Positions 1 to 61,263 of a DNA stretch of 61,263 bases are shown one piece after another. The notes under the pieces were generated by a model. It was given only the letters and a program-made list of their open reading frames with translations. It ran no database searches and had not been told where the DNA came from. Made by a program: the position numbers and the translations under genes. Numbering within the stretch: the stretch's first letter is position 1; every line of letters starts with the position of its first letter. Source of the stretch: Bacilli bacterium (GTDB lineage Bacteria; Bacillota_I; Bacilli_A; RFN20; CAG-826); contig JAFRPF010000037.1 of assembly GCA_017429285.1 (NCBI GenBank), forward strand, positions 1-61,263, given 5' to 3'.

Positions 1-1
1 A

Positions 2-742
2 ATATTAGAAGCTGTAGAAGCCGCAAAAGTTCATGAGCGATATATGAAAAATCCTCGCTTCTTTTTAGAAGAAGAGGTAAATGTGCCGTTAACAAAATAT
101 TCTTCCTTAGTTGGCAAAATTGATAAGACTATTCTTTTAGATAATAAATATTTAGCTATTGTCGATTATAAGACTGGCTCTGATTCCTTTAATTCTAAAT
201 TCATTGAATATGGAGATTGTTTACAACTTCCAACTTATTGTTATTTGGTTTCTACTTATGAGAAGTTTAAAGATTACGAATTATTAGGAATATTTATTAA
301 TAATGTTTTTGATAAATCACTCACTTATCAAATTAAAGAAAACGATTTATTTAATCCTTATTATAAATTAAAAGGAAAAATCATCCCTGATATTAGTGTC
401 ATTCAATATTTAGATGACTCATTCTTTGATAGTGGAAAGCCATCAAGTTTTATTAATAGCATTTATATTAAAAAGGATGGTTCTTTATCCGCTCATTCAT
501 CTGGTGTTTTTGCGAGTAAAGAAGAATTTAAATACTACATTGAGATAGCTAGAAAATTATATTTAGAAGCCGATCAAAGAATTAGAAATAACGACTTTAG
601 TATTAACCCACTTTACATCGACGATAATAAAAATGGATGTAAGTATTGTAATTATAAAGATATCTGCTTTTTAAAAGAATACCAAAGAAGATATCCTGAT
701 AACTTAAATGAAGAAAATGAGGAGGATAATAGCGATGAGTAA
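2..742 (+). CDS. addB: AddB (ATP-dependent nuclease subunit B), C-terminal part, 5' truncated by window edge
   Basis: The reading frame is open from base 2, so this is the 3' end of a longer gene. It holds a RecB-type PD-(D/E)XK nuclease domain: counting from the Met at position 44, GKID (Asp27), then VDYKTG (Asp41, Lys43) and QLPTY (Gln61). The tail has a C-x2-C-x5-C cluster (Cys199, 202, 208), as in the 4Fe-4S staple of AddB; the fourth Cys would lie upstream, outside the window. AddB is the nuclease subunit that, with AddA, resects double-strand breaks and degrades foreign DNA. The stop overlaps the addA start by 8 bases, so the two are translationally coupled. RexB-like variants lack the Fe-S Cys, so AddB is preferred. 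Confidence 0.85.
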   Translation: MLEAVEAAKVHERYMKNPRFFLEEEVNVPLTKYSSLVGKIDKTILLDNKYLAIVDYKTGSDSFNSKFIEYGDCLQLPTYCYLVSTYEKFKDYELLGIFINNVFDKSLTYQIKENDLFNPYYKLKGKIIPDISVIQYLDDSFFDSGKPSSFINSIYIKKDGSLSAHSSGVFASKEEFKYYIEIARKLYLEADQRIRNNDFSINPLYIDDNKNGCKYCNYKDICFLKEYQRRYPDNLNEENEEDNSDE

Positions 743-3700
743 TTTCACTTGGTCTGATGAACAAAAATTAGCTATTGAATATGCTTCCTCAAATGTCTTA
801 ATTTCTGCAGGTGCTGGTTCTGGTAAGACCGCGGTTTTAACTGAAAGAGTCTATTATTTAATAAAAAATGGGGCTGATATTACAAGATTTTTGATATTAA
901 CTTTCTCAAAAGACGCTAGTGCGGAAATGAAAAAGAGAGTGAGAAAAAGATTATTAGAAGATCCTGAAACAAGACATCTTGCTCCTTTAGCGGAAGCGGC
1001 TCATATTGAGACTTTTGATGCTTTTGCTTTGTTCCTTGTTAAGAAATATTCTCATAAGATTGGTGTTTCTCCAAACATCAAGATTATTGATAATAATATT
1101 TTACAGATAACTAAGAGTAAATACAGAGATGAAGTGCTAACCCACTATATCAAAGAAAAGGATGAGATATTACTAAGATTAATTGAGAATTATTGCTTCT
1201 CTGATTATAAGATTCTCAAGGATTTTATTGATGAATTAATTAAAAAGGCAGAATTATCGCAAGACAAATATAGATTCTTAGATAATTTAGCAGACAAATA
1301 TTTTGATGAAAAAGTCGTTAATTTATTTATTGATACAAAGCTAAAGGTTATGCAAGAAACCATCAATCTTTGTTATCGATTAGCTAATGAAATTGGTGAT
1401 GTTAAGGATCATGAAAACATATTGAATTATCTTGCAGAACTTTCTAGAGATATAAATGATTTCGATCTATTAACTAGCGCTTATGATGGATTAAAATTCC
1501 CGGTTAAACCAAAGACTGTTACCGATACTTATATTAGAGACACGATTAAATCTGAAATTGAAAGAAATCTTATTAAATATGATGAATATGGTTCTCGAAA
1601 AGAGATCGTTTCTAATTATTTAACACATAAAGATGAAGTAGCGTTATTTGCTAAGATTGCTAAGGAAGTTATCGAAAGGGTTGATGAATTCCAAAAAGAT
1701 AAAGCCGCTTATTCATTCAGTGATGTCGCTAATATGGCGTTACGTGTTTTAGATATTGATGAAGTGTCTCAAGAGATGAGGGATTATTTCCAATACATCT
1801 TAGTGGATGAATATCAAGATACTTCCATGCTTCAAGAAAAAGTCATTCAAAAGTTATCAAAAGATAATGTTTGTATGGTGGGAGACGTGAAACAATCCAT
1901 TTATGGATTTAGAAATGCTGATTGTACTATTTTCCAACAAAAATATGATGCCTATAAAAATGGCGATGGTGGATATCTTATTAATTTAAATAAGAGCTAT
2001 CGTAGTAGAAAAGAAGTTGTTGATTTAGTTAATGAAATGTTTTCAGAACTAATGATTAAAGCCACTAATCCAATTGATTATAAAGACGGGCATGTTTTTG
2101 AATATGGATTTAAAGAATACGATACTTTAGTGAACAAAAATCAAAACTATTCTCTTGATATCTATGACTACGACATTGTTAAAGGTAGAAAAAATGGTGA
2201 TATAGAATCAGAAATAATGGCGACTGACATCATTAATAAAATTAATAATAAATTCCAGGTCTATGATAAGGATACACATAAATTAAGGGATGTAACCTTT
2301 AAAGATTTTGCAGTTATTATGGCTAAAGGTAAGCGTTTCAAAGATATTAAAAAAGCTTTTGCAAAATACGGTATTCCTACAAGAGTGACATATGATGAAC
2401 CAGTTAAGGAATCTCCGATAGCTTATGTTATTAAAAATCTACTTATTATATATAGAGGATTATTAAAGGATGAGATTGACGATAGATTTATCCATGCTTA
2501 TACCTCTATTTCGCGTAGTTTTTTATTTAGATATAAAGATGAAGATATTTATAAAGTTGTTAAAAATAAATCCTTTAAGGAAAGTGAAATTTGTCAAACT
2601 ATCTATCGTTTTTTAGATGAAGAGAGATATTGCCCCTTATCAACTATATTGAAAAGAATAGTGGAGGAGTTCGATATATATCGAAAAGTAGGAAGAATTA
2701 CCCAATTTTCCTCTAACACAAACAAGGTAGAATTATTCATTAATCTAACTGAGTCAATGGATGAACTTGGTTATGATATCGATGATTTAGTTCAATACTT
2801 TGAAGACATCGATGAATTAGATTTAGAAATACCTTATGTTGATAGTGATGTCAGTGAAGATTCTGTCACTTTAATTACCATGCATAGATCCAAGGGCTTA
2901 GAATATCCAATTATCTATCTACCTCAATTAGATGGAAAGAGTCAAAGCGAATCATCTTCAGCGTTTATTATTGATGATACATTCGGCCCAATTATTCCAA
3001 ATGCCGGTATAAACCAAAAATCTTCTTTATTCTTACATATGCATAAAACACAAGAACTAAAGAAGAGATATGAGGAGAAACTACGTCTATTCTATGTCGC
3101 GGTAACTAGGGCTAGAGAAAAAGTCATCATGCTTAATGGTATAACCGGTAAACAAGAAAACTTATTGATTCCTCTACCAAATTATACTTACGCAAAGCTA
3201 ATTAATATTATTGGTTTGGATTATAAATATGGTCATTATTTTGATTTTTCTCCCGTCCATTTAAATGTTAAAGAAGAGAATGTTATTAGAACTAACATCA
3301 AGATGAAAACAGTTCATGTTGAACCAGAGCTAATTGAAAAGAAAAGAGCGAGTAAAGAAAGAGATGATAATATCAGTGAAGACTTATTAGAGTTTGGTAA
3401 TGAAATCCATTATTTACTTGAAATAGCTAACTATGAAACTAAAGATTTATCCTTTATTTCTAATCCAAGAATCAAGCGATATATAAATAACGTTTTATCG
3501 TCAAAACTATTCGAAAATGTGAAAAATAATGAGGTTTTGCACGAATTTTCCTTCTTTGATGAGAAAAATAATACGAACGGCATTATCGACTGTTTAGTGA
3601 AAAAAGATGATGAAATAGATATCATAGATTTCAAACTTAAAAACATTGATGATGATAAATATATCTTGCAGTTACATACCTATAAAGATTATATTAGTCA

Positions 3701-3770
3701 AATCACAAATCTTAACATTAAGATGTATTTGATCAGTGCGATTACAGGGGAGGTAAAAGAAGTTGTCTAA
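735..3770 (+). CDS. addA: AddA helicase-nuclease
   Basis: Subunit A of the AddAB recombination nuclease, about 1011 residues (B. subtilis AddA is about 1230, so this one is compact). It is a UvrD/Rep-type superfamily 1 helicase: Walker A AGAGSGKT at residues 25-32, DEAD-box-like VDEYQDT near 357-363, SYRS and VAVTRA motifs later. A C-terminal PD-(D/E)XK nuclease follows around 945-965 (GIIDCL then IIDFKLK). I chose the ATG at 735 because GGAGG at 721-725 sits at the right distance; an upstream in-frame start at 708 lacks a ribosome site. It follows addB with an 8-base overlap and precedes an unknown gene that overlaps its 3' end by 8 bases. Confidence 0.93.
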   Translation: MSNFTWSDEQKLAIEYASSNVLISAGAGSGKTAVLTERVYYLIKNGADITRFLILTFSKDASAEMKKRVRKRLLEDPETRHLAPLAEAAHIETFDAFALFLVKKYSHKIGVSPNIKIIDNNILQITKSKYRDEVLTHYIKEKDEILLRLIENYCFSDYKILKDFIDELIKKAELSQDKYRFLDNLADKYFDEKVVNLFIDTKLKVMQETINLCYRLANEIGDVKDHENILNYLAELSRDINDFDLLTSAYDGLKFPVKPKTVTDTYIRDTIKSEIERNLIKYDEYGSRKEIVSNYLTHKDEVALFAKIAKEVIERVDEFQKDKAAYSFSDVANMALRVLDIDEVSQEMRDYFQYILVDEYQDTSMLQEKVIQKLSKDNVCMVGDVKQSIYGFRNADCTIFQQKYDAYKNGDGGYLINLNKSYRSRKEVVDLVNEMFSELMIKATNPIDYKDGHVFEYGFKEYDTLVNKNQNYSLDIYDYDIVKGRKNGDIESEIMATDIINKINNKFQVYDKDTHKLRDVTFKDFAVIMAKGKRFKDIKKAFAKYGIPTRVTYDEPVKESPIAYVIKNLLIIYRGLLKDEIDDRFIHAYTSISRSFLFRYKDEDIYKVVKNKSFKESEICQTIYRFLDEERYCPLSTILKRIVEEFDIYRKVGRITQFSSNTNKVELFINLTESMDELGYDIDDLVQYFEDIDELDLEIPYVDSDVSEDSVTLITMHRSKGLEYPIIYLPQLDGKSQSESSSAFIIDDTFGPIIPNAGINQKSSLFLHMHKTQELKKRYEEKLRLFYVAVTRAREKVIMLNGITGKQENLLIPLPNYTYAKLINIIGLDYKYGHYFDFSPVHLNVKEENVIRTNIKMKTVHVEPELIEKKRASKERDDNISEDLLEFGNEIHYLLEIANYETKDLSFISNPRIKRYINNVLSSKLFENVKNNEVLHEFSFFDEKNNTNGIIDCLVKKDDEIDIIDFKLKNIDDDKYILQLHTYKDYISQITNLNIKMYLISAITGEVKEVV

Positions 3771-4902
3771 TATTTCAAAATTAAATCGTGAACAATTTGA
3801 TAATGTTGTCGATTTATTAAATGTCAATTTTCCAGTTAATAAAGATATCGTTTACCAAATCTATGTTATGACCACGGATGGGATACAAGATTTAGTGGAT
3901 AACAATGTTTTAACTTCGCTTAGAAGCGTTAACCCTTTAGAAATTATTTATTATTCATTAGGCGAATATGTATATACATTACAAACGGTGCCAGTGGATA
4001 AAAGAAGTGCGACAGAAAATGACGAAAGATATATTCATTCCATTGCTTCAGTGGTGAGCGATAAATATTTAAGCTTATCGATGTTTAATCATGTTGAAAG
4101 AAAATTAGCGAATAAGTTCATTCCTCCTATCTCTTCTTTAAATCTCTATCTTAATTTCATGCTGAACATCTTACAGTCATATAAAAAGAATGATCCAAAG
4201 ACCACTTTAATTACTGACTTACTTATGAAATCAGTTTCGATTTCTAGATGCATATTATCTTTATTAATTGATGGCTATGAAACTGAAGCTTATTCATCTT
4301 GGAGAACTTTGCATGAATGTGAATGCACCTTATTAGTGCTTGAAAAATATGGGGACCCACTTATTAATCGATATTTAATCCATATGCAATATGGAATCGT
4401 CTTTAAAAATGAAGATTTAAACGATGAACACGGCAATAAAATATTTTCTGATATGAAAGAAGAGATGAGATTATTAAATCTTAAGAGTAAAGATATAAAA
4501 AAATATATCGAATATGGATGGTTATATGAAATACCAGGAGTTAAAGAAGATCCAGAATTTAAACTCAATTTCCGTGATGGTTTACAAAGAATTGCTGGAT
4601 TAGTGGCTTATTCATCTAGATATGAGATGTCTAGTGAAATTATTCATAGCACACCGATGCTTATTTATAGTAATAAAGAATACTTCTATTTTGTGACTTT
4701 ATTATCCTTATATGAATCATTCTTTAGATTAGAAAAAGTATTTCTTTCTTTATTTGCTAAACAGGTGAGCGAAGAAGTGATGGAAAGGTATCGCCAAATG
4801 AGAAATGTTTATTATTCTCAATTAGTGAATATTCATAAAAGAGAACTAAACAATTTCAAGAATTGGCAAAATTCAAAAACTAAGAAAAAAGAGGATTTGT
4901 AA
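3763..4902 (+). CDS. Uncharacterised helical protein in the addAB operon (DUF5677-like)
   Basis: 379 residues, predicted soluble and largely helical. The start is TTG at 3763, preceded by GGGGAGG and overlapping the addA stop, so it is probably co-transcribed and coupled with addAB. Around residue 180 there is an SWRTLHECE segment in a helix-rich context with conserved-looking Arg and Glu, which resembles DUF5677-type proteins; I make that assignment from pattern memory only. No signal peptide, membrane segment or metal motif is visible. The last codons are Lys-rich. A job linked to AddAB (DNA repair or defence) would be guilt by association. A strong hairpin terminator follows at once. Confidence 0.6.
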   Translation: MSNISKLNREQFDNVVDLLNVNFPVNKDIVYQIYVMTTDGIQDLVDNNVLTSLRSVNPLEIIYYSLGEYVYTLQTVPVDKRSATENDERYIHSIASVVSDKYLSLSMFNHVERKLANKFIPPISSLNLYLNFMLNILQSYKKNDPKTTLITDLLMKSVSISRCILSLLIDGYETEAYSSWRTLHECECTLLVLEKYGDPLINRYLIHMQYGIVFKNEDLNDEHGNKIFSDMKEEMRLLNLKSKDIKKYIEYGWLYEIPGVKEDPEFKLNFRDGLQRIAGLVAYSSRYEMSSEIIHSTPMLIYSNKEYFYFVTLLSLYESFFRLEKVFLSLFAKQVSEEVMERYRQMRNVYYSQLVNIHKRELNNFKNWQNSKTKKKEDL

Positions 4903-4918
4903 AATCCTCTTATATTTT
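4890..4918. terminator. Bidirectional terminator between addA operon and nucleoside kinase
   Basis: Nine-base stem AGAGGATTT / AAATCCTCT (4890-4898 with 4902-4910) and a 3-base loop. On the minus strand it runs into a six-T tract; on the plus strand a weaker T-rich tail follows. It serves two convergent genes. Confidence 0.85.
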
Positions 4919-4928
4919 GCTTTAACGA

Positions 4929-6566
4929 TTAATCTTCGTAACAGCTTCCGCCGATGAATTCACGGATAATGGAGTTACATGGGACCCATTCATCTGGTAA
5001 ATCATCGAAGAATTTGAGCATTCTGATTAATCTTTCAGCAACTGGGAAATATTGATTTTCAGTATCGATATTTTCTAATAAAGGCATCGCATATTTCTTC
5101 ATCGCGGATAATTCAAATGATGAGAATGAATTATAGACATAGTTCGCGCCTTCTTGAGTGTTATAGATGGATTTGAATTCACCTCTTCTAACACTAGCCC
5201 ACATGCTCATGGTATCTTCTGCAGAAGCATTACGTGTACGATAGTCACGAATAATTCTTCTTAATAGACGTAAGTCTGTTAATGATAATGGATTGTGGTT
5301 ATCGATATTAACTTGCGCTTGTGGAGCGATAAAGATTTTGAATTTTTGATGGCTTGGAATAGATTCGGTCATCTTTTCATTTAAAGCATGAATACCTTCG
5401 ATAATAATTGGTTGATCACTTGGAATAGTTAAAGTTCTACCTTTGACACGACGTCCAAGTTTGAAATCAAATTTTGGAAGTTCAACTGTTTCGCCCGCAA
5501 TTAAATCCGCCATATTTTCATTGAATAATTTGATATCCAAAGCATTGACATCTTCTAAATCTGGATTTCCATCTTCATCAAGTGGTGCCATATGTCTTGG
5601 TAAATAATAATCATCCATGGAAATACGAATTGGATTTAATCCACGAGATAATAATTCGATTCTTAATCTATTAGCGAATGTGGTTTTACCAGAGCTAGAT
5701 GGCCCAGCAATACAAATTAATCTGATGTTTTCTTTATCAGATTCAATCATTTGACCTAATTCGCATAATTGACGGTTGTGTTTTTGCTCGCACAAAGTGA
5801 TGAAATCAATCGGTCCATCGCTTTCAATACGTTTGTTGATACCAAATATGGTATCGCATCCTGTAGATTTCGCCCATTGGTGAGCAGTTTTAAGTGTTTT
5901 GCCAAATGTTGGTGCATCTTCAAATGGTGGGATTTCGCCACCGACTTCTGGACGTGGATATTGAATGATGATTCCAGGATGATAGAATCTCACATTCCAT
6001 TTTTTGATGTAACCTGTGGATGGAACCATACGATTATACATATAGTTTTTATAACCATCGCAGGTGTAGATATGCGCGGTTTTTTCTGGACGGTATTTTA
6101 GAATTTCGACTTTATCTAAGAAACCTTCTTTTTCAAATATTTTCGCTGCTTCTTCTTTGCTGACAATACTTCTGATAAGTGGTAAATCAGCTTTCACTAA
6201 TCTTTCCATTTCAGCGATTAAATCTTTAACCATCTGTGAGTTAGAACTGGTATTTGGGGTTAAGATTTGCATGAAGATGGAACGAGATACGTTATAAGAG
6301 AAACGAATTTCGATATCTGGTCTGATATTATGCATCGCCATCGCCACTAAGAAACGTAAAGAAGCTTCGTAAGATGGTTTCGCATCACGATCTTTGACTG
6401 TTAATGGAACAACTTCTGAATCCTTATCTAAAACATAGGTAAGTTCACGGACGCGTCTATTAACGTAAGCGCAGACATAATCTTTACTTTTACCGATAAC
6501 ATCTAATACGGTAATTGGCTTTTCATAACTTTTTGTTTCATTATTAAAAGTAACATTGAAAGACAT
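4929..6566 (-). CDS. Nucleoside (uridine-type) kinase with N-terminal TGS and SAD-like domains
   Basis: About 545 residues. The C-terminal half is a P-loop kinase of the uridine kinase/phosphoribulokinase family: GPSSSGKTTF near residue 288, then MDDYYLPR (the uridine kinase DDYY motif). The N-terminal ~210 residues resemble the TGS plus second-additional-domain arrangement of threonyl-tRNA synthetase. Proteins with this architecture occur widely in Bacillota and are annotated as nucleoside or uridine kinases; the true substrate is unknown. The start is the ATG at 6566, with AAGGAG upstream; a start seven codons earlier would overlap that ribosome site. Monocistronic, convergent with the addAB operon, divergent from the PPi-PFK gene. 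The ThrRS in this window lacks a TGS domain. Confidence 0.8.
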   Translation of the reverse strand: MSFNVTFNNETKSYEKPITVLDVIGKSKDYVCAYVNRRVRELTYVLDKDSEVVPLTVKDRDAKPSYEASLRFLVAMAMHNIRPDIEIRFSYNVSRSIFMQILTPNTSSNSQMVKDLIAEMERLVKADLPLIRSIVSKEEAAKIFEKEGFLDKVEILKYRPEKTAHIYTCDGYKNYMYNRMVPSTGYIKKWNVRFYHPGIIIQYPRPEVGGEIPPFEDAPTFGKTLKTAHQWAKSTGCDTIFGINKRIESDGPIDFITLCEQKHNRQLCELGQMIESDKENIRLICIAGPSSSGKTTFANRLRIELLSRGLNPIRISMDDYYLPRHMAPLDEDGNPDLEDVNALDIKLFNENMADLIAGETVELPKFDFKLGRRVKGRTLTIPSDQPIIIEGIHALNEKMTESIPSHQKFKIFIAPQAQVNIDNHNPLSLTDLRLLRRIIRDYRTRNASAEDTMSMWASVRRGEFKSIYNTQEGANYVYNSFSSFELSAMKKYAMPLLENIDTENQYFPVAERLIRMLKFFDDLPDEWVPCNSIIREFIGGSCYED

Positions 6567-6762
6567 ATATAATCTCCTTTTCGACATATAGATTTTACTT
6601 TACCTTTGATTTTATATCAAACAAAAATGATGACTTGTTTAAAAATGGCAGAAATAGAAGACGTGTAAAAAATCTAAATATAGGTTAAAAAATGCTTTTA
6701 AGATAATGTCAGTATTTTTGCTTCACATTTCGTTTATAACGAACTATTACTTTCGATTTCTA

Positions 6763-6791
6763 TTGAATATTCTTTTGAATATTGAGATAAT
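6763..6791 (+). promoter_or_regulatory. Sigma-A-type promoter of the PFK/ATP synthase operon
   Basis: -35 TTGAAT (6763-6768), 17-base spacer, -10 GATAAT (6786-6791), followed by AAGGAG at 6805-6810 and the ATG at 6820. The rest of the 253-base gap back to 6566 is AT-rich with no other gene that I can support. Confidence 0.55.
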
Positions 6792-6819
6792 GAATTCGGT
6801 TTTTAAGGAGATATTTATA

Positions 6820-8019
6820 ATGAAAAACATGGTTTACATTCAATCAGGAGGACCAACTTCTGTTATTAACACTTCCTTTTATGGAGCGGTGAGAGAAGCT
6901 CAAAGACATCCTGATCAAATCGATCACATTTATGGTTCCCAAAATGGTATCGAAGGTCTTATCGACGATTATTTAATCGATATCGGTCAAGAAGATGATG
7001 AGCAAATTGAATTATTGCTCCAAACTCCCGGAAGTATTTTAGGCACAACAAGAAGAAAACTTCCTAAGGATATTAACGACCCAATCTATGGAAAGATTAT
7101 TGAAAATTTAAAGAAACACGAAATTAAATATGTGTTCGTGAATGGCGGTAATGATTCCATGGATACTTGCTACAAATTATCACTTTTAGTGAAACAATTA
7201 GGCTTAGATTTCGTGGTTATTGGTGTTCCAAAAACCATCGATAACGATTTAGCCGCAACGGACCACTCATTAGGTTTCCCAAGCTGTGCGAAATTCGTGG
7301 TCAACACGGTTAATGAATTAATTAAAGATGCTTGCTGCTTTAAAGTGGGCAAAGTCCACATCGTGGAAATTATGGGTAGAGATGCTGGTTGGCTAACCGC
7401 TGCTCCAGATGTTTTACCAGAAGAAAATAGACCTCACTTATTCTATTTACCAGAGAACAAATTTGATCTTGATCAATTCTTAAAAGATGTCAAAGAAGTC
7501 TACGCTAGAGAAGGATATGCGATGGTCTGTATCAGCGAAGGTATCCAATTCCCAAGAGATATGTCCAATGTGAGAGTTGATGGCTTTGGTCACGCCCAAT
7601 TAGGTGGTGCGGCTAGTGATTTATGTCGTATTGTCGAAGACAAACTTAATCTTCCAACTAGAGCAGTTGAATTATCATTAACTCAACGTGCATGTCCTGC
7701 TTTCATCTCTTTAGTGGATAGAGAAGAAGCGATTAAAACTGGCGAAATCGCTGTTAAGAGCGCTTTAGAAGGTGTCACCGGAAAGATGATCGTCTTTAAA
7801 AGAGTCAGTCAAAACCCATACAAGATTGAATACGAATTGGCGGATTTATCTAAAGTTGCTAACGCTGTTAGCTTAATCCCTCAATCCATGATGAAAGATG
7901 CGACCAGAATGGATGAATCTTATCGTCAATATATCCGTCCATTAATCAATGGTGAAGTCACACTTAAGTGTAAAGACGGTATCGCTCTAGTCAGCAATTT
8001 CAAAAGAGTTAGAGTGTAA
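6820..8019 (+). CDS. pfp: Diphosphate-dependent 6-phosphofructokinase (PPi-PFK)
   Basis: 399 residues. Catalyses fructose 6-phosphate phosphorylation, reversibly, with pyrophosphate as donor. The donor call rests on two sites: GGNDS at about 109-113, with Asp where ATP enzymes have Gly104, and PKTIDND at 137-143, with Lys where ATP enzymes have Gly124. MGRDAGW follows. It is longer than ATP-PFK (about 320), as usual for this clade. The start at 6820 is set by AAGGAG nine bases upstream; a longer frame from 6706 has no ribosome site. It sits 3 bases ahead of atpI, so glycolytic and ATP synthase genes appear co-transcribed. A second, ATP-type PFK lies at 47902-48864 (minus), and a soluble pyrophosphatase at 15541. 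Confidence 0.9.
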   Translation: MKNMVYIQSGGPTSVINTSFYGAVREAQRHPDQIDHIYGSQNGIEGLIDDYLIDIGQEDDEQIELLLQTPGSILGTTRRKLPKDINDPIYGKIIENLKKHEIKYVFVNGGNDSMDTCYKLSLLVKQLGLDFVVIGVPKTIDNDLAATDHSLGFPSCAKFVVNTVNELIKDACCFKVGKVHIVEIMGRDAGWLTAAPDVLPEENRPHLFYLPENKFDLDQFLKDVKEVYAREGYAMVCISEGIQFPRDMSNVRVDGFGHAQLGGAASDLCRIVEDKLNLPTRAVELSLTQRACPAFISLVDREEAIKTGEIAVKSALEGVTGKMIVFKRVSQNPYKIEYELADLSKVANAVSLIPQSMMKDATRMDESYRQYIRPLINGEVTLKCKDGIALVSNFKRVRV

Positions 8020-8022
8020 TAG

Positions 8023-8427
8023 ATGAAAGATTGGTACCTCAAATTAAAGCTCGAATATCAAGTGAGTTTTTGGTCACTAATCATTTTATCTATTCTTACC
8101 ATTTGTTTGATTCCTTGCTATTTCTTTAAACTAATGGAAATACCTAATGGTATTCTCTTAGGAGGATTAGTGGGAATATTCACTTATCTACTCTTAGGAT
8201 TATTTTCTAAGAAGGATGAGGAACATAAAACTATTGTCATAACAGTCATATTAATGATTGTTAGATTCCTTTTAATCGCTGGAACGATGTTTCTAGTTGG
8301 TTATCTATATTATTCAAAGAATATGAAAGCATTTAACATATTCGCAGTGACTGGTGGTTATTTATTAACCATCATCATACACATTATCGTTTACGGAAAG
8401 GAGAAGGTTGATGGACATAATTGCTAA
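8023..8427 (+). CDS. atpI: ATP synthase-associated membrane protein AtpI
   Basis: 134 residues with four likely membrane helices (about residues 15-35, 43-60, 70-95 and 104-124) and no other motif. Its place directly before atpB, overlapping that gene's start, and its size match AtpI, a poorly conserved protein that assists c-ring assembly and Mg2+ uptake in some bacteria. The call is therefore positional. It begins 3 bases after the PFK stop with no clear Shine-Dalgarno, so it probably depends on coupling. Confidence 0.65.
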   Translation: MKDWYLKLKLEYQVSFWSLIILSILTICLIPCYFFKLMEIPNGILLGGLVGIFTYLLLGLFSKKDEEHKTIVITVILMIVRFLLIAGTMFLVGYLYYSKNMKAFNIFAVTGGYLLTIIIHIIVYGKEKVDGHNC

Positions 8428-9142
8428 TCTAAAAAGCACTGAACTTGCCGGTGGCGTAGTTTCCTCTTGCATCGTTGTTTTGCTCATGGTTATTCTATCA
8501 ATCTATATTGGAATTAGAGCTCATTTCCAAGATCCTTTAAAACGTCCTAAAGGTTTGCTTTTAGTAGCGGAAGTTGGTGTGAACTTCTTTGAAAATATGG
8601 CGGAAGGTTTACTAGGTAAAAACTACCGTAAATTCGGAGCCTATTTAATGGCGGTAGGCGTTTATATGTTTATCGCTTTTATCTTTGGATTAACTGGCCT
8701 ACCTTCTCCAATAACCTATATGGCGATTCCTTTATCATTAGGTTTATCGACCTTTATTTTGATTCATGGCACAGCGATTAAATATAACAAGTTCCGTTAT
8801 TTCAAAAGGTACATAGAACCCGTTCCATTATTTTTACCAGTCAATTTGATTTCGATGTGGGCACCTTTATTATCATTAACACTTCGTATTTTTGGTAATG
8901 CTTTATCAGGTTTTGTCATCATGTCGATATTATATAGCGCGCTTGAAGGGTTATCCGCGAGCGTGTTTGCAGCGTTAGAACCGATGATTGGTTCTTGGAA
9001 CCAAGTCTTTTTAGCACCACTAGTGACTTGGATACTCCATTTATATTTTGATTTGTGGAGCGGTTTTATTCAGACGACAGTTTTCCTATCATTAACAACC
9101 ATATATGTAGGTCAAGAAATACCCGAGGATTTACTCGGTTAA
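8411..9142 (+). CDS. atpB: F1Fo ATP synthase subunit a
   Basis: 243 residues, the ion-channel stator subunit in the membrane. The signature helix reads SLTLRIFGNALSG, with the essential Arg at about residue 159 facing the c-ring. Five to six hydrophobic segments are visible. The ATG at 8411 is preferred over the TTG at 8408, because AAAGGAG (8397-8403) is then seven bases away. It overlaps atpI by 17 bases. Confidence 0.95.
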   Translation: MDIIANLKSTELAGGVVSSCIVVLLMVILSIYIGIRAHFQDPLKRPKGLLLVAEVGVNFFENMAEGLLGKNYRKFGAYLMAVGVYMFIAFIFGLTGLPSPITYMAIPLSLGLSTFILIHGTAIKYNKFRYFKRYIEPVPLFLPVNLISMWAPLLSLTLRIFGNALSGFVIMSILYSALEGLSASVFAALEPMIGSWNQVFLAPLVTWILHLYFDLWSGFIQTTVFLSLTTIYVGQEIPEDLLG

Positions 9143-9170
9143 GAAAATTAGGAGAAAGGAGGAAGAAAAT

Positions 9171-9401
9171 ATGACAGATGCTGGAATGAAATTTCTCGCT
9201 ATTGCGATTACCATGTTAGCCGTTATGCCTAGCGCTATTGGTGAAGGTTGGGTTGTCTCCCATTCAGTCGATGGTATTGCTCGTAATCCAGAAAATTACA
9301 GTAAATTACGTACCACGATGATCTTAGGCTGTTCATTAGTTGAAACAACCGCTATTTACGCATTATTAGTCGCGATTTTATTATTGTTCGTCGCTAGATA
9401 A
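9171..9401 (+). CDS. atpE: F1Fo ATP synthase subunit c (predicted Na+ type, two-carboxylate)
   Basis: 76 residues, two membrane helices joined by the polar loop GIARNPE. The ion site in helix 2 is LVETTAIY, with Glu58 and Thr59. Helix 1 carries a second carboxylate, Glu25 (AIGEGW), 33 residues before Glu58. That spacing equals Glu32/Glu65 in the Fusobacterium nucleatum c-ring, where a two-carboxylate site binds Na+. Proton-type c subunits have neither the Glu25 equivalent nor a Thr/Ser after the main Glu. Na+ coupling is an inference from these residues. A strong ribosome site (AAAGGAGG) precedes the ATG. Confidence 0.95.
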   Translation: MTDAGMKFLAIAITMLAVMPSAIGEGWVVSHSVDGIARNPENYSKLRTTMILGCSLVETTAIYALLVAILLLFVAR

Positions 9402-9413
9402 GGAGGAAATTAA

Positions 9414-9956
9414 ATGTTTGGTCTTAAAGTTTACGATGACATTGGTCAAGTCATTCAAGAGTACATCTCAAAGAGCTTAATTCCTAGTTGGGTTTCTTTT
9501 GTGGTGCAACTTGCGGCTTTTATCATTATGCTTGTCGTCGTCATCTTAGTGGCCTATAAGCCAGTTAAGAAAATGCTTACCAAACGAGCCGACTATGTCG
9601 AAAGTAATATTCGCGAATCTGAAATTGCTAAAGCAGAAGCGCTTCAAAACGCGACTTCATCTAAAGAAACTTTAATTGCTTCTAGAAAAGAAGCTGCCGA
9701 GATTGTTAACGCTGCGAAAGTAACAGCTATCAATAACCAAAAGCAAATCTTAGAAGAAACACAATTAGAAGTTAATAAGATGAAAGCTTTAGCGGAAGAA
9801 GACATTGAAAGAAGCAAAGAAGAAGCAAAAGAGGAAATCCGTAAGGAGATGGTCTCGATTGCGTTAAGTGCTTCCGAAGAAGTCTTGAAACGAGAAGTGA
9901 ATGAAAAAGACAACGCTCGTGTGGTCGCTAACTTTATTAAGGATCTAGATAATTAA
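9414..9956 (+). CDS. atpF: F1Fo ATP synthase subunit b
   Basis: 180 residues. One membrane helix at about 28-48 is followed by a long charged coiled coil rich in Glu, Lys and Ala, as expected for the peripheral stalk. The N-terminal stretch before the helix is a little longer than in E. coli. GGAGG lies upstream of the ATG and the gene sits 12 bases after atpE. Confidence 0.93.
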   Translation: MFGLKVYDDIGQVIQEYISKSLIPSWVSFVVQLAAFIIMLVVVILVAYKPVKKMLTKRADYVESNIRESEIAKAEALQNATSSKETLIASRKEAAEIVNAAKVTAINNQKQILEETQLEVNKMKALAEEDIERSKEEAKEEIRKEMVSIALSASEEVLKREVNEKDNARVVANFIKDLDN

Positions 9957-9958
9957 TT

Positions 9959-10486
9959 ATGGAAACTGTCTCTTCACGTTACGGTTTAGCTCTTTATTCC
10001 TTGGCTTTAGAAGAAAAGAAAGTTGAGGCCTTACAAAAGGAAGTTAAAGAGATTAGAAGTATTTTTAAAGAAAATACTGATTTTATCATGATCCTTGGTA
10101 GTTCATTCTTGTCGCTAAAAAAAAGACAAGAAATATTAGAAAAAACTTTAGTGAATGTAGATGAAAGAATCATCTCTTTAATTGAAGTGGTCATGGAAAA
10201 TAACCGTACTAGTGTTTTAATGGATATTTTTGATAGCTTTAATAGCTATTGCAACGAATATCTTGGAGTCAGTGAAGGCAAGATTATCTCCGCCTTTAAA
10301 TTAGAACAAACAGTTATTAGACAAATTGAAGAAAAAGTCTCAAAGATAGAGAAGCAGAAAGTGGAACTGAAAAATGATATCGACCCATCTTTAATCGGTG
10401 GAGTGAAAGTCGTTATTCATGATCATATTTATGATGGATCTATCAAACATCAAATCGAAACGATGAAAATCGACCTTTTGAAATAG
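9959..10486 (+). CDS. atpH: F1Fo ATP synthase subunit delta
   Basis: 175 residues, OSCP/delta family: N-terminal helical bundle starting with [14 protein letters not shown], and a C-terminal domain with the family's [11 protein letters not shown] signature near residue 140. It joins subunit b to the F1 head. It starts 2 bases after the atpF stop without its own clear Shine-Dalgarno, suggesting coupling. Confidence 0.93.
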
Positions 10487-10497
10487 GAGGAGCAAAT

Positions 10498-12009
10498 ATG
10501 AAAATTAACGCAAATGAAATTAGTGCTCTTATCAAAGAGCAAATTAAAAATTATCATGCGAAAATTGATTCTAACGATGTTGGAACAGTGGTCACCGTCG
10601 GTGATGGTATTGCTTTAATTTATGGTTTAGATAAAGCGATGCTTGGCGAATTATTAATTTTCCCACACGATGTTTATGGCATGGTAATGAACCTTGAGGA
10701 AGACCATGTTGGTGCCGTTCTTTTAGGCGACGATCGCCTCATTAAAGAGGGTGATGTTGTTAAAAGAACAAATCAAGTTATGGAAGTTCCTGTTGGTAAA
10801 AATATGCTCGGTAGAGTGGTCAATGCGTTAGGACAACCTATCGATGGTTTAGGCGAGATTAAAACTGATAAATATCGCCCTATAGAAAGAATTGCTCCTG
10901 GTGTTATTACTAGAAAAAGTGTCGATACACCTTTAGAAACCGGTATTACCGCGATTGATGCGATGACACCAATTGGACGTGGTCAAAGAGAATTAATTAT
11001 CGGCGACCGTCAAACTGGTAAAACAGCGATTGCTATTGATGCGATCATTAACCAAAAAGGTAAAGATGTCATCTGTATCTATGTAGCGATCGGACAAAAG
11101 AATTCAACAGTCGCTCAGATTGTTGATAAATTAAAAAGCTATGGAGCGATGGAATATACCATTGTGATGGCCGCGACCGCAAGTGAGCCTGCTCCTATGT
11201 TATATGTAGCCCCTTATGCAGGATGCGCTATTGCGGAAGAGATGATGAGCCAAGGCAAGGATGTTTTAATCGTCTATGACGATTTAAGTAAACATGCTGT
11301 TGCCTATAGAGCTTTATCATTATTACTTAAACGTTCTCCAGGTAGAGAAGCCTATCCTGGCGATGTCTTCTATCTCCATTCCCGTCTATTAGAAAGAGCT
11401 TGTAAATTAAGCGATGAATATGGTGGTGGTTCTATTACCGCTTTACCGATTGTTGAAACTCAATCAGGTGATATTTCCGCTTATATTCCCACAAACGTTA
11501 TTTCTATTACCGATGGGCAAATCTTTCTAACAACCGATTCATTTAATGCCGGTCAAAGACCCGCTATTGATAGTGGTTTATCTGTTTCCCGTGTTGGTGG
11601 AGCGGCGCAGTTTAAAGCTACTAAACAAGTCGCTAGAAGTTTAAAGATCGATTTAGCCTCTTTCTTAGAGATGAAATCATTCTCCCAATTTGGAAGTGAT
11701 TTAGATAAATCAACTTTAGCGATTTTAAAACATGGTGAAGTTTTATTAAGAGTTCTTAGACAAGAACAATACAAAGTTCGTTCCTTATCTAAACAAGTGT
11801 TTGAATTATTTGTCGCTAAAAACAAATTCTTAGATGAACTTCCAATTGAAGAAGTAAGACCATCATTAGATGAAGCTTTTGAATATGTTAATAATAATCA
11901 CAAAGACATCTTCAAGAGTATCGATGAAAAGAAAGAGATCAGTGAAGAAGTCGAAGCGAAATTAATGAAAGTAGTGAAAGAATTCTTCGAAATGAAAAAT
12001 TCCAAATAA
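10498..12009 (+). CDS. atpA: F1Fo ATP synthase subunit alpha
   Basis: 503 residues, normal family length. Walker [10 protein letters not shown] near residue 170 and the [11 protein letters not shown] beta-barrel start identify alpha; the alpha-beta signature near residue 365 ([14 protein letters not shown]) is present. Non-catalytic nucleotide-binding subunit of F1. AGGAGG precedes the ATG. Confidence 0.97.
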
Positions 12010-12012
12010 TTT

Positions 12013-12855
12013 ATGTCTCAAGAAGTTATCAAAATTAAAAAGAGAATATCTTCTGTTAGTGGCGCTTTAAAAGTCACCAGTGCGATGAAACTTGTTTCCA
12101 CAGTTAAATTAAAGAAGTGGAAAAATAAGATGCTTAATAATCGTGACTACGCTGATGAACTCAAAGCGACTACAGATATTGTTTTATCTTTCGCTAATAA
12201 AGTCGAAAGTCCTTTTTCTAAGGTTAATGAGAACACCGATAAAAACCTATATGTGATCGTTAGTTCAACATTAGGTTTATGTGGTTCTTATAACAACAAT
12301 ATTTTCAAATTAGCGGATGCGACTTTAAAGGAAAAAGATGATGCAATAATTCTAGGTAATAAAGGCCTAATTCATTACGAAAATGGCACTTTTACAAAGA
12401 TTTTGGGCTTTGAAACATATAATTCTATAGAAAATACTTCCTTAATTAATACGCTTATAAATCTATTAATCAGTGAATATTTCAAAGGTAAATATCACGA
12501 GATACATTTGATATATTCTGAATACAAAAATTCTCTAGTTTTCGTTCCTAGAGATTTATTGATTCTGCCACTAAATAAAGTGGATACTGATAACGATGGA
12601 TTCGGCCCAATATTGGAACCTGATCCAAAATCATTAGTGGAAACATTAATGCCTATTTATTTAAAAACTATTGTATATAGCAAATTATTAGAAAGCGAAG
12701 TTTGTGAACAAGCCGCTAGATGTAACGCGATGGATAACGCCACAAATAACGCGAACGAATTATTAGATAATTTAAAGATCGAATTCAATAAAGCTAGACA
12801 AGGAGCTATTACTCAAGAAATCACTGAGATTGTCTCCGCTGCCAATGCTTTATAA
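12013..12855 (+). CDS. atpG: F1Fo ATP synthase subunit gamma
   Basis: 280 residues, the rotating central shaft. The N-terminal helix begins IKKRISSVSGALKVTSAMKLV and the C-terminal helix carries ARCNAMDNATNNA, both diagnostic of gamma. The middle Rossmann-like domain is divergent. It starts 3 bases after atpA without an obvious ribosome site of its own. Confidence 0.95.
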   Translation: MSQEVIKIKKRISSVSGALKVTSAMKLVSTVKLKKWKNKMLNNRDYADELKATTDIVLSFANKVESPFSKVNENTDKNLYVIVSSTLGLCGSYNNNIFKLADATLKEKDDAIILGNKGLIHYENGTFTKILGFETYNSIENTSLINTLINLLISEYFKGKYHEIHLIYSEYKNSLVFVPRDLLILPLNKVDTDNDGFGPILEPDPKSLVETLMPIYLKTIVYSKLLESEVCEQAARCNAMDNATNNANELLDNLKIEFNKARQGAITQEITEIVSAANAL

Positions 12856-14271
<1,416 letters not shown>

Positions 14272-14273
14272 TT

Positions 14274-14684
14274 ATGGCGGAAAAATTTAAATTAGTCATC
14301 TTAACACCATATGGACGTTACTTCGAAGGTGATGTTGATTTCATTTCGGTTAATTCTGAGAAATATTCTTTAGGTATTTTACCTCATCACTCACCTTTAA
14401 TATCTACGCTTTCAGTTTGTAAACTTACAATCAGGATTAATGATAAGGATAATTATTACGCAATTGGTGGTGGAGTTATCAATGTCGAAAAAGATAAAAC
14501 TACTCTTATTCTAAATTCTATTGAGAAGGATTCTGAGATCGATTTGAACCGCGCTCAAGAAAGTAAAAAGCGTGCTGAAGAGAGGTTAAATAATCCAAAG
14601 AATGGTGATGAGATTGATATTGCCAGAGCTAAATTATCTTTATTAAGAGCGATCAATAGAATCAATATCGGTTCTAAAGATTAG
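14274..14684 (+). CDS. atpC: F1Fo ATP synthase subunit epsilon
   Basis: 136 residues: N-terminal beta sandwich (LTPYGRYFEGDVDFI, GILPHHSPLIS) and a C-terminal helical hairpin that in homologues brakes ATP hydrolysis. Last gene of the atp operon. Its stop overlaps, tail to tail, the 3' end of the lipoprotein gene on the other strand by 11 bases. Confidence 0.95.
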   Translation: MAEKFKLVILTPYGRYFEGDVDFISVNSEKYSLGILPHHSPLISTLSVCKLTIRINDKDNYYAIGGGVINVEKDKTTLILNSIEKDSEIDLNRAQESKKRAEERLNNPKNGDEIDIARAKLSLLRAINRINIGSKD

Positions 14685-15462
14685 ATAACATTTCGTTAAC
14701 TAAATTACCATCGGTTAGATAATCGATGGTTTTTGTTACTTCATTTGATTTAACAAGTGCGCAAAAAGTTGTATTAGAAATATTTAAAGAAGTTTGAATT
14801 TTATCAAAATCTGATGCAAAACCTGATTTATTTAGTAGAATTACGTCTTTATTTAAATGTTTTGATTGTTTGTTTATGATGCTTTGATAAGCAATTTCTA
14901 AAGATTTTTGATTATCTAAATCGTAGCTATATATTAAATAGTCTTTCTTGCTACTAGTATAGGAAACATAGTCGTTATAATTATTAACCATATTAATCTT
15001 ACTAGAGATAAGATGCTTATCGATTGACCTTTTAAGTTGACTATAATTGTCTAGTGGTTCATCTGGTACATCATAGGTTAATGTCTTGTCTTTCACAAAT
15101 GAGACATGAGGGACATAATTATCTATAAAAACACCAGTATATTTTTTGGTTAAATCTTCTAGTTCTTCACTACCTAATACTTTACTCGCTTCTATACGGT
15201 AGATGATATTGCCTGTGGAAGAAGAATATTTTTCTAAAAGAGGTTCTAAATCTTCACAATGTCCACATGTTGAACTATAAAACTCAAATAAAAATTCTTG
15301 TCCGGATTCCACTAGATTGACAAATTGTTCTCTATCTAATTCAATGAACTGAAAACTTTTATTAAAAGATTTGATCGCTACTATTCCGTGAGCCTCATCT
15401 TTACAAGCGGATAAGGATGGAAGTAGGGCTACTATTAACAAAGGTAGAAATATTTTTTTCAT
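14674..15462 (-). CDS. Thioredoxin-fold lipoprotein
   Basis: 262 residues. A signal peptide ends in the lipobox LSAC (Cys20), so the protein should be lipid-anchored on the outer face of the membrane. The segment FEFYSSTCGHCEDLEPLLEK has a thioredoxin-type CGHC site near residue 67-70, the redox motif of protein disulfide isomerases. The C-terminal ~120 residues show a second, Cys-poor part (YLIYSYDLDN, FCALVKSNEVT) that may be another thioredoxin-like fold without active site. Target unknown. No CcdA or DsbB partner is next to it. It is divergent from ppa. Confidence 0.75.
   Translation of the reverse strand: MKKIFLPLLIVALLPSLSACKDEAHGIVAIKSFNKSFQFIELDREQFVNLVESGQEFLFEFYSSTCGHCEDLEPLLEKYSSSTGNIIYRIEASKVLGSEELEDLTKKYTGVFIDNYVPHVSFVKDKTLTYDVPDEPLDNYSQLKRSIDKHLISSKINMVNNYNDYVSYTSSKKDYLIYSYDLDNQKSLEIAYQSIINKQSKHLNKDVILLNKSGFASDFDKIQTSLNISNTTFCALVKSNEVTKTIDYLTDGNLVNEMLSNL
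14707..14734 (+). terminator. ATP synthase operon terminator, inside the convergent lipoprotein gene
   Basis: Stem ACCATCG (14707-14713) with CGATGGT (14724-14730) and a tail of five T. It lies 23 bases past the atpC stop, within the 3' coding part of the minus-strand gene. Confidence 0.75.
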
Positions 15463-15480
15463 GGTTTGAGTATAACATAA

Positions 15481-15500
15481 TTTCGTAATGAAATACGAAA
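15481..15500. promoter_or_regulatory. Inverted repeat between lipoprotein gene and ppa (candidate operator)
   Basis: Perfect 7+7 repeat TTTCGTA-6-TACGAAA in the 78-base gap between two divergent genes. It could be an operator acting on either promoter. The ppa ribosome site AGGAGG follows at 15528-15533. Confidence 0.4.
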
Positions 15501-15540
15501 CTCTTTTGTGATAAAGTATATATGATTAGGAGGCAAATGT

Positions 15541-16104
15541 ATGCATTGCTGGCATGATGTTAAACCCACTAGAATTACCCCTGAAGAATTTTTATCATTA
15601 ATTGAAATCTCTAAAGGTAGCAAAAATAAATATGAATTAGATAAAGAAACTGGCCATTTAATTCTCGACCGTGTTTTATTTACTTCTACCATATATCCAC
15701 AAAACTATGGATTTATTCCTAGAACTTTTGCTCGTGACTATGACCCGTTAGATGTTTTAGTTTTATGTAGCGAATCAATCCTACCAATGTCTTTTGTAAG
15801 ATGTTCTCCTATTGGTGTTCTCATTATGACTGATAACGGCTTACCAGATGAAAAAATTATCGCCGTTTGTAATGATGATCCTTTCTATAAAGATTTCAAA
15901 GATATCCATGATATCCCTGAACATGTTATGGCGGAAATTAAACACTTCTTTACTGTTTATAAATCTCTTGAAGGAAAATCAACCGCGGTTGATCAAGTAT
16001 ACGGTAGAGAAGAAGCAATTAAAGTTATTAAAGAATGTTTAGCCTCTTATAAGAGAAACATTCAACCGAAGGTTGTCGCGGAAAGAAAAGCGCGCGGTTA
16101 TTAA
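15541..16104 (+). CDS. ppa: Inorganic pyrophosphatase, family I
   Basis: 187 residues. The signature DYDPLDVLV near residues 70-78, with YELDKETGHL and YPQNYGFIP, identifies the soluble Mg2+-dependent enzyme that hydrolyses PPi to phosphate. Bacillus itself uses the unrelated family II enzyme. A cytosolic PPase competes for the same PPi as the PPi-PFK at 6820, so the two activities must be balanced. The stop shares one base with the start of trmL. Confidence 0.92.
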   Translation: MHCWHDVKPTRITPEEFLSLIEISKGSKNKYELDKETGHLILDRVLFTSTIYPQNYGFIPRTFARDYDPLDVLVLCSESILPMSFVRCSPIGVLIMTDNGLPDEKIIAVCNDDPFYKDFKDIHDIPEHVMAEIKHFFTVYKSLEGKSTAVDQVYGREEAIKVIKECLASYKRNIQPKVVAERKARGY

Positions 16105-16625
16105 TGATTAATATCGTTTTATATAGACCGGAAAAACCCCAGAATACGGGAAATATTATGAGAACCTGCGTGGCTATCCACGCGGTTTTACATATTATTG
16201 GGCCTTTAACATTTTCTATAGATTCTAAAGATCTTAAACGCGTCGGTATGGATTATATTGATGATTTAAAGATGTTTTATTATGAAGATTACGAGGCTTT
16301 TAATAAAAAACATAAAAATGACAATATTTATTACGTTACCCGTTATTCCGATAAAGTTTATTCAGAATTTGATTTATCTGATCAAATAAAAGATATCTAT
16401 GTGATGTTTGGAAGAGAATCTACTGGTATTCCTCATGATATCTTAAGAGAACATCAAGATAGAACCATGAGACTGCCGATGGTTCCGGAAGCCAGAAGCC
16501 TTAATCTCTCTAACTGTGTAGCGATAATATCTTATGAAATATTAAGACAACAAAAATTCCCAGGTTTATCAACTTCTGAGGCGATTAAAGGTGAAGATTT
16601 TCTTATTAAAGAAACTTTAAAGTAA
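16104..16625 (+). CDS. trmL: tRNA (cytidine/uridine-34-2'-O)-methyltransferase TrmL
   Basis: 173 residues, SPOUT fold. VLYRPEKPQNTGNIMRTC at the N-terminus, FGRESTGIP near residue 110, and the knot segment RLPMVPEARSLNLSN are the standard TrmL motifs for wobble-base 2'-O-methylation of tRNA-Leu. It is coupled to ppa (TAATG overlap). Its 3' end overlaps rqcH on the other strand by 9 bases. Confidence 0.93.
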   Translation: MINIVLYRPEKPQNTGNIMRTCVAIHAVLHIIGPLTFSIDSKDLKRVGMDYIDDLKMFYYEDYEAFNKKHKNDNIYYVTRYSDKVYSEFDLSDQIKDIYVMFGRESTGIPHDILREHQDRTMRLPMVPEARSLNLSNCVAIISYEILRQQKFPGLSTSEAIKGEDFLIKETLK

Positions 16626-17984
16626 TTTTTTAGTTTCTGGTCTAATTTTATTTATATTATAAGTGTTATAGGAAGTTAAGATGGCTTGGCCAAGAAAACT
16701 TCCTTTTTTCACATTTTTAATCTGGGTATATTGGACCTCACCACAATCTAAGTCGCTTAATATAAGCGCAATCTCTGAAGCCACTAATTGGGTTAGATTA
16801 TCTGGACTAGGGTGATGGATAATCACATGACTTCCATGTTTATCTTTAACATGAAAAAACCAATCAGTTTTATTAGCTTTTTTGAAAGTTAAATAATCAT
16901 TTTGTTTAGCGTTTTTTCCATAGGAAATCTTGATATTATTCACTGTGATTTCACCAGGTTTTGCTTCGATTTTCTTTTTATTATTTAATTTAAATTTATG
17001 TGGGAATAATAGATTCGCTAATTCTTCAATATCTTCCTCAGACATAAATTTAGTTTGGGCTAATGATAATTTGAGGTTATCTATTGTATCAAGCGTTTTA
17101 TCTATTTCGATTTGGCCCATTTCTATAGTTCGTTTCGCTTTTTTATATTTAGTGAAACACTTTTCGGCATTTTTGCTGATACTTAAATTAGGATCATAAC
17201 AATCAATTTCGTTTTCTTTTAAATAATTATTTAATTCTTCTTCATCATTTAAAAATGTGAGAAGCATGGTTCCATGATCTTTGTAATTTAAATATTTATG
17301 AGCGGTTTCGATGTCTTTATTTAAGATATCGATTTTGTGATTCAGGTTTTTAATACGTGATTTGATATGGTTATAGACTGGTTTATATCTTTCTTCTAAT
17401 CTTTTATTAACCGCTACAGAATAATATTCTTCCGCCTCTTTAACAAAAGAGTCATAGTTAAAATCTGATTCCATAATTGTATTTTTATTTTCTAACGGCT
17501 CATATTTAAAACCTTTAATGATTTTATGAGGCGAGGATAAATCAGTGTAATGAGTAGCGGCAATTATAGTATCATCTTCTCCTAAAAGGATAAGATTTGG
17601 ACGATGTGGAATTAATTCAAAAATAAGTTTTCTAATTTCTTTATCATAATGTTCATTCGTGTGCTTATATGTTAAAGAAACCACTCGATCACTATTGATA
17701 GTTTCTAAAGCTACAACTAAACCATCTTTTACTTCTTTTCTTAAGATATCTGAAAGAGCACCAACCTTAGTTCCGCATGGGTTATTAATTGGTATCAAAC
17801 AGATAAATGGATGACTTGGATTTAACGAAATTAATAGCTTTTCTTTTCGATAAGAAGAGAATGAAATGAATAAATCTTGCGAATTAATTAGGGTGATATT
17901 CGCAATATGACTATACATGATTTTTTCCGATATAATCGAAACTATCTTCTTTAAATCTTCACTTGAAAACTTGAGGTTATTCAT
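16617..17984 (-). CDS. rqcH: RqcH (NFACT family), ribosome quality control
   Basis: 455 residues against about 570 in B. subtilis. NFACT-N occupies about 1-175 and keeps the Asp-Arg pair (Asp99, Arg100 in NSDRVVSL) needed in B. subtilis RqcH to bind tRNA-Ala. A long coiled coil spans roughly 195-340 and the NFACT-R domain follows (DYLTFKKANKTDWFFHVK, GSHVIIHHP). The helix-hairpin-helix region that normally separates NFACT-N from the coiled coil seems missing, which accounts for the short length. RqcH adds C-terminal Ala tails to peptides stalled on 50S subunits. Convergent with trmL, divergent from gmk. Confidence 0.88.
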   Translation of the reverse strand: MNNLKFSSEDLKKIVSIISEKIMYSHIANITLINSQDLFISFSSYRKEKLLISLNPSHPFICLIPINNPCGTKVGALSDILRKEVKDGLVVALETINSDRVVSLTYKHTNEHYDKEIRKLIFELIPHRPNLILLGEDDTIIAATHYTDLSSPHKIIKGFKYEPLENKNTIMESDFNYDSFVKEAEEYYSVAVNKRLEERYKPVYNHIKSRIKNLNHKIDILNKDIETAHKYLNYKDHGTMLLTFLNDEEELNNYLKENEIDCYDPNLSISKNAEKCFTKYKKAKRTIEMGQIEIDKTLDTIDNLKLSLAQTKFMSEEDIEELANLLFPHKFKLNNKKKIEAKPGEITVNNIKISYGKNAKQNDYLTFKKANKTDWFFHVKDKHGSHVIIHHPSPDNLTQLVASEIALILSDLDCGEVQYTQIKNVKKGSFLGQAILTSYNTYNINKIRPETKKLL

Positions 17985-18006
17985 GGTCCTATTTTAACAT
18001 AAATGC

Positions 18007-18036
18007 TTGACCTATATATAAATATTTATTTATAAT
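18007..18036 (+). promoter_or_regulatory. gmk promoter, apparently giving a leaderless mRNA
   Basis: -35 TTGACC (18007-18012), 18-base spacer, consensus -10 TATAAT (18031-18036). Transcription would begin near 18043, only about two bases before the ATG at 18045. No Shine-Dalgarno is present. Confidence 0.7.
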
Positions 18037-18044
18037 TCTACCAA

Positions 18045-18620
18045 ATGAAAAAAGGATTGCTCATTATTTTAAGTGGACCATCAGGCGTAGGTAAGAACTG
18101 TGTCAGACAAGAAATCATGAAAGACAACAAGCTTAACCTCGTCTATTCAATCTCTATGACAACACGTGAAAAGCGTGATCGTGAAGTTGATGGAAAAGAT
18201 TATTATTTTGTTAGCGATGAAGAATTTGAAAAGAATATCAAAGCCGGTAATTTCTTAGAATGGGCAAACTTTGTAGGTCATAAATATGGCACTCCAAAAG
18301 ATCGAGTGGAAGAATTAAGAAACCAAGGAAAAAACGTTTTCTTAGAAATCGAAATCAATGGTGCTAGACAAGTTATGGAAAGCGTCAAAGATGATCGAGT
18401 AATATCCATCTTCTTAATGCCACCATCTTTCAAGGCCTTAGAAAACCGAATTAGAAAAAGACAAACTGAATCAGAAGAAGTGATTCAAGAAAGACTTCAA
18501 AAAGGTCTTAAAGAGATGACGATGACTGATAATTACGATCACATTGTGATCAATGATAAAATCACTAATGCCGCTCAAGAGATTGTTGATCTCATCAAAG
18601 CGAAGTTAAAGAAAAGATAG
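18045..18620 (+). CDS. gmk: Guanylate kinase
   Basis: 191 residues, converts GMP to GDP with ATP. LSGPSGVGKN (P-loop at 11-18), SMTTREKRDREVDGKDYYFV and GNFLEW are family hallmarks. The P-loop residue after Lys is Asn18 instead of the usual Ser/Thr/Gly. Family alignment fixes the start at 18045, and the promoter is so close that the mRNA should be leaderless. gmk and priA are neighbours, as in Bacillus, but rpoZ and coaBC, which usually lie between them, are absent. Confidence 0.93.
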   Translation: MKKGLLIILSGPSGVGKNCVRQEIMKDNKLNLVYSISMTTREKRDREVDGKDYYFVSDEEFEKNIKAGNFLEWANFVGHKYGTPKDRVEELRNQGKNVFLEIEINGARQVMESVKDDRVISIFLMPPSFKALENRIRKRQTESEEVIQERLQKGLKEMTMTDNYDHIVINDKITNAAQEIVDLIKAKLKKR

Positions 18621-18634
18621 ACGGTAGTTGAATA

Positions 18635-20830
18635 ATGAAAATTGTGGAAGTATTAATCGAATACGCAAATTATTCACTGGACCGTCCTTTTTCTTATTTT
18701 TATAAAGGAAAAAAGAAACTCGATGTTGGCTTTCGTGTTCTTTTAAATTTCAATAATCGTGAACTAGTAGGCTATGTTACTAAATGTTATGAAACTAATA
18801 AAGATATCAAAGATATCCAAGAAGAGATGGGTTTTAATATTGAAGAGATTATCGATGTGATTGATGAATCTCCTTTATTAAGTGGAGATCTTTTAGAACT
18901 AGCAGATAAGGTTTCGGAATATTATGTCGCTCCTAAAATTAGTGTTTTGCAGTCGATGCTTCCACCTTCTTTATCTCCAAGAAAATCGTCCTTAAAAGCG
19001 CCCAAGATTGCTTATGATCAATATGTGAGAATAGTTAATGATAATGAAGACGGTTTAACTGATAAACAAATTGAATTATTAAGATTAATATCTTCAGTTG
19101 ATAAAGTTCTTAAAAAAGAAATTAAATCAAAATCTATCTTAGATAAATTAATTGAATATCAGCGTGTTGAAATAATTAAAGAAGAAAAACGTCGTTTAAA
19201 AGTTCCTAATTATGAATATAAAACCCCACCTGAATTAACTTATGAACAAAAAAGCGTGGTGGAAGAATTTAATGAATCTAAAGATGAAGTTTATTTATTA
19301 GAAGGTGTTACCGGTAGTGGTAAAACTGAAGTTTATCTAACTTTATCTGAACAAGTTTTAAAACAAGGTAAAACCGTTTTGATGTTAGTTCCAGAAATTG
19401 CCTTAACTCCGATGATGATGGAATATTATCTAAGAAGATTTAAAGGTGATGTCGCCATCCTTCATAGTGAACTAACACCAGCGGAGAAATACGATGAATA
19501 TCGTAAGATAGCAAAAGGTGATTGTCATATTGTCGTCGGTGCTAGAAGTGCTATCTTCGCCCCATTAAAGAATATTGGTCTAATTATATTAGATGAAGAA
19601 CATGTTGAATCTTATAAACAAGATGTTGTGCCTTTCTATCACGCTCGGGAAGTGGCTATAATGCGTGGAAAAATGCATAAAGCAAAAGTTATTTTGGGCA
19701 GTGCCACTCCATCTTTAGAATCTAGAGCGAGAGCCCAAAAGGGTGTTTATCATCTCTTACTTTTAACAAATCGAGTTAATAATAAACAGCTTCCAAAAAC
19801 CACAATTGTTAATCTAGCGGATTATCACAATATCGATAGAGAATCATATATCTTCTCAATTAGATTAAGAGAAGCAATTAAAAATGTTCTTGATAGACAT
19901 GAACAAGCTATTTTATTAATTAATAGAAGAGGCTTTTCTACAAGTGTTTCCTGTCGTAAATGTGGGCATATTTTTAAGTGTCCAACATGCGATATCGCTT
20001 TAACCTATCATAAGAGTGATAATATGCTTAAATGCCATCACTGTGATTATGTTTGTAAGATGCCTGAAACTTGTCCGGAATGTGGAAGTAATTACATTAT
20101 GAAGACCGGATTTGGTACAGAAAGAATCGAAGAAGAAGTGAATAGATTATTTCCTGAAGCCAGAACTCTTCGTCTAGATAGCGATTCCGCAAAGATAAGA
20201 GCCAAAATCCCTTCAATTATCGAGGATTTTCGTCAAAAGAAGGCTGATATTCTTATTGGAACACAGATGATTGCAAAGGGTCATGACTTCCCAGATGTTA
20301 CTCTAGTGGGCATTGTTTTAGCTGATATTGGATTATCGATGCCATCCTATAGATCTAACGAAAGAGCCTTCCAACTCATTACTCAAGCTGTCGGTAGAAG
20401 CGGCAGAAAAGATAAAAGTGGAATCGCTATAATTCAAACCTACATGCCGAATAACTACGCTATCACAATGGCAGCCCGTCAAAACTATGAACTATTCTAT
20501 CGTAAAGAGATGGAATATAGACGTATTCAAAACTACCCTCCTTATTCCTTTTTAGCGAGCATTACTCTTGCGGGAAAAGTTGAAGATAATGTGGTAAAAA
20601 ATATGGTTTATTTAATCGACATGTTGAATCAAGAATTTAATGACAAAGGATTAGTGCTTGGGCCAACTATTCCTTATGTCCCATATGAAGGAAATAATTA
20701 TCTAAGAACTGCATTAGTGAAATTTAAAGATTACAAATTAGCGAAAGAGATATTTAAAAAAGTAGTCTCTATTTATGCGAATAAGAGTCAAGTTCATTTA
20801 ACTATAAATATAGATCCATACAATTTTTAA
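18635..20830 (+). CDS. priA: Primosomal protein N' (PriA helicase)
   Basis: 731 residues. N-terminal DNA-binding domain, Walker A GVTGSGKTEV near 224, DEEH, then a zinc-binding block with paired Cys at about 438-480 (CRKCGHIFKCPTC, CHHCDYVC, CPECG) and C-terminal helicase motifs (GTQMIAKGHDFP, QAVGRSGR). It restarts replication at stalled forks. This matches the primosome pieces DnaB and DnaI at 49-51 kb. Confidence 0.96.
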   Translation: MKIVEVLIEYANYSLDRPFSYFYKGKKKLDVGFRVLLNFNNRELVGYVTKCYETNKDIKDIQEEMGFNIEEIIDVIDESPLLSGDLLELADKVSEYYVAPKISVLQSMLPPSLSPRKSSLKAPKIAYDQYVRIVNDNEDGLTDKQIELLRLISSVDKVLKKEIKSKSILDKLIEYQRVEIIKEEKRRLKVPNYEYKTPPELTYEQKSVVEEFNESKDEVYLLEGVTGSGKTEVYLTLSEQVLKQGKTVLMLVPEIALTPMMMEYYLRRFKGDVAILHSELTPAEKYDEYRKIAKGDCHIVVGARSAIFAPLKNIGLIILDEEHVESYKQDVVPFYHAREVAIMRGKMHKAKVILGSATPSLESRARAQKGVYHLLLLTNRVNNKQLPKTTIVNLADYHNIDRESYIFSIRLREAIKNVLDRHEQAILLINRRGFSTSVSCRKCGHIFKCPTCDIALTYHKSDNMLKCHHCDYVCKMPETCPECGSNYIMKTGFGTERIEEEVNRLFPEARTLRLDSDSAKIRAKIPSIIEDFRQKKADILIGTQMIAKGHDFPDVTLVGIVLADIGLSMPSYRSNERAFQLITQAVGRSGRKDKSGIAIIQTYMPNNYAITMAARQNYELFYRKEMEYRRIQNYPPYSFLASITLAGKVEDNVVKNMVYLIDMLNQEFNDKGLVLGPTIPYVPYEGNNYLRTALVKFKDYKLAKEIFKKVVSIYANKSQVHLTINIDPYNF

Positions 20831-20839
20831 TATTAAAAA

Positions 20840-20879
20840 TGTATAGTCTTGTATTATAATATCACTCGAGGACTATACA
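20840..20879 (+). promoter_or_regulatory. Inverted repeat enclosing a -10 box directly before a start codon
   Basis: TGTATAGTC (20840-20848) and GACTATACA (20871-20879) form a perfect 9-base inverted repeat ending on the base before the ATG at 20880. The 22-base loop contains TATAAT (20855-20860). It can act as an operator, or as an RNA hairpin that hides the start region if transcription comes from priA. Confidence 0.5.
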
Positions 20880-21326
20880 ATGATTACTATTACAATTTAC
20901 GGTTTAGACCAATTCGTCGTTGGTAATTTATCAAGAGAATTAACCCCATTAGTGGCCAAATTATATGAAGTCAGTGAAGATGATGTCATCTTTTTAGCGC
21001 CACAAACAATGGTTTTTCATAAAGGCACAGAACAAACTTCTTGGAATATTTTGATTCATGTTAATGCTCCAAAGAAAGTTTCTGTTTTGCAAGATCAGAT
21101 GTCAGAACTTATGTTACACGGCATCGGTGATGTGGCGATTAATGTGGCTGTGGAATTTTATTATTATTCCCAAGATGATAGATACGAAAAGATTAATGAA
21201 AGTTATCCACGTTGGTTAAGCGATGAGAATTTAGTTTCTATCGATGATGAATATCCAGAAGACCTCGAAGAGGGCGAAGAAGAAGACCAAATCTACACAG
21301 GTGATATCTTTGAAGGTATCAAATAA
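20880..21326 (+). CDS. Conserved-looking hypothetical protein in the def/fmt position
   Basis: 148 residues, soluble, with an alpha/beta-like N-terminal ~115 residues and a very acidic C-terminal tail (EDLEEGEEEDQ). I do not recognise the family. In Bacillus the genes between priA and rsmB are def and fmt; here this gene takes their place and shows no similarity to either. It has a weak GAGGA ribosome site and an unusual inverted repeat at its start. It runs with 2-3 base gaps into the rsmB-like gene, so an rRNA- or translation-related task is possible but unproven. Confidence 0.6.
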   Translation: MITITIYGLDQFVVGNLSRELTPLVAKLYEVSEDDVIFLAPQTMVFHKGTEQTSWNILIHVNAPKKVSVLQDQMSELMLHGIGDVAINVAVEFYYYSQDDRYEKINESYPRWLSDENLVSIDDEYPEDLEEGEEEDQIYTGDIFEGIK

Positions 21327-21328
21327 AT

Positions 21329-22582
21329 ATGAGAAATTTTGAAATTGCTTTTGAAACATTAAATAAGATTTTTGATAATAAAATTCGTTTTAATTTAGCG
21401 GTTAAATCTTCTTTGAAGAAAGCTAATAAAATGGGGGATTCGGCTTTTATAAATGAATTAACATCCACTTGTGGATGTGTTTTAAGACATTATTATGTCT
21501 TTGAAGAAATTATTAAAAGAAAATATCCTGACGCTAATCAAAAACAAATTCTTTTAATTTCTTTAGCATTAGCTAATCGTTTGTTTTCAAAAAGATATGA
21601 TGTTAAAAAACTTAACGAATATGTTTGTAAAGAAAGCGAATTAGATGATGTAACTTCATTCATCGAAGGGCTTAATGATCCAAAGAAATTAATCCCTAAC
21701 GATATTAAAGAAGACACTCCTAATTATTATCACCTTCGCTATAACTTACCACTTTGGTTAGTGGAAATGTGGTCGAAGAATTTCGATGCTTTTATTGCTA
21801 AGAAATTATTTAGAAGTGTTTACCATAAAGATAAACAAGTGCTAAGAATTAATAATAACACTATTGATGGCGAAGAATTCTTTAAAAAATATAATAATCT
21901 TCAACCATTTGGTGATTCATTAGCCATTTATGATGGAAAAGAAAATATCAAAAAATTATTAGCGGTTAAAAACGGCGACGCTTTTGATATTGATGCTGGT
22001 TATAAACTCTTGGTCAATAGTATTGAAATTGATCCGATTAGAGGTATCGCGGCATATGCTGGATCAAGCAATAAATTATTAACTGAATTATATTGCGTAT
22101 TAGGTAATTCCTTTAAGATGGATTATTTATGTGGTAGCCAAAAGAACTTCTTTGAAGTCAAAAAAGAAATTCAAGAATTAGGCATGTTAAATATTTCCAC
22201 CTATGAAGTTAGCTATACAGGTATCGTGACTTGTATTTCTAAACCTGTTCATTATTTCTTCTTATGCCCAAGAAATACATATTTCAGGGGATTAAGTGAA
22301 ACTCCTGATTATTTCTTGAATATTAACAGTGAAGATTTAGATGAAATCATTAAAGAAGAAAAAGAAGCGATTAACGAAGCTAAAGATCAAATCGAAGATG
22401 GTGGTTATTTAATCTATTATCTACCGACAGTTAGTAAAAATGAAACACGTGGTGTAATTCATGCTTTCCTCAAGGAAAATCCAAACTTTACTATAGTAAG
22501 AGAAAAACAAATGCTGCCATTTGATAAATATAAAAATATGTTCTATTTCGCCATTTTGAAAAAGGGAGAAAGTAATGATTAA
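21329..22582 (+). CDS. Degenerate RsmB-like protein (NusB domain plus defective m5C methyltransferase fold)
   Basis: 417 residues in the chromosomal place of rsmB (16S rRNA m5C967 methyltransferase). The N-terminal ~130 residues match the NusB-like RNA-binding domain. The C-terminal half follows RsmB (PLWLVEMWSKNF, the PD segment, GGYLIYY.PTVSKNET near 360) but the key residues are gone. The motif VI YSTCS with the catalytic Cys reads YYLPT, motif IV DAPCS reads FLCPR, and the SAM loop AAPGGKT reads YAGSSNK. It is intact as a reading frame, so it is likely a catalytically dead, repurposed RsmB that may bind rRNA. The stop overlaps rlmN by 8 bases. Confidence 0.78.
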   Translation: MRNFEIAFETLNKIFDNKIRFNLAVKSSLKKANKMGDSAFINELTSTCGCVLRHYYVFEEIIKRKYPDANQKQILLISLALANRLFSKRYDVKKLNEYVCKESELDDVTSFIEGLNDPKKLIPNDIKEDTPNYYHLRYNLPLWLVEMWSKNFDAFIAKKLFRSVYHKDKQVLRINNNTIDGEEFFKKYNNLQPFGDSLAIYDGKENIKKLLAVKNGDAFDIDAGYKLLVNSIEIDPIRGIAAYAGSSNKLLTELYCVLGNSFKMDYLCGSQKNFFEVKKEIQELGMLNISTYEVSYTGIVTCISKPVHYFFLCPRNTYFRGLSETPDYFLNINSEDLDEIIKEEKEAINEAKDQIEDGGYLIYYLPTVSKNETRGVIHAFLKENPNFTIVREKQMLPFDKYKNMFYFAILKKGESND

Positions 22583-23615
22583 TCTTTTCGGAATGGAACT
22601 AGAAAAGTTAAAACAATTAATGGTTAGTGAAGGTCAAAAAACCTATAGAGCTATCCAACTTTATACATGGCTTTATGAAAAGAATGCGAGAAGTTTTGAT
22701 GAAATGACAGACATCTCCATTAAATTTAGAGAAGTTCTTAAAGAAAAATATTGTTTAGATCTTCCAAAAATATTCACTAAACAAGTGAGTAAAGATGGGA
22801 CTATCAAATTATTATTAGAACTTGAAGACCACATGAAAGTGGAATGTGTCCTTATGCGTTATGATTATGGGTGCGCGGTATGTGTATCCTCACAAGTTGG
22901 ATGTAATATGGCGTGTTCTTTCTGTTCCTCTGGCATATTAGGTAAGCAAAGAAATCTAAAACCTGAAGAAATGGTGGGACAAGTCATGGTCATAAATGAC
23001 CTCTTGCGCGAAGAGGGCAAAGGCATGCACGCCACACATGTCGTGGTCATGGGTACAGGAGAGCCGTTTGATAATTATGATAACGTCATGGATTTTATCC
23101 GTATCATTAACGCTCAAAAAGGTTTAGCCATTGGAGCAAGACATATCACCGTATCCACTTGTGGATTAATTGAAGGAATTAAAAAATATGCTAGAGAAGG
23201 ATTACAAACTAATTTAGCGATATCGTTACACGCTCCAAATAATGAACTTAGAAATAAACTAATGAAAATCAACAAAGCTTATCCATTAGAAGTTCTTATG
23301 CCAGCGGTTAAAGAATATGAAGAAATCGCGGGTAGAAGAGTAACTTATGAATACCTTCTTTTAGAAGGAGTTAATGATAATAAGGAAGATGCCACTCAAT
23401 TAATTAATTTAATTAAAGGCACTAAAGGATATGTAAATCTCATTCCCTATAACGAAACCAATAAAAACAATTACAAAAGAAGTAGTAATAACCGTGTTCA
23501 CGCCTTTTTGGATTATCTCACCAAAGGTGGAGTGACGGCGACAATTAGAAAAGAATTCGGTAGCGACATCGATGCTGCTTGTGGACAATTAAAAGCGAAA
23601 AGTGAGGGCCAATAA
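22575..23615 (+). CDS. rlmN: RlmN, 23S rRNA/tRNA adenine-C2 methyltransferase
   Basis: 346 residues, radical-SAM enzyme. The cluster motif CNMACSFC is near residues 110-117, followed by GTGEPFDNYDNV and the C-terminal GSDIDAACGQL that carries the methyl-carrying Cys. It methylates A2503 of 23S rRNA and A37 of some tRNAs. It overlaps the degenerate rsmB and precedes prpC by 2 bases, as in Bacillus. An internal Met (MELEKL) five codons later is an alternative start. Confidence 0.95.
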   Translation: MINLFGMELEKLKQLMVSEGQKTYRAIQLYTWLYEKNARSFDEMTDISIKFREVLKEKYCLDLPKIFTKQVSKDGTIKLLLELEDHMKVECVLMRYDYGCAVCVSSQVGCNMACSFCSSGILGKQRNLKPEEMVGQVMVINDLLREEGKGMHATHVVVMGTGEPFDNYDNVMDFIRIINAQKGLAIGARHITVSTCGLIEGIKKYAREGLQTNLAISLHAPNNELRNKLMKINKAYPLEVLMPAVKEYEEIAGRRVTYEYLLLEGVNDNKEDATQLINLIKGTKGYVNLIPYNETNKNNYKRSSNNRVHAFLDYLTKGGVTATIRKEFGSDIDAACGQLKAKSEGQ

Positions 23616-23617
23616 AT

Positions 23618-24373
23618 ATGGCGAATAAGAAATATTTATACGGCCGTTACGCCGCAAAAACTGACACTGGAAAAATTAGAGTTAATAACGAAGACCGCGT
23701 GACTGCTTTAACTAACACAAGAGGTAATATTCTCTTAGTGGTATGCGATGGTATGGGTGGAGCTAATAAAGGTGATTTAGCTTCGACTTTAGCTATCGAT
23801 ATTTTAAGTAGTGCTTTTAACGAAAAAGATCGCTTCCAAACTAAATTCTTAGCTAAACGTTGGATGGCTAACACCATTAGAAAAGCTAATTCTGCAATTT
23901 TTAAGCAAGCTTTTAACAATCCAAATTATAACGGTATGGGTACGACTTTAACGGCTGTTTTGATCGTTAACGATTATATGGTAGTGGCCCAAGTCGGTGA
24001 TTCTAGAGCCTATTCATTTAGAGCCAGATCTTTAAATCAAATCACTGAAGATCAAACTTATGTCCAATATTTATATAGAATTGGTGAAATTAAAAAAGAA
24101 GAAATTGCCACTCACCCCAAAAGACACGTCTTGATGAATGCTTTAGGCATTTATCCAAGCTTAGATTTAGATATCAAAGTTTACCCATATTTGGGTGATA
24201 CCATCTTAGTGTGCAGTGATGGTTTATATAATAACGTTCCCGATAAAGATTTATTATCTATTCTTAGGGGTAGCGATTCATTAGACCAAAAAGTTAATGA
24301 ATTAATTTCATTAGCGAACGCAAATGGTGGTTCAGACAACATTGCAGTTGCGATGTGGGAGGCGAATGAATAA
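23618..24373 (+). CDS. prpC: PP2C-type Ser/Thr protein phosphatase (PrpC/Stp)
   Basis: 251 residues. Metal-binding Asp motifs VCDGMGG near 41-47, QVGDSRAY near 127, CSDGL near 194 and GGSDNIAVA near 230 define the Mn2+-dependent PPM family. Partner of the kinase encoded next: the stop of this gene and the start of prkC share one base. It reverses PrkC-dependent phosphorylation in the cytosol. Confidence 0.95.
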   Translation: MANKKYLYGRYAAKTDTGKIRVNNEDRVTALTNTRGNILLVVCDGMGGANKGDLASTLAIDILSSAFNEKDRFQTKFLAKRWMANTIRKANSAIFKQAFNNPNYNGMGTTLTAVLIVNDYMVVAQVGDSRAYSFRARSLNQITEDQTYVQYLYRIGEIKKEEIATHPKRHVLMNALGIYPSLDLDIKVYPYLGDTILVCSDGLYNNVPDKDLLSILRGSDSLDQKVNELISLANANGGSDNIAVAMWEANE

Positions 24374-25257
24374 TGCCTTTAAAAATCGGTTCTTTAATTG
24401 ATTCTAGATATCGTATCACTGCGCGTATTGGTCATGGTGGTATGGCGGAAGTTTATGAAGCTAACGATATGATAAATCGCCGTACAGTAGCGATTAAATT
24501 AATTCGTGAAGATGTCATGAATAACCCTGTAAATCTAGTACGTTTTAAAAATGAAGCCACAATTGCGGCCTCTTTAAATCATCCAAATATTGTGAAAGTC
24601 TTTAACCATGGAACAGTGGATGGAGTTCCTTATATCGCTAACGAATATATCAAAGGCCAAAACTTAAAAGAAGTTTTAGATTTTAGATCATCGCTTCCTA
24701 TTGAAGAAGCCATGGATTACATGATTCAATTAGCGTCCGCGTTATCATACGCTCATAAGCACGGGATCGTCCATCGTGACGTGAAACCAGATAACTTATA
24801 TGTGATGGGCGATGGCACTATTAAACTTGGCGATTTTGGTATTGCTCAATCCGAACAAAAAAAAGAAAATCATGATGTTGAATCAGAAATCGTTGGTTCT
24901 GTCCATTATATGGCTCCAGAAATTACTGCCGGAAAAAGTGCAACCGCTCAATCTGATATCTATTCTGCGGGTGTCACATTCTATGAATTAATTACGGGAC
25001 ATGTTCCGTTTAATAAAGAGAAAGCAGTTGATATTGCTGTCGCCCATATTAAAGAAAGATTTCCAAGTCCTAAGATATATTTACCAAATTGTCCAAAAGA
25101 AGTGGAACATATCATCTTTAAATGCGTGAAGAAAAATTTAAAAGAAAGATATCAAAATGCTGATGAATTATATAACGATTTAATCGATTTAAAAAATAAT
25201 CCCAACGCCTTTAAAGAAAAGAAAGGAATATTCTCAAGAATATTTGGATTTAAATAA
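24373..25257 (+). CDS. prkC: Ser/Thr protein kinase, PrkC-type kinase domain only
   Basis: 294 residues. Gly-rich loop IGHGGMAEVYEA near 17-28, catalytic HRDVKPDN near 134-141, DFG near 154, and APE follow the Hanks-type kinase order. PrkC/StkP enzymes normally have a membrane helix and several extracellular PASTA repeats that bind peptidoglycan. Here the protein ends about 20 residues after the kinase domain with a basic amphipathic tail (KKGIFSRIFGFK) that might touch the membrane. The frame ends on a normal TAA directly overlapping rsgA, so this is not a window artefact. Confidence 0.9.
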   Translation: MPLKIGSLIDSRYRITARIGHGGMAEVYEANDMINRRTVAIKLIREDVMNNPVNLVRFKNEATIAASLNHPNIVKVFNHGTVDGVPYIANEYIKGQNLKEVLDFRSSLPIEEAMDYMIQLASALSYAHKHGIVHRDVKPDNLYVMGDGTIKLGDFGIAQSEQKKENHDVESEIVGSVHYMAPEITAGKSATAQSDIYSAGVTFYELITGHVPFNKEKAVDIAVAHIKERFPSPKIYLPNCPKEVEHIIFKCVKKNLKERYQNADELYNDLIDLKNNPNAFKEKKGIFSRIFGFK

Positions 25258-26123
25258 TGCGCGGAAGAATAGTATCTTTGAGTTGTGGTATCTATTCCAT
25301 TAATGTCGATGGAGTAATTTATAACGCACCCGCAAGAGGACTATTTAGAAATAGAGGTATTAAACCATTAGTGGGAGATGAAGTAGAAATAGATAGTAAC
25401 AATTTGATTATTAATACTGTTTATAATCGTACTTCGGAACTTAAAAGACCACCGATTGCTAATATCGATCAAATGTTAATTATTGAATCACTTAAAGAAC
25501 CAGAATTCTCCTACTTATTAGCCTTTAAATATTTAACCTATGCAAACATGAATAATATCAAAGCAAAAATTATTCTTACTAAGGTTGATAAACAAGATGA
25601 TTTAAAGCTTATTAGTGAGATAAAAGAAACCTTTAAAGCCATCGATATTGAAGTATATGTTGTTTCTAATAAAACTAAAGAAGGTTTAAAAGAAGTGAGA
25701 GAATTATTCTCTAACCATATTAGTTGTTTAATTGGTCAAAGTGGTGTGGGTAAATCCTCCCTTATTAATGCGATTGATAAGGACTTTGAAAGAAAGGTTG
25801 GAGAATATTCAAAAGCTTTAGGAAGAGGAAAGCACCAAACTAAGGAAGTAATATTGCTTCCATACGAAGGTGGTTATATTGCTGATACTCCGGGATTCTC
25901 ATCATTAGAATTAAACCTTTATAAAGAAGAATTAGCGGAGTTTTACCCAGGTTTTAGCGAATTTTTCACCAAATGTTACTATTCTAACTGTTTACATATT
26001 ACCGAGAATAAATGTGCAGTTAAGGAAAGAATTGAACAAGGATTATATCCAAAAATTGCTTATGATTGTTATTTAAAATTATCAGAAGAAAGTATCTATA
26101 AATTAAGGAGATTTGAAAGATGA
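25257..26123 (+). CDS. rsgA: Ribosome small-subunit GTPase RsgA
   Basis: 288 residues. OB-fold first, then a circularly permuted GTPase with TKVD before the P-loop GQSGVGKSS (about 160-168), DTPGFSS, and a C-terminal zinc site (CYYSNCLHITENKC). It matures 30S subunits. This is the only gene here that ends in TGA; an in-frame TAA follows two codons later. The TGA shares three bases with the rpe start. Confidence 0.95.
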   Translation: MRGRIVSLSCGIYSINVDGVIYNAPARGLFRNRGIKPLVGDEVEIDSNNLIINTVYNRTSELKRPPIANIDQMLIIESLKEPEFSYLLAFKYLTYANMNNIKAKIILTKVDKQDDLKLISEIKETFKAIDIEVYVVSNKTKEGLKEVRELFSNHISCLIGQSGVGKSSLINAIDKDFERKVGEYSKALGRGKHQTKEVILLPYEGGYIADTPGFSSLELNLYKEELAEFYPGFSEFFTKCYYSNCLHITENKCAVKERIEQGLYPKIAYDCYLKLSEESIYKLRRFER

Positions 26124-26779
26124 AAAAAGTAATTGTTGCCCCCTCAATATTGAGCGCTGATTTTAATTATTTAAAGCGTGATATTTTAGCTGTTGAAAAA
26201 GCGGGAGCGGAATATTTACATTTCGATGTGATGGATGGACATTTTGTTCCTAATATCTCCTTTGGTATTCCTGTTTTAAAATGTATTAGCAAATCTCATA
26301 AGATGGTTAATGATGTTCATATTATGATTTCTGATCCACTTAAATACGCGGCAGATTTCATGAAAGCGGGGGCTAACATATTAACCTTCCATTACGAAGC
26401 TTGTAAAAGTGAAAAAGAAATATTAGATGTCATTAGAATCATCCATTCTTTTAATGGTAAAGCTGGTATTTCTATTAAACCTAATACCGATGTGAAGGTA
26501 TTGGATGGCTTATTAAAAGAATTAGATTTAGTTTTAGTGATGTCTGTTGAACCTGGTTTTGGTGGACAATCATTTATTAGTGATGCCTTAGATAAAATCA
26601 CATATTTAAGAACTGTCATTGATCAAAATAAATATAATTGCTTAGTGGAAGTTGATGGTGGAATTAATTATGAAACCGCGAAACTATGTAAAAGAGCAGG
26701 CGTCGATATCTTAGTTGCGGGTAGTTATCTATTCGGCCACGAAGATTTAGAAGAAAGAATTAAAGGACTTAAAGAATAA
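26120..26779 (+). CDS. rpe: Ribulose-phosphate 3-epimerase
   Basis: 219 residues, TIM barrel. APSILSADF at the N-terminus, HFDVMDGHFVPNISFG near 33-48, MSVEPGFGGQ near 140 and VDGGI near 175 are the family signatures. It interconverts ribulose 5-phosphate and xylulose 5-phosphate. AAGGAG lies before the ATG, which overlaps the rsgA stop. Confidence 0.95.
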   Translation: MKKVIVAPSILSADFNYLKRDILAVEKAGAEYLHFDVMDGHFVPNISFGIPVLKCISKSHKMVNDVHIMISDPLKYAADFMKAGANILTFHYEACKSEKEILDVIRIIHSFNGKAGISIKPNTDVKVLDGLLKELDLVLVMSVEPGFGGQSFISDALDKITYLRTVIDQNKYNCLVEVDGGINYETAKLCKRAGVDILVAGSYLFGHEDLEERIKGLKE

Positions 26780-27444
26780 TGTTTGGTTGGTTTCTTGCTT
26801 TAGGTATTACATCTTTAGTTTTCTTTTTAGCCTATATCATTTTTTCAATTCGCAATTATAAATATAGATTTAAAGAAAATTACGACATTAGAAATCATTT
26901 TCCTTACGAATTTAATTACGAAAGCAAATTTACCGATAATATCTTAGGCAATATTTGTTTAACTCTATCTTTATTATTTTCATTAGCTTTATATGCGATG
27001 GTCCCAACTTATAAAAATAATAATGGGATGTTATTTGTGGTATTAATAACCGGTATTATCTTAACTATCAGTGTCTGTTTAATTAATTTTGTACCTTTAA
27101 AATTATTAAAATCTCATTTAGTGTGTTCGGTTATTTTATTTGTATCCGCTTTTATGACACCAGCCTCAATCGGCTTAACGGCCTTAAAAGAGTATCAAGA
27201 TTTTAAAGAGGTTACTTCTTTAGTGATGATGATCGTCGCATTAACTTTTGCTTTATTCTGTTTTGTTTTAGTGATGAATCCACGTTTATCTTTAAAGATA
27301 AAAATGATTACCGCTACTAATGAAAAAGGTGAAGAAATATATGTTAGACCAAAATATATTGTTTATGCTTTCTCAGAATGGATAATGACATTCATTCTTA
27401 TGGTATCTAATATCTTATTGATATTCCTACTGATGGTGTTATAA
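26779..27444 (+). CDS. Uncharacterised polytopic membrane protein
   Basis: 221 residues with about six hydrophobic segments (about 3-22, 53-72, 80-102, 108-130, 142-165, 195-220) and no recognisable catalytic motif. It overlaps the rpe stop by one base and is the last gene of the operon before a strong terminator. In Bacillus this spot after rpe holds thiN; this protein is unrelated to it. Function unknown. Confidence 0.65.
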   Translation: MFGWFLALGITSLVFFLAYIIFSIRNYKYRFKENYDIRNHFPYEFNYESKFTDNILGNICLTLSLLFSLALYAMVPTYKNNNGMLFVVLITGIILTISVCLINFVPLKLLKSHLVCSVILFVSAFMTPASIGLTALKEYQDFKEVTSLVMMIVALTFALFCFVLVMNPRLSLKIKMITATNEKGEEIYVRPKYIVYAFSEWIMTFILMVSNILLIFLLMVL

Positions 27445-27452
27445 ACAAAAAT

Positions 27453-27478
27453 AAAAAGCGAACTTAATCGCTTTTTTA
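27453..27478. terminator. Bidirectional terminator after the rlmN-rpe operon and rpmB
   Basis: Stem AAAAAGCGA (27453-27461) with TCGCTTTTT (27468-27476), loop ACTTAA, T-tracts on both strands. Confidence 0.85.
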
Positions 27479-27496
27479 TTTTCAGGAAATATGTTC

Positions 27497-27691
27497 CTAT
27501 CTCTCTTTATATTGTTTATTGAGACTGCGATAGGCACGGGTGGACATGCGAACGCGAACTTCTTTACCATCAACAATTAATGTTCTGGTTTGGAGATTTG
27601 TGTTCCATCTACGGCGTGTCGCTCTTAATGAGTGAGAACGATTATTACCGCTGACTGGTCCTTTTCCTGTTAATGGACATACTCTTGACAT
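27497..27691 (-). CDS. rpmB: 50S ribosomal protein L28
   Basis: 64 residues. MSRVCPLTGKGPVSGNNRSH is the classic L28 start; the single Cys is in the position of zinc-lacking variants, with no CxxC pairs. The ribosome site AGGAGG precedes the ATG. Monocistronic from its own promoter. Confidence 0.95.
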   Translation of the reverse strand: MSRVCPLTGKGPVSGNNRSHSLRATRRRWNTNLQTRTLIVDGKEVRVRMSTRAYRSLNKQYKER

Positions 27692-27719
27692 ATCGTAGCC
27701 CTCCTAAATCACTTTTGAA

Positions 27720-27748
27720 ATCTTACCACAAGGCGCGAGGTGTTGCAA
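27720..27748 (-). promoter_or_regulatory. rpmB promoter
   Basis: Read on the minus strand: -35 TTGCAA (27748-27743), 17-base spacer, -10 TAAGAT (27725-27720), about 28 bases before the ATG. Confidence 0.65.
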
Positions 27749-27779
27749 TAATTATTAAGAAAAATAATTTTTAAAAGAA

Positions 27780-27805
27780 AAGTTATCTTTTCTAATCGAT
27801 AACTT
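27780..27805 (-). terminator. Terminator of the small membrane protein gene
   Basis: On the minus strand AAGTTATC pairs with GATAACTT, followed by a T-rich tail TTCTTTT. It separates the gene at 27824 from rpmB. Confidence 0.65.
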
Positions 27806-27823
27806 CATCTTCATTTAACAATT

Positions 27824-28276
27824 TTAGAATTTAACCTTCGGATATCTTCTTTCAAATTCTTCTTTTGTAAGTCTTTCCTTACAATTTTGAATCATGGTTT
27901 TATATAAAATACCTTTTGAATCAAACATCAAATAGCGGACATGACCTTGTCTTGTATAGAAAGTCACGGTCTTTTTCTTTTCGGATAAAGCTTCGTTAAT
28001 ATAAACTACATCACTATAGTAATAGATCAATTTTTTATTACCTCTATGGACGACAACATATTTCTTAAAGACTTCGTAATATGAGAATAAGAAAGTCACT
28101 AAAAATAGACCAACGGTACTTAAAACCCATATACCAATAATGAGATATTGTCTCCAATCATATGGGAAGGTGAATAAGAACAAATTGAAAGAAATGGAAA
28201 ATAAAAGCGCTGCGGCAATTAAGGAAACAACAATTAATGCCCACAAAGTACGGAAAATAGAAACCCTAACTTTCAT
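27824..28276 (-). CDS. Small membrane protein, possibly bacterial PH-like domain
   Basis: 150 residues: two membrane helices (about 8-34 and 42-66), then a ~80-residue cytosolic part with alternating hydrophobic and charged residues (KYVVVHRGNKKLIYYYSDVVYI, VTFYTRQGHVRYLMF) that resembles bacterial pleckstrin-like domains of YdbS type. No catalytic motif. Divergent from glgC. Function unknown. Confidence 0.55.
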   Translation of the reverse strand: MKVRVSIFRTLWALIVVSLIAAALLFSISFNLFLFTFPYDWRQYLIIGIWVLSTVGLFLVTFLFSYYEVFKKYVVVHRGNKKLIYYYSDVVYINEALSEKKKTVTFYTRQGHVRYLMFDSKGILYKTMIQNCKERLTKEEFERRYPKVKF

Positions 28277-28345
28277 ACAAATAATATGATATGTCTTAAT
28301 AAATTTTAAAAAAAGTTTTTTCTAATTAATTTATATGCGTGTGCG

Positions 28346-28354
28346 TGCTATAAT
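28346..28354 (+). promoter_or_regulatory. Extended -10 promoter of the glycogen operon
   Basis: TGC-TATAAT (28346-28354) is a TG-extended consensus -10; no good -35 is visible. AAGGAG follows at 28365-28370, eight bases before the ATG. Confidence 0.55.
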
Positions 28355-28378
28355 TTACGAGCGTAAGGAGAAAAAACT

Positions 28379-29506
28379 ATGCCAAATAAAGTAGTAGCGA
28401 TGATCTTAGCTGGTGGTAAAGGCACTCGTTTAGAAGCTTTAACTAAAAAGACTGCTAAACCTGCCGTTTCTTTCGCCGCTAAGTATCGTATCATTGATTT
28501 CCCTCTTAGTAACTGCGCTAATAGTGGAATCAATACAATCGGTGTCTTGACTCAGTATGAATCTACTGATTTAGATGCTTATGTGGGCAACGGTGAGAAA
28601 TGGGGTCTTAACGGTGTTCACTCATTATTAACATCTTTAGCCCCAAGACAAACTGAGGAAGGTGCGAACTGGTATAAAGGTACCGCTGATGCTATTACTC
28701 AAAACTTAGATTTCTTAGATGAAAATGAACCAGATTACGTCTTAATTCTTTCTGGTGACCACATCTATAAAACCTTATATAACGATATGGTCGATTTACA
28801 TATCGACACCAACGCGGACGCGACAATTTCGGTTATTGAAGTTGATCCAAAAGAAGCTTCTCGTTTCGGTATTATGGCGGTGGATAAGGAAGACCGTATC
28901 GTTGAATTCCAAGAAAAACCAAAGCAACCAAAGAGCAATCTAGCTTCTATGGGTGTTTATGTTTTCTCCTGGAAAATATTAAGAAAATATTTAGTGGAAG
29001 ACGCTAAAGATCCAAAATCAGAACATGACTTTGGTAACAATATCATTCCAAAGATGCTTAACGATGGTTTGAAGCTTCAAGCTTATCGTTATAAAGGCTA
29101 TTGGAGAGATGTTGGAACATTAGCCTCTTTACACCAAGCCAATATGGATATCGCTTCTAACGATGAGATGCTCAATTTATATGAATCTGATCGTGAAACG
29201 AGAATTTATACCGAAGACACTTATAGTGTCCCTCAATATATTGGTCCCTCTGGTTCAGTTACTAAATCCGTAGCTAATCAAGGTTCGGTTATTTTAGGTC
29301 ATGTGGAATCATGCGTTATTTCCTCTGATGCGATTATTGAAGAAGACGCGGTTTGCACACGCTGCGTTATTATGAAAGGCGCGCGCGTCAGCCAAGGCGC
29401 AAAAGTGCATAATGCGATTATCGCTCCTTATTCAATTATCAAACCAAAAGAAGAAATTAATCTTAATAGCGACAAGATTGTCCTTATCGCTAGAGGAGGA
29501 AAATAA
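28379..29506 (+). CDS. glgC: Glucose-1-phosphate adenylyltransferase
   Basis: 375 residues. ILAGGKGTRLEALTKKTAKPAV is the nucleotide-binding start; LSGDHIY near 124 and the FQEKPKQP and YRYKGYWRDVGT segments are typical. The C-terminus has left-handed beta-helix repeats. It makes ADP-glucose, the committed step of glycogen synthesis. First gene of glgC-glgD-glgA. Confidence 0.95.
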   Translation: MPNKVVAMILAGGKGTRLEALTKKTAKPAVSFAAKYRIIDFPLSNCANSGINTIGVLTQYESTDLDAYVGNGEKWGLNGVHSLLTSLAPRQTEEGANWYKGTADAITQNLDFLDENEPDYVLILSGDHIYKTLYNDMVDLHIDTNADATISVIEVDPKEASRFGIMAVDKEDRIVEFQEKPKQPKSNLASMGVYVFSWKILRKYLVEDAKDPKSEHDFGNNIIPKMLNDGLKLQAYRYKGYWRDVGTLASLHQANMDIASNDEMLNLYESDRETRIYTEDTYSVPQYIGPSGSVTKSVANQGSVILGHVESCVISSDAIIEEDAVCTRCVIMKGARVSQGAKVHNAIIAPYSIIKPKEEINLNSDKIVLIARGGK

Positions 29507-29508
29507 TT

Positions 29509-30627
29509 ATGGCAAAGATTTTAGGTATTTGTAATTTACATGACACTCCTAGCTTAGGACAATTAACCAAAACTCGTCCTTTAGGTGCTTTGTCATTCTT
29601 ATCTAGATATGGACTAATGGACTTTACTTTAAGTAATTTCTCTAACTCCGGAATTGATAGAATTGTCATTCTCACCGAATCCAATACCTCTGCGGTTTTA
29701 AACCATACTCAACAAGGTAATGTTTGGATCAACAACACGAGAACTGGATTCTTAAGAATCTGTGTGAACGAGAAATATATCGATACCCCAAAATTTAACA
29801 CTGATATTGCGAATATTGAATCACATTATTCAATTATCGAAGATACTAATCCAGATTATATTATCCTCGCTCCTAGTTTCTTCTTAATGTCATTTGATTT
29901 TAGAAAAATGATTGAATTCCATGAAGAAAATGGTGCGGAAATTACCTGCTTATATACGAAAATTAAACACGGCAAAAAAGAATATTTAAACTGCGACACC
30001 TTAGAAATCGCGAAAAACCATGTTATCACCCATAGCAAAGCTAATGTTGGAGAAGAAGAAAAACAAAATATTTCTTTAGAAACGTTTATTTTCTCTAGAA
30101 GTGCTTTCGATAAGATTATCGCTTTAAGCCATAAAGTTTCTTCCTTATATGGATTTAGAAGGATGGTTTCTTATGCGATTAATCATCATCGTATTGCGGT
30201 TCACGCGTTTGAATATGATGGATATGTTGTTCCAATCTTATCCAGCATGGATTATGTTAATAAATCATTTGAATTGTTGTCTTATGAAAATAGACAAAAA
30301 TTATTCTTAGATGATTGGCCAATTTATACAACCACTCATAACACTCCACCAGCTTTATATGGTGAACATGCGAAAGTGAAAAATTCCTTTATCGCTAATG
30401 GAGCAATTATCAAAGGACAAGTGGAAAATTCTATCATCTCCCGTGATGTTACTATCGAAGAAGGAGCGGTTATTAAAAACTGTTTATTATTCACTCAAAC
30501 ATATGTTGGTAAAGATGCTCATCTTGAATATGTTTTAACTGATAAAAATGTCAAAGTGAAAGAAGTGAAGGAACTTTCTGGAACTAAAGATAAAATTCTT
30601 GTCATTAAACAAGGAGATATTATCTAA
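29509..30627 (+). CDS. glgD: GlgD, non-catalytic partner of ADP-glucose pyrophosphorylase
   Basis: 372 residues, paralogue of GlgC. The GGxGxRL catalytic loop is replaced by CNLHDTPSLGQLTKTRP, as in Bacillota GlgD, which pairs with GlgC and raises its activity. YGLMDFTLSNFSNSGI matches the substrate segment. AGGAGG precedes the ATG and the gene follows glgC by 2 bases. Confidence 0.92.
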   Translation: MAKILGICNLHDTPSLGQLTKTRPLGALSFLSRYGLMDFTLSNFSNSGIDRIVILTESNTSAVLNHTQQGNVWINNTRTGFLRICVNEKYIDTPKFNTDIANIESHYSIIEDTNPDYIILAPSFFLMSFDFRKMIEFHEENGAEITCLYTKIKHGKKEYLNCDTLEIAKNHVITHSKANVGEEEKQNISLETFIFSRSAFDKIIALSHKVSSLYGFRRMVSYAINHHRIAVHAFEYDGYVVPILSSMDYVNKSFELLSYENRQKLFLDDWPIYTTTHNTPPALYGEHAKVKNSFIANGAIIKGQVENSIISRDVTIEEGAVIKNCLLFTQTYVGKDAHLEYVLTDKNVKVKEVKELSGTKDKILVIKQGDII

Positions 30628-32063
30628 TGAAGATCGCCATGATTGCTAGCGAAGCTAGACCATTTTGTAAAACCGGTGGTTTAGCCGATGTCGTTTATTC
30701 TTTATCAAAAGAGTTAACAGTGATGGGCGAGGAAGTGATGGTCATTCTTCCTTTCTATCAAACTGTTAAAGACACGATTAAAAGTCCAGTTAAACTTTAC
30801 GATTCATTCTCCATCAATATGTCTTGGAGATATCAAGAAGTAAAAGTTTATTTAACATATACAGATGGCATTACCTATTACTTCATCGAACATTGGTATT
30901 TTGATCGTTCCCGTATTTACGGGGATGGTGACGATGGAGAAAGATTTGCCTTCTTCTCTTTAGCGGCTACTGAGTTTTTATTTAGAATGAAAAAAGCCCC
31001 AGATATCATCCATGTCCATGACTGGCAACCTGGTATGATTCCTTGTCTTATTCGTGAAGTGGATGGATTTAAAGAAAAATTTTCTAAAACTCATACGGTG
31101 ATGACCATTCATAACCCCGCTTTCCAAGGCATGCTTGATAGAGACGCCTTACCAAATTTATATAATTTAAGCGAATCATTATATGATGATGGACAAGTGA
31201 GATTAGATGATAAAGTATCTACTTTAAAAGCCGGTATTGTTTATGCAGATAAAATCACCACAGTTTCTCCAAACCATCATGAAGAATTATTAACTCCACA
31301 AGGTGGTATGCATCTAGATGGTGTCTTAAGACTTAGAGAATGGGATTTCTGTGGCATTCTTAACGGTATCGATTATTTAGAATTTAATCCGGAAAACGAT
31401 CCCTATTTAGTGGAAAACTATACCTATAAAGATTTAATCGCTAAAAAGAAGATTAATCATGATAAGCTACTAGAAGAATTACATATTAAAGATTTTGATA
31501 GACCTTTATATTCCGTCGTTTCCAGGTTAACCTGGCAAAAAGGTTTAGATATCATGTTCCCAGCGATTGAAGAATTAGCTTTAAGAGGATGTAATATTGT
31601 CGTCCTTGGCAGTGGAGAAAGACAATATGAGATGGAACTGGAAAGATTAAGAGCTAAATATCCTGATAATATCGCTATTTATATCGGTTATAACGACGCA
31701 TTAGCACATCGTATTTATGCCGCTAGTGACTTCTTTATGATGCCTTCATTATTTGAACCATGTGGTTTAGGGCAAATGATTGCTCAAAGATATGGAACAT
31801 TGCCCATTGTAAGAAGAACCGGTGGATTAAAAGATTCCGTTATTAATTTTGATAGTTCTAATGAAAAGACTTCTAATGGATTTGGTTTTGATAATTATCA
31901 TCCAGATGATATGAAATATACTTGTGTCTATGCTTATGACACATGGTTTAATAAAGCTTTAATTAAAAAATTAAAAGTTAATGCGATGAAAACCGATAAT
32001 TCCTGGAGAAGAAGCGCGAAGAATTATCTCGGTGTTTATAAGGAACTTATTTCTCGTAAATAG
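30627..32063 (+). CDS. glgA: Glycogen synthase (ADP-glucose type)
   Basis: 478 residues, GT5 family, GT-B fold. KTGGLADVVYSL near 16-27 binds ADP-glucose; HVHDWQPGMIP, NGIDYLEFNPENDP and the PSLFEPCGLGQM segment with its catalytic Glu are present. It adds glucose units in alpha-1,4 linkage. No branching enzyme (glgB) or phosphorylase (glgP) lies in the window. It overlaps the glgD stop by one base. Confidence 0.95.
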   Translation: MKIAMIASEARPFCKTGGLADVVYSLSKELTVMGEEVMVILPFYQTVKDTIKSPVKLYDSFSINMSWRYQEVKVYLTYTDGITYYFIEHWYFDRSRIYGDGDDGERFAFFSLAATEFLFRMKKAPDIIHVHDWQPGMIPCLIREVDGFKEKFSKTHTVMTIHNPAFQGMLDRDALPNLYNLSESLYDDGQVRLDDKVSTLKAGIVYADKITTVSPNHHEELLTPQGGMHLDGVLRLREWDFCGILNGIDYLEFNPENDPYLVENYTYKDLIAKKKINHDKLLEELHIKDFDRPLYSVVSRLTWQKGLDIMFPAIEELALRGCNIVVLGSGERQYEMELERLRAKYPDNIAIYIGYNDALAHRIYAASDFFMMPSLFEPCGLGQMIAQRYGTLPIVRRTGGLKDSVINFDSSNEKTSNGFGFDNYHPDDMKYTCVYAYDTWFNKALIKKLKVNAMKTDNSWRRSAKNYLGVYKELISRK

Positions 32064-32083
32064 AAAGTTTTTGAGGTGACTAT

Positions 32084-34480
32084 ATGGGTTACGATTATTC
32101 AAAAATAGAAAAGAAATGGCAAAAATATTGGAATGATCATCAAACATTTAAAACTGATGTTTGGGATTTTTCAAAACCAAAATTTTATGCTTTAGATATG
32201 TTTCCATATCCTTCTGGAGTGGGACTTCATGCTGGTCACCCAGAAGGGTATACCGCCACTGATATCGTTTCCCGTATGAAAAGGATGCAAGGATATAATG
32301 TCCTTCACCCCATGGGATATGATTCTTTTGGTTTACCCGCGGAACAATACGCGATTCAAACTGGTCATCATCCTGAAGGATTTACCCAAACTAACATAGA
32401 AACATTTACTCACCAATTAAAAGAACTGGGTTTTGATTATGATTGGGATAAGATGATTTCCACAAGTGATCCAAATTTCTATAAATGGACGCAGTGGATT
32501 TTTAAAGGTTTATTTATCGATGGTTATGCCAAATATATCGATATGCCTGTGAATTGGTGCGAAGAACTTGGTACTGTTTTATCAAATGACGAAGTCATCG
32601 ATGGTAAAAGTGAAAGAGGCGGTTATCCTGTTATTCGTAAGAATTTAAAACAGTGGGTCATCGACCAACCCAAATTTGCGGAAGAATTATTAGAAGGACT
32701 CGACCGTATTGATTGGCCAGAATCCACGAAAGAAATTCAAAGAAACTGGATTGGTAAATCAATCGGTGCATTAGTCGATTTTAAAGTCGAAAGAAGTAAT
32801 GAAAAATTTACTGTTTTTACCACAAGATGTGACACACTTTTTGGTGCGACATATTGTGTTTTAGCGCCTGAACATCCATTGGTGAAAAAGATTACCACTG
32901 ATGAACAAAGAAAAGCTATTGAAGATTATGTTGAAGTCTCTTCGAGAAAATCAGAACTTGAAAGAACTTCGTTAAATAAAGAAAAAACCGGTGTATTTAC
33001 CGGTAGTTATGCGATTAATCCCGTAAATAATAAATTAATCCCAATTTATATTTCTGATTATGTTTTATCTACTTATGGAACTGGAGCCATTATGGCGGTT
33101 CCCGCTCACGACAGTAGAGATTATGCTTTCGCTAAGAAATTTAATTTAGAAATCATTCCTGTCCTTGAAGGTGGAAATATTGCTAAAGAAGCTTACGAGG
33201 GTGATGGTTTACATATCAACTCCGGTTTCTTAAACGGATTAAATAAGAAAGATGCGATAGATAAGATGTTATCTTTCTTAAAAGAAAAAGGAATTGGTGA
33301 ACAAAAAATAAATTATAAATTTAGAGAATGGATATTCGCTAGACAAAGATATTGGGGTGAACCTGTTCCTGTTGTGCATATGGAAGATGGCTCCATTCAT
33401 CCTTTATCTGATGAAGAATTACCACTTGTTTTACCTATATTAGATGACTATAAAGGTCATAATGGACAAGCTCCACTTGAAAACGCCACTAAGTGGAAAG
33501 AATATGAATTTAACGGACTAAAAGGTAAAAGAGAAACATCCACAATGCCAGGAAGCGCTGGTAGTAGCTGGTATTTCTTAAGATATGTCGATCCACACAA
33601 TAATGAGACGTTCTGCGATAAACGTTTAGCGGACCACTGGTTACCAGTTGATTTATATATCGGTGGGCCAGAACACGCGGTGGGACATTTAATCTATTCC
33701 CGTATCTGGACCAAATATTTGTATAAAAAAGGATATATATCCTTTGATGAGCCATTTAAGAAATTAGTTCATCAAGGTATGATTTTAGGCGCAAACGGCA
33801 TTAAGATGGGTAAACGTTATCCAGAATTTGTCATTAATCCGAGCGATATTGTTCGAGACTATGGTGCGGATACATTACGCTTATATGAAATGTTCATGGG
33901 ACCACTTGAAGCGAGCAAACCTTGGTCTGATCAAGGGGTTGAAGGAGCACATCGATATTTAGAAAGAGTGTACCGTGCAATCGTGGAAAGTGATTTCATC
34001 GTCGATGAAGAAATTCCTGAACTTGATCTAATCTATAATCAAACTGTCAAAAAAGTCAGTGAAGATTATGAAAATCTCTTCTTTAATACGGCGATTTCAC
34101 AAATGATGATCTTCATAAATGAAGTCTATAAAATTGGTAAATTACCAAGAAAATATGCGGAAGGATTTGTGAAATTAATCTCCTGTATTACCCCTCATAT
34201 CGGTGAGGAGATGTGGGAAAAACTCGGACATAATAACACCATTGCTTATGAAAGTTGGCCAACTTATGATCCGACTAAACTTGAATCTAATAGTGTAAAA
34301 ATTGCTGTTAGCGTTAACGGCAAATTACGTGGCACTTTAGAGATAGATAAAGATAGTGACGATGAAAAGGTGAAAGCACTAGCCTTAGAACTTGAAAATG
34401 TTAGAAAGTTCACCGAGGGTCTCACTATTAGAAAAATCATTGTTGTTAAAAACAAGATTGTAAATATTGTCGTCAGTTAA
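32084..34480 (+). CDS. leuS: Leucyl-tRNA synthetase
   Basis: 798 residues, class I. HIGH-type motif [16 protein letters not shown] near 45-60, the CP1 editing domain with [12 protein letters not shown] and AVPAHDSRD, and a KMSKS loop that reads KMGKR (Lys574 onwards). All domains, including the C-terminal one, look complete. The short gap to glgA (20 bases, with GAGGTG) suggests read-through from the glycogen operon. No T-box leader is present. Confidence 0.96.
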
Positions 34481-34526
34481 TTAATTTATGCACGATACCC
34501 AATTAGGGATTGTAGCGGAGGTAAAA

Positions 34527-35297
34527 ATGAATTTATGTATTGACGTCGGTAACACGACAATAGGGGTAGGCTTTTTCAAAGAAAAAGAATTATTCCTAAG
34601 ATTAACATTTACAGTTAATCAAAAACAAACAAAAGACGAATTTAAAAGCGTCATTAAAAGAACATTAGAAGAAAATAAAACATCTACTAGCGATATTAGT
34701 AGAATCATCTTTTCTTCTGTAGTTCCTTCTTTAAATTCTCCTTTTATTGGAGCATTAGAAGAAGTCTTTAATATCAAGCCCTTATTAATCGCTCCTGGGA
34801 TTAAAACTGGATTGAGTGTTCATGTTGATAATCCAAGTGAAATTGGTAATGACTTAATCGGTGTGATGGTGGGGGCTAAAGAAAAATATGGCTACCCCTT
34901 ATTAATCGCTGATTTAGGAACCGCTAGTAAGATTTTATTAATTGATAAAAGTGGATCATTTATTAGCTGTTTAATTATGCCTGGTTTATCTTTAAGTTTA
35001 TCTTCTTTAACTAGTAGAGCAGCATTATTACCAGAAATAATGATTAAAGTTCCAGAAACTATTTTAGCCAAGAACACGATTGATGCGATTAACGCCGGTG
35101 TCATATTCGGACATGCGGATATGATTAACGGAGCGATTAACCGCTACGAAAAAGAAATTGGTTATAAATGTAAGCACATCCTATCAGGAGGAAGTGGTGT
35201 TTATCTAAAAGATATATTAAAACAAGATTTTGAATACGATCCTGATTTATGTTTAAAAGGTTTAAATTCTATTATCTATAGAAACGAGGAAAAGTAA
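34527..35297 (+). CDS. coaX: Type III pantothenate kinase
   Basis: 256 residues from the ATG at 34527 (GGAGG five bases upstream; a frame opening at 34488 has no ribosome site). CIDVGNTTIGVGFF is the ASKHA phosphate-1 motif; LIADLGTASKI and LSGGSG follow. It phosphorylates pantothenate in CoA synthesis. Usual CoaX reads DxGTA/T near 130; this one has ADLGTASK. It lies next to an ECF S-component gene; coaE is also in the window, fused to mutM at 51.3 kb. Confidence 0.9.
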   Translation: MNLCIDVGNTTIGVGFFKEKELFLRLTFTVNQKQTKDEFKSVIKRTLEENKTSTSDISRIIFSSVVPSLNSPFIGALEEVFNIKPLLIAPGIKTGLSVHVDNPSEIGNDLIGVMVGAKEKYGYPLLIADLGTASKILLIDKSGSFISCLIMPGLSLSLSSLTSRAALLPEIMIKVPETILAKNTIDAINAGVIFGHADMINGAINRYEKEIGYKCKHILSGGSGVYLKDILKQDFEYDPDLCLKGLNSIIYRNEEK

Positions 35298-35298
35298 T

Positions 35299-37290
35299 AT
35301 GAAAAACGAAAATGTAAAATCTATTGCGCGTAACGCTCTTATTGTTGCCGTTATTGCTATTATGTCATTTGTACCATATGTAGGATATATTGGTATCCCG
35401 GCAGTTGGTATTTCTATTACCACAATTCATCTTGCGGTTTTAATATTCGCGTGGATGTTTGGTTGGAAGGAAGGTTTGGTTTCAGGCTTGGCCTTTGGTA
35501 TTTTCTCTTTAATTAAAGCGGCCACTATGCCAAATTCTCCAATTGATGTTTATTTTGTTAATCCTCTTATTTCTGTTTTGCCTCGTGTTCTATTCGGTTT
35601 CTTAGCTGGTATCATTTTTGATATCTTAAGAAAGATTAGAAAACCTCACGTCAGATTAATTTCTAATATCATTGTTTGTGGAATTATGACTTTATTCCAT
35701 TCTATTCTTACCTTATCCATGCTCTATGTGATGGCGGGTAATAAAGAACAATTACAAACATTTACTTATTTCTCTCTTATTTTGACTTTAGTAAGTTGGA
35801 ACGGGTTATTAGAATTAGCCGCCTCAATTATCATTACACCTTTATTAATTCTGCCTTTAGATAAGGCCTTTCCTGATTACGAAGCTTTATATCATGGAAC
35901 CTTAAAAGGAAGAAAAAGAGCCTCGATTTACGAGACTATTACACTAAATAGCCGTCAAGAGTTATTAGAAAACTTAGGTAAATTTGTCTCTATCAATTCC
36001 GTTTTTGATGGTAGCACTGTTGATAAAAATAATCCTTTTGGTAAAGGTGTTAGTAAGGCCTTAGGATTCATCGAAAAGTTAGCCAGAAACGATGGCTTTA
36101 CCGTTACTAATTACGAAAATAAAGTTGTCGAAATTTTATGTGGCGAAGGCAAAAATATTACCATTTTAGCTCACGCTGACGTCGTTCCTGCTGGTACAGG
36201 TTGGAATCAAGATCCATTTAAGATGGTTGATCATGGCGATCGTTTAACTGGTCGTGGTGTGGCTGATGATAAAGGCCCATTACTTGCCGCTTATTATGCT
36301 ATGAAAGCCATTAGAGATAATCATTTACAAGGTGATTATCAAATTAGATTTATTGTCGGTGGAAATGAGGAAAGTGGATCCGCTGGCGTGGAATATTATT
36401 TTAATAAATTAAAGAAGGTTCAACCTGACTTTGGATTCTCTCCAGATGCGGAATATCCTTTGATTTTTGCGGAAAAAGGAATTGTGAATTTTGAGGTTAA
36501 AAAGAAGCTAACTTTAAAGCATGTATATTCCATCGATGGGGGTGAAGCTAGTAACTCCGTTATTGAGAAGTGTGTTGTCGTTTTAGATTATGACACTGAC
36601 TTCATTACTTATTTAGATGATGGCCGTTATGATGTTGATTATATTAGAGACGAGGATAAATTAATTGTCACCTTTAAGGGAAAAGCCGCCCATGGATCAA
36701 CTCCTGAAAATGGTTTCAATGCTGGTATGGCGGCGATTAAATGTCTAGCTAATTACTTTACTAATAAAGATTTATTACAACTTTATGCTTGCTATAGCAA
36801 TTTACAAGGTTATGGTTTAGATGCCTTTGGTAATTCCGATGAAATGGGTCATAACTCATTAAATGTTGGCATTATCAAATTTGACGGAAAAGAATTTGAA
36901 ATGATTGTTAATTTCCGTTATGTCGATACTTGTGATATCGAAGATATTAAAAGAAATATCAAAGAACATAGCAAACCATTTACTATTAACTTCTTAGGTG
37001 AAAGTAAACTATTACATTATCCAAAAGAATCAGTTTTAGTGCAGACTTTATTAAAAGCTTATCAAGATGAAACTGGTGATCTTAAGAGTGAACCAAAAGC
37101 TATCGGTGGTGGAACTTATGCCAAAGAAGCCAATAATATCGTGGCATTTGGTATGGAATTCCCCGGCTGGAATTCGAATATGCACTCCCCAGGTGAACAG
37201 GTGAGAAAATCCGACTTATTCAAATCTCTTAGCATTTATGCTAAGGCGATTGTAGATTTAGGAAAGGAACTCGAAAAGCGTGAGGACTAA
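35299..37290 (+). CDS. Fusion of an ECF transporter S-component with an M20 (PepV/Sapep-like) dipeptidase
   Basis: 663 residues in one frame. Residues 1 to about 195 are a six-helix membrane unit like ECF vitamin transporter S-components, with AxxxA (Ala13, Ala17) in helix 1, the contact motif for the T-component. After a ~15-residue basic linker (LKGRKRAS) comes a complete M20 metallopeptidase: AHADVVP (His292, Asp294), GRGVADDKG near 317, GNEESGS (Glu pair near 356), DAEYP, the lid segment KAAHGSTPENG, and SNMHSP (His629). No internal start sits near the junction. The S-component part may take up pantothenate, given the coaX neighbour, or a peptide-like solute. I do not know this fusion from any characterised protein. 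Confidence 0.85.
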   Translation: MKNENVKSIARNALIVAVIAIMSFVPYVGYIGIPAVGISITTIHLAVLIFAWMFGWKEGLVSGLAFGIFSLIKAATMPNSPIDVYFVNPLISVLPRVLFGFLAGIIFDILRKIRKPHVRLISNIIVCGIMTLFHSILTLSMLYVMAGNKEQLQTFTYFSLILTLVSWNGLLELAASIIITPLLILPLDKAFPDYEALYHGTLKGRKRASIYETITLNSRQELLENLGKFVSINSVFDGSTVDKNNPFGKGVSKALGFIEKLARNDGFTVTNYENKVVEILCGEGKNITILAHADVVPAGTGWNQDPFKMVDHGDRLTGRGVADDKGPLLAAYYAMKAIRDNHLQGDYQIRFIVGGNEESGSAGVEYYFNKLKKVQPDFGFSPDAEYPLIFAEKGIVNFEVKKKLTLKHVYSIDGGEASNSVIEKCVVVLDYDTDFITYLDDGRYDVDYIRDEDKLIVTFKGKAAHGSTPENGFNAGMAAIKCLANYFTNKDLLQLYACYSNLQGYGLDAFGNSDEMGHNSLNVGIIKFDGKEFEMIVNFRYVDTCDIEDIKRNIKEHSKPFTINFLGESKLLHYPKESVLVQTLLKAYQDETGDLKSEPKAIGGGTYAKEANNIVAFGMEFPGWNSNMHSPGEQVRKSDLFKSLSIYAKAIVDLGKELEKRED

Positions 37291-37888
37291 ATATAAACCT
37301 TGGGCTGAACCTTATATTAAAGAACATAACGAAGTAATGTTTTCTTTAGAAGAACTTCTATCTTTTAATAAACCTTATTATCTAGAAATCGGTTCTGGTA
37401 AAGGCCAATTTTTAGTCGATATGGCCAAAAAATTTCCAGATAAATTTTTCGTCGGTGTTGAAAGAAATATTACCTGCTCTGGATTTACGGCGAAAAAGCT
37501 CGTCGAATCAGAAATAAATAATGCGAAACTGATGTTTATTAACGCTGAGATATTAATTAAGGAAATAAAAGATAATTCTATTGAATCAATATTTTTAAAT
37601 TTCTCTGACCCTTGGCCAAAGAAAAGACATCATAAAAGAAGATTAACAGCGAAATATTATTTAGAGAATTATTACCGAGTACTGAAAAATGGTGGAAGAC
37701 TAATCATTAAAACAGATAATGTAGATTTATTTAATTTCACTTTAGAAAATATTTCCGAAACAAAATTTAAATTAATTTACCAAAACGATAATTATCTTGA
37801 TTTAGATGAATTTGATACGATGACGGAATATGAGAAAAGTTTCCGTGATGAAGGCATTAAAATCAACCGTTTAATATTGGAGAAATAA
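37280..37888 (+). CDS. trmB: tRNA (guanine-N7)-methyltransferase
   Basis: 202 residues. EIGSGKGQFLVDMAKKFP near 36-53 is the SAM loop; NFSDPWPKKRHHKRRL near 112-127 is the TrmB signature. It makes m7G46 in tRNA. The start is GTG at 37280, overlapping the previous stop by 11 bases. Confidence 0.94.
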   Translation: MRTKYKPWAEPYIKEHNEVMFSLEELLSFNKPYYLEIGSGKGQFLVDMAKKFPDKFFVGVERNITCSGFTAKKLVESEINNAKLMFINAEILIKEIKDNSIESIFLNFSDPWPKKRHHKRRLTAKYYLENYYRVLKNGGRLIIKTDNVDLFNFTLENISETKFKLIYQNDNYLDLDEFDTMTEYEKSFRDEGIKINRLILEK

Positions 37889-37890
37889 TT

Positions 37891-38490
37891 ATGAAAGATT
37901 ACGCGATTCATTATTCATATAAAGGAATAGGAGATGTTTTAATTATCATCTTCGATAATCAAAAAGAAGTCACTAAACATATAAGAAAAGGTAGAGTGGA
38001 AGTCATCTATAATAACGAAGAAATTATCGGTTATAACATCTTTGATGTTAAAGATATCGTTAAAATTAAAAATGAAGGTAAGATATTTCTTCCTTCCCCG
38101 ATGTTAATTTCTGTGATTAATACCATCTTAAAAAATGGAGGTTTAGAAGAACTAGAAGAGATGAAACATTCCGGTTTTTATGTCGCCTCTATTGTGGACG
38201 CGATACCTTTGGACGAAGAAAAATGTTTTATAACCGCTTCCTTAGGTGATGAATATGTTTCAGGAATTACTAAGGACAATAATTTAATGGCGAATGAAAA
38301 AATAGTAATCGCAAAAGTGGGCACTAGATTATCTAATGGAGAAATAGTTAAAGTTGGCAATATGGATGGGACATTACTTAATGGACACATCTGTACTTGT
38401 GAAGAACTTAATGAACCAGGAACTGGTGTTTTGAAATTAGATAAAGATATTGAAATAGGAAGAGATTTCTTCTATATGGAGGAAAAATAA
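37891..38490 (+). CDS. ytpR: YtpR-type tRNA-binding protein
   Basis: 199 residues. The N-terminal ~85 residues fit the DUF4479-like part and the rest is a tRNA-binding OB fold of the EMAP/PheT type (GFYVASIVDAIPLDEEKC, IAKVGTRLSNGEIV, HICTCEEL). It is the free-standing relative of the PheRS beta N-terminus. In Bacillus ytpR is also near trmB. Molecular role unknown. Confidence 0.85.
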   Translation: MKDYAIHYSYKGIGDVLIIIFDNQKEVTKHIRKGRVEVIYNNEEIIGYNIFDVKDIVKIKNEGKIFLPSPMLISVINTILKNGGLEELEEMKHSGFYVASIVDAIPLDEEKCFITASLGDEYVSGITKDNNLMANEKIVIAKVGTRLSNGEIVKVGNMDGTLLNGHICTCEELNEPGTGVLKLDKDIEIGRDFFYMEEK

Positions 38491-39587
38491 TGTTAGAGAT
38501 TGAATTAAAAAATGCGGGGAAAATTTCTCGTTTAACCAATAAAACGTTTCAATTTGATAAGCGCCTTGGTGAAGGTTTTTATTCTGCGAATTACTTTTTA
38601 AAAAGTAATAAGATTGTGAAAATGAATGAACCAAACCATATCGTGACCATGCAGTGGTTCCAAAGAAGAGATGATTCTAAATTATGCGGTATCGATGAAG
38701 CGATTGCTTTAATTCATACATTTGCTATTCATCCTGAAGAATTAGTTATTGAAGCTTTAAATGACGGGGATATCATCCAAGCTAATGAACCAGTTTTAAA
38801 AGTCACTGGTAAATATGAAAACTTTGGTTTTTTAGAATCTGTCATCGATGGTATATTAGCGAGAAGAACTAGTGTTTGCACCAATGTCTATAACGTGATG
38901 AAAGTAATAGGTGATGTTCCTATTTTCTCAATGGCGGATAGACAAGATGATTATCACACTCAAATGGGTGATGGTTATGCTACCTATATTGGTGGAATTA
39001 GTAAAGTTAGCACTGACGCTCAAGGAGCCTGGTATGGTGGTAAAGGTATGGGAACTATGCCTCATGCTTTAATCCAAATTTGTGGTGGAGATGTTTGTAA
39101 AGCCGCTGATATTTATTTAAAAACTTTCCCTGAAGAGAAAGTCACTGCTTTAATTGATTACCACAATAATGTGGTAAGAGATAGTTTAATCCTTGCTAAA
39201 CACCTTGGTAAAAAACTTAATGGTGTGAGAGTGGATACTTCTAAATCATTAATCGATCATTATTTTGATGATAAAGATACAAGTGACTTTGATCCTCATG
39301 GTGTTTGTAAAGAATTAATCTTTGCATTAAGAAAAGCTCTTGATGAAAACGGTTTTGATTATGTAAAAATTACCGTTAGTTCTTCTTTCTCCGCGGAGAA
39401 GATTAAAGAATGGAATGATTTAAAAGTTCCTGTTTCAATGTATGGAGTGGGAACATATTTTGTGAACAATATGACTTGTGGATTTACTGGAGATCTTGTG
39501 ATGCTGGACGGTAAGCCTGAAGCTAAAGAAGGAAGAAGTAATTATCCAAGTCATAGACTTAAAAAAGTTCCATATCCTATTTATTAA
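38490..39587 (+). CDS. pncB: Nicotinate phosphoribosyltransferase
   Basis: 365 residues, short NAPRTase form. DRQDDYHTQMGDGYATYIGG holds the substrate loop, GVRVDTSKSL near 250 and KITVSSSFSAEKI near 294 follow the quinolinate/nicotinate PRTase barrel. It salvages nicotinate to NaMN for NAD. It overlaps the ytpR stop by one base and ends the operon. Confidence 0.88.
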   Translation: MLEIELKNAGKISRLTNKTFQFDKRLGEGFYSANYFLKSNKIVKMNEPNHIVTMQWFQRRDDSKLCGIDEAIALIHTFAIHPEELVIEALNDGDIIQANEPVLKVTGKYENFGFLESVIDGILARRTSVCTNVYNVMKVIGDVPIFSMADRQDDYHTQMGDGYATYIGGISKVSTDAQGAWYGGKGMGTMPHALIQICGGDVCKAADIYLKTFPEEKVTALIDYHNNVVRDSLILAKHLGKKLNGVRVDTSKSLIDHYFDDKDTSDFDPHGVCKELIFALRKALDENGFDYVKITVSSSFSAEKIKEWNDLKVPVSMYGVGTYFVNNMTCGFTGDLVMLDGKPEAKEGRSNYPSHRLKKVPYPIY

Positions 39588-39602
39588 TAAATAGAAAATA
39601 CG

Positions 39603-39635
39603 AAAAAAGCCACAACTGATTGTGGCTTCTTTTTG
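39603..39635. terminator. Bidirectional terminator between pncB and rpsD
   Basis: Stem AAGCCACAA (39607-39615) with TTGTGGCTT (39620-39628), loop CTGA, A-tract before and T-tract after. Confidence 0.88.
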
Positions 39636-39650
39636 TTTTGATATCGAATA

Positions 39651-40256
39651 TTAGAGTTTTCTGTTGTAGTATTCGACGATTTGGCTTTCGGTAATATCGG
39701 CTGGTAATTCTTTACGTTCGACTTCACGGACGTATTTACCACACATTTTTGTGGCATCAACTTCAACCCAAGCATATTTCGCGGCGACTGATTCTAAAGA
39801 TTCTTTAATAACTTTTAAATCTTGGCTGCTTTCTTTAACGGAAATAACATCTCCGACTTGGCATAAATATGAAGCGATGTCAACTTTCTTACCGTTCACT
39901 AAGATGTGGCCGTGGTTGACTAATTGTCTCGCGCCTCTACGGGTACGAGCAAAGCCCATACGGAACACTAAGTTATCAAGACGGCTTTCGAGTAATTTCA
40001 TGAAGGCGACACCGGTAACTTCTTTACTGGCTAACGCAATCATGAATAATCTACGGAATTGTCTTTCGTTGACGCCATACATTTGTCTTAATTTTTGTTT
40101 TTCGACTAATTGTTTACCGTATTCAGATAATTTCTTTTTACGGTTAGCACCGTGTTGTCCAGGTCCATAAGGACGTTTGGATAATTCTTTACCGGTTTCT
40201 AATGTAGAAAAACCAAGACGACGGCTTCTTTTCCAATCTGATCCTGTGTATCTCAT
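39651..40256 (-). CDS. rpsD: 30S ribosomal protein S4
   Basis: 201 residues. [15 protein letters not shown] at the start, the GQHG motif, and an S4 RNA-binding domain ([27 protein letters not shown]) are diagnostic. It lacks the zinc Cys knuckle of some homologues. A structured leader upstream indicates autoregulation by S4. Confidence 0.97.
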
Positions 40257-40409
40257 GATCTATCCTTCCTTTCTTTATTTTTTTCGCAAAATAATGAATA
40301 GGTGTGAATCCCTGACTTCGGGTGTTCTCATTTTCGCCTTAGAGCTTAGGTTACTTAATTAACATTGAGAACGTCTGACAAGCCGTATTCACATGCTGCA
40401 TTACATGCA
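40257..40409 (-). ncRNA. S4 leader (autoregulatory 5' UTR of rpsD)
   Basis: About 150 bases from the predicted start to the ATG. On the minus strand TGTGAAT (40393-40387) pairs with ATTCACA (40309-40303), and inside it GTTCTCA (40372-40366) pairs with TGAGAAC (40330-40324). A small hairpin near the 5' end and CCCGAAGTCAGGG complete the fold. Size, position and nested helices fit the Bacillota S4 leader bound by S4 protein. Confidence 0.75.
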
Positions 40410-40415
40410 GTAATA

Positions 40416-40444
40416 AATATATAGAAATTGAAAAATTCAGTCAA
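40416..40444 (-). promoter_or_regulatory. rpsD promoter
   Basis: Minus strand: -35 TTGACT (40444-40439), 17-base spacer, -10 TATATT (40421-40416). The rest of the gap to ezrA (40445-40624) is AT-rich, holds the ezrA ribosome site AGGAGG and a small TACAT/ATGTA hairpin near 40580, and no gene that I can support. Confidence 0.7.
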
Positions 40445-40624
40445 CATTTTTTTATCTATAAAGTGAGAAAGAAGCTAGTTTTAGCATTAAATTATAATAA
40501 ATTTAATATTTTTTTGATTTTTCTTTTAAATATCACGCTATTGCTTATACAATATTACATAGTCATATGCCCAGTTACATTAAATGTAGGTGGCGATATA
40601 AATAGACAATAGGAGGAAAGAAAG

Positions 40625-42358
40625 ATGATAAAAATATTTGCAGGTATACAAACCGTAGGAGTGGTATTTATCGTTTTAGGTATTATCGCTTTACTTTCCG
40701 TGATCGGTATCTTACTTTATGTTTTCGTTTTCTCCCGTAACTCCTATAAAAAACAAATTCGTGAATTAGAAAGAAAATTTTCCTATTTTGACGCTTTATT
40801 AATGGGCCAAGATTCTCAATATATCCGTCATTTAGAAATCGTTTCTAGAACTAATCTTTTATATGTTGAAACATATAATACTTATAATAAGAAATTTAAA
40901 GAAGTCTATGAAAACGATGATAAGTTCGCAGAATCCATGATTAAGCAACTTAATTCCTTAGTGAAATCCAACCAATATAAAAACATCAAATCCGTGATTA
41001 ATGATGGTAAAAAAGCTATCGCGATGTTTGAAGAAGCCGTTAACACATTAGATAGTGAATTATATGAAATTGTCAAACCAGAAGAAGAAGCTAGACAAGC
41101 GATCTTAAAACTCAAAGAGAATTATAGACGTGTTAAACAAATCTTCTATTCCAATAGCAACGACTTAGAATTAGTTGGTAACTCCTTTAATAAAGTATTT
41201 GAAAAATTAGATTCTTCTTTTGTGGAATTTGAAAACCATATCGAAAGTGCGGAATATGAAGAGGCTAATGAATTATTACCAGTTATTACTAAAGTTATCT
41301 CCGCATTAGAAGAAGCCTTATCTCATTTACCAAATCTATGCATCATGCTTCAAACTGTTTTACCAGAGAAGATTGAACAGCTAAATAGCGAATATAATAA
41401 CGTGGAAAGAAAAGGTGTCCCATTATTTAATCTTTCCTATAAACATCGTGTCGATAGCTGGCTAAGCTCTATCGAAGATCAAAAGAAGAAACTTATTAAT
41501 CTTCAATATGCAGGCGTTATGGAAGAGATTAATAGAATCTCTCAAGAGATTGAAGAGACCAGAAATCAACTCAATAGTGAAGTTGATGACAAAGTCATCT
41601 TTGAAGAAGCCGCGGATAAACTTTATAAAGCCGCAATTGAACTTGAAAAAGAATTCTTAAAAGTGTGTTCTTTACTTCCAGAAGTGAAAAGAATTTATAT
41701 CATGTCCGATGAACAATTGTCTCATATTGATGCTTTAAAAGATGATATGAATAAAATGGGCACAAGTAAACGTACCTTAGATAATTTCATCCATTCAGGA
41801 ACTAAACAACCATACTCTATTCTTAGAAAGAAACTTGATGACCTTCAAGCGGATTATGATGTAGCGGAAAAAGGCTTAAAAGATTTTAAAACTTATATCG
41901 ATTCCTTAAGAACAAGTTGTGAAGAAGCTTATGGCTTAGTCTTTGTTTATTATTATCACTGTAAACAAACTGAAGGAATTATTAGAGATATCGGCATCGA
42001 ATCATTTAATGAAAAATATAAAGAACAAATCGATACCTGTTATGAATTATTAAATGAAATCGATAGCAACTTAAAAGTACAACCAATCGATGTGAGATTT
42101 GTGAATGAAAAAGTTGAACAACTAAAGAGTGTCGCAAATACTTTATTTGACGAAGTCGATAATAAATTCCGCGAACAACAATTAGCGGAATCAGCGATTG
42201 TTTATGCGAATAGAGATCGTAATCATCAAGCGGATGTTCATCAACAACTAACTATGTTAGAAGATTCATTCTTTAAAGGTGAATTCTTAAAAGTTTATCA
42301 TGACGCGAACGCGATTTATCGTCGCATGCACGTTGAGGAGTCTACTAGTGGCAAATAA
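40625..42358 (+). CDS. ezrA: Septation ring formation regulator EzrA
   Basis: 577 residues, the usual length. One membrane helix near 13-36 at the N-terminus, then a long series of helical repeats typical of the spectrin-like EzrA arc (many Glu/Lys/Leu, no Pro-rich breaks). EzrA prevents extra FtsZ rings and recruits division proteins, so FtsZ-based division is implied. The order ezrA-nifZ-thiI is as in Bacillus. Confidence 0.85.
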   Translation: MIKIFAGIQTVGVVFIVLGIIALLSVIGILLYVFVFSRNSYKKQIRELERKFSYFDALLMGQDSQYIRHLEIVSRTNLLYVETYNTYNKKFKEVYENDDKFAESMIKQLNSLVKSNQYKNIKSVINDGKKAIAMFEEAVNTLDSELYEIVKPEEEARQAILKLKENYRRVKQIFYSNSNDLELVGNSFNKVFEKLDSSFVEFENHIESAEYEEANELLPVITKVISALEEALSHLPNLCIMLQTVLPEKIEQLNSEYNNVERKGVPLFNLSYKHRVDSWLSSIEDQKKKLINLQYAGVMEEINRISQEIEETRNQLNSEVDDKVIFEEAADKLYKAAIELEKEFLKVCSLLPEVKRIYIMSDEQLSHIDALKDDMNKMGTSKRTLDNFIHSGTKQPYSILRKKLDDLQADYDVAEKGLKDFKTYIDSLRTSCEEAYGLVFVYYYHCKQTEGIIRDIGIESFNEKYKEQIDTCYELLNEIDSNLKVQPIDVRFVNEKVEQLKSVANTLFDEVDNKFREQQLAESAIVYANRDRNHQADVHQQLTMLEDSFFKGEFLKVYHDANAIYRRMHVEESTSGK

Positions 42359-43481
42359 AATCATTTATTTAGATAACGCTGCAACCACTCTAGTTAACCC
42401 CGAAGTATTAGATTCATATAACAAAACCAAAACCCAATATTTTGCTAATCCTAGTTCCATTCATATTTCTGGGCAAGAATCTTCTCGTCTTTTATCAAAA
42501 GCTAGAGAACAGATTTTATCGTTGTTAAATGTTAATGATGATGAACTAATTTTTACTAGTGGAGCGACAGAAGCTAATAATCTCGCCATTAAAGGTTATG
42601 CTTTAAGATATCAAAATAGAGGGAAGCATTTAATTACCACCGTTATTGAACATCCTTCTGTTTTAGAAGCTTTTAAACAATTAGAAGATAATTTTGGTTT
42701 TGAAGTTACTTATTTACCGATTAATAAAAATGGTGCTATCGATATTAATGATTTAAAAAACGCCATTAGAAAAGACACTATTTTAGTGTCAATTATGGCT
42801 GTAAATAATGAAATTGGTAGTATCAATAATATCAATGAAATCTCTAACCTATTAAATGATTATCCATTAATTGCTTTTCATAGTGATGTCACCCAAGGAA
42901 TTGGTAAGATTAATCTTCCCTATGAAAAGATGGATATGTTCTCTTTTTCAGGACATAAAATACATGGCTTAAATAGTAGTGGTGCTTTAATTAAAAGAAA
43001 GAAAATTGAACTTCTTCCATTAATTTCTGGTGGAGGACAAGAGAATAATTTTAGAAGTGGCACAAACGACGTTGCTTTAGCGGTTTCTTTAGCGAAAGCG
43101 ATGAGATTATCTATTTCCTCTTTAGATCATAATTTCGCTAAAATTAAGCAATTTAGTGAGGTTTTGCTAACTTATTTAAAAGAAAATCCTTCTTTATATG
43201 AGATTAATAGTTTTGATAATCCCTATATTGTTAACTTCTCTTCGTTAACTAAAAAAGCTAGTGTTGTTGTAGAAAGTTTATCCACTAGAGGAATAATGGT
43301 TTCCTCGGTCAGTGCATGTCATGCTAAAAAAGAGCCAATCAGTTATGTTATTAAGGCGCTTGGTAAAAGCGATGAATTAGCTCATAACACAATAAGAGTG
43401 AGCTTTTCTAGCGATAATAATATCGAAGATGTGAACGCTTTGATATTTAACCTCAAAAATATAAATAAGGAGCTCGTCTAA
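42348..43481 (+). CDS. nifZ: Cysteine desulfurase (NifZ/IscS family, partner of ThiI)
   Basis: 377 residues from the GTG at 42348, seven bases after GAGGAG and overlapping ezrA by 11; the frame extends upstream but without a ribosome site. IYLDNAATT at the start, TSGATEANNLAIKG, SFSGHKIHGLNSSG with the PLP Lys, and SACHAKKEP with the catalytic Cys. Delivers sulfur to ThiI, which is encoded next with a one-base overlap. Confidence 0.9.
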   Translation: MANKIIYLDNAATTLVNPEVLDSYNKTKTQYFANPSSIHISGQESSRLLSKAREQILSLLNVNDDELIFTSGATEANNLAIKGYALRYQNRGKHLITTVIEHPSVLEAFKQLEDNFGFEVTYLPINKNGAIDINDLKNAIRKDTILVSIMAVNNEIGSINNINEISNLLNDYPLIAFHSDVTQGIGKINLPYEKMDMFSFSGHKIHGLNSSGALIKRKKIELLPLISGGGQENNFRSGTNDVALAVSLAKAMRLSISSLDHNFAKIKQFSEVLLTYLKENPSLYEINSFDNPYIVNFSSLTKKASVVVESLSTRGIMVSSVSACHAKKEPISYVIKALGKSDELAHNTIRVSFSSDNNIEDVNALIFNLKNINKELV

Positions 43482-44677
43482 TGATTACTTATGATCATAT
43501 TATGGTCCGCTTTGGCGAACTTTCCACAAAAGGGAAAAATAAGATAGATTTTATTCGCACTTTAAATAAGAACATTATTAGAGCGTTAAAAGATTTCCCT
43601 AAACTTGATATCAATATGAGACATGATCATATCTATGTCACATTAAATGGTGAATCTTATGAACCTGTTATTGAAAGACTTCAAGATGTCAGTGGAATCC
43701 AAGGCTTATCTTTAGTCTATAAAGCCAAAGATCGTGGTATTGAAAATATTAAAAATGTCTCTTTAGAGCTTATCAAACAAGAAACAGGTAAGACTTTTAA
43801 AGTAAAAGTTAAAAGAAGTGATAAAACTTACCCATTAATTTCTGATCAAATTACTAGATTAGTCGCGGGTCATATTTTAAGAAACACCGTCGGATTAACT
43901 GTCGATGTTCATAATCCAGATATCTTACTTTCTATAGAAATAAGAGAAGAAGCCGCTTATATATTCGCTCATACATTTAAAGGAGCGGGTGGATACCCAT
44001 TAGGTGTGGGTGGTAAAGCCATGCATATGCTTTCTGGTGGTATCGATTCTCCAGTTGCGGCTTATTTATTAATGAAAAGAGGAGTGAATATCGAATGTAT
44101 TCATTTTGCTTCTCCACCCTATACACAGATGGGCGTTATATATAAATTAGAAGATTTATTAAAAGTATTAAGTAAATATCAAGGTCGTATCCGTTTACAT
44201 ATCGTCCCTTTCACTAAGATTCAAGAAGCTATCTATGATAACGTTGATGAAAGCTATTGCATCACGATGATGAGAAGAATGATGTTCCGTTTAGCGGATC
44301 GATTAGCAAAGATGAGACATTGTCCAGTCATCTCTAGTGGAGAATCGGTTGGACAAGTGGCTTCTCAGACTTTACAATCGATGAATGTCATTAATCAAGT
44401 CACAAATATGCCAATTATTAGACCGTGCGCGACAATGGATAAAACCGACATTATTAATACCGCAATAAGAATTGGAACATATGATATTTCCATTAGACCA
44501 TTTATTGATTGCTGCACAATCTTTACTCCCAAGTCTCCAAAAACCGCACCTCATTTAGAGGACTGTTTAAAATACGAAGAGAAATTTGATTTTGAGCCGT
44601 TAATAAAAGAAGCACTTAGCAATATCGAAGTTAAATTCATCTCTAGTGAAGATGAAACAAAAGAAGATTTGTTATAA
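43481..44677 (+). CDS. thiI: tRNA 4-thiouridine synthetase ThiI
   Basis: 398 residues. Ferredoxin-like and THUMP domains at the N-terminus, then the PP-loop MLSGGIDSPVAAYLL near 184-198 and CCTIFTPKSPKT near 345. There is no C-terminal rhodanese domain, as in Bacillus. Makes s4U8 in tRNA with sulfur from NifZ. Confidence 0.94.
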   Translation: MITYDHIMVRFGELSTKGKNKIDFIRTLNKNIIRALKDFPKLDINMRHDHIYVTLNGESYEPVIERLQDVSGIQGLSLVYKAKDRGIENIKNVSLELIKQETGKTFKVKVKRSDKTYPLISDQITRLVAGHILRNTVGLTVDVHNPDILLSIEIREEAAYIFAHTFKGAGGYPLGVGGKAMHMLSGGIDSPVAAYLLMKRGVNIECIHFASPPYTQMGVIYKLEDLLKVLSKYQGRIRLHIVPFTKIQEAIYDNVDESYCITMMRRMMFRLADRLAKMRHCPVISSGESVGQVASQTLQSMNVINQVTNMPIIRPCATMDKTDIINTAIRIGTYDISIRPFIDCCTIFTPKSPKTAPHLEDCLKYEEKFDFEPLIKEALSNIEVKFISSEDETKEDLL

Positions 44678-44682
44678 ATAAC

Positions 44683-44711
44683 AAAAACCAGGATCGCTCC
44701 TGGTTTTGTTT
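44683..44711. terminator. Bidirectional terminator between thiI and rplT
   Basis: Ten-base stem AAAACCAGGA (44684-44693) with TCCTGGTTTT (44698-44707), loop TCGC, T-rich on both strands. Confidence 0.9.
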
Positions 44712-44727
44712 TACTTATTAGCAATAA

Positions 44728-45084
44728 TTATTTTGCGCTTTTCTTCGCTAATTTCACTAAATCAGCAAAGGCTGCTGGATCATTGATCGCTAATTCTGAA
44801 AGCATCTTACGGTTGACTTGAACGTTAGCTTGTTTTAAACCGAACATGAATTTACTATAAGAAATATCATTCATACGGCAAGCAGCGTTGATACGTCTGA
44901 TCCATAATTTACGATAATCGCTTTTTAATTTACGACGATCGTTAAACGCATAGTTTAAACTATGTAACACTTGTTCTTTCGCTGTTTTGAAGAGTAAGTG
45001 TTTGCTTCCGAAGTAACCGGAAGCCATCTTTAAGATTTTCTTACGACGAGCACGTGTAACTGTGCCACCTTTAACTCTAGCCAT
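44728..45084 (-). CDS. rplT: 50S ribosomal protein L20
   Basis: 118 residues. [27 protein letters not shown] and [14 protein letters not shown] are unmistakable. L20 also represses its own operon by binding the leader upstream of infC. Last gene of infC-rpmI-rplT. Confidence 0.97.
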
Positions 45085-45098
45085 TGACGGTTACCTCC

Positions 45099-45293
45099 TT
45101 ACTTAATGATGAGAAACTTAATTCTTTTATAATCAGTTGGATGAACTGATGTCGCTTTCATTAAGTGTCTCTTTTGTTTTGTTGTTTTGTGTGGGGCTAA
45201 ATGTGAAACATAAGCGTGGTGTCTAACAACTTTACCACTGCCTGTGACCTTAATTCTTTTCATAAGGCCTCTTTTGCTTTTCATTTTTGGCAT
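45099..45293 (-). CDS. rpmI: 50S ribosomal protein L35
   Basis: 64 residues: [20 protein letters not shown] at the N-terminus and [12 protein letters not shown] near the end are L35 signatures. It sits between infC and rplT with short gaps. Confidence 0.96.
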
Positions 45294-45305
45294 AATGACT
45301 TCCTC

Positions 45306-45860
45306 CTACTTTCTTTTTGGAGCGAGAATGGCGATCATCCAACGTCCATCCATAGATGAAGGTTTTTCGACCGTGCAATATTCGCTTAATAATGCAATGA
45401 ATTTATCCATCACTTCTTGACCGACTTCAATATGAGTCATCTGTCTACCACGGAATCTAACGCCGACTTTGACTTTGTTTCCTTCTTGAAGGAACTTCAT
45501 CGCTGCACGAGCTTTAGTTTCCATATCATGCGCGCCGATTTGGGGAGTTAATTGAACCTCTTTAGTCTCGACGGTATGTTGGTTTTTCTTGGCTTCCTTA
45601 GCCTTCTTTTGTTGTTCAAAACGGTATTTACCATAATTGATGATTTTGCACACAGGTGGTTGAGCATTTGGGGCGACACAGAATAAATCTAAGTCGTATT
45701 CATTAGCTTTTCTTTGTGCATCTCTTGAGGACATTGTTCCTAATTGTTCTCCATTAGGACCAATTAATAATACGGTTGGGAAACGAATTAATTCATTTAC
45801 CAAATCTTTGTTTTGATTGTTGGGCTTACGGTTATTGCCTTGAATATTGTTTGTGATGAT
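45306..45860 (-). CDS. infC: Translation initiation factor IF-3, probable non-AUG (AUC) start
   Basis: About 184 residues. LLIGPNGEQLGTMSSRDAQ, CVAPNAQPPVCKIINYGKY and the C-domain KVGVRFRGRQMTHIE identify IF-3. No in-frame ATG or GTG exists near the N-terminus. A TTG lies directly against the ribosome site AAAAGGAG (45877-45870) and cannot be used. The first codon at good distance (nine bases) is ATC at 45860. IF-3 rejects non-canonical starts, so an AUC start would give the known IF-3 self-repression. Exact start uncertain by a few codons. Confidence 0.9.
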   Translation of the reverse strand: MITNNIQGNNRKPNNQNKDLVNELIRFPTVLLIGPNGEQLGTMSSRDAQRKANEYDLDLFCVAPNAQPPVCKIINYGKYRFEQQKKAKEAKKNQHTVETKEVQLTPQIGAHDMETKARAAMKFLQEGNKVKVGVRFRGRQMTHIEVGQEVMDKFIALLSEYCTVEKPSSMDGRWMIAILAPKRK

Positions 45861-46003
45861 AAATATCAACTCCTTTTGTCAAAAAAACGGATGCAAGCCT
45901 AGTGCACCCGTAACAATCTTAACCCCTAAGATGTAGCGTTAGCCAATCAACTTTGTCGATCTGGCGAGAAGCGGGTGCCTCTGCTTTCTACCTTTTATTT
46001 GCG
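45861..46003 (-). ncRNA. L20 leader with terminator/antiterminator switch
   Basis: Leader of about 140 bases. A rho-independent terminator, GGGTGCA (45909-45903) with TGCATCC (45895-45889), runs into seven T, ending about 10 bases before the infC ribosome site. An upstream GCACCCG (45978-45972) is perfectly complementary to CGGGTGC (45910-45904), which overlaps the terminator's left arm, so it can act as antiterminator. This is the expected logic for L20-mediated attenuation. Confidence 0.8.
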
Positions 46004-46009
46004 TCAATA

Positions 46010-46038
46010 ATAGTATCATTATTAATGATAGGCGTCAA
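46010..46038 (-). promoter_or_regulatory. infC operon promoter
   Basis: Minus strand: -35 TTGACG (46038-46033), 17-base spacer, -10 TACTAT (46015-46010). The -35 abuts the thrS terminator. Confidence 0.7.
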
Positions 46039-46067
46039 CAAAAAATAAAAGCCCACAAAGTGGGCTT
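46038..46067 (-). terminator. thrS terminator
   Basis: On the minus strand AAGCCCAC and GTGGGCTT flank a three-base loop (46067-46049) and run into TTATTTTTTG. Confidence 0.88.
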
Positions 46068-46071
46068 AATA

Positions 46072-47829
46072 TTATTTCATCAATTTTATTTCTTCGTTTA
46101 TCAAAGCGATGAAATCGTTAACTTTAACTGTAATCTGTTCTTGTTGACCATATTTACGATAAGTCACAGTTCCATCATCTCTTTCATGATCACCGAGAAC
46201 GATAGTGTATGGAATCTTTCTCATTTGCGCATTTCTCATACGATAGCCAAGTTTATCATTGCTATCATCGAGTTCCACACGTAAGTCTAAGTCACGGAAT
46301 TGTTCATATAATTTTTGAGCATATTCGAGATGGAAATTATTATTAACCGGTAATAATGCGATTTGAACTGGGGCTAACCAGGTTGGGAAAGCACCGGCGT
46401 AGTTTTCAGTAATGATACCGATAAATCTTTCGATAGAACCGAAGCAGGCTCTATGGAGCATGACAGGACGTTTCTTTTCCCCATTAGAATCGATGTAATA
46501 GCAATCGAATCTTTCTGGTAAGTTCATATCGAGTTGAACGGTACCGCACTGCCAGATACGTCCCATGGAATCTTTGAGTTTGAAGTCTAATTTTGGACCA
46601 TAGAAAGCACCATCACCTGGGTTAATCTTGAAATCGTGGCCGCTATTTTCGCAAACTCTTTTAAGGATTTCTTCACTCTTATTCCAGATTTCAATATCGC
46701 CAATATAGTCTTTTTCTGGTCTAGTAGATAATTCAATTTTGTAGTCTAAACCGAAGATGTTATAAATCTCTTCATATAATTTGAGAATAGAAACAATTTC
46801 TTCTTCAATTTGATCATCTCTTACAAATGTATGAGCATCATCTTGAGTAAAGCTTCTCACACGGAATAATCCGTTAAGAGCGCCGCTTGCTTCATGTCTA
46901 TGGACGTGACCGAGTTCCGCATAGCGTAATGGTAAGTCTTTATAGGAGTGAAGTGAATTCTTGTAAACAAGAATTGCGCCAGGACAGTTCATCGGTTTCA
47001 CCGCGAATTCTTTTTCGTCGATTTCTGTGGTGTACATATTATCTTTATAATGTTCCCAGTGACCAGAGGTAATCCATAATTCCTTGGATAACATAATCGG
47101 GGTATCGATTAATAGATAATTGTATCTTCTATGGATTCTTTTCCACATGTCTTCAATCTGAGTTCTAATGATCATTCCATTAGGCAACCAGAATGGGAAA
47201 CCAGGACCATATTCACTTAACATAAATAGGTTAAGTTGCTTACCGAGTAAACGGTGGTCTCTTTTCTTTCTTTCTTCGATTAAATTTAAGTAGGAATTAA
47301 GTTCTTCAGCGGTGAACCAGGAAGTGCCATAAATACGAACTAATTGTTTGTTCTTACTATTGCCTCTCCAATAAGCACCCGCTAAAGATAATAATTTAAA
47401 ATGTTTGATTTGACCGGTGGACATAATATGTGGTCCACGGCATAAATCGGTAAATTCACCTTGAGTAAAAGTGGTGATATCTTCATCGATGTCTTTGATA
47501 AGTTCAATCTTATAAGGATTGTTTTTAAAAACTTCTAGAGCTTCTTTTTTGGATAAAACTTGTCTAACAATTCTTTCGTCTTTATTAGCAAGTTCATGCA
47601 TTTTCTTTTCGATTTTTGCTAAATCTTCTTCGACAATTGGTTCTTTAAAATCGATGTCGTAATAGAAACCATTTTCAATCGCTGGTCCAAATCCGAATAA
47701 AGCATCAGGATATAACTGTTGGATCGCTTCAGCGAGTAAGTGAGAAGTGGAATGGTTTAACACTTCTAAAGCTTCTTGGCTACTTTTATCCATTTCGATA
47801 ATCGAGCCATCATGTTGTTGTACTTTCAT
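46072..47829 (-). CDS. thrS: Threonyl-tRNA synthetase lacking the TGS domain
   Basis: 585 residues instead of about 640. It begins with a ~20-residue tail and goes straight into the editing (SAD) domain: HSTSHLLAEA and CRGPH hold the zinc-like editing residues. The class II catalytic core follows with MNCPGAILVYK (zinc Cys) and ELGHVHRHEASG (motif 2), then the anticodon-binding domain from about 490. The N-terminal TGS domain of bacterial ThrRS is not encoded in frame. GGAG lies upstream. It is behind pfkA with a 72-base gap and no T-box. Confidence 0.95.
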   Translation of the reverse strand: MKVQQHDGSIIEMDKSSQEALEVLNHSTSHLLAEAIQQLYPDALFGFGPAIENGFYYDIDFKEPIVEEDLAKIEKKMHELANKDERIVRQVLSKKEALEVFKNNPYKIELIKDIDEDITTFTQGEFTDLCRGPHIMSTGQIKHFKLLSLAGAYWRGNSKNKQLVRIYGTSWFTAEELNSYLNLIEERKKRDHRLLGKQLNLFMLSEYGPGFPFWLPNGMIIRTQIEDMWKRIHRRYNYLLIDTPIMLSKELWITSGHWEHYKDNMYTTEIDEKEFAVKPMNCPGAILVYKNSLHSYKDLPLRYAELGHVHRHEASGALNGLFRVRSFTQDDAHTFVRDDQIEEEIVSILKLYEEIYNIFGLDYKIELSTRPEKDYIGDIEIWNKSEEILKRVCENSGHDFKINPGDGAFYGPKLDFKLKDSMGRIWQCGTVQLDMNLPERFDCYYIDSNGEKKRPVMLHRACFGSIERFIGIITENYAGAFPTWLAPVQIALLPVNNNFHLEYAQKLYEQFRDLDLRVELDDSNDKLGYRMRNAQMRKIPYTIVLGDHERDDGTVTYRKYGQQEQITVKVNDFIALINEEIKLMK

Positions 47830-47901
47830 TTTCTTTCTTCTTTCTCCACAATACAGTAGTGGGCTTTTTTGCTATTAAATATTAATATTTAAAAAATATG
47901 A

Positions 47902-48864
47902 TTATTGTAACATATCGATCAAATCTCTTAAGCCATGTGTATGTTCGTGTTTCATCTGCACAGCTTCTTCGATTGGTAAGTCGATAATTTGATTACCTTT
48001 CATGCCGATAATGCGACTATCTTTAGTTCCATCCATAATTAATTCGATGGATTTAGCACCCATTCTAGCCGCTAAAACTCTATCTTCAGCGGAGGGGGAG
48101 CCACCTCTTTGTAATCTACCGAGAACTTCTGTTCTTGTATCAAAGCCAGTTTCTTCTTCAATTTTTGTCGCTAATTCTTTGATGTCGAGTAAGTTTTCAG
48201 AAACGATGATAATGGCGTGGTTCTTGTTTTGGGCTTTCATCTTTCTTAATTTACGGAATAAGACTTCTTCTTTAAGTGGGTGTTCCACACAGATGACACC
48301 TTCAGCACCTTCTGCTAAAGCAGCATACATTGCTAAGTCACCACAATGACGCCCCATAACCTCAATTAAAGAACAACGTTGATGTGAACCTGATGTGTCT
48401 TTAAGTTTATCGACACATTCACAGATAGTGTTTAAAGCGGTTGAGAAACCGATAGTTAGTTCAGTGGAGCCGACATCGTTATCAATTGTGCCAGGGATAC
48501 CAACAACTTTGATACCGAATTTCGCTAAGTCGTTTAAACCTCTAAAAGTACCATCTCCACCGATACCGACTAAAGCATCGATTTCAAAATCTTGTAAGGT
48601 GTTAGCGGCTCTTTTAACCACTTTTGGATCTTTAAACTCTGGTAAACGGGCACTTCTAATAATTGTGCCGCCACGATTGATGATATCTTGAGTGAAGTCT
48701 TTGTTAACTTGTTTAATTTGTCCTTCGACTAAACCTCTTAAACCATCATAGACGACATACATGTCAATGCCGCGATATAGACCAGCTCTAATGACTGCTC
48801 TAACGCAAGCGTTCATACCTGGGGCATCGCCACCGCTTGTAAGTACTGCAATTTTTTTAATCAT
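47902..48864 (-). CDS. pfkA: ATP-dependent 6-phosphofructokinase
   Basis: 320 residues, E. coli PfkA size. The donor site reads GGDGTFRG and PGTIDND, both with the Gly found in ATP-users. TSGGDAPGMNA at the N-terminus and VLGRLQRGGSPSAEDR complete the set. It complements the PPi-type enzyme at 6820, giving an irreversible and a reversible route for the same step. Confidence 0.95.
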   Translation of the reverse strand: MIKKIAVLTSGGDAPGMNACVRAVIRAGLYRGIDMYVVYDGLRGLVEGQIKQVNKDFTQDIINRGGTIIRSARLPEFKDPKVVKRAANTLQDFEIDALVGIGGDGTFRGLNDLAKFGIKVVGIPGTIDNDVGSTELTIGFSTALNTICECVDKLKDTSGSHQRCSLIEVMGRHCGDLAMYAALAEGAEGVICVEHPLKEEVLFRKLRKMKAQNKNHAIIIVSENLLDIKELATKIEEETGFDTRTEVLGRLQRGGSPSAEDRVLAARMGAKSIELIMDGTKDSRIIGMKGNQIIDLPIEEAVQMKHEHTHGLRDLIDMLQ

Positions 48865-48990
48865 ATTTTTTCCAACCTTAATATGTATTTGCTACCATTA
48901 TCAAATAGCATAAATGCTAATGAGTAATGATATAGAATACTTTACAACTTTTTTCTAATAATTTTTAGTATTTTATTTTAATAAATCATT

Positions 48991-49098
48991 TTATCCACAA
49001 AATGCATTGTGGAAAACTCCCTATTTTTTGGGATTTTTCTAACCTTATTTATATTTATATAAATTCTATTTTTAGATGTGTGGATAATTTTATCCCCA
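48991..49098. promoter_or_regulatory. DnaA-box cluster upstream of dnaB-dnaI
   Basis: Four boxes: TTATCCACA (plus, 48991-48999, consensus), TTTTCCACA (minus, 49016-49008, one mismatch), TTATCCACA (minus, 49087-49079, consensus) and TTATCCCCA (plus, 49090-49098, one mismatch). They form two inverted pairs around a ~60-base AT-rich stretch. They probably let DnaA regulate the primosome genes. The remainder of the 309-base gap (48865-48990) carries a TAGCAT-AA-ATGCTA palindrome at 48906-48919 and the pfkA promoter region. Confidence 0.65.
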
Positions 49099-49120
49099 AT
49101 TTTTTTGATACTTTTTCATA

Positions 49121-49150
49121 TTGAAAAGGGCAAATTAATAATGTCATAAT
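49121..49150 (+). promoter_or_regulatory. dnaB promoter
   Basis: -35 TTGAAA (49121-49126), 18-base spacer, -10 CATAAT (49145-49150), just downstream of the last DnaA box; ribosome site AGGAAG at 49164-49169. Confidence 0.5.
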
Positions 49151-49173
49151 TGTGCCACTAGTTAGGAAGAAGC

Positions 49174-50460
49174 ATGGTTATATTATCCGAAAATGATTAT
49201 CTAGATGTGAAACTAAATTCTTTAATCGCTGACTATGATTATGAGACTTTGGCTAATCTTTATCAACCGATTATGGGTTACGCGGCCTTATCGGTTTATT
49301 TAACTTTGGTTAGTGAAGCCAAAAACCAAAAGATTTCTAGTTTAATATCTCATAATCAAATCCTTAATCGACTTCAGATGGCACCAGGCGATTTTATCGC
49401 TGCTAGAAAGAAACTTGAAGGTATCGGATTATTAAAAACTGTTTTAGATAGCAAAGCTAATATCAAAGTGTATCATTATCAATTATTTGCCCCGAAAGCT
49501 CCCGCCGGATTTTTTGATGACACTCTTTTATATGGAATGTTAATTAAAGCTCTAGGAGACAGCGATGCTAATAGATTTAAAAATATTTATCGTTTCGTCA
49601 GTGAGGAAGGAGAAGGTAAAGATATTTCCTCCTCATTTATTGACGCTTATCAACCAGATTTTGAAGACCCTTCATTTATGAAAGCGGTTGGCAAAAATTC
49701 TGCGATTGGAAGAAGAAGTGGAAAGATTAATAGTGAATTTAATTACGATTTATTCTTTACTTCGTTAAGTGAAATATCTCAGATTAACTCTGATGCTTTC
49801 CTTAAAAAGGAAATGAAAGAGATTGAAAGGCTGGCCACTTTAAACGGACTAAGCGAAGAAGAAGCGGCGAAAATAGTGGCCGAAAACTTCGATCCATATG
49901 CTGGTAAAGGCAAACATTTAGATTTTGAACAATTATCATATTTATTCCAAAGACAAACTAATTATTCATATATCTTAAATAAAAAGAAAACGCATTCACC
50001 AAACACTAATTCTGGAAGTAGCCTCTTAGCGGAGAAGATAAATATTATGGAAACTACTTCTCCAAAAGATTTCTTAACTCTTTTACAAAACGGGACACAA
50101 CCGGCGAGTAGTGATTTAAGAATTGTGAATGACTTATCAAAGAAATTCCAACTCAATAACGCTGTCATTAACGCCGTTGTTGACTTTGTATTACTAACTA
50201 ATAACAACGTCTTATCAAGAGCGTTATGCGAAAAGATCGCGGGTTCATTAGCGAGAGAAGATATTGTTACGACGATTGATGCGATGAATTATTTGAAGAA
50301 AGTATCTCATAGAGATAAAAAACAAGCTTTAATCAAAGTAAATAAAGAAGAAAAAGAGATCAATAAACCAGTTAAAAAAGAAAAGAAAGATATTAACTGG
50401 GATGAATTATTAGATGATTTAGAAATTGATGATGGAGGAAATAATAATGGAAAAGCTTAA
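49174..50460 (+). CDS. dnaB: Replication initiation and membrane attachment protein DnaB (Bacillus type)
   Basis: 428 residues. The N-terminal winged-helix part (LANLYQPIMGYAALSVYLTL, FIAARKKLEGIGLLKT) and a C-terminal DnaD-like helical domain (about 290-375) fit B. subtilis DnaB, not the helicase of that name in E. coli. It helps load the replicative helicase at oriC and at PriA restart sites. The last ~40 residues are Lys/Glu-rich. It overlaps dnaI by 14 bases. Confidence 0.9.
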   Translation: MVILSENDYLDVKLNSLIADYDYETLANLYQPIMGYAALSVYLTLVSEAKNQKISSLISHNQILNRLQMAPGDFIAARKKLEGIGLLKTVLDSKANIKVYHYQLFAPKAPAGFFDDTLLYGMLIKALGDSDANRFKNIYRFVSEEGEGKDISSSFIDAYQPDFEDPSFMKAVGKNSAIGRRSGKINSEFNYDLFFTSLSEISQINSDAFLKKEMKEIERLATLNGLSEEEAAKIVAENFDPYAGKGKHLDFEQLSYLFQRQTNYSYILNKKKTHSPNTNSGSSLLAEKINIMETTSPKDFLTLLQNGTQPASSDLRIVNDLSKKFQLNNAVINAVVDFVLLTNNNVLSRALCEKIAGSLAREDIVTTIDAMNYLKKVSHRDKKQALIKVNKEEKEINKPVKKEKKDINWDELLDDLEIDDGGNNNGKA

Positions 50461-51340
50461 AGTTAACATTCATGTGGACACAGATGTTTCAATTAAAGAA
50501 GAAATGAAAAGAGCGTATGAGAATTGTCCACAAGCCATTAAATATTGTAACGATTTAAAAATACCTCAAGAAAAGATCGAGGAAAATATCGTTAAAATCT
50601 ATGATTTTGTGAGTGACATTAATTACTGTAATAAATGTCCCGGTATTAAAAAATGTAACAAAACCAATCCTTTATTATGCACAAAAATCATCTATTCTTA
50701 TGGCGAGATTGATCGTCAATTAGTTCCATGTAAAGAACTATTAAAAGATATTGCTTATAAAAGACAATTTGTCATTCGAGATTTTGATGAATCTTGGTTA
50801 GATTCTTCTTTAAGAAGTGTTGATAAAAATAAAGGTAGAGATATCGCTTTATTAAAATATCGCCAGTTTATTAAAGAAGGCGATAATCATTGGATTTATC
50901 TTAACGGCGGTAAAAACACTGGTAGAAGTTATTTAGCCGCGGCGATTACTTGCGACGCCGCTAGAAGAAATAAAGGCCCAATTGTTTTCTTAAATAGCAC
51001 GCTTAGATTAAGAGAACTTAATGATATGGGATATGGCAAAAACAAAAAAGATTTTGATAAAAGATTAGAATATTACTCAAATGTTCCTATCTTGGTGTTC
51101 GATGATTTTGGTAATGAATTTAAAAATGATTTCGTTCGTGATGCGATTCTTTTCCCAATATTATCAACAAGAGCCAATAAAAGACTATTTACTATCTTCA
51201 CTAGTGATTTTGAAATCGAAGAAATTGAAACTTTATATAGCAACACAAAAGCGGGTGCGATCAGAGCTAAACAAATCGCTCGTTTAATTAAGTCGATGGC
51301 TGAAGAAGAAATTAATCTAGGCGATCTATCAATTTATTAA
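50447..51340 (+). CDS. dnaI: Helicase loader DnaI with altered Walker A
   Basis: 297 residues from the ATG at 50447 (GGAGG eight bases upstream). The N-terminal zinc-type Cys cluster CNKCPGIKKC is followed by an AAA+ domain. Walker A reads GGKNTGRS (154-161): the invariant Lys is Arg160. Walker B VFDDFG is intact. It loads the replicative helicase together with DnaB. The 3' end overlaps the convergent mutM-coaE gene by 29 bases. Confidence 0.92.
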   Translation: MEKLKVNIHVDTDVSIKEEMKRAYENCPQAIKYCNDLKIPQEKIEENIVKIYDFVSDINYCNKCPGIKKCNKTNPLLCTKIIYSYGEIDRQLVPCKELLKDIAYKRQFVIRDFDESWLDSSLRSVDKNKGRDIALLKYRQFIKEGDNHWIYLNGGKNTGRSYLAAAITCDAARRNKGPIVFLNSTLRLRELNDMGYGKNKKDFDKRLEYYSNVPILVFDDFGNEFKNDFVRDAILFPILSTRANKRLFTIFTSDFEIEEIETLYSNTKAGAIRAKQIARLIKSMAEEEINLGDLSIY

Positions 51341-52706
51341 TAATCTTATTAGTTTTATTATTTAAGGAATTTAAGTTGGAGTCATTATTAATAATGAAAT
51401 CGGCTTTTTCTTTATTTTTCTGATATGTTGAAATGGAATTAATAATTTTTAATTCTTGAGCTTTGTTTCCATCTCTATTTTTTAATAATTTTTCATTTTT
51501 ATGAGATTCCACACCGATAAGAACGTCAAACATATTTTCCATCTTGGCTTCAAATAATAGTGGAACTTCTGCTACCACGATTCCTTTAGGATGTTTTTTA
51601 ATAAATAAAGATATTTCTTCTTTAACAAGCGGCCAAACGATCTTATCGATCTTTTTAATCAGTTTTGGATCTTTTGATAATTTATTTCTTAAGAGGTTTC
51701 TATCAACTGTATTACCTTGCAAATCAAAAGTTTTATTGATTATTTCAATAACATCTTTTCTTTGATATAGATTATTAACGACTTCATCTGCGGATATAGT
51801 TGGAATATTATTTTCTTTAAAAGTCTGTAAAACAGTGGATTTACCAGAAGATATTGGACCAAATATTGCCACTTTTAATTGTTTGTTCTTTAAGATTTGA
51901 CAGTTTGGACAGAATGTTGTTCCTCTTCCATTCACTTTAATAAAACGATAGGGGTGATGACATATAGGACAATTAGAGCCGTTTTTACCATAGACTAAAA
52001 GTCTTGTTTGGAAATTACCATCGATATCTTTTCCGGGATGATAACTTTTAATTGTACTACCGCCAGATTCAATTGCTTCTTTTAAAATTCTAGAACTCTC
52101 TTTTAAGATAGTTTCCCATTCTTTTTTATTAACTTTATTAGCAGGAGTTAAAGGGTGAATCTTACTTGCGAATAAGGTTTCATCAACATAAATATTACCT
52201 AAACCAGTAATTATTTCTTGAGATAAAAGAGCGGTTTTAATAGGAATCGATTTGTTCTTAGCTTGTTTAATGACGGTACTAATATCAGCATCCCATGGTT
52301 CAGGACCAATTTTTCTAATTTCTTTATCTAATTTATATTCCTTTTCACTAGATAATTTTAAATAGCCAAAACAACGAGAATCGTCATAGCATAATTTCTT
52401 TTTATTATCTAAATAGATAACAACACGAGAATATTTAGTATTTGGTTCATTTTTATCTAGTTCGTAATATTTACCTTCCATTCTTAAATGAGAAACGATG
52501 ACTTTATCATGGCTTAAATGGAATATTAAAAACTTTCCGATACGAGACATGGATAAAAATGTTTCTCCTTTTAAGGAGTTAACAAAAATATCAGGATCGT
52601 TTTTCACATTATTTTTTCTTAACACTTTTATATCTATAATAGTGCGATTAGTGACGATCTTTTCTAATAATCTTTTAACTGTTTCAACTTCTGGTAATTC
52701 TGGCAT
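51312..52706 (-). CDS. mutM-coaE: Fused MutM (Fpg) DNA glycosylase and dephospho-CoA kinase (CoaE)
   Basis: 464 residues. Residues 1 to about 272 are a complete Fpg: it starts MPELPEVETV, where the catalytic Pro2 must follow the initiator Met, so the start is 52706. It ends with the zinc finger CPICHHPY / GRGTTFCPNC. With almost no linker, residues 277-464 are CoaE: AIFGPISSGKST P-loop, SADEVV, and VAEVPLLFEAKM. MutM removes oxidised guanine; CoaE completes CoA. In B. subtilis the two genes are near neighbours after polA, so this is a fusion of neighbours. CoaE lacks the usual C-terminal RxxxQ motif in a clear form. Confidence 0.93.
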   Translation of the reverse strand: MPELPEVETVKRLLEKIVTNRTIIDIKVLRKNNVKNDPDIFVNSLKGETFLSMSRIGKFLIFHLSHDKVIVSHLRMEGKYYELDKNEPNTKYSRVVIYLDNKKKLCYDDSRCFGYLKLSSEKEYKLDKEIRKIGPEPWDADISTVIKQAKNKSIPIKTALLSQEIITGLGNIYVDETLFASKIHPLTPANKVNKKEWETILKESSRILKEAIESGGSTIKSYHPGKDIDGNFQTRLLVYGKNGSNCPICHHPYRFIKVNGRGTTFCPNCQILKNKQLKVAIFGPISSGKSTVLQTFKENNIPTISADEVVNNLYQRKDVIEIINKTFDLQGNTVDRNLLRNKLSKDPKLIKKIDKIVWPLVKEEISLFIKKHPKGIVVAEVPLLFEAKMENMFDVLIGVESHKNEKLLKNRDGNKAQELKIINSISTYQKNKEKADFIINNDSNLNSLNNKTNKIINKLIDRLD

Positions 52707-52710
52707 ATAT

Positions 52711-55308
52711 CTATTTGGCGTCGTACCAAGTTTCGCCAAATCCTCCGTCAACCTCTAATGGGACATCTAGTTTCATGGCATTTTCCATGACTGATTTTAC
52801 TAACTTAAATATCTCATCTTTTTCATCTTTATAAACTTTAATTATTAATTCATCATGAATTTGTAAAACCATCTTTGATTTATAGTTACCATCTTTAAGA
52901 GCTTTACTAACTTTAATCATCGCTAATTTAATTAAGTCCGCAGCTGTTCCTTGAATAGGAGCGTTCATCGCTGCACGTTTAGCAAATTCTCTCACTTGAT
53001 AATTACTATCATGAATTTCTCTTAAATATCTTCTTCTACCTAATAAGGTCGAAACGTAACCATTCTTTGTCGCATCAGCGATAATTTCCTGGAAGAATGT
53101 GGACACTTCTGGATAGGACTGATAGAAAGAAGTGATAATCGCTTTAGCTTCTTTAGGAGCGATTTCAAGTTGTTCCGCTAAACCCCAATCGGAGATACCG
53201 TAAACAATACCAAAATTAATGGTTTTCGCCCTCCTTCTTTGAAGTGAAGTTGGTTCACCTTCTAGGTTAAATATCTTCTTCGCAGTCGCGGAGTGAATAT
53301 CTTCTCCTTTAAGGAAGATTTCTTGTAAGGCTTTACATTTCGATAAAGATGATAAAACTCTTAATTCAATCTGTGAATAATCTAAAGATAATATTTCGAC
53401 ATCTTGATCAGGATAATAGAAAGCTTTTCTAATTAATTTACCTTCCTCATCTCTAACCGATATATTTTGTAAATTTGGCTCAGAAGAAGATAAACGTCCA
53501 GTAGTGGTTAAGGCTTGATTGAATTTCGCATGGATTTTTCCATCACTATGGATGTGATTCTTTAAACCTTCTACATAAGTGGAAACAAGTTTGAAATATT
53601 TACGATATTCTAAAATCTTATTAACGATTGGATGCTCATCCGCGATCTCTTTTAGATTATCAACAGAAGTGGATTGCTTTCTATTTCCTTTTAGTCCCAT
53701 TTTATTAAATAAGACATCGGCGATTTGTTTGGGGGAAGCAAGATTAAATTCTTCACCCGCCATTTCAAATATTTCTTTCGATAAAGCGATTTCTTTTTCT
53801 TTATAAACATCACCGAATTCGTCAAGTTTCTTCTTATCTAATGGGAATCCTTCAATTTCCATATCCGCTAAAGTATCGATAAGAGGAACTTCTAATGTTT
53901 CATATAAACTAATAGCGTCGATTTTTTCTAGTTCTGAAAAGACCTTATCTTTTAAAATTCTAGAAAAATACGCCATTTTTGCAGTCTTTAATGGTGATTG
54001 TTGACTAAATAATGACATTTCTTCTTCATCCATTGTTAAGTCAATTCCATAGATGTTCATAACGACTTCTGGATTATTCTTTAAGGAAGAATCAACTAGG
54101 TAAGAAGCAATTAATAAATCAAAATAGACACCTTCAATATCGATGTTATTTTTCTTTAAAGCCACCTTAATTGCTTTATAGTCATAACAATATTTTTTAA
54201 TATTTTTATCCTTTAATATTTTTAGGGCGCATTCATCTTTCTTTAAATCTTCTAAAGAGATATATAAGTGTTCATTATTAAAGGAAAAAGCCACACCATA
54301 AATTGATCCGATGGTGTAGTTATCATTTTCATAATCAATAGCGATACCTAAATCATTTCCTACTTCATATCCTTTTAAGGAATTAACAGTTTTTACATCA
54401 ATTGTGATTTCACTTAGCGATTTCTTTTTCCATTTCGGCTGCACTTTATTAATAAATTGCTTTAAACCATATTTTTGGCAGAATTCATTAATAGTTTGAA
54501 AATCATATCCTTCATAAACTAAATCTTTGATATCAAATGGTAATTCGATATTAGTTTGAATAATAGCTAAATCACGGGAGATACGACCGATATCGCTATG
54601 TTCTTTAATCATTTCACCGACTTTGCCTTTGATGTTATCAGCATTAGCGACAATATTATCAAAGCTACCAAATTCTTCGATTAATTTAACCGCAGTTTTT
54701 TCTCCGATTCCAGGAATACCTGGTAGGTTATCACTCGAGTCCCCTCTTAAACCTTTATAATCAATGATTTGTAGTGGCTCAAAACCATAAGTTTCTTTCA
54801 CTAATTCTGGAGTCATCACCATGACATCAGATAAACCCTTTTTGATGATATTAACACTGATGTTATCACTCACTAACTGTAAGAAGTCTCTATCAGAGGT
54901 ATATAGATTAACTTTATAGCCTTCTTTCTCGGCGAGTTTAGCAACACTACCTGCGATATCATCACCTTCAAAGCCTATTTCTTCGAATTGATAAATATTA
55001 AGTGATTTTAAAAATTCTCTCACTATTGGGAATTGTTTCACTAAATCTTCTGGAGCGGGTTTTCGATTTGCTTTATATGATTCTAATTGGTTATGTCTAA
55101 AATTATGTTTTCCAGCATCAAAAGCGACGAATATAGCTTCGCCTTCTTTTAAATCAGCAATGATTTTATTAATCATATTAGAAAAAGCAAATATCGCATT
55201 GGTGGGTGTACCGTCTTGACTACGCATTATTTCTACACCTGGGTAGGCTGTCGCGTAATATGCTCTAAAGAGCAGGGAGTTTCCATCGATAATAATGACT
55301 CTACTCAT
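52711..55308 (-). CDS. polA: DNA polymerase I
   Basis: 865 residues. The 5'-nuclease domain begins IIIDGNSLLFRAYYA, with the H3TH segment GDSSDNLPGIPGIGEKTA near 190-207. The middle exonuclease-like domain keeps a DxE (IDYEN) and YDYK, but its third motif (Tyr/Asp) is unclear. Polymerase motifs: SLDYSQIELRVL, RRRAKTINFGIVYG and QIHDELI. GAGGTG lies before the ATG, inside the end of dnaE. It repairs gaps and removes primers. Confidence 0.96.
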   Translation of the reverse strand: MSRVIIIDGNSLLFRAYYATAYPGVEIMRSQDGTPTNAIFAFSNMINKIIADLKEGEAIFVAFDAGKHNFRHNQLESYKANRKPAPEDLVKQFPIVREFLKSLNIYQFEEIGFEGDDIAGSVAKLAEKEGYKVNLYTSDRDFLQLVSDNISVNIIKKGLSDVMVMTPELVKETYGFEPLQIIDYKGLRGDSSDNLPGIPGIGEKTAVKLIEEFGSFDNIVANADNIKGKVGEMIKEHSDIGRISRDLAIIQTNIELPFDIKDLVYEGYDFQTINEFCQKYGLKQFINKVQPKWKKKSLSEITIDVKTVNSLKGYEVGNDLGIAIDYENDNYTIGSIYGVAFSFNNEHLYISLEDLKKDECALKILKDKNIKKYCYDYKAIKVALKKNNIDIEGVYFDLLIASYLVDSSLKNNPEVVMNIYGIDLTMDEEEMSLFSQQSPLKTAKMAYFSRILKDKVFSELEKIDAISLYETLEVPLIDTLADMEIEGFPLDKKKLDEFGDVYKEKEIALSKEIFEMAGEEFNLASPKQIADVLFNKMGLKGNRKQSTSVDNLKEIADEHPIVNKILEYRKYFKLVSTYVEGLKNHIHSDGKIHAKFNQALTTTGRLSSSEPNLQNISVRDEEGKLIRKAFYYPDQDVEILSLDYSQIELRVLSSLSKCKALQEIFLKGEDIHSATAKKIFNLEGEPTSLQRRRAKTINFGIVYGISDWGLAEQLEIAPKEAKAIITSFYQSYPEVSTFFQEIIADATKNGYVSTLLGRRRYLREIHDSNYQVREFAKRAAMNAPIQGTAADLIKLAMIKVSKALKDGNYKSKMVLQIHDELIIKVYKDEKDEIFKLVKSVMENAMKLDVPLEVDGGFGETWYDAK

Positions 55309-55310
55309 AT

Positions 55311-58300
55311 TTATTCGTTCACCTCACTTATCTCATCAGCGATATAGTTAACTTCTTCATTTCTACTGAATTGTCGTTTGATCTTCATCACCACAATCGC
55401 GTTTTTACTTATTAAATGTATTTTTTCTTTATATAATTCTGGGAATATTGTGACTTCAATATCGTCGCTTTGATCGAATAGATGGATAAACGCCATACTT
55501 GTCCCTTTTTTCGTAGTGATAACTTTTTTAGAAGAGATTATTCCGGCGATTAAAGAAGTATCTAATTCTTTTCCTTCATTGATTGGTTTAACACCTAAAT
55601 TTTTCAATTTATCTTTTTGATAAGTTAATGGATTATTCGATAACATCGCTCCAATAACTTCATATTCTTTATTGAGATTTTCTATTGGATTATCTTTTGT
55701 GTCATTCATTCTCGGAGGGGCAACAAAATCAATACCGATAGAAAGTTGTCCATCTTCTCGATAGTTAAGTTCGGCGTATTGCATCGCACTTCGTATCGTC
55801 ATTCTCATCGATTCACGAGATGGATAAAATACATCAAAAGCCCCGGAAGAGATGAGATTATCGATTTGTTCATCGCTAAGTTTCTTTGGGAATATTCTTA
55901 AACAGAAATCGAAGAAATCTTTAAAAGGACCATTAGCTTTTCTTTCTTCTTCAATCTTTTCATAGATGGTATATGTAATACCTTTAATTCCGGTTAATGG
56001 AAATAACAAACAGCCATCTTTAATCACAAAATTATTCTTTGAATAATTAATATGTGGAGGGAGCATCTTTACTCCTAATGAATTCATCTCTGAAATATAA
56101 GCATTAAATTTTTCATCGCTAGAGGCAGCACTACTACCGAAAAGAGCGGTATAAAATTCCAATGGATAGTGGACTTTTAAATAGGCCATACGGCACGCAA
56201 GCATGGCATAGACCACAGAGTGAGATTTATTAAAACCATATTCCGCGAATTCTAAAATATCAGCGAAAGTTTTCTTGCTATCCTTTTCGCTATAACCATT
56301 TTTAATAGAGCCTTCGATAAAGGTTTTTTCTAACGCTAAGATTTTATCTTTATCTTTTTTAGAGATTGCCCTTCTAAAATTATCAGCTTCTCCTAAAGAG
56401 AAACCTGCCATCTTTGTGGCAATACTATTGATTTGTTCTTGATAAACAATAATTCCATAAGTTGAGGCTAAAATATCTTTTAAGTCATTAGAGATAAAAC
56501 TATATTTTTCTTTACCTTCTTTGCGCTTGGCGTAACTTGGAATATATTTCATTGGCCCAGGACGACCTAACGCTAATAAAGCCACTATATCATCAAAATT
56601 TGATGGATGAAGCATCGATATCGACCTTCTCATGACTGGAGTATCGATTTGGAATAAACCTAATGTTTTATTATTTCTAATCAAATCAAAAACTTCTTTT
56701 TCATTAAATGGAATGTGATAAGGATCTAAATTAAGTCCTGGATGATTATAATTAATTAATTTAATCGCATCGTAAACGATAGTGAGGTTAGAGATGGATA
56801 GTAAATCCATCTTTAATAAACCTTGTTCCTCTAAATAATCCTTTTCGTATTGGCAGATTAAATTGGAGAAAGTAGAAGTTAAAGGCACTGATTCAATAAG
56901 AGCGTTATTATCGATAACGACACCCGCCGCGTGTAAACCAGTTTGTCTTGGTAAGCCCTCTATCTTTCTAGCCAAAGAAACGATTTCTAAGAAATATTTA
57001 TCATTATCAATTAATTGTCTAAAATCTGGTAAACGACGATATGAATCTCTTAAGGATAAATCTTTTTCAATTAATTTCTTACTTAATAAATCGATATGAT
57101 GGGTTGGATAATTATAAATTCTTCCGACATCTCTTAGAGCTTGTTTAGCACCGATAGTTTGAATAGCGATAATATTCGCAACTTTATCTTCTCCCCATCT
57201 TTGTTTCATATATTCGACCATGTCATTTCTTCTTATATCCATGAAGTCGATATCAATATCAGGCATCGATTTACGATAAGGATTCAAAAATCTTTCAAAC
57301 TGTAAATCATAATCTAAAGGATCAATTTCAGTAATATTTAATAAATGAGCCACTAAGCTACCAGCGGCGCTACCTCGACCTGGACCCACTAAAATATCAT
57401 GATTTTTGGCGTAGTTAACTAGATCATAAACGATTAAAAAATAATCGTTATATCCCATTTGGGATATGATAGATAACTCATGACTAAGTTTCTCAATATG
57501 CTTTTCATCATCTAGATGCAATTCTTTTAATCTATTAAAACAATAATCTCTTAAATATTGTTCAGCATTTTCTACTGGATAATGAATAATTTCTCCTCTT
57601 TTCTTATGGAAATCAAAAGTGGAACTACTCACCACTTTAACAGTGTTTTCCATCTCTATTTTGGTGTAGATTTTCATGTAGTTTTCTACACTCATAAAAT
57701 ATTCTTGTCCTGATAAAGCTTTGATATTAATCACTTCATCTTGAGCGATAGCATTAGTCATTAAAACAGTAATTGCATCTTCTTTTTTCTCATATCTAAT
57801 AAGTGGGAAAGCGATAGTGTGATAAGTATATTCATCAGCGAATTTTCTTATCTTATTCGCATAAACAATTCCGGCTTTAGAAGTTACTTCGATGCCAAGA
57901 TAGAAATTATCCTGGTAGATTTTTGCAAATTCTAATAAATATTTTTTAAACTCAGAAGTGATATTATCATCAAATTTTTCTTTAAATGCCCCTCTGACTG
58001 TTTCTAACACGGCGATTAAACCATCTTTATGCTCATTTAAGAAAGATAATGTTAAATCCCCTAATTGATTTTCAAGATTAATCTTGATTAAGTTTTTATA
58101 TCCTTCTTCAGAGATGACAAATAAGGAGAGATGATCTCCATTAATAATTACTTCTTCGCCGATAAGATATGGTTTTTTTATGGAATCCATTTCTTTAACA
58201 AAATGAGGAACACCATACATCGCACCGATATCAGTGATACCCGAGCCAAAATAATCATGGGATTTAATGATTCTTCCCAGATCTTCCATTCTTAATCCAC

Positions 58301-58349
58301 TTTGGAGAAAAGAATAACCAGTTACAATATGTAAAGGTGCAAATTTCAT
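55311..58349 (-). CDS. dnaE: DNA polymerase III subunit alpha, DnaE type
   Basis: 1012 residues from the ATG at 58349 (MKFAPLHIVTGYSFLQ); a frame starting 18 codons earlier covers a terminator hairpin. The polymerase core shows GPGRGSAAGSLVAHLL, PDIDIDFMD with the catalytic Asp pair, and FNKSHSVVYA. An OB domain is at the C-terminus. The N-terminal PHP domain has lost most metal ligands: the HxH is LHIV and TDDH reads TDIG, so no proofreading by PHP is expected. No Shine-Dalgarno is visible and a TATACT box lies nine bases from the ATG. A PolC replicase would be encoded elsewhere. Confidence 0.95.
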   Translation of the reverse strand: MKFAPLHIVTGYSFLQSGLRMEDLGRIIKSHDYFGSGITDIGAMYGVPHFVKEMDSIKKPYLIGEEVIINGDHLSLFVISEEGYKNLIKINLENQLGDLTLSFLNEHKDGLIAVLETVRGAFKEKFDDNITSEFKKYLLEFAKIYQDNFYLGIEVTSKAGIVYANKIRKFADEYTYHTIAFPLIRYEKKEDAITVLMTNAIAQDEVINIKALSGQEYFMSVENYMKIYTKIEMENTVKVVSSSTFDFHKKRGEIIHYPVENAEQYLRDYCFNRLKELHLDDEKHIEKLSHELSIISQMGYNDYFLIVYDLVNYAKNHDILVGPGRGSAAGSLVAHLLNITEIDPLDYDLQFERFLNPYRKSMPDIDIDFMDIRRNDMVEYMKQRWGEDKVANIIAIQTIGAKQALRDVGRIYNYPTHHIDLLSKKLIEKDLSLRDSYRRLPDFRQLIDNDKYFLEIVSLARKIEGLPRQTGLHAAGVVIDNNALIESVPLTSTFSNLICQYEKDYLEEQGLLKMDLLSISNLTIVYDAIKLINYNHPGLNLDPYHIPFNEKEVFDLIRNNKTLGLFQIDTPVMRRSISMLHPSNFDDIVALLALGRPGPMKYIPSYAKRKEGKEKYSFISNDLKDILASTYGIIVYQEQINSIATKMAGFSLGEADNFRRAISKKDKDKILALEKTFIEGSIKNGYSEKDSKKTFADILEFAEYGFNKSHSVVYAMLACRMAYLKVHYPLEFYTALFGSSAASSDEKFNAYISEMNSLGVKMLPPHINYSKNNFVIKDGCLLFPLTGIKGITYTIYEKIEEERKANGPFKDFFDFCLRIFPKKLSDEQIDNLISSGAFDVFYPSRESMRMTIRSAMQYAELNYREDGQLSIGIDFVAPPRMNDTKDNPIENLNKEYEVIGAMLSNNPLTYQKDKLKNLGVKPINEGKELDTSLIAGIISSKKVITTKKGTSMAFIHLFDQSDDIEVTIFPELYKEKIHLISKNAIVVMKIKRQFSRNEEVNYIADEISEVNE

Positions 58350-58367
58350 ATCATAAATAGTATAAGA

Positions 58368-58405
58368 TAAATAAAAAGAAAAATGTACCCAAATTGGATA
58401 CATTT
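58368..58405 (-). terminator. Terminator after nrnA
   Basis: On the minus strand AAATGTATCC pairs with GGGTACATTT (one mismatch) and is followed by TTCTTTTT. It lies between nrnA and dnaE, so dnaE probably has its own promoter. Confidence 0.65.
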
Positions 58406-58423
58406 TATCGTTATTTTTACTAA

Positions 58424-59422
58424 TTAGAACAATTCGTCTAATGCCGCGATAAATTTTGGTAATTCATCGATGGTGTCGATTTTAGCACCGCTGGCTTGAG
58501 CGTGTCCGCCTCCACCAAACATTGCGGCCACACCGTTAATAGCTTTTTCTTTAGAACGGATAGATATTCTCCAACATGGTTCTTTTGGATTATCATCTTG
58601 AGTAATTGAACACCAGGCATTAATTCCTTCGATATTAGAGAAGAGATTAACATTTTCTTTACCACGTTCTGTAGTGATATTAAGTTCTTTTTGAATATTG
58701 CTATCAAGAACATAATAAGCCACACCTTTTTCTGATACATGGAAGTGGTTTAAAATGTAAGCGGTAACTTTTAAATCATCAATCTTCTTTAAATACATGT
58801 TTTGATAGATTTTAGATAGTTCGATATTAGATTTAATTAATTCACCGGCGATAGCAAAGGTATGAGCACTAGTGGAAGAATATTGGAATCTTCCAGAGTC
58901 ACCCACTAAAGCGATATAGAAATAACTAGCGGCATCTTTACTTAAGACATAGTTACCTTTCATATTTAATAAAGCGGAAACGACGATTTCACTAGCTGCT
59001 GCAGCCGCGGTGTTAACTATCGAGATATTACCCCAATGTTCGACATCTGGGTGATGGTCGATTTTAATTTTAAATTTGGCTTTTTTAAATCTTGGATCAG
59101 CGATTCTTTTTTCATTACCAACATCGACGATAATAGCTAAGAATGGTTCTTTGAACCAAGATTCTGGTAATTCATCCATAACTGGGAATAGACGTGGAGT
59201 AAAGGTGACATGGTTATCACCGACGACATGAACTTCTTTATTTGGGAAATTATCTTTTATCCAAGTCGCTAAACCCATTTGTGTGCCTAAAGCATCATAG
59301 TCCGGCATAAGATGACGGAAAACAACAATACGGTCATATCTTTTAATCGCGGATAAGACACGTCCGATATCTTTAATAAATGGTTTAGAAAATTCTTTGA
59401 TGATTGGATCAACTTTTTTCAT
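58424..59422 (-). CDS. nrnA: DHH/DHHA1 phosphoesterase, NrnA-like
   Basis: 332 residues. FRHLMPDYDALGTQ near 35-48 and DHHPD near 122 carry the DHH metal ligands; the DHHA1 domain ends with GGGGHAQASGA near 310. NrnA hydrolyses short oligoribonucleotides (nanoRNA) and pAp in Bacillus; c-di-AMP/pApA hydrolysis is possible for this family. The first motif has DYDA where many have DGDA. It lies between ackA and dnaE, as in many Bacilli. Confidence 0.88.
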   Translation of the reverse strand: MKKVDPIIKEFSKPFIKDIGRVLSAIKRYDRIVVFRHLMPDYDALGTQMGLATWIKDNFPNKEVHVVGDNHVTFTPRLFPVMDELPESWFKEPFLAIIVDVGNEKRIADPRFKKAKFKIKIDHHPDVEHWGNISIVNTAAAAASEIVVSALLNMKGNYVLSKDAASYFYIALVGDSGRFQYSSTSAHTFAIAGELIKSNIELSKIYQNMYLKKIDDLKVTAYILNHFHVSEKGVAYYVLDSNIQKELNITTERGKENVNLFSNIEGINAWCSITQDDNPKEPCWRISIRSKEKAINGVAAMFGGGGHAQASGAKIDTIDELPKFIAALDELF

Positions 59423-59436
59423 ATTATTTACCTATC

Positions 59437-60627
59437 TTATTTAATGCACATTTCGTAAGCATCACGAGCGATCATGACTTCTTCATCAGTAGGGATAACC
59501 GCTACTTTAATCTTGCTATCTTCTGTTGAAATCAAGCATTCTTTACCATGAATTGTGTAGTTTAATTCTTTATTGAGTTTTACACCGAGTGCTTCACCGA
59601 TTAATTCGGAGACTTCTTGTCTAGTTCTTGGTTCATTTTCACCGATACCTGCGGAGAAGATGATCAAATCACATCCACCTAAACGAACATAATATTGACC
59701 GATGAAATCAGCGATTCTTCTAACGAAGATTTTGTTCGCTAAAACACATCTTGGATCACCTTTATCAACACCCGCTAAAATATCGCGAGAATCGGATGAA
59801 CCGCCGACACCTAAGAAACCAGATTTTTTATTAAACATCTGATAGACTTCTTCCGCGGATTTACCAGTGACTTGCACAACATAGTTAAAGACACTTGGAT
59901 CCATATCACCAGTTCTAGTTCCCATCATGATGCCACCTAAAGGTGTTAAACCCATTGATGTGGCGACACATTTGCCGTCTTTAATCGCGGTGATAGAAGC
60001 ACCGGAACCGATATGACAAGAAATAATTCTTGGATGTTTAATACCTTCTAAATATTTTTTAGCTTCTTGAGATAAATATTTATGACTTGTGCCGTGAGCA
60101 CCGTATCTTCTAATGTCATATTTTTCAGTCAATTCATATGGAATGGCAAATGTATAATCTTCCTCTTCCATAGTTTGATGGAAAGCTGTATCAAATGTCG
60201 CAATCATTGGACAGTTTGGTAAAACTTCTTTAAATGCCTTATAGCATGTTAAGTGAGCAGCATTATGTAAAGGTGCTAGTGGGATTAAGGATCTAATCTT
60301 CTCTTCAGTGTCTTCATCAAACATCGCTGATTTAGAGAAATATTTACCACCTTGAACAATTCTATGTCCTGCCGCTTTAATTTCATCAAATGATTTGATA
60401 ATCCCTTTTTCTAAGAAAGCATTAACCACTGTTTTAGCGGCGTCTTCATGATTTCTAAAAGTGGGGAATGTTTGTTCTTTCTTACCATCATATTTAATTG
60501 TAAAAATACCATCCGCTAAACCGATTCTTTCACAGTTACCCGCGGCTAATACTTTTTCTTCTGGCATCTCATATAATTTAAATTTTAAAGAGGATGATCC
60601 AGAGTTAATTGTCATTACTTTTGCCAT
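59437..60627 (-). CDS. ackA: Acetate kinase
   Basis: 396 residues from the ATG at 60627 (MAKVMTINSGSSSLKFKLYE, with GAGGT upstream); a frame 20 codons longer starts in the promoter. FDTAFHQTM near 150, SCHIGSGASITAIK near 205-218 and SAGIGENEP near 330 are the standard motifs. It produces ATP from acetyl phosphate, indicating acetate fermentation. Confidence 0.96.
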   Translation of the reverse strand: MAKVMTINSGSSSLKFKLYEMPEEKVLAAGNCERIGLADGIFTIKYDGKKEQTFPTFRNHEDAAKTVVNAFLEKGIIKSFDEIKAAGHRIVQGGKYFSKSAMFDEDTEEKIRSLIPLAPLHNAAHLTCYKAFKEVLPNCPMIATFDTAFHQTMEEEDYTFAIPYELTEKYDIRRYGAHGTSHKYLSQEAKKYLEGIKHPRIISCHIGSGASITAIKDGKCVATSMGLTPLGGIMMGTRTGDMDPSVFNYVVQVTGKSAEEVYQMFNKKSGFLGVGGSSDSRDILAGVDKGDPRCVLANKIFVRRIADFIGQYYVRLGGCDLIIFSAGIGENEPRTRQEVSELIGEALGVKLNKELNYTIHGKECLISTEDSKIKVAVIPTDEEVMIARDAYEMCIK

Positions 60628-60652
60628 TATATTTACCTCGTTAATCTCTAAT

Positions 60653-60681
60653 ATTATATTTGAGTTTCTAAAAAGAGACAA
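60653..60681 (-). promoter_or_regulatory. ackA promoter overlapped by a palindrome
   Basis: Minus strand: -35 TTGTCT (60681-60676), 17-base spacer, -10 TATAAT (60658-60653). The palindrome CAATTTC-AA-GAAATTG (60679-60694) overlaps the -35 box and could be an operator. Confidence 0.7.
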
Positions 60682-60701
60682 TTTCAAGAAATTGATAAAA
60701 A

Positions 60702-60731
60702 TCTCATAAATTAAAAAAATGAGACTTTTTT
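60702..60731. terminator. Hairpin with T-tracts on both strands, upstream of ackA
   Basis: TCTCAT (60702-60707) pairs with ATGAGA (60719-60724); CTTTTTTC follows on plus and TTTTT on minus. It isolates ackA from transcription coming from the right. From here to 60850 the DNA is very AT-rich and shows no gene. Confidence 0.5.
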
Positions 60732-60847
60732 CATCACTATATTTATATAACCTATATTTAATTGATAAACATAAATGTTAATACAATATAAATATATGTG
60801 ATGGTTAATATAAGTCAAAAATTCTTATATAAAAACTATTTTCTATT

Positions 60848-60856
60848 TGCTATGAT
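60848..60856 (+). promoter_or_regulatory. Extended -10 promoter of the small hydrophobic peptide gene
   Basis: TGC-TATGAT (60848-60856), a TG-extended -10 like that of glgC; the predicted transcript starts near 60863, giving a ~70-base leader. Confidence 0.5.
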
Positions 60857-60887
60857 TTGACTGTCAAAGACAAGACGTTAAAACTCG

Positions 60888-60925
60888 GAACGGAAACCTC
60901 TCATCTATTTTTATAGAAAGGAGGT
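60888..60925 (+). promoter_or_regulatory. Leader hairpin sequestering a consensus Shine-Dalgarno
   Basis: ACCTC (60896-60900) pairs with GAGGT (60921-60925) and TCTAT (60904-60908) with ATAGA (60913-60917), around a TTTT loop. The right arm contains the end of AAAGGAGGT (60917-60925), a perfect Shine-Dalgarno eight bases from the ATG. The left arm overlaps a 16-base repeat (60888-60903) that recurs, inverted, at 61065-61080. Confidence 0.65.
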
Positions 60926-60933
60926 ATCCCGAT

Positions 60934-61023
60934 ATGAAGGATGAAACAAAAGAGTTTTTAAAACTTTTGCGTCTCACCTTGATTTGTCTTCTTTTGTGTC
61001 TAGTAGCGATGCTTCTAAGATAA
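60934..61023 (+). CDS. Small hydrophobic peptide, candidate type I toxin
   Basis: 29 residues: a charged N-terminus (MKDETKEFLKLLR), one membrane-length hydrophobic stretch at about 14-28 rich in Leu and Cys, and a final Arg. Start codon, consensus ribosome site and stop are clear. Length, single transmembrane segment, sequestered Shine-Dalgarno, long-range 5'-3' complementarity and a convergent small RNA overlapping its 3' end are the hallmarks of Fst-, TxpA- or Hok-like type I toxins. I do not recognise the peptide as any named family. A leader peptide or small membrane regulator is the main alternative. Confidence 0.6.
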   Translation: MKDETKEFLKLLRLTLICLLLCLVAMLLR

Positions 61024-61084
61024 AAAAAGAATCCCATTTTTTATCCAAACCATGAAAGTGAAAGTGAGAGGGATCCGTTCTTAT
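61021..61084 (-). ncRNA. Candidate antisense (antitoxin) RNA, about 64 bases
   Basis: A minus-strand promoter lies directly upstream: -35 TTGCTT (61118-61113), 16-base spacer, TGA-extended consensus -10 TATAAT (61096-61091). The predicted RNA starts near 61084, begins with GAACGGATCCCTCTCA, and ends where GGATCCC pairs with GGGATTC (61035-61029) before seven T at 61028-61022. It is fully complementary to the 3' region of the peptide mRNA, just past the stop codon, and converges with it. Confidence 0.55.
61065..61080. repeat. Inverted copy of the leader repeat at 60888-60903
   Basis: Plus strand TGAGAGGGATCCGTTC. Its reverse complement GAACGGATCCCTCTCA matches GAACGGAAACCTCTCA at 60888-60903 in 14 of 16 positions, so the ends of a transcript spanning both can pair as 7 + 7 base pairs around a 2x2 loop. 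Confidence 0.85.
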
Positions 61085-61125
61085 GGTTACATTATATCAA
61101 ACAATCAATCTGAAGCAAAACTTAT

Positions 61126-61190
61126 TTTGTATGCATACGCTATACAAATGAACGTGTGTATTGCGAATAAAAATAAAAAACATCTATAAT
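61126..61190 (+). promoter_or_regulatory. Dyad and promoter ahead of the last gene
   Basis: Dyad TTTGTAT-9-ATACAAA (61126-61148), with the self-complementary GTATGCATAC (61129-61138) inside, lies between two diverging promoters. The rightward promoter is TTGCGA (61161-61166), 18 bases, TATAAT (61185-61190). The 201-base stretch 61024-61224 holds otherwise only the antisense RNA. Confidence 0.5.
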
Positions 61191-61224
61191 ATTTTTGTTA
61201 TAAAGTTTCGGAGGAAACGATTTT

Positions 61225-61263
61225 ATGAGAATAAGAAATTCTTTAGCAATTCTTTGTTCGACC
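61225..61263 (+). CDS. Start of an exported or membrane protein (truncated by window edge)
   Basis: Thirteen codons, MRIRNSLAILCST, after GGAGGA (61210-61215) nine bases from the ATG and a good promoter. Two Arg followed by a hydrophobic stretch with Cys look like the beginning of a signal peptide. Identity cannot be judged. Confidence 0.5.
   Translation, partial: MRIRNSLAILCST

Follow-up and report, generated by a model that had tools for sequence, protein, structure and literature searches.

A PanT-type importer subunit joined to an M20 dipeptidase in uncultured gut and rumen Bacilli

According to the current view, S-components topple within the membrane and take turns on a common ECF module. 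A gene of the Bacilli bacterium assembly GCA_017429285.1 raises the question of why such a subunit should share one chain with a soluble peptidase. The gene lies in the window, by which we mean the whole 61,263-nucleotide stretch analysed (contig JAFRPF010000037.1). An earlier note, made from the sequence without database searches, proposed that uptake is coupled to the hydrolysis of a peptide-like substrate or to the release of a vitamin from a conjugate. The reading that we consider probable is plainer, namely an otherwise ordinary dipeptidase tethered to an importer subunit of PanT type, formed by the joining of neighbouring frames.

The fused gene and its spread

The features of the locus are as follows:
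32084..34480, forward strand: leuS, the usual upstream cluster member (open reading frame; conserved order in relatives)
34488..35297, forward strand: coaX, type III pantothenate kinase (TIGR00671, 184 bits versus a cut-off of 58)
35299..35868, forward strand: ECF S-component domain, PanT-related, residues 1-190 (PF12822, PDB matches, model fold)
35869..35925, forward strand: flexible, basic linker (KGRKR), residues 191-209 (pLDDT, start-codon scan)
35926..37287, forward strand: M20 dipeptidase domain of PepV/Sapep type, residues 210-663 (TIGR01887, PepV residue map, model fold)
37280..37888, forward strand: trmB, tRNA methyltransferase, the usual M20 partner (open reading frame; M20-trmB adjacency)

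The frame at 35299-37290 on the forward strand translates into 663 amino acids without an internal stop. Pfam ECF_trnsprt (PF12822) covers residues 7-184 (E 1.3e-15), Peptidase_M20 covers residues 290-651 (E 4e-24), and the AlphaFold model (mean pLDDT 93.4, pTM 0.72) places six transmembrane-length helices in the S-domain. Translation, Pfam, NCBIfam and the model thus bear out the earlier description of a single 663-codon frame that joins a six-helix S-component to a complete M20 peptidase. The linker, whose structure prediction the earlier note had proposed as a check, has a pLDDT of about 61, falls below 50 at residues 199-205, includes the lowest-confidence stretch of the model and is predicted to be flexible; a pTM of 0.72 is compatible with domains that are each rigid but loosely oriented towards one another. 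Judging from the six model helices and the basic linker, the C-terminal end of the S-domain should be cytosolic. The start-codon scan found no in-frame ATG, GTG or TTG across residues 186-250 of the window's own copy, so that a separate peptidase start from a canonical codon is impossible there.

We searched 58 relatives and 222 genomes of the order, the latter mostly draft assemblies, for the same two-domain architecture and found the identical in-frame fusion in 18 genomes, assembled independently of one another and spread over six genera: four each in g1 (one cut by a contig end) and g13, three each in g48 and g51, and two each in g28 and g49. Some of these assemblies consist of very few contigs (three in G109, five in G032). 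Because the fusion recurs in this way, a sequencing error at the S-M20 junction, which the earlier note had named as its refutation (near 35870-35940), is excluded, and the fusion is real rather than an artefact. The genomes that carry it belong to a group of bacteria from gut and rumen that have not been cultured; searches of the samples at order, class and phylum level found no fusion outside family f1 of this order. One relative (G001) is a metagenome-assembled genome labelled Erysipelotrichaceae. On reading, the long open frames in G245, G300, G436, G365, G295, G217 and G040 proved to be something other than S-M20 fusions. Genera g18 and g25 carry in-frame S-stop-M20 arrangements, which we do not take as a sign of read-through, since roughly a third of adjacent gene pairs lie in a common frame by chance and only such pairs are joined in the search.

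The two domains and the pantothenate supply

At E values up to 10, the only PDB sequence matches of the S-domain were 6zg3_C and 4rfs_S, both PanT (E 3e-21 and 5e-18 to the two PanT sequences). Modelled alone, the S-domain reached Z 21.5 to both PanT chains over 185-193 residues, and the next S-components followed at Z 15.1, 14.2 and 13.8. FolT, ThiT and RibU were rejected as identities, PanT fitting better in both sequence and fold; the S-domain is thus PanT-related by sequence and predicted fold. It shares with ECF-PanT of L. brevis (4RFS) and L. delbrueckii (6ZG3) the fold, the sequence, the pocket arginine, a shared ECF module in the genome and the AxxxA motif in helix 1 (A13-x-x-x-A17), which is kept just as the earlier note had it. 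Unlike in those systems, the C-terminus is joined to a 450-residue enzyme, and the pocket Trp and Asn are replaced by Phe and His.

PMC7755397, citing Zhang 2014, ties W64, R95 and N131 of L. brevis PanT to pantothenate binding by mutagenesis. The equivalent positions in the fused protein are F66, R96 and H134. Since two of the three residues are changed, we call the S-domain PanT-type and infer its substrate, which may not be pantothenate itself. Among 60 relatives, the Arg is invariant (60/60), Phe stands for Trp in 54 and His for Asn in 56; all 18 fused proteins have R96, F66 and H134, and 17 of them have A17. The pocket is still W/R/N in L139, a coaX-linked relative from another family, it is F/R/N in the coaX-linked L128 and L129, and the altered pocket is also present where the S gene is far from the M20 gene. 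The change therefore looks gradual within coaX-linked proteins and not tied to M20. We regard vitamin B5 as probably the compound that the S-domain captures.

Pathway checks made family by family recovered no panC over the cut-off in any of the 222 genomes of the order, and panC is absent from the window's genome, which must therefore rely on taking up pantothenate. EcfT, EcfA2 and part of EcfA1, whose presence the earlier note had left to be checked, lie together in the window's genome (G000:C21, L045), and the docking motif and the ECF module are therefore both present. The genome has three other PF12822 S-components, assigned as ThiT (above the cut-off), as a FolT-family protein that adjoins a folC-like gene (below the cut-off) and, by eye, as RibU-like. 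The window's genome lacks BioY, the family in which we place B. subtilis PanU, and no other pantothenate S-component was recognised among the genome's PF12822 and BioY matches. The PanT-only PDB matches, the constant coaX partner, the absence of panC and the presence of EcfA1A2T strengthen the hint at pantothenate-type compounds that the earlier note had taken from coaX. The ThiT gene of the window's genome (L024:1366-2532, G000:C3) has approximately 160 extra C-terminal residues of membrane-spanning look beyond the 183-position ThiT model, and a 409-residue frame of G040 (L143:2908-4137, minus strand) combines, by eye, an N-terminal two-helix part with a FolT-type S-component.

In the M20 domain, NCBIfam TIGR01887 (Sapep-family dipeptidase) covers residues 220-651 (E 3e-114, 382.5 bits versus a cut-off of 207.95); the domain scores above the Sapep subfamily cut-off and, at 397.7 bits, below the cut-off of 435 for the PepV equivalog NF005591. 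The model matches 3ki9 with Z 45.4 and PepV 1lfw with Z 44.7. The ten functional PepV positions checked, covering metal, catalytic and lid residues, are all identical (H292, D294, D323, E357, E358, D383, N419, H465, R540 and H629), in agreement with the earlier claim that all metal and catalytic residues are present. The domain thus resembles PepV of L. delbrueckii (1LFW) and Sapep SACOL1801 of S. aureus (3KI9/3KHX) in its whole catalytic and lid domains, in all metal ligands and in the catalytic Glu, and it differs in being tethered to a membrane importer subunit. Arg540, Asn419 and His465, the equivalents of Arg350, Asn217 and His269 in PepV, form the kept set that binds the free C-terminus. 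An Asp at the Asp383 position (the Asp177-equivalent metal ligand) is tied to dipeptidase/aminopeptidase rather than aminoacylase specificity (PMC6271292). This position holds Asp in 16 of the 16 aligned fused proteins and in none the Glu of the aminoacylase/carboxypeptidase type. The residues point to an active site of the free-dipeptide type rather than the N-acyl-amide type, and both active sites are conserved across the aligned fused proteins.

S-component-fold receptors, the 5TMR histidine kinases, likewise combine the shared membrane fold with a cytosolic domain (PMC11109136); they are sensors, whereas the present protein retains AxxxA and has a peptidase as its partner domain. The same paper links AxxxA conservation to ECF assembly, and the word peptidase does not occur in it. 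A search of the open-licence literature found no published S-component-peptidase fusion, which is weak evidence of novelty.

Gene order, origin of the fusion and alternative readings

The coaX stop lies 1 base before the start of the fused gene, and trmB overlaps the latter by 11 bases. The cluster runs leuS-coaX-(S)-M20-trmB, optionally followed by genes for a tRNA-binding protein and a nicotinate-type phosphoribosyltransferase, and the state of S varies, for it can be fused, stand as a gene of its own, give way to a divergent S-component or be absent; where it is absent, as in G002 of the window's own genus and in genus g23, coaX abuts M20. Among the 86 genomes with coordinates listed for both genes, S lies beside M20, in the order coaX-S-M20, in 76, of which 16 have the two fused and 60 have them adjacent but separate. 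Where S lies apart from M20, it immediately adjoins coaX in nine of the nine genomes in which its locus was read. M20 adjoins trmB in 109 loci of 44 genera, and this pair also occurs in other orders, without coaX or S upstream. S thus tracks coaX and M20 tracks trmB, and the fusion therefore joins the edges of two units. This evidence favours a merger of two adjacent genes over a new uptake-and-cut machine, and it cautions that a fused gene does not by itself prove a common pathway.

Several observations accompany the cluster. The coaX family models begin at residue 14, so that the true start may be 34527 and the open frame is probably 13 codons too long (34488-34526). Divergent S-components lie between coaX and M20 in several genera (L010:1902-2537, L015:2868-3461, L018:2884-3411 and L117), and similar genes lie elsewhere in genomes with an S-less cluster (L133, L134, L141 and L142). 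Just upstream of leuS, three frames at 28379-32063 of the window resemble, by eye, a glycogen cluster in the order glgC-glgD-glgA; the genome measures only about 1.26 Mb.

In the M20 tree, the fused proteins stand in separate places with a minimum of five changes, and a single fused clade is rejected (p-AU 1.5e-12); the S tree needs four changes, and a single fused clade is not quite rejected (p-AU 0.06). The fusion probably arose more than once, and both several fusions and fewer with later splitting and loss fit the trees. Among the named genes of the cluster in the loci read, which were partly selected for fusion and of which a few were counted twice, all junctions being drawn from the same loci, S-M20 is the sole recurrently fused junction (six genera); no fusion was found at M20-trmB (44 genera), coaX-S (25), leuS-coaX (18) or trmB-tRBD (17). 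This recurrence may reflect selection rather than accident, and it is mainly for this reason that we do not call the fusion a mere accident. In G155, trmB is fused in frame, at the same cluster, with an M42 glutamyl aminopeptidase gene (L050:3369-5003), a second neighbour fusion whose functional link is not obvious, and which we count for the joining of neighbouring genes.

An import-and-cleave unit would bring in pantetheine or a pantothenoyl peptide through an altered PanT and use the M20 domain to release pantothenate for CoaX. The idea is attractive because the linked kinase is CoaX, a type that cannot use pantetheine (PMC11487621, PMC12570885). The near-constant F and H in place of the pocket W and N, the common coaX-S-M20 order and the recurrent fusion would suit it as well. 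However, the same pocket substitutions occur where the S and M20 genes lie far apart, the M20 domain stays where S is lost and its homologues adjoin trmB in orders without S, and the catalytic domain keeps Asp383 (PMC6271292) with Arg540, Asn419 and His465, whereas pantetheine is without a free amine or carboxylate. We hold such a unit to be improbable, and equally so the broader notion that the fused protein hydrolyses an imported pantothenate conjugate or peptide-like compound on arrival and thereby feeds CoaX. The coupling proposed in the earlier note fares poorly on the same grounds, with S following coaX and M20 following trmB at cluster breaks, M20 persisting without S and a site of the free-dipeptide type.

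Tethering could also have been selected without a shared substrate, for instance to hold a dipeptidase at the membrane near peptide importers or to give a 1:1 supply of products such as cysteine or beta-alanine from dipeptides near CoA synthesis. Fusion at the S-M20 junction alone, the conservation of both active sites and the predicted cytosolic end of the S-domain agree with this, but most adjacent pairs are unfused (60/76 genomes), and we rate it as unlikely. That the S-domain is a mere membrane anchor without transport is very improbable: S-domains do diverge faster than M20 domains within the genus (50% versus 78% identity), but the pocket residues and A17 are kept as described, panC is absent, and the PF12822 and BioY matches of the genome yielded no further pantothenate S-component.

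Taken with what is established about ECF transporters and PepV, the evidence favours a functional PanT-type subunit that bears a functional dipeptidase at its cytosolic end. Under this preferred reading, the S-domain would capture pantothenate or a very close relative, dock via its AxxxA face on the shared EcfT/EcfA1/EcfA2 module, topple and hand the vitamin to CoaX. The M20 domain would hang in the cytosol on its flexible linker of about 19 residues and hydrolyse free dipeptides as its unfused homologues do. The shared chain would go back to an arrangement in which coaX-panT sat immediately upstream of a long-standing pepV-trmB pair, with the frames then merging, probably on more than one occasion. 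Nature thereby supplies a test case for the load that toppling and exchange can bear, namely a native S-component with a 50-kDa soluble enzyme attached, and the fusion raises a testable question about the vitamin B5 supply of uncultured gut Bacilli that are unable to make it.

Follow-up and report, generated by a model that had tools for sequence, protein, structure and literature searches.

A probable type I toxin-antitoxin module of a new sequence family in uncultured Bacilli, with a toxin mRNA proposed to act as a two-state switch

Judging from its sequence, the locus beside ackA in the window (the whole stretch of DNA analysed, 61,263 nt) is probably a type I toxin-antitoxin module that represents a new sequence family, and its toxin mRNA would operate as a two-state switch. 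A peptide reading frame, the leader of its mRNA and an opposing small RNA form one conserved unit, of which 87 unique copies were recovered by profile searches. A first-pass annotation had proposed a new convergent type I module here, and the reading frame, the minus-strand promoter, the leader hairpin and the layout all agreed with this proposal, while we infer the toxin-antitoxin designation itself.

The window is one entire contig of the 44-contig, 1.26 Mb genome of an uncultured gut bacterium, which carries a single copy of the unit by the leader pattern. The left neighbour, on the minus strand, is acetate kinase, ackA (Pfam Acetate_kinase, E 9e-133). The final 141 bases of the window overlap the start of contig C42, so that the right-hand gene could be read across the two contigs and was found to encode a lipoprotein with a Listeria-Bacteroides repeat. 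In a same-genus genome (L007 of G005) the ackA-lipoprotein junction is without the unit and measures 57 bp, against 502 bp here; a blastn comparison of the window from 57001 onward with this relative placed the missing segment at 60660-61160. Between ackA and the unit, a TCTCAT..ATGAGA hairpin followed by T6 is present on the plus strand at 60700-60733, with no obvious plus-strand gene preceding it.

On re-reading the sequence, the open reading frame, the Shine-Dalgarno (SD), both extended -10 elements and the terminator were all found where the first-pass annotation had placed them. On the plus strand, the extended -10 of the toxin promoter (TGC-TATGAT, 60848-60856) predicts a transcript starting at 60863, which opens with a 5'-end hairpin, GTC-N8-GAC (60863-60876), the middle pair of which covaries. 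The leader then contains two segments, P1 (GGAACGGA, 60887-60894), with a partner at 61074-61081 that was identified by compensatory changes and an RNAalifold consensus, and P2 (ACCTCTCA, 60896-60903), an anti-SD that can pair either with the SD (AAAGGAGGT, 60917-60925), with which it covaries, or with 61065-61071. The 29-aa hydrophobic peptide MKDETKEFLKLLRLTLICLLLCLVAMLLR, a presumed membrane toxin recognised from selection on its frame and from homologues, is encoded at 60934-61023, and a leader-complementary element of the mRNA 3' end, TGAGAGG..TCCGTTCTT (61065-61082), identified by duplex energies, lies wholly within the antitoxin overlap. On the minus strand, an extended -10 (TGA-TATAAT, 61099-61091) that is conserved among copies precedes a predicted antitoxin RNA of about 63 nt, placed from its promoter and terminator at about 61084 to 61022 and ending in a GGATCCC/GGGATTC stem and T7.

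The leader pattern located the unit in 51 of the 224 genomes, and in 11 of the 35 genera, of the window's own bacterial family, where a backwards control pattern gave zero matches, and the unit was absent from all 55 genomes of the order's other families. Applied to about 85,000 species genomes, the same mRNA 5'-leader pattern gave 61 matching stretches, every one labelled uncultured Bacilli, Bacillales or Erysipelotrichaceae. Among 144 genomes, a search with the 29-aa peptide gave matches in 14 and a DNA search in 23, the window's own genome included in both; many of the DNA matches were tandem, and the DNA count overstates the unit, some weak matches touching the flank only. Tandem arrays of two to six units occur, and a single array (as at L089, L060, L110 and others) can combine as many as six units whose peptides differ clearly, being of the KxNKE.., QLKDLE and KDxxKE types, on a near-identical RNA chassis. 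About five peptide types share this one regulatory chassis, at times side by side in one array, and the RNA frame is better conserved than the peptide that it carries; it is therefore the RNA control that defines the family.

The peptide frame is under purifying selection, with a dN/dS of 0.23 over 198 pairs, compared with pN/pS values of 0.88 and 1.55 for the other two frames; this, together with the 87 unique homologous copies, bore out the earlier expectation that the frame would be kept in relatives. Among the copies, 77 reading frames of 25-29 aa with an SD were identified, starting with ATG (55), TTG (15), GTG (4) or, in three cases, an apparent ACG or CTG. The last were seen in otherwise normal copies (G079:C17, L004; G084:C4, L008; L089), in which the start may be weak or mis-set, or the toxin inactivated. 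In a set of 15 diverse peptides, the hydrophobic core keeps a cysteine and a leucine. Searches of Pfam, NCBIfam, PHROGs and PDB sequences returned nothing convincing for the peptides; seven diverse peptides gave no match to the Fst models of Pfam and NCBIfam, and a profile of the seven gave none in the PDB.

The opposing RNA is the more uniform transcript in its promoter. Of 83 copies, 78 have exactly TATAAT as their minus-strand -10; the preceding TG is conserved at 84-85%, the -35 is TT-rich, and the distance from the -10 to AAGAACGG is a fixed 8 nt in 46 of 62 copies. In contrast, the toxin promoters are diverse and far less uniform, a -10 with five or six matches at the spacing of the window's copy being present in 30 of 63 non-redundant copies. 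The predicted antitoxin is fully complementary to the 3' end of the mRNA, overlapping it from the end of the stop codon onward (about 61022 to 61084), and its own 5' end is nearly identical in sequence to the mRNA leader. These data fit the predicted minus-strand RNA gene that had been annotated, with its own promoter, a T7 terminator and an overlap just past the stop codon, and its layout is conserved. Folded alone, the antitoxin is not unusually stable (-11.4 kcal/mol, z = -0.62). The two predicted transcripts converge and overlap; the stem in their overlap is good for the antitoxin, but in the toxin direction is followed by a weak U-tract (CGTTCTT), and the true 3' end of the toxin mRNA is uncertain because its own terminator is weak. 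A possible stem between AACCA at the antitoxin 5' end and a TGGTT in its middle, striking in some copies, scored 6.6 for cognate partners, modestly above the 5.8 for mismatched and 5.8 for reversed ones, and its G-U and A-C counts do not identify the pairing strand. Antitoxin-only cassettes, which have no peptide reading frame, were observed behind a complete unit at L059, L052, L066, L091, L097, L099 and other loci; TATAAT is intact in 9 of 12 such cassettes, and they could possibly serve antitoxin dosage or be decay products.

Three helices of the toxin mRNA show compensatory change: the 5'-end hairpin, a hairpin between leader and SD, and a long-range pairing between leader and 3' end; the second and third are in competition for one set of leader bases. 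In an independent alignment of 37 copies, 95.6% of the cells of these helices were paired. Both-side changes numbered 33, where shuffles gave 7.7 and none of 500 gave as many; shifting the partner by one to three bases reduced pairing to 30-60%. RNAalifold, given no structure, arrived at these three helices as well. In the 5' hairpin, the middle pair is A-U in 40, U-A in 22 and G-C in 7 of 69 sequences, with 15 parsimony changes per side. A tree-aware covariation test, run with an in-house script in the style of R-scape against 60 null alignments, was stricter: only two pair sites passed, one in the middle of the 5' hairpin and one between leader and SD, at values never reached by the 60 nulls (E<1/60), and the best leader:3'-end (P1) pair had E = 0.15. 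The covariance search that had been suggested in the first-pass annotation thus supported the leader hairpin at E<1/60. Across 81 copies, the 9-bp register of P1 is 93% paired and shows several kinds of compensatory change, and among the 37 copies both-side changes occur in six of its nine pairs.

The leader and the 3' end of the mRNA also proved to be matched to each other copy by copy. Leader x 3'-end helices scored 18.3 for cognate and 13.2 for mismatched partners, the duplex had a mean of -28.7 kcal/mol for cognate compared with -11.7 for shuffled sequences, and leaders favoured their own 3' end over a median of 97% of mismatched partners (p = 1e-11, n = 63; mean rank 0.92). On the toxin strand of P1, G-U pairs outnumbered A-C by 17 to 5 (p = 0.017), an excess that is expected if the toxin mRNA is the pairing strand. 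The full-length mRNA of the window's copy folds at -62.2 kcal/mol (z = -4.43), with 0 of 200 shuffles as stable. The SD-hiding hairpin described at the outset is real and covaries, although in the full-length RNA it competes with the leader:3'-end pairing, which the earlier annotation had not seen.

Folding of the window's own copy placed the leader on the 3' end in the full-length mRNA and closed the SD when the 3' end was removed, predicted SD accessibility being 0.45 for the full length and 0.01 with the 3' end masked. Across 60 copies, masking raised leader:SD pairing from 0.40 to 0.92 and lowered mean SD accessibility from 0.16 to 0.04, the full-length form being more accessible in 51 of the 60 (p = 9e-9), a test that is partly built in, as blocking any competitor favours the SD hairpin. 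Even the open SD is only modestly accessible (mean 0.16), and for about one copy in three folding predicts that the leader:SD hairpin persists beside P1. On the basis of these shifts we propose that the mRNA would be closed when nascent, open when full-length and free, and closed again when bound by the antitoxin. The pairings are backed by covariation; the order of events, which thermodynamic folding cannot settle, the effect on translation and the toxicity of the peptide we infer as follows. In the nascent mRNA, the CCTC box of the leader would pair with the SD and block translation before the 3' end exists. In the finished, antitoxin-free mRNA, the 3' end would capture the leader (P1 and P2), free the SD and allow the toxin to be made. 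Binding of the antitoxin to the 3' end would return the leader to the SD, and the resulting duplex may be open to cleavage by RNase III. If the locus were lost or its transcription stopped, a labile antitoxin would disappear first and the stable mRNA, with its 5'-end hairpin and end-to-end pairing, would make toxin.

In its layout the unit appears closest to Fst/par; the action at a distance that we propose for the antitoxin is most like that in BsrG/SR4. As in Fst/par (RNA I/RNA II of pAD1), an mRNA of about 220-230 nt encodes a small hydrophobic peptide, the promoters converge, the transcripts overlap in a terminator region, and the mRNA has a 5'-end helix and an SD-hiding stem-loop (PMC7472228). 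Unlike in Fst/par, the peptide here has no Fst match in Pfam or NCBIfam and the unit none in Rfam, and the leader is repeated on the opposite strand, so that the two ends of the mRNA pair together. These likenesses raise the alternative that the small RNA pairs first with the shared terminator and then, through a repeat, with the SD region, the leader hairpin merely delaying translation. A short direct repeat between an SD box and a 3' box is indeed present in the mRNA, and the antitoxin therefore carries a CCTC anti-SD. However, direct contact between antitoxin and SD is weak here, the antitoxin x start-region duplex being -13.2 kcal/mol against -11.4 for shuffled sequences, with a mean cognate rank of 0.60 (p = 0.009) compared with 0.92 for leader x 3' end, and SD contacts leave the pairing of P1 unexplained. 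Direct antitoxin:SD pairing was thus set aside as the main mechanism, and we consider the Fst/par-like alternative unlikely.

The switch might also run in the opposite direction, as in hok/Sok and AapA/IsoA, with the end-paired full-length mRNA inert and activated by 3' trimming. AapA/IsoA of H. pylori has the same kinds of element, co-transcriptional SD-hiding hairpins and a 5'-3' long-distance interaction, and the full-length AapA3 mRNA is 225 nt (PMC6733600). In contrast to AapA/IsoA, loss of the 3' end is predicted here to close the SD, because the leader segment that hides the SD is the one used by the 3' end, and the rise of leader:SD pairing from 0.40 to 0.92 on masking argues against opening; we regard an inert full-length form as rather unlikely. 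For an active one, TimP/TimR is a precedent by analogy: its full-length mRNA is translatable and adopts mutually exclusive conformations, of which the antitoxin inactivates the active one (PMC11228461), although there the active form needs a pseudoknot instead of pairing of the mRNA ends, and the system is enterobacterial with another peptide.

The proposed two-state switch shares with BsrG/SR4 of the B. subtilis prophage SP-beta an antitoxin directed at the 3' end of the mRNA, well away from the start site; binding of SR4 increases sequestration of the BsrG SD, from a stem of 4 to one of 8 nt (PMC4147584). The overlap is about 63 nt here and about 120 nt there, searches of Pfam, NCBIfam and Rfam gave no homology, and the leader:3'-end switch proposed here is a prediction from sequence and folding. 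TxpA/RatA is likewise convergent, with overlap at the 3' ends only and an antitoxin clear of the start site (PMC4147584), but TxpA has 59 aa and RatA acts mainly through mRNA decay. The unit thus has the layout of Gram-positive type I modules and a peptide unlike the Fst models, and is therefore a new family and not a new kind, its newness being set against Pfam, NCBIfam, PDB, Rfam and part of the literature. Neither peptide nor RNA had been recognised in the first-pass annotation, and no family in those four databases matched. Rfam searches with the window, with the locus at E up to 10 and with ten related loci gave no family for the unit, a tmRNA near one copy being the sole match, and no report of the family was found in the part of the literature covered.

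The peptide could instead be a small membrane protein whose role is physiological and whose synthesis is regulated, the antisense RNA being ordinary cis control. Single-helix peptides of such size occur among non-toxic small proteins, and the loci adjoin housekeeping genes (recA, ackA and others). Against this, toxin modules typically show such patchy presence, tandem arrays of divergent peptides, antitoxin-only cassettes and so tight a structural lock on translation, which makes a non-toxin role improbable. A small repeated, MITE-like mobile element, suggested by the inverted repeats, the empty site in a relative and the several copies per genome, is scarcely credible, given purifying selection on the frame, conservation of the antitoxin promoter and the position of the repeats, which lie inside the predicted transcripts and bear compensatory changes that include G-U pairs.

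In a subset of the family the toxin-antitoxin unit is linked to a regulator. Of 57 testable loci, 12 have a gene for an XRE-type regulator next on the toxin strand, mostly within 4-6 nt of where the profile match ends, and the palindrome GTTGT-N-ACAAC was found in the toxin promoter of 9 of these 12 loci and in 0 of the 45 others (Fisher p = 2e-8, not corrected for relatedness). Both the palindrome and an XRE-HTH gene directly after the unit are present at L071, L073, L080, L083, L085, L096, L101, L105 and L055; the window's own locus has neither. The N-terminus of the XRE protein is largely constant, while its C-terminus varies between hydrolase, NUDIX, GNAT (L063) and hexapeptide transferase (L068) domains, and at such loci the linked protein probably controls the toxin promoter. 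Control might then have three layers, in which the mRNA 3' end activates translation, the antitoxin masks it and, in part of the family, the enzyme-fused XRE protein senses a signal and acts on the toxin promoter through a GTTGT-N-ACAAC operator, a scheme that we put forward tentatively and that is, as a whole, doubtful.

The locus appears to add an undescribed type I family in uncultured, mostly rumen, Bacilli. The 87 natural variants lend themselves well to tests of how a toxin mRNA is kept silent during its transcription, and the loci with an XRE gene suggest a way in which a module of this sort might be coupled to a signal.

The genomic settings of the other units are varied. In viral contigs the pattern gave one match, inside a phage structural gene and without the unit, and thus no phage link. 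One unit has a tmRNA gene about 100 bp upstream of it (L068:4429-4819); tmRNA genes are a usual integration hotspot. With genes named by eye and not by profile, further units adjoin a fructose-bisphosphate-aldolase-like gene, or lie between ribokinase-like and FakA-like genes or between recA and an rny (RNase Y)-like gene. At L053, L086, L092 and L102 the unit lies 45-56 bp after recA on the same strand, before the RNase Y-like gene, and could possibly receive read-through from this SOS-controlled gene.
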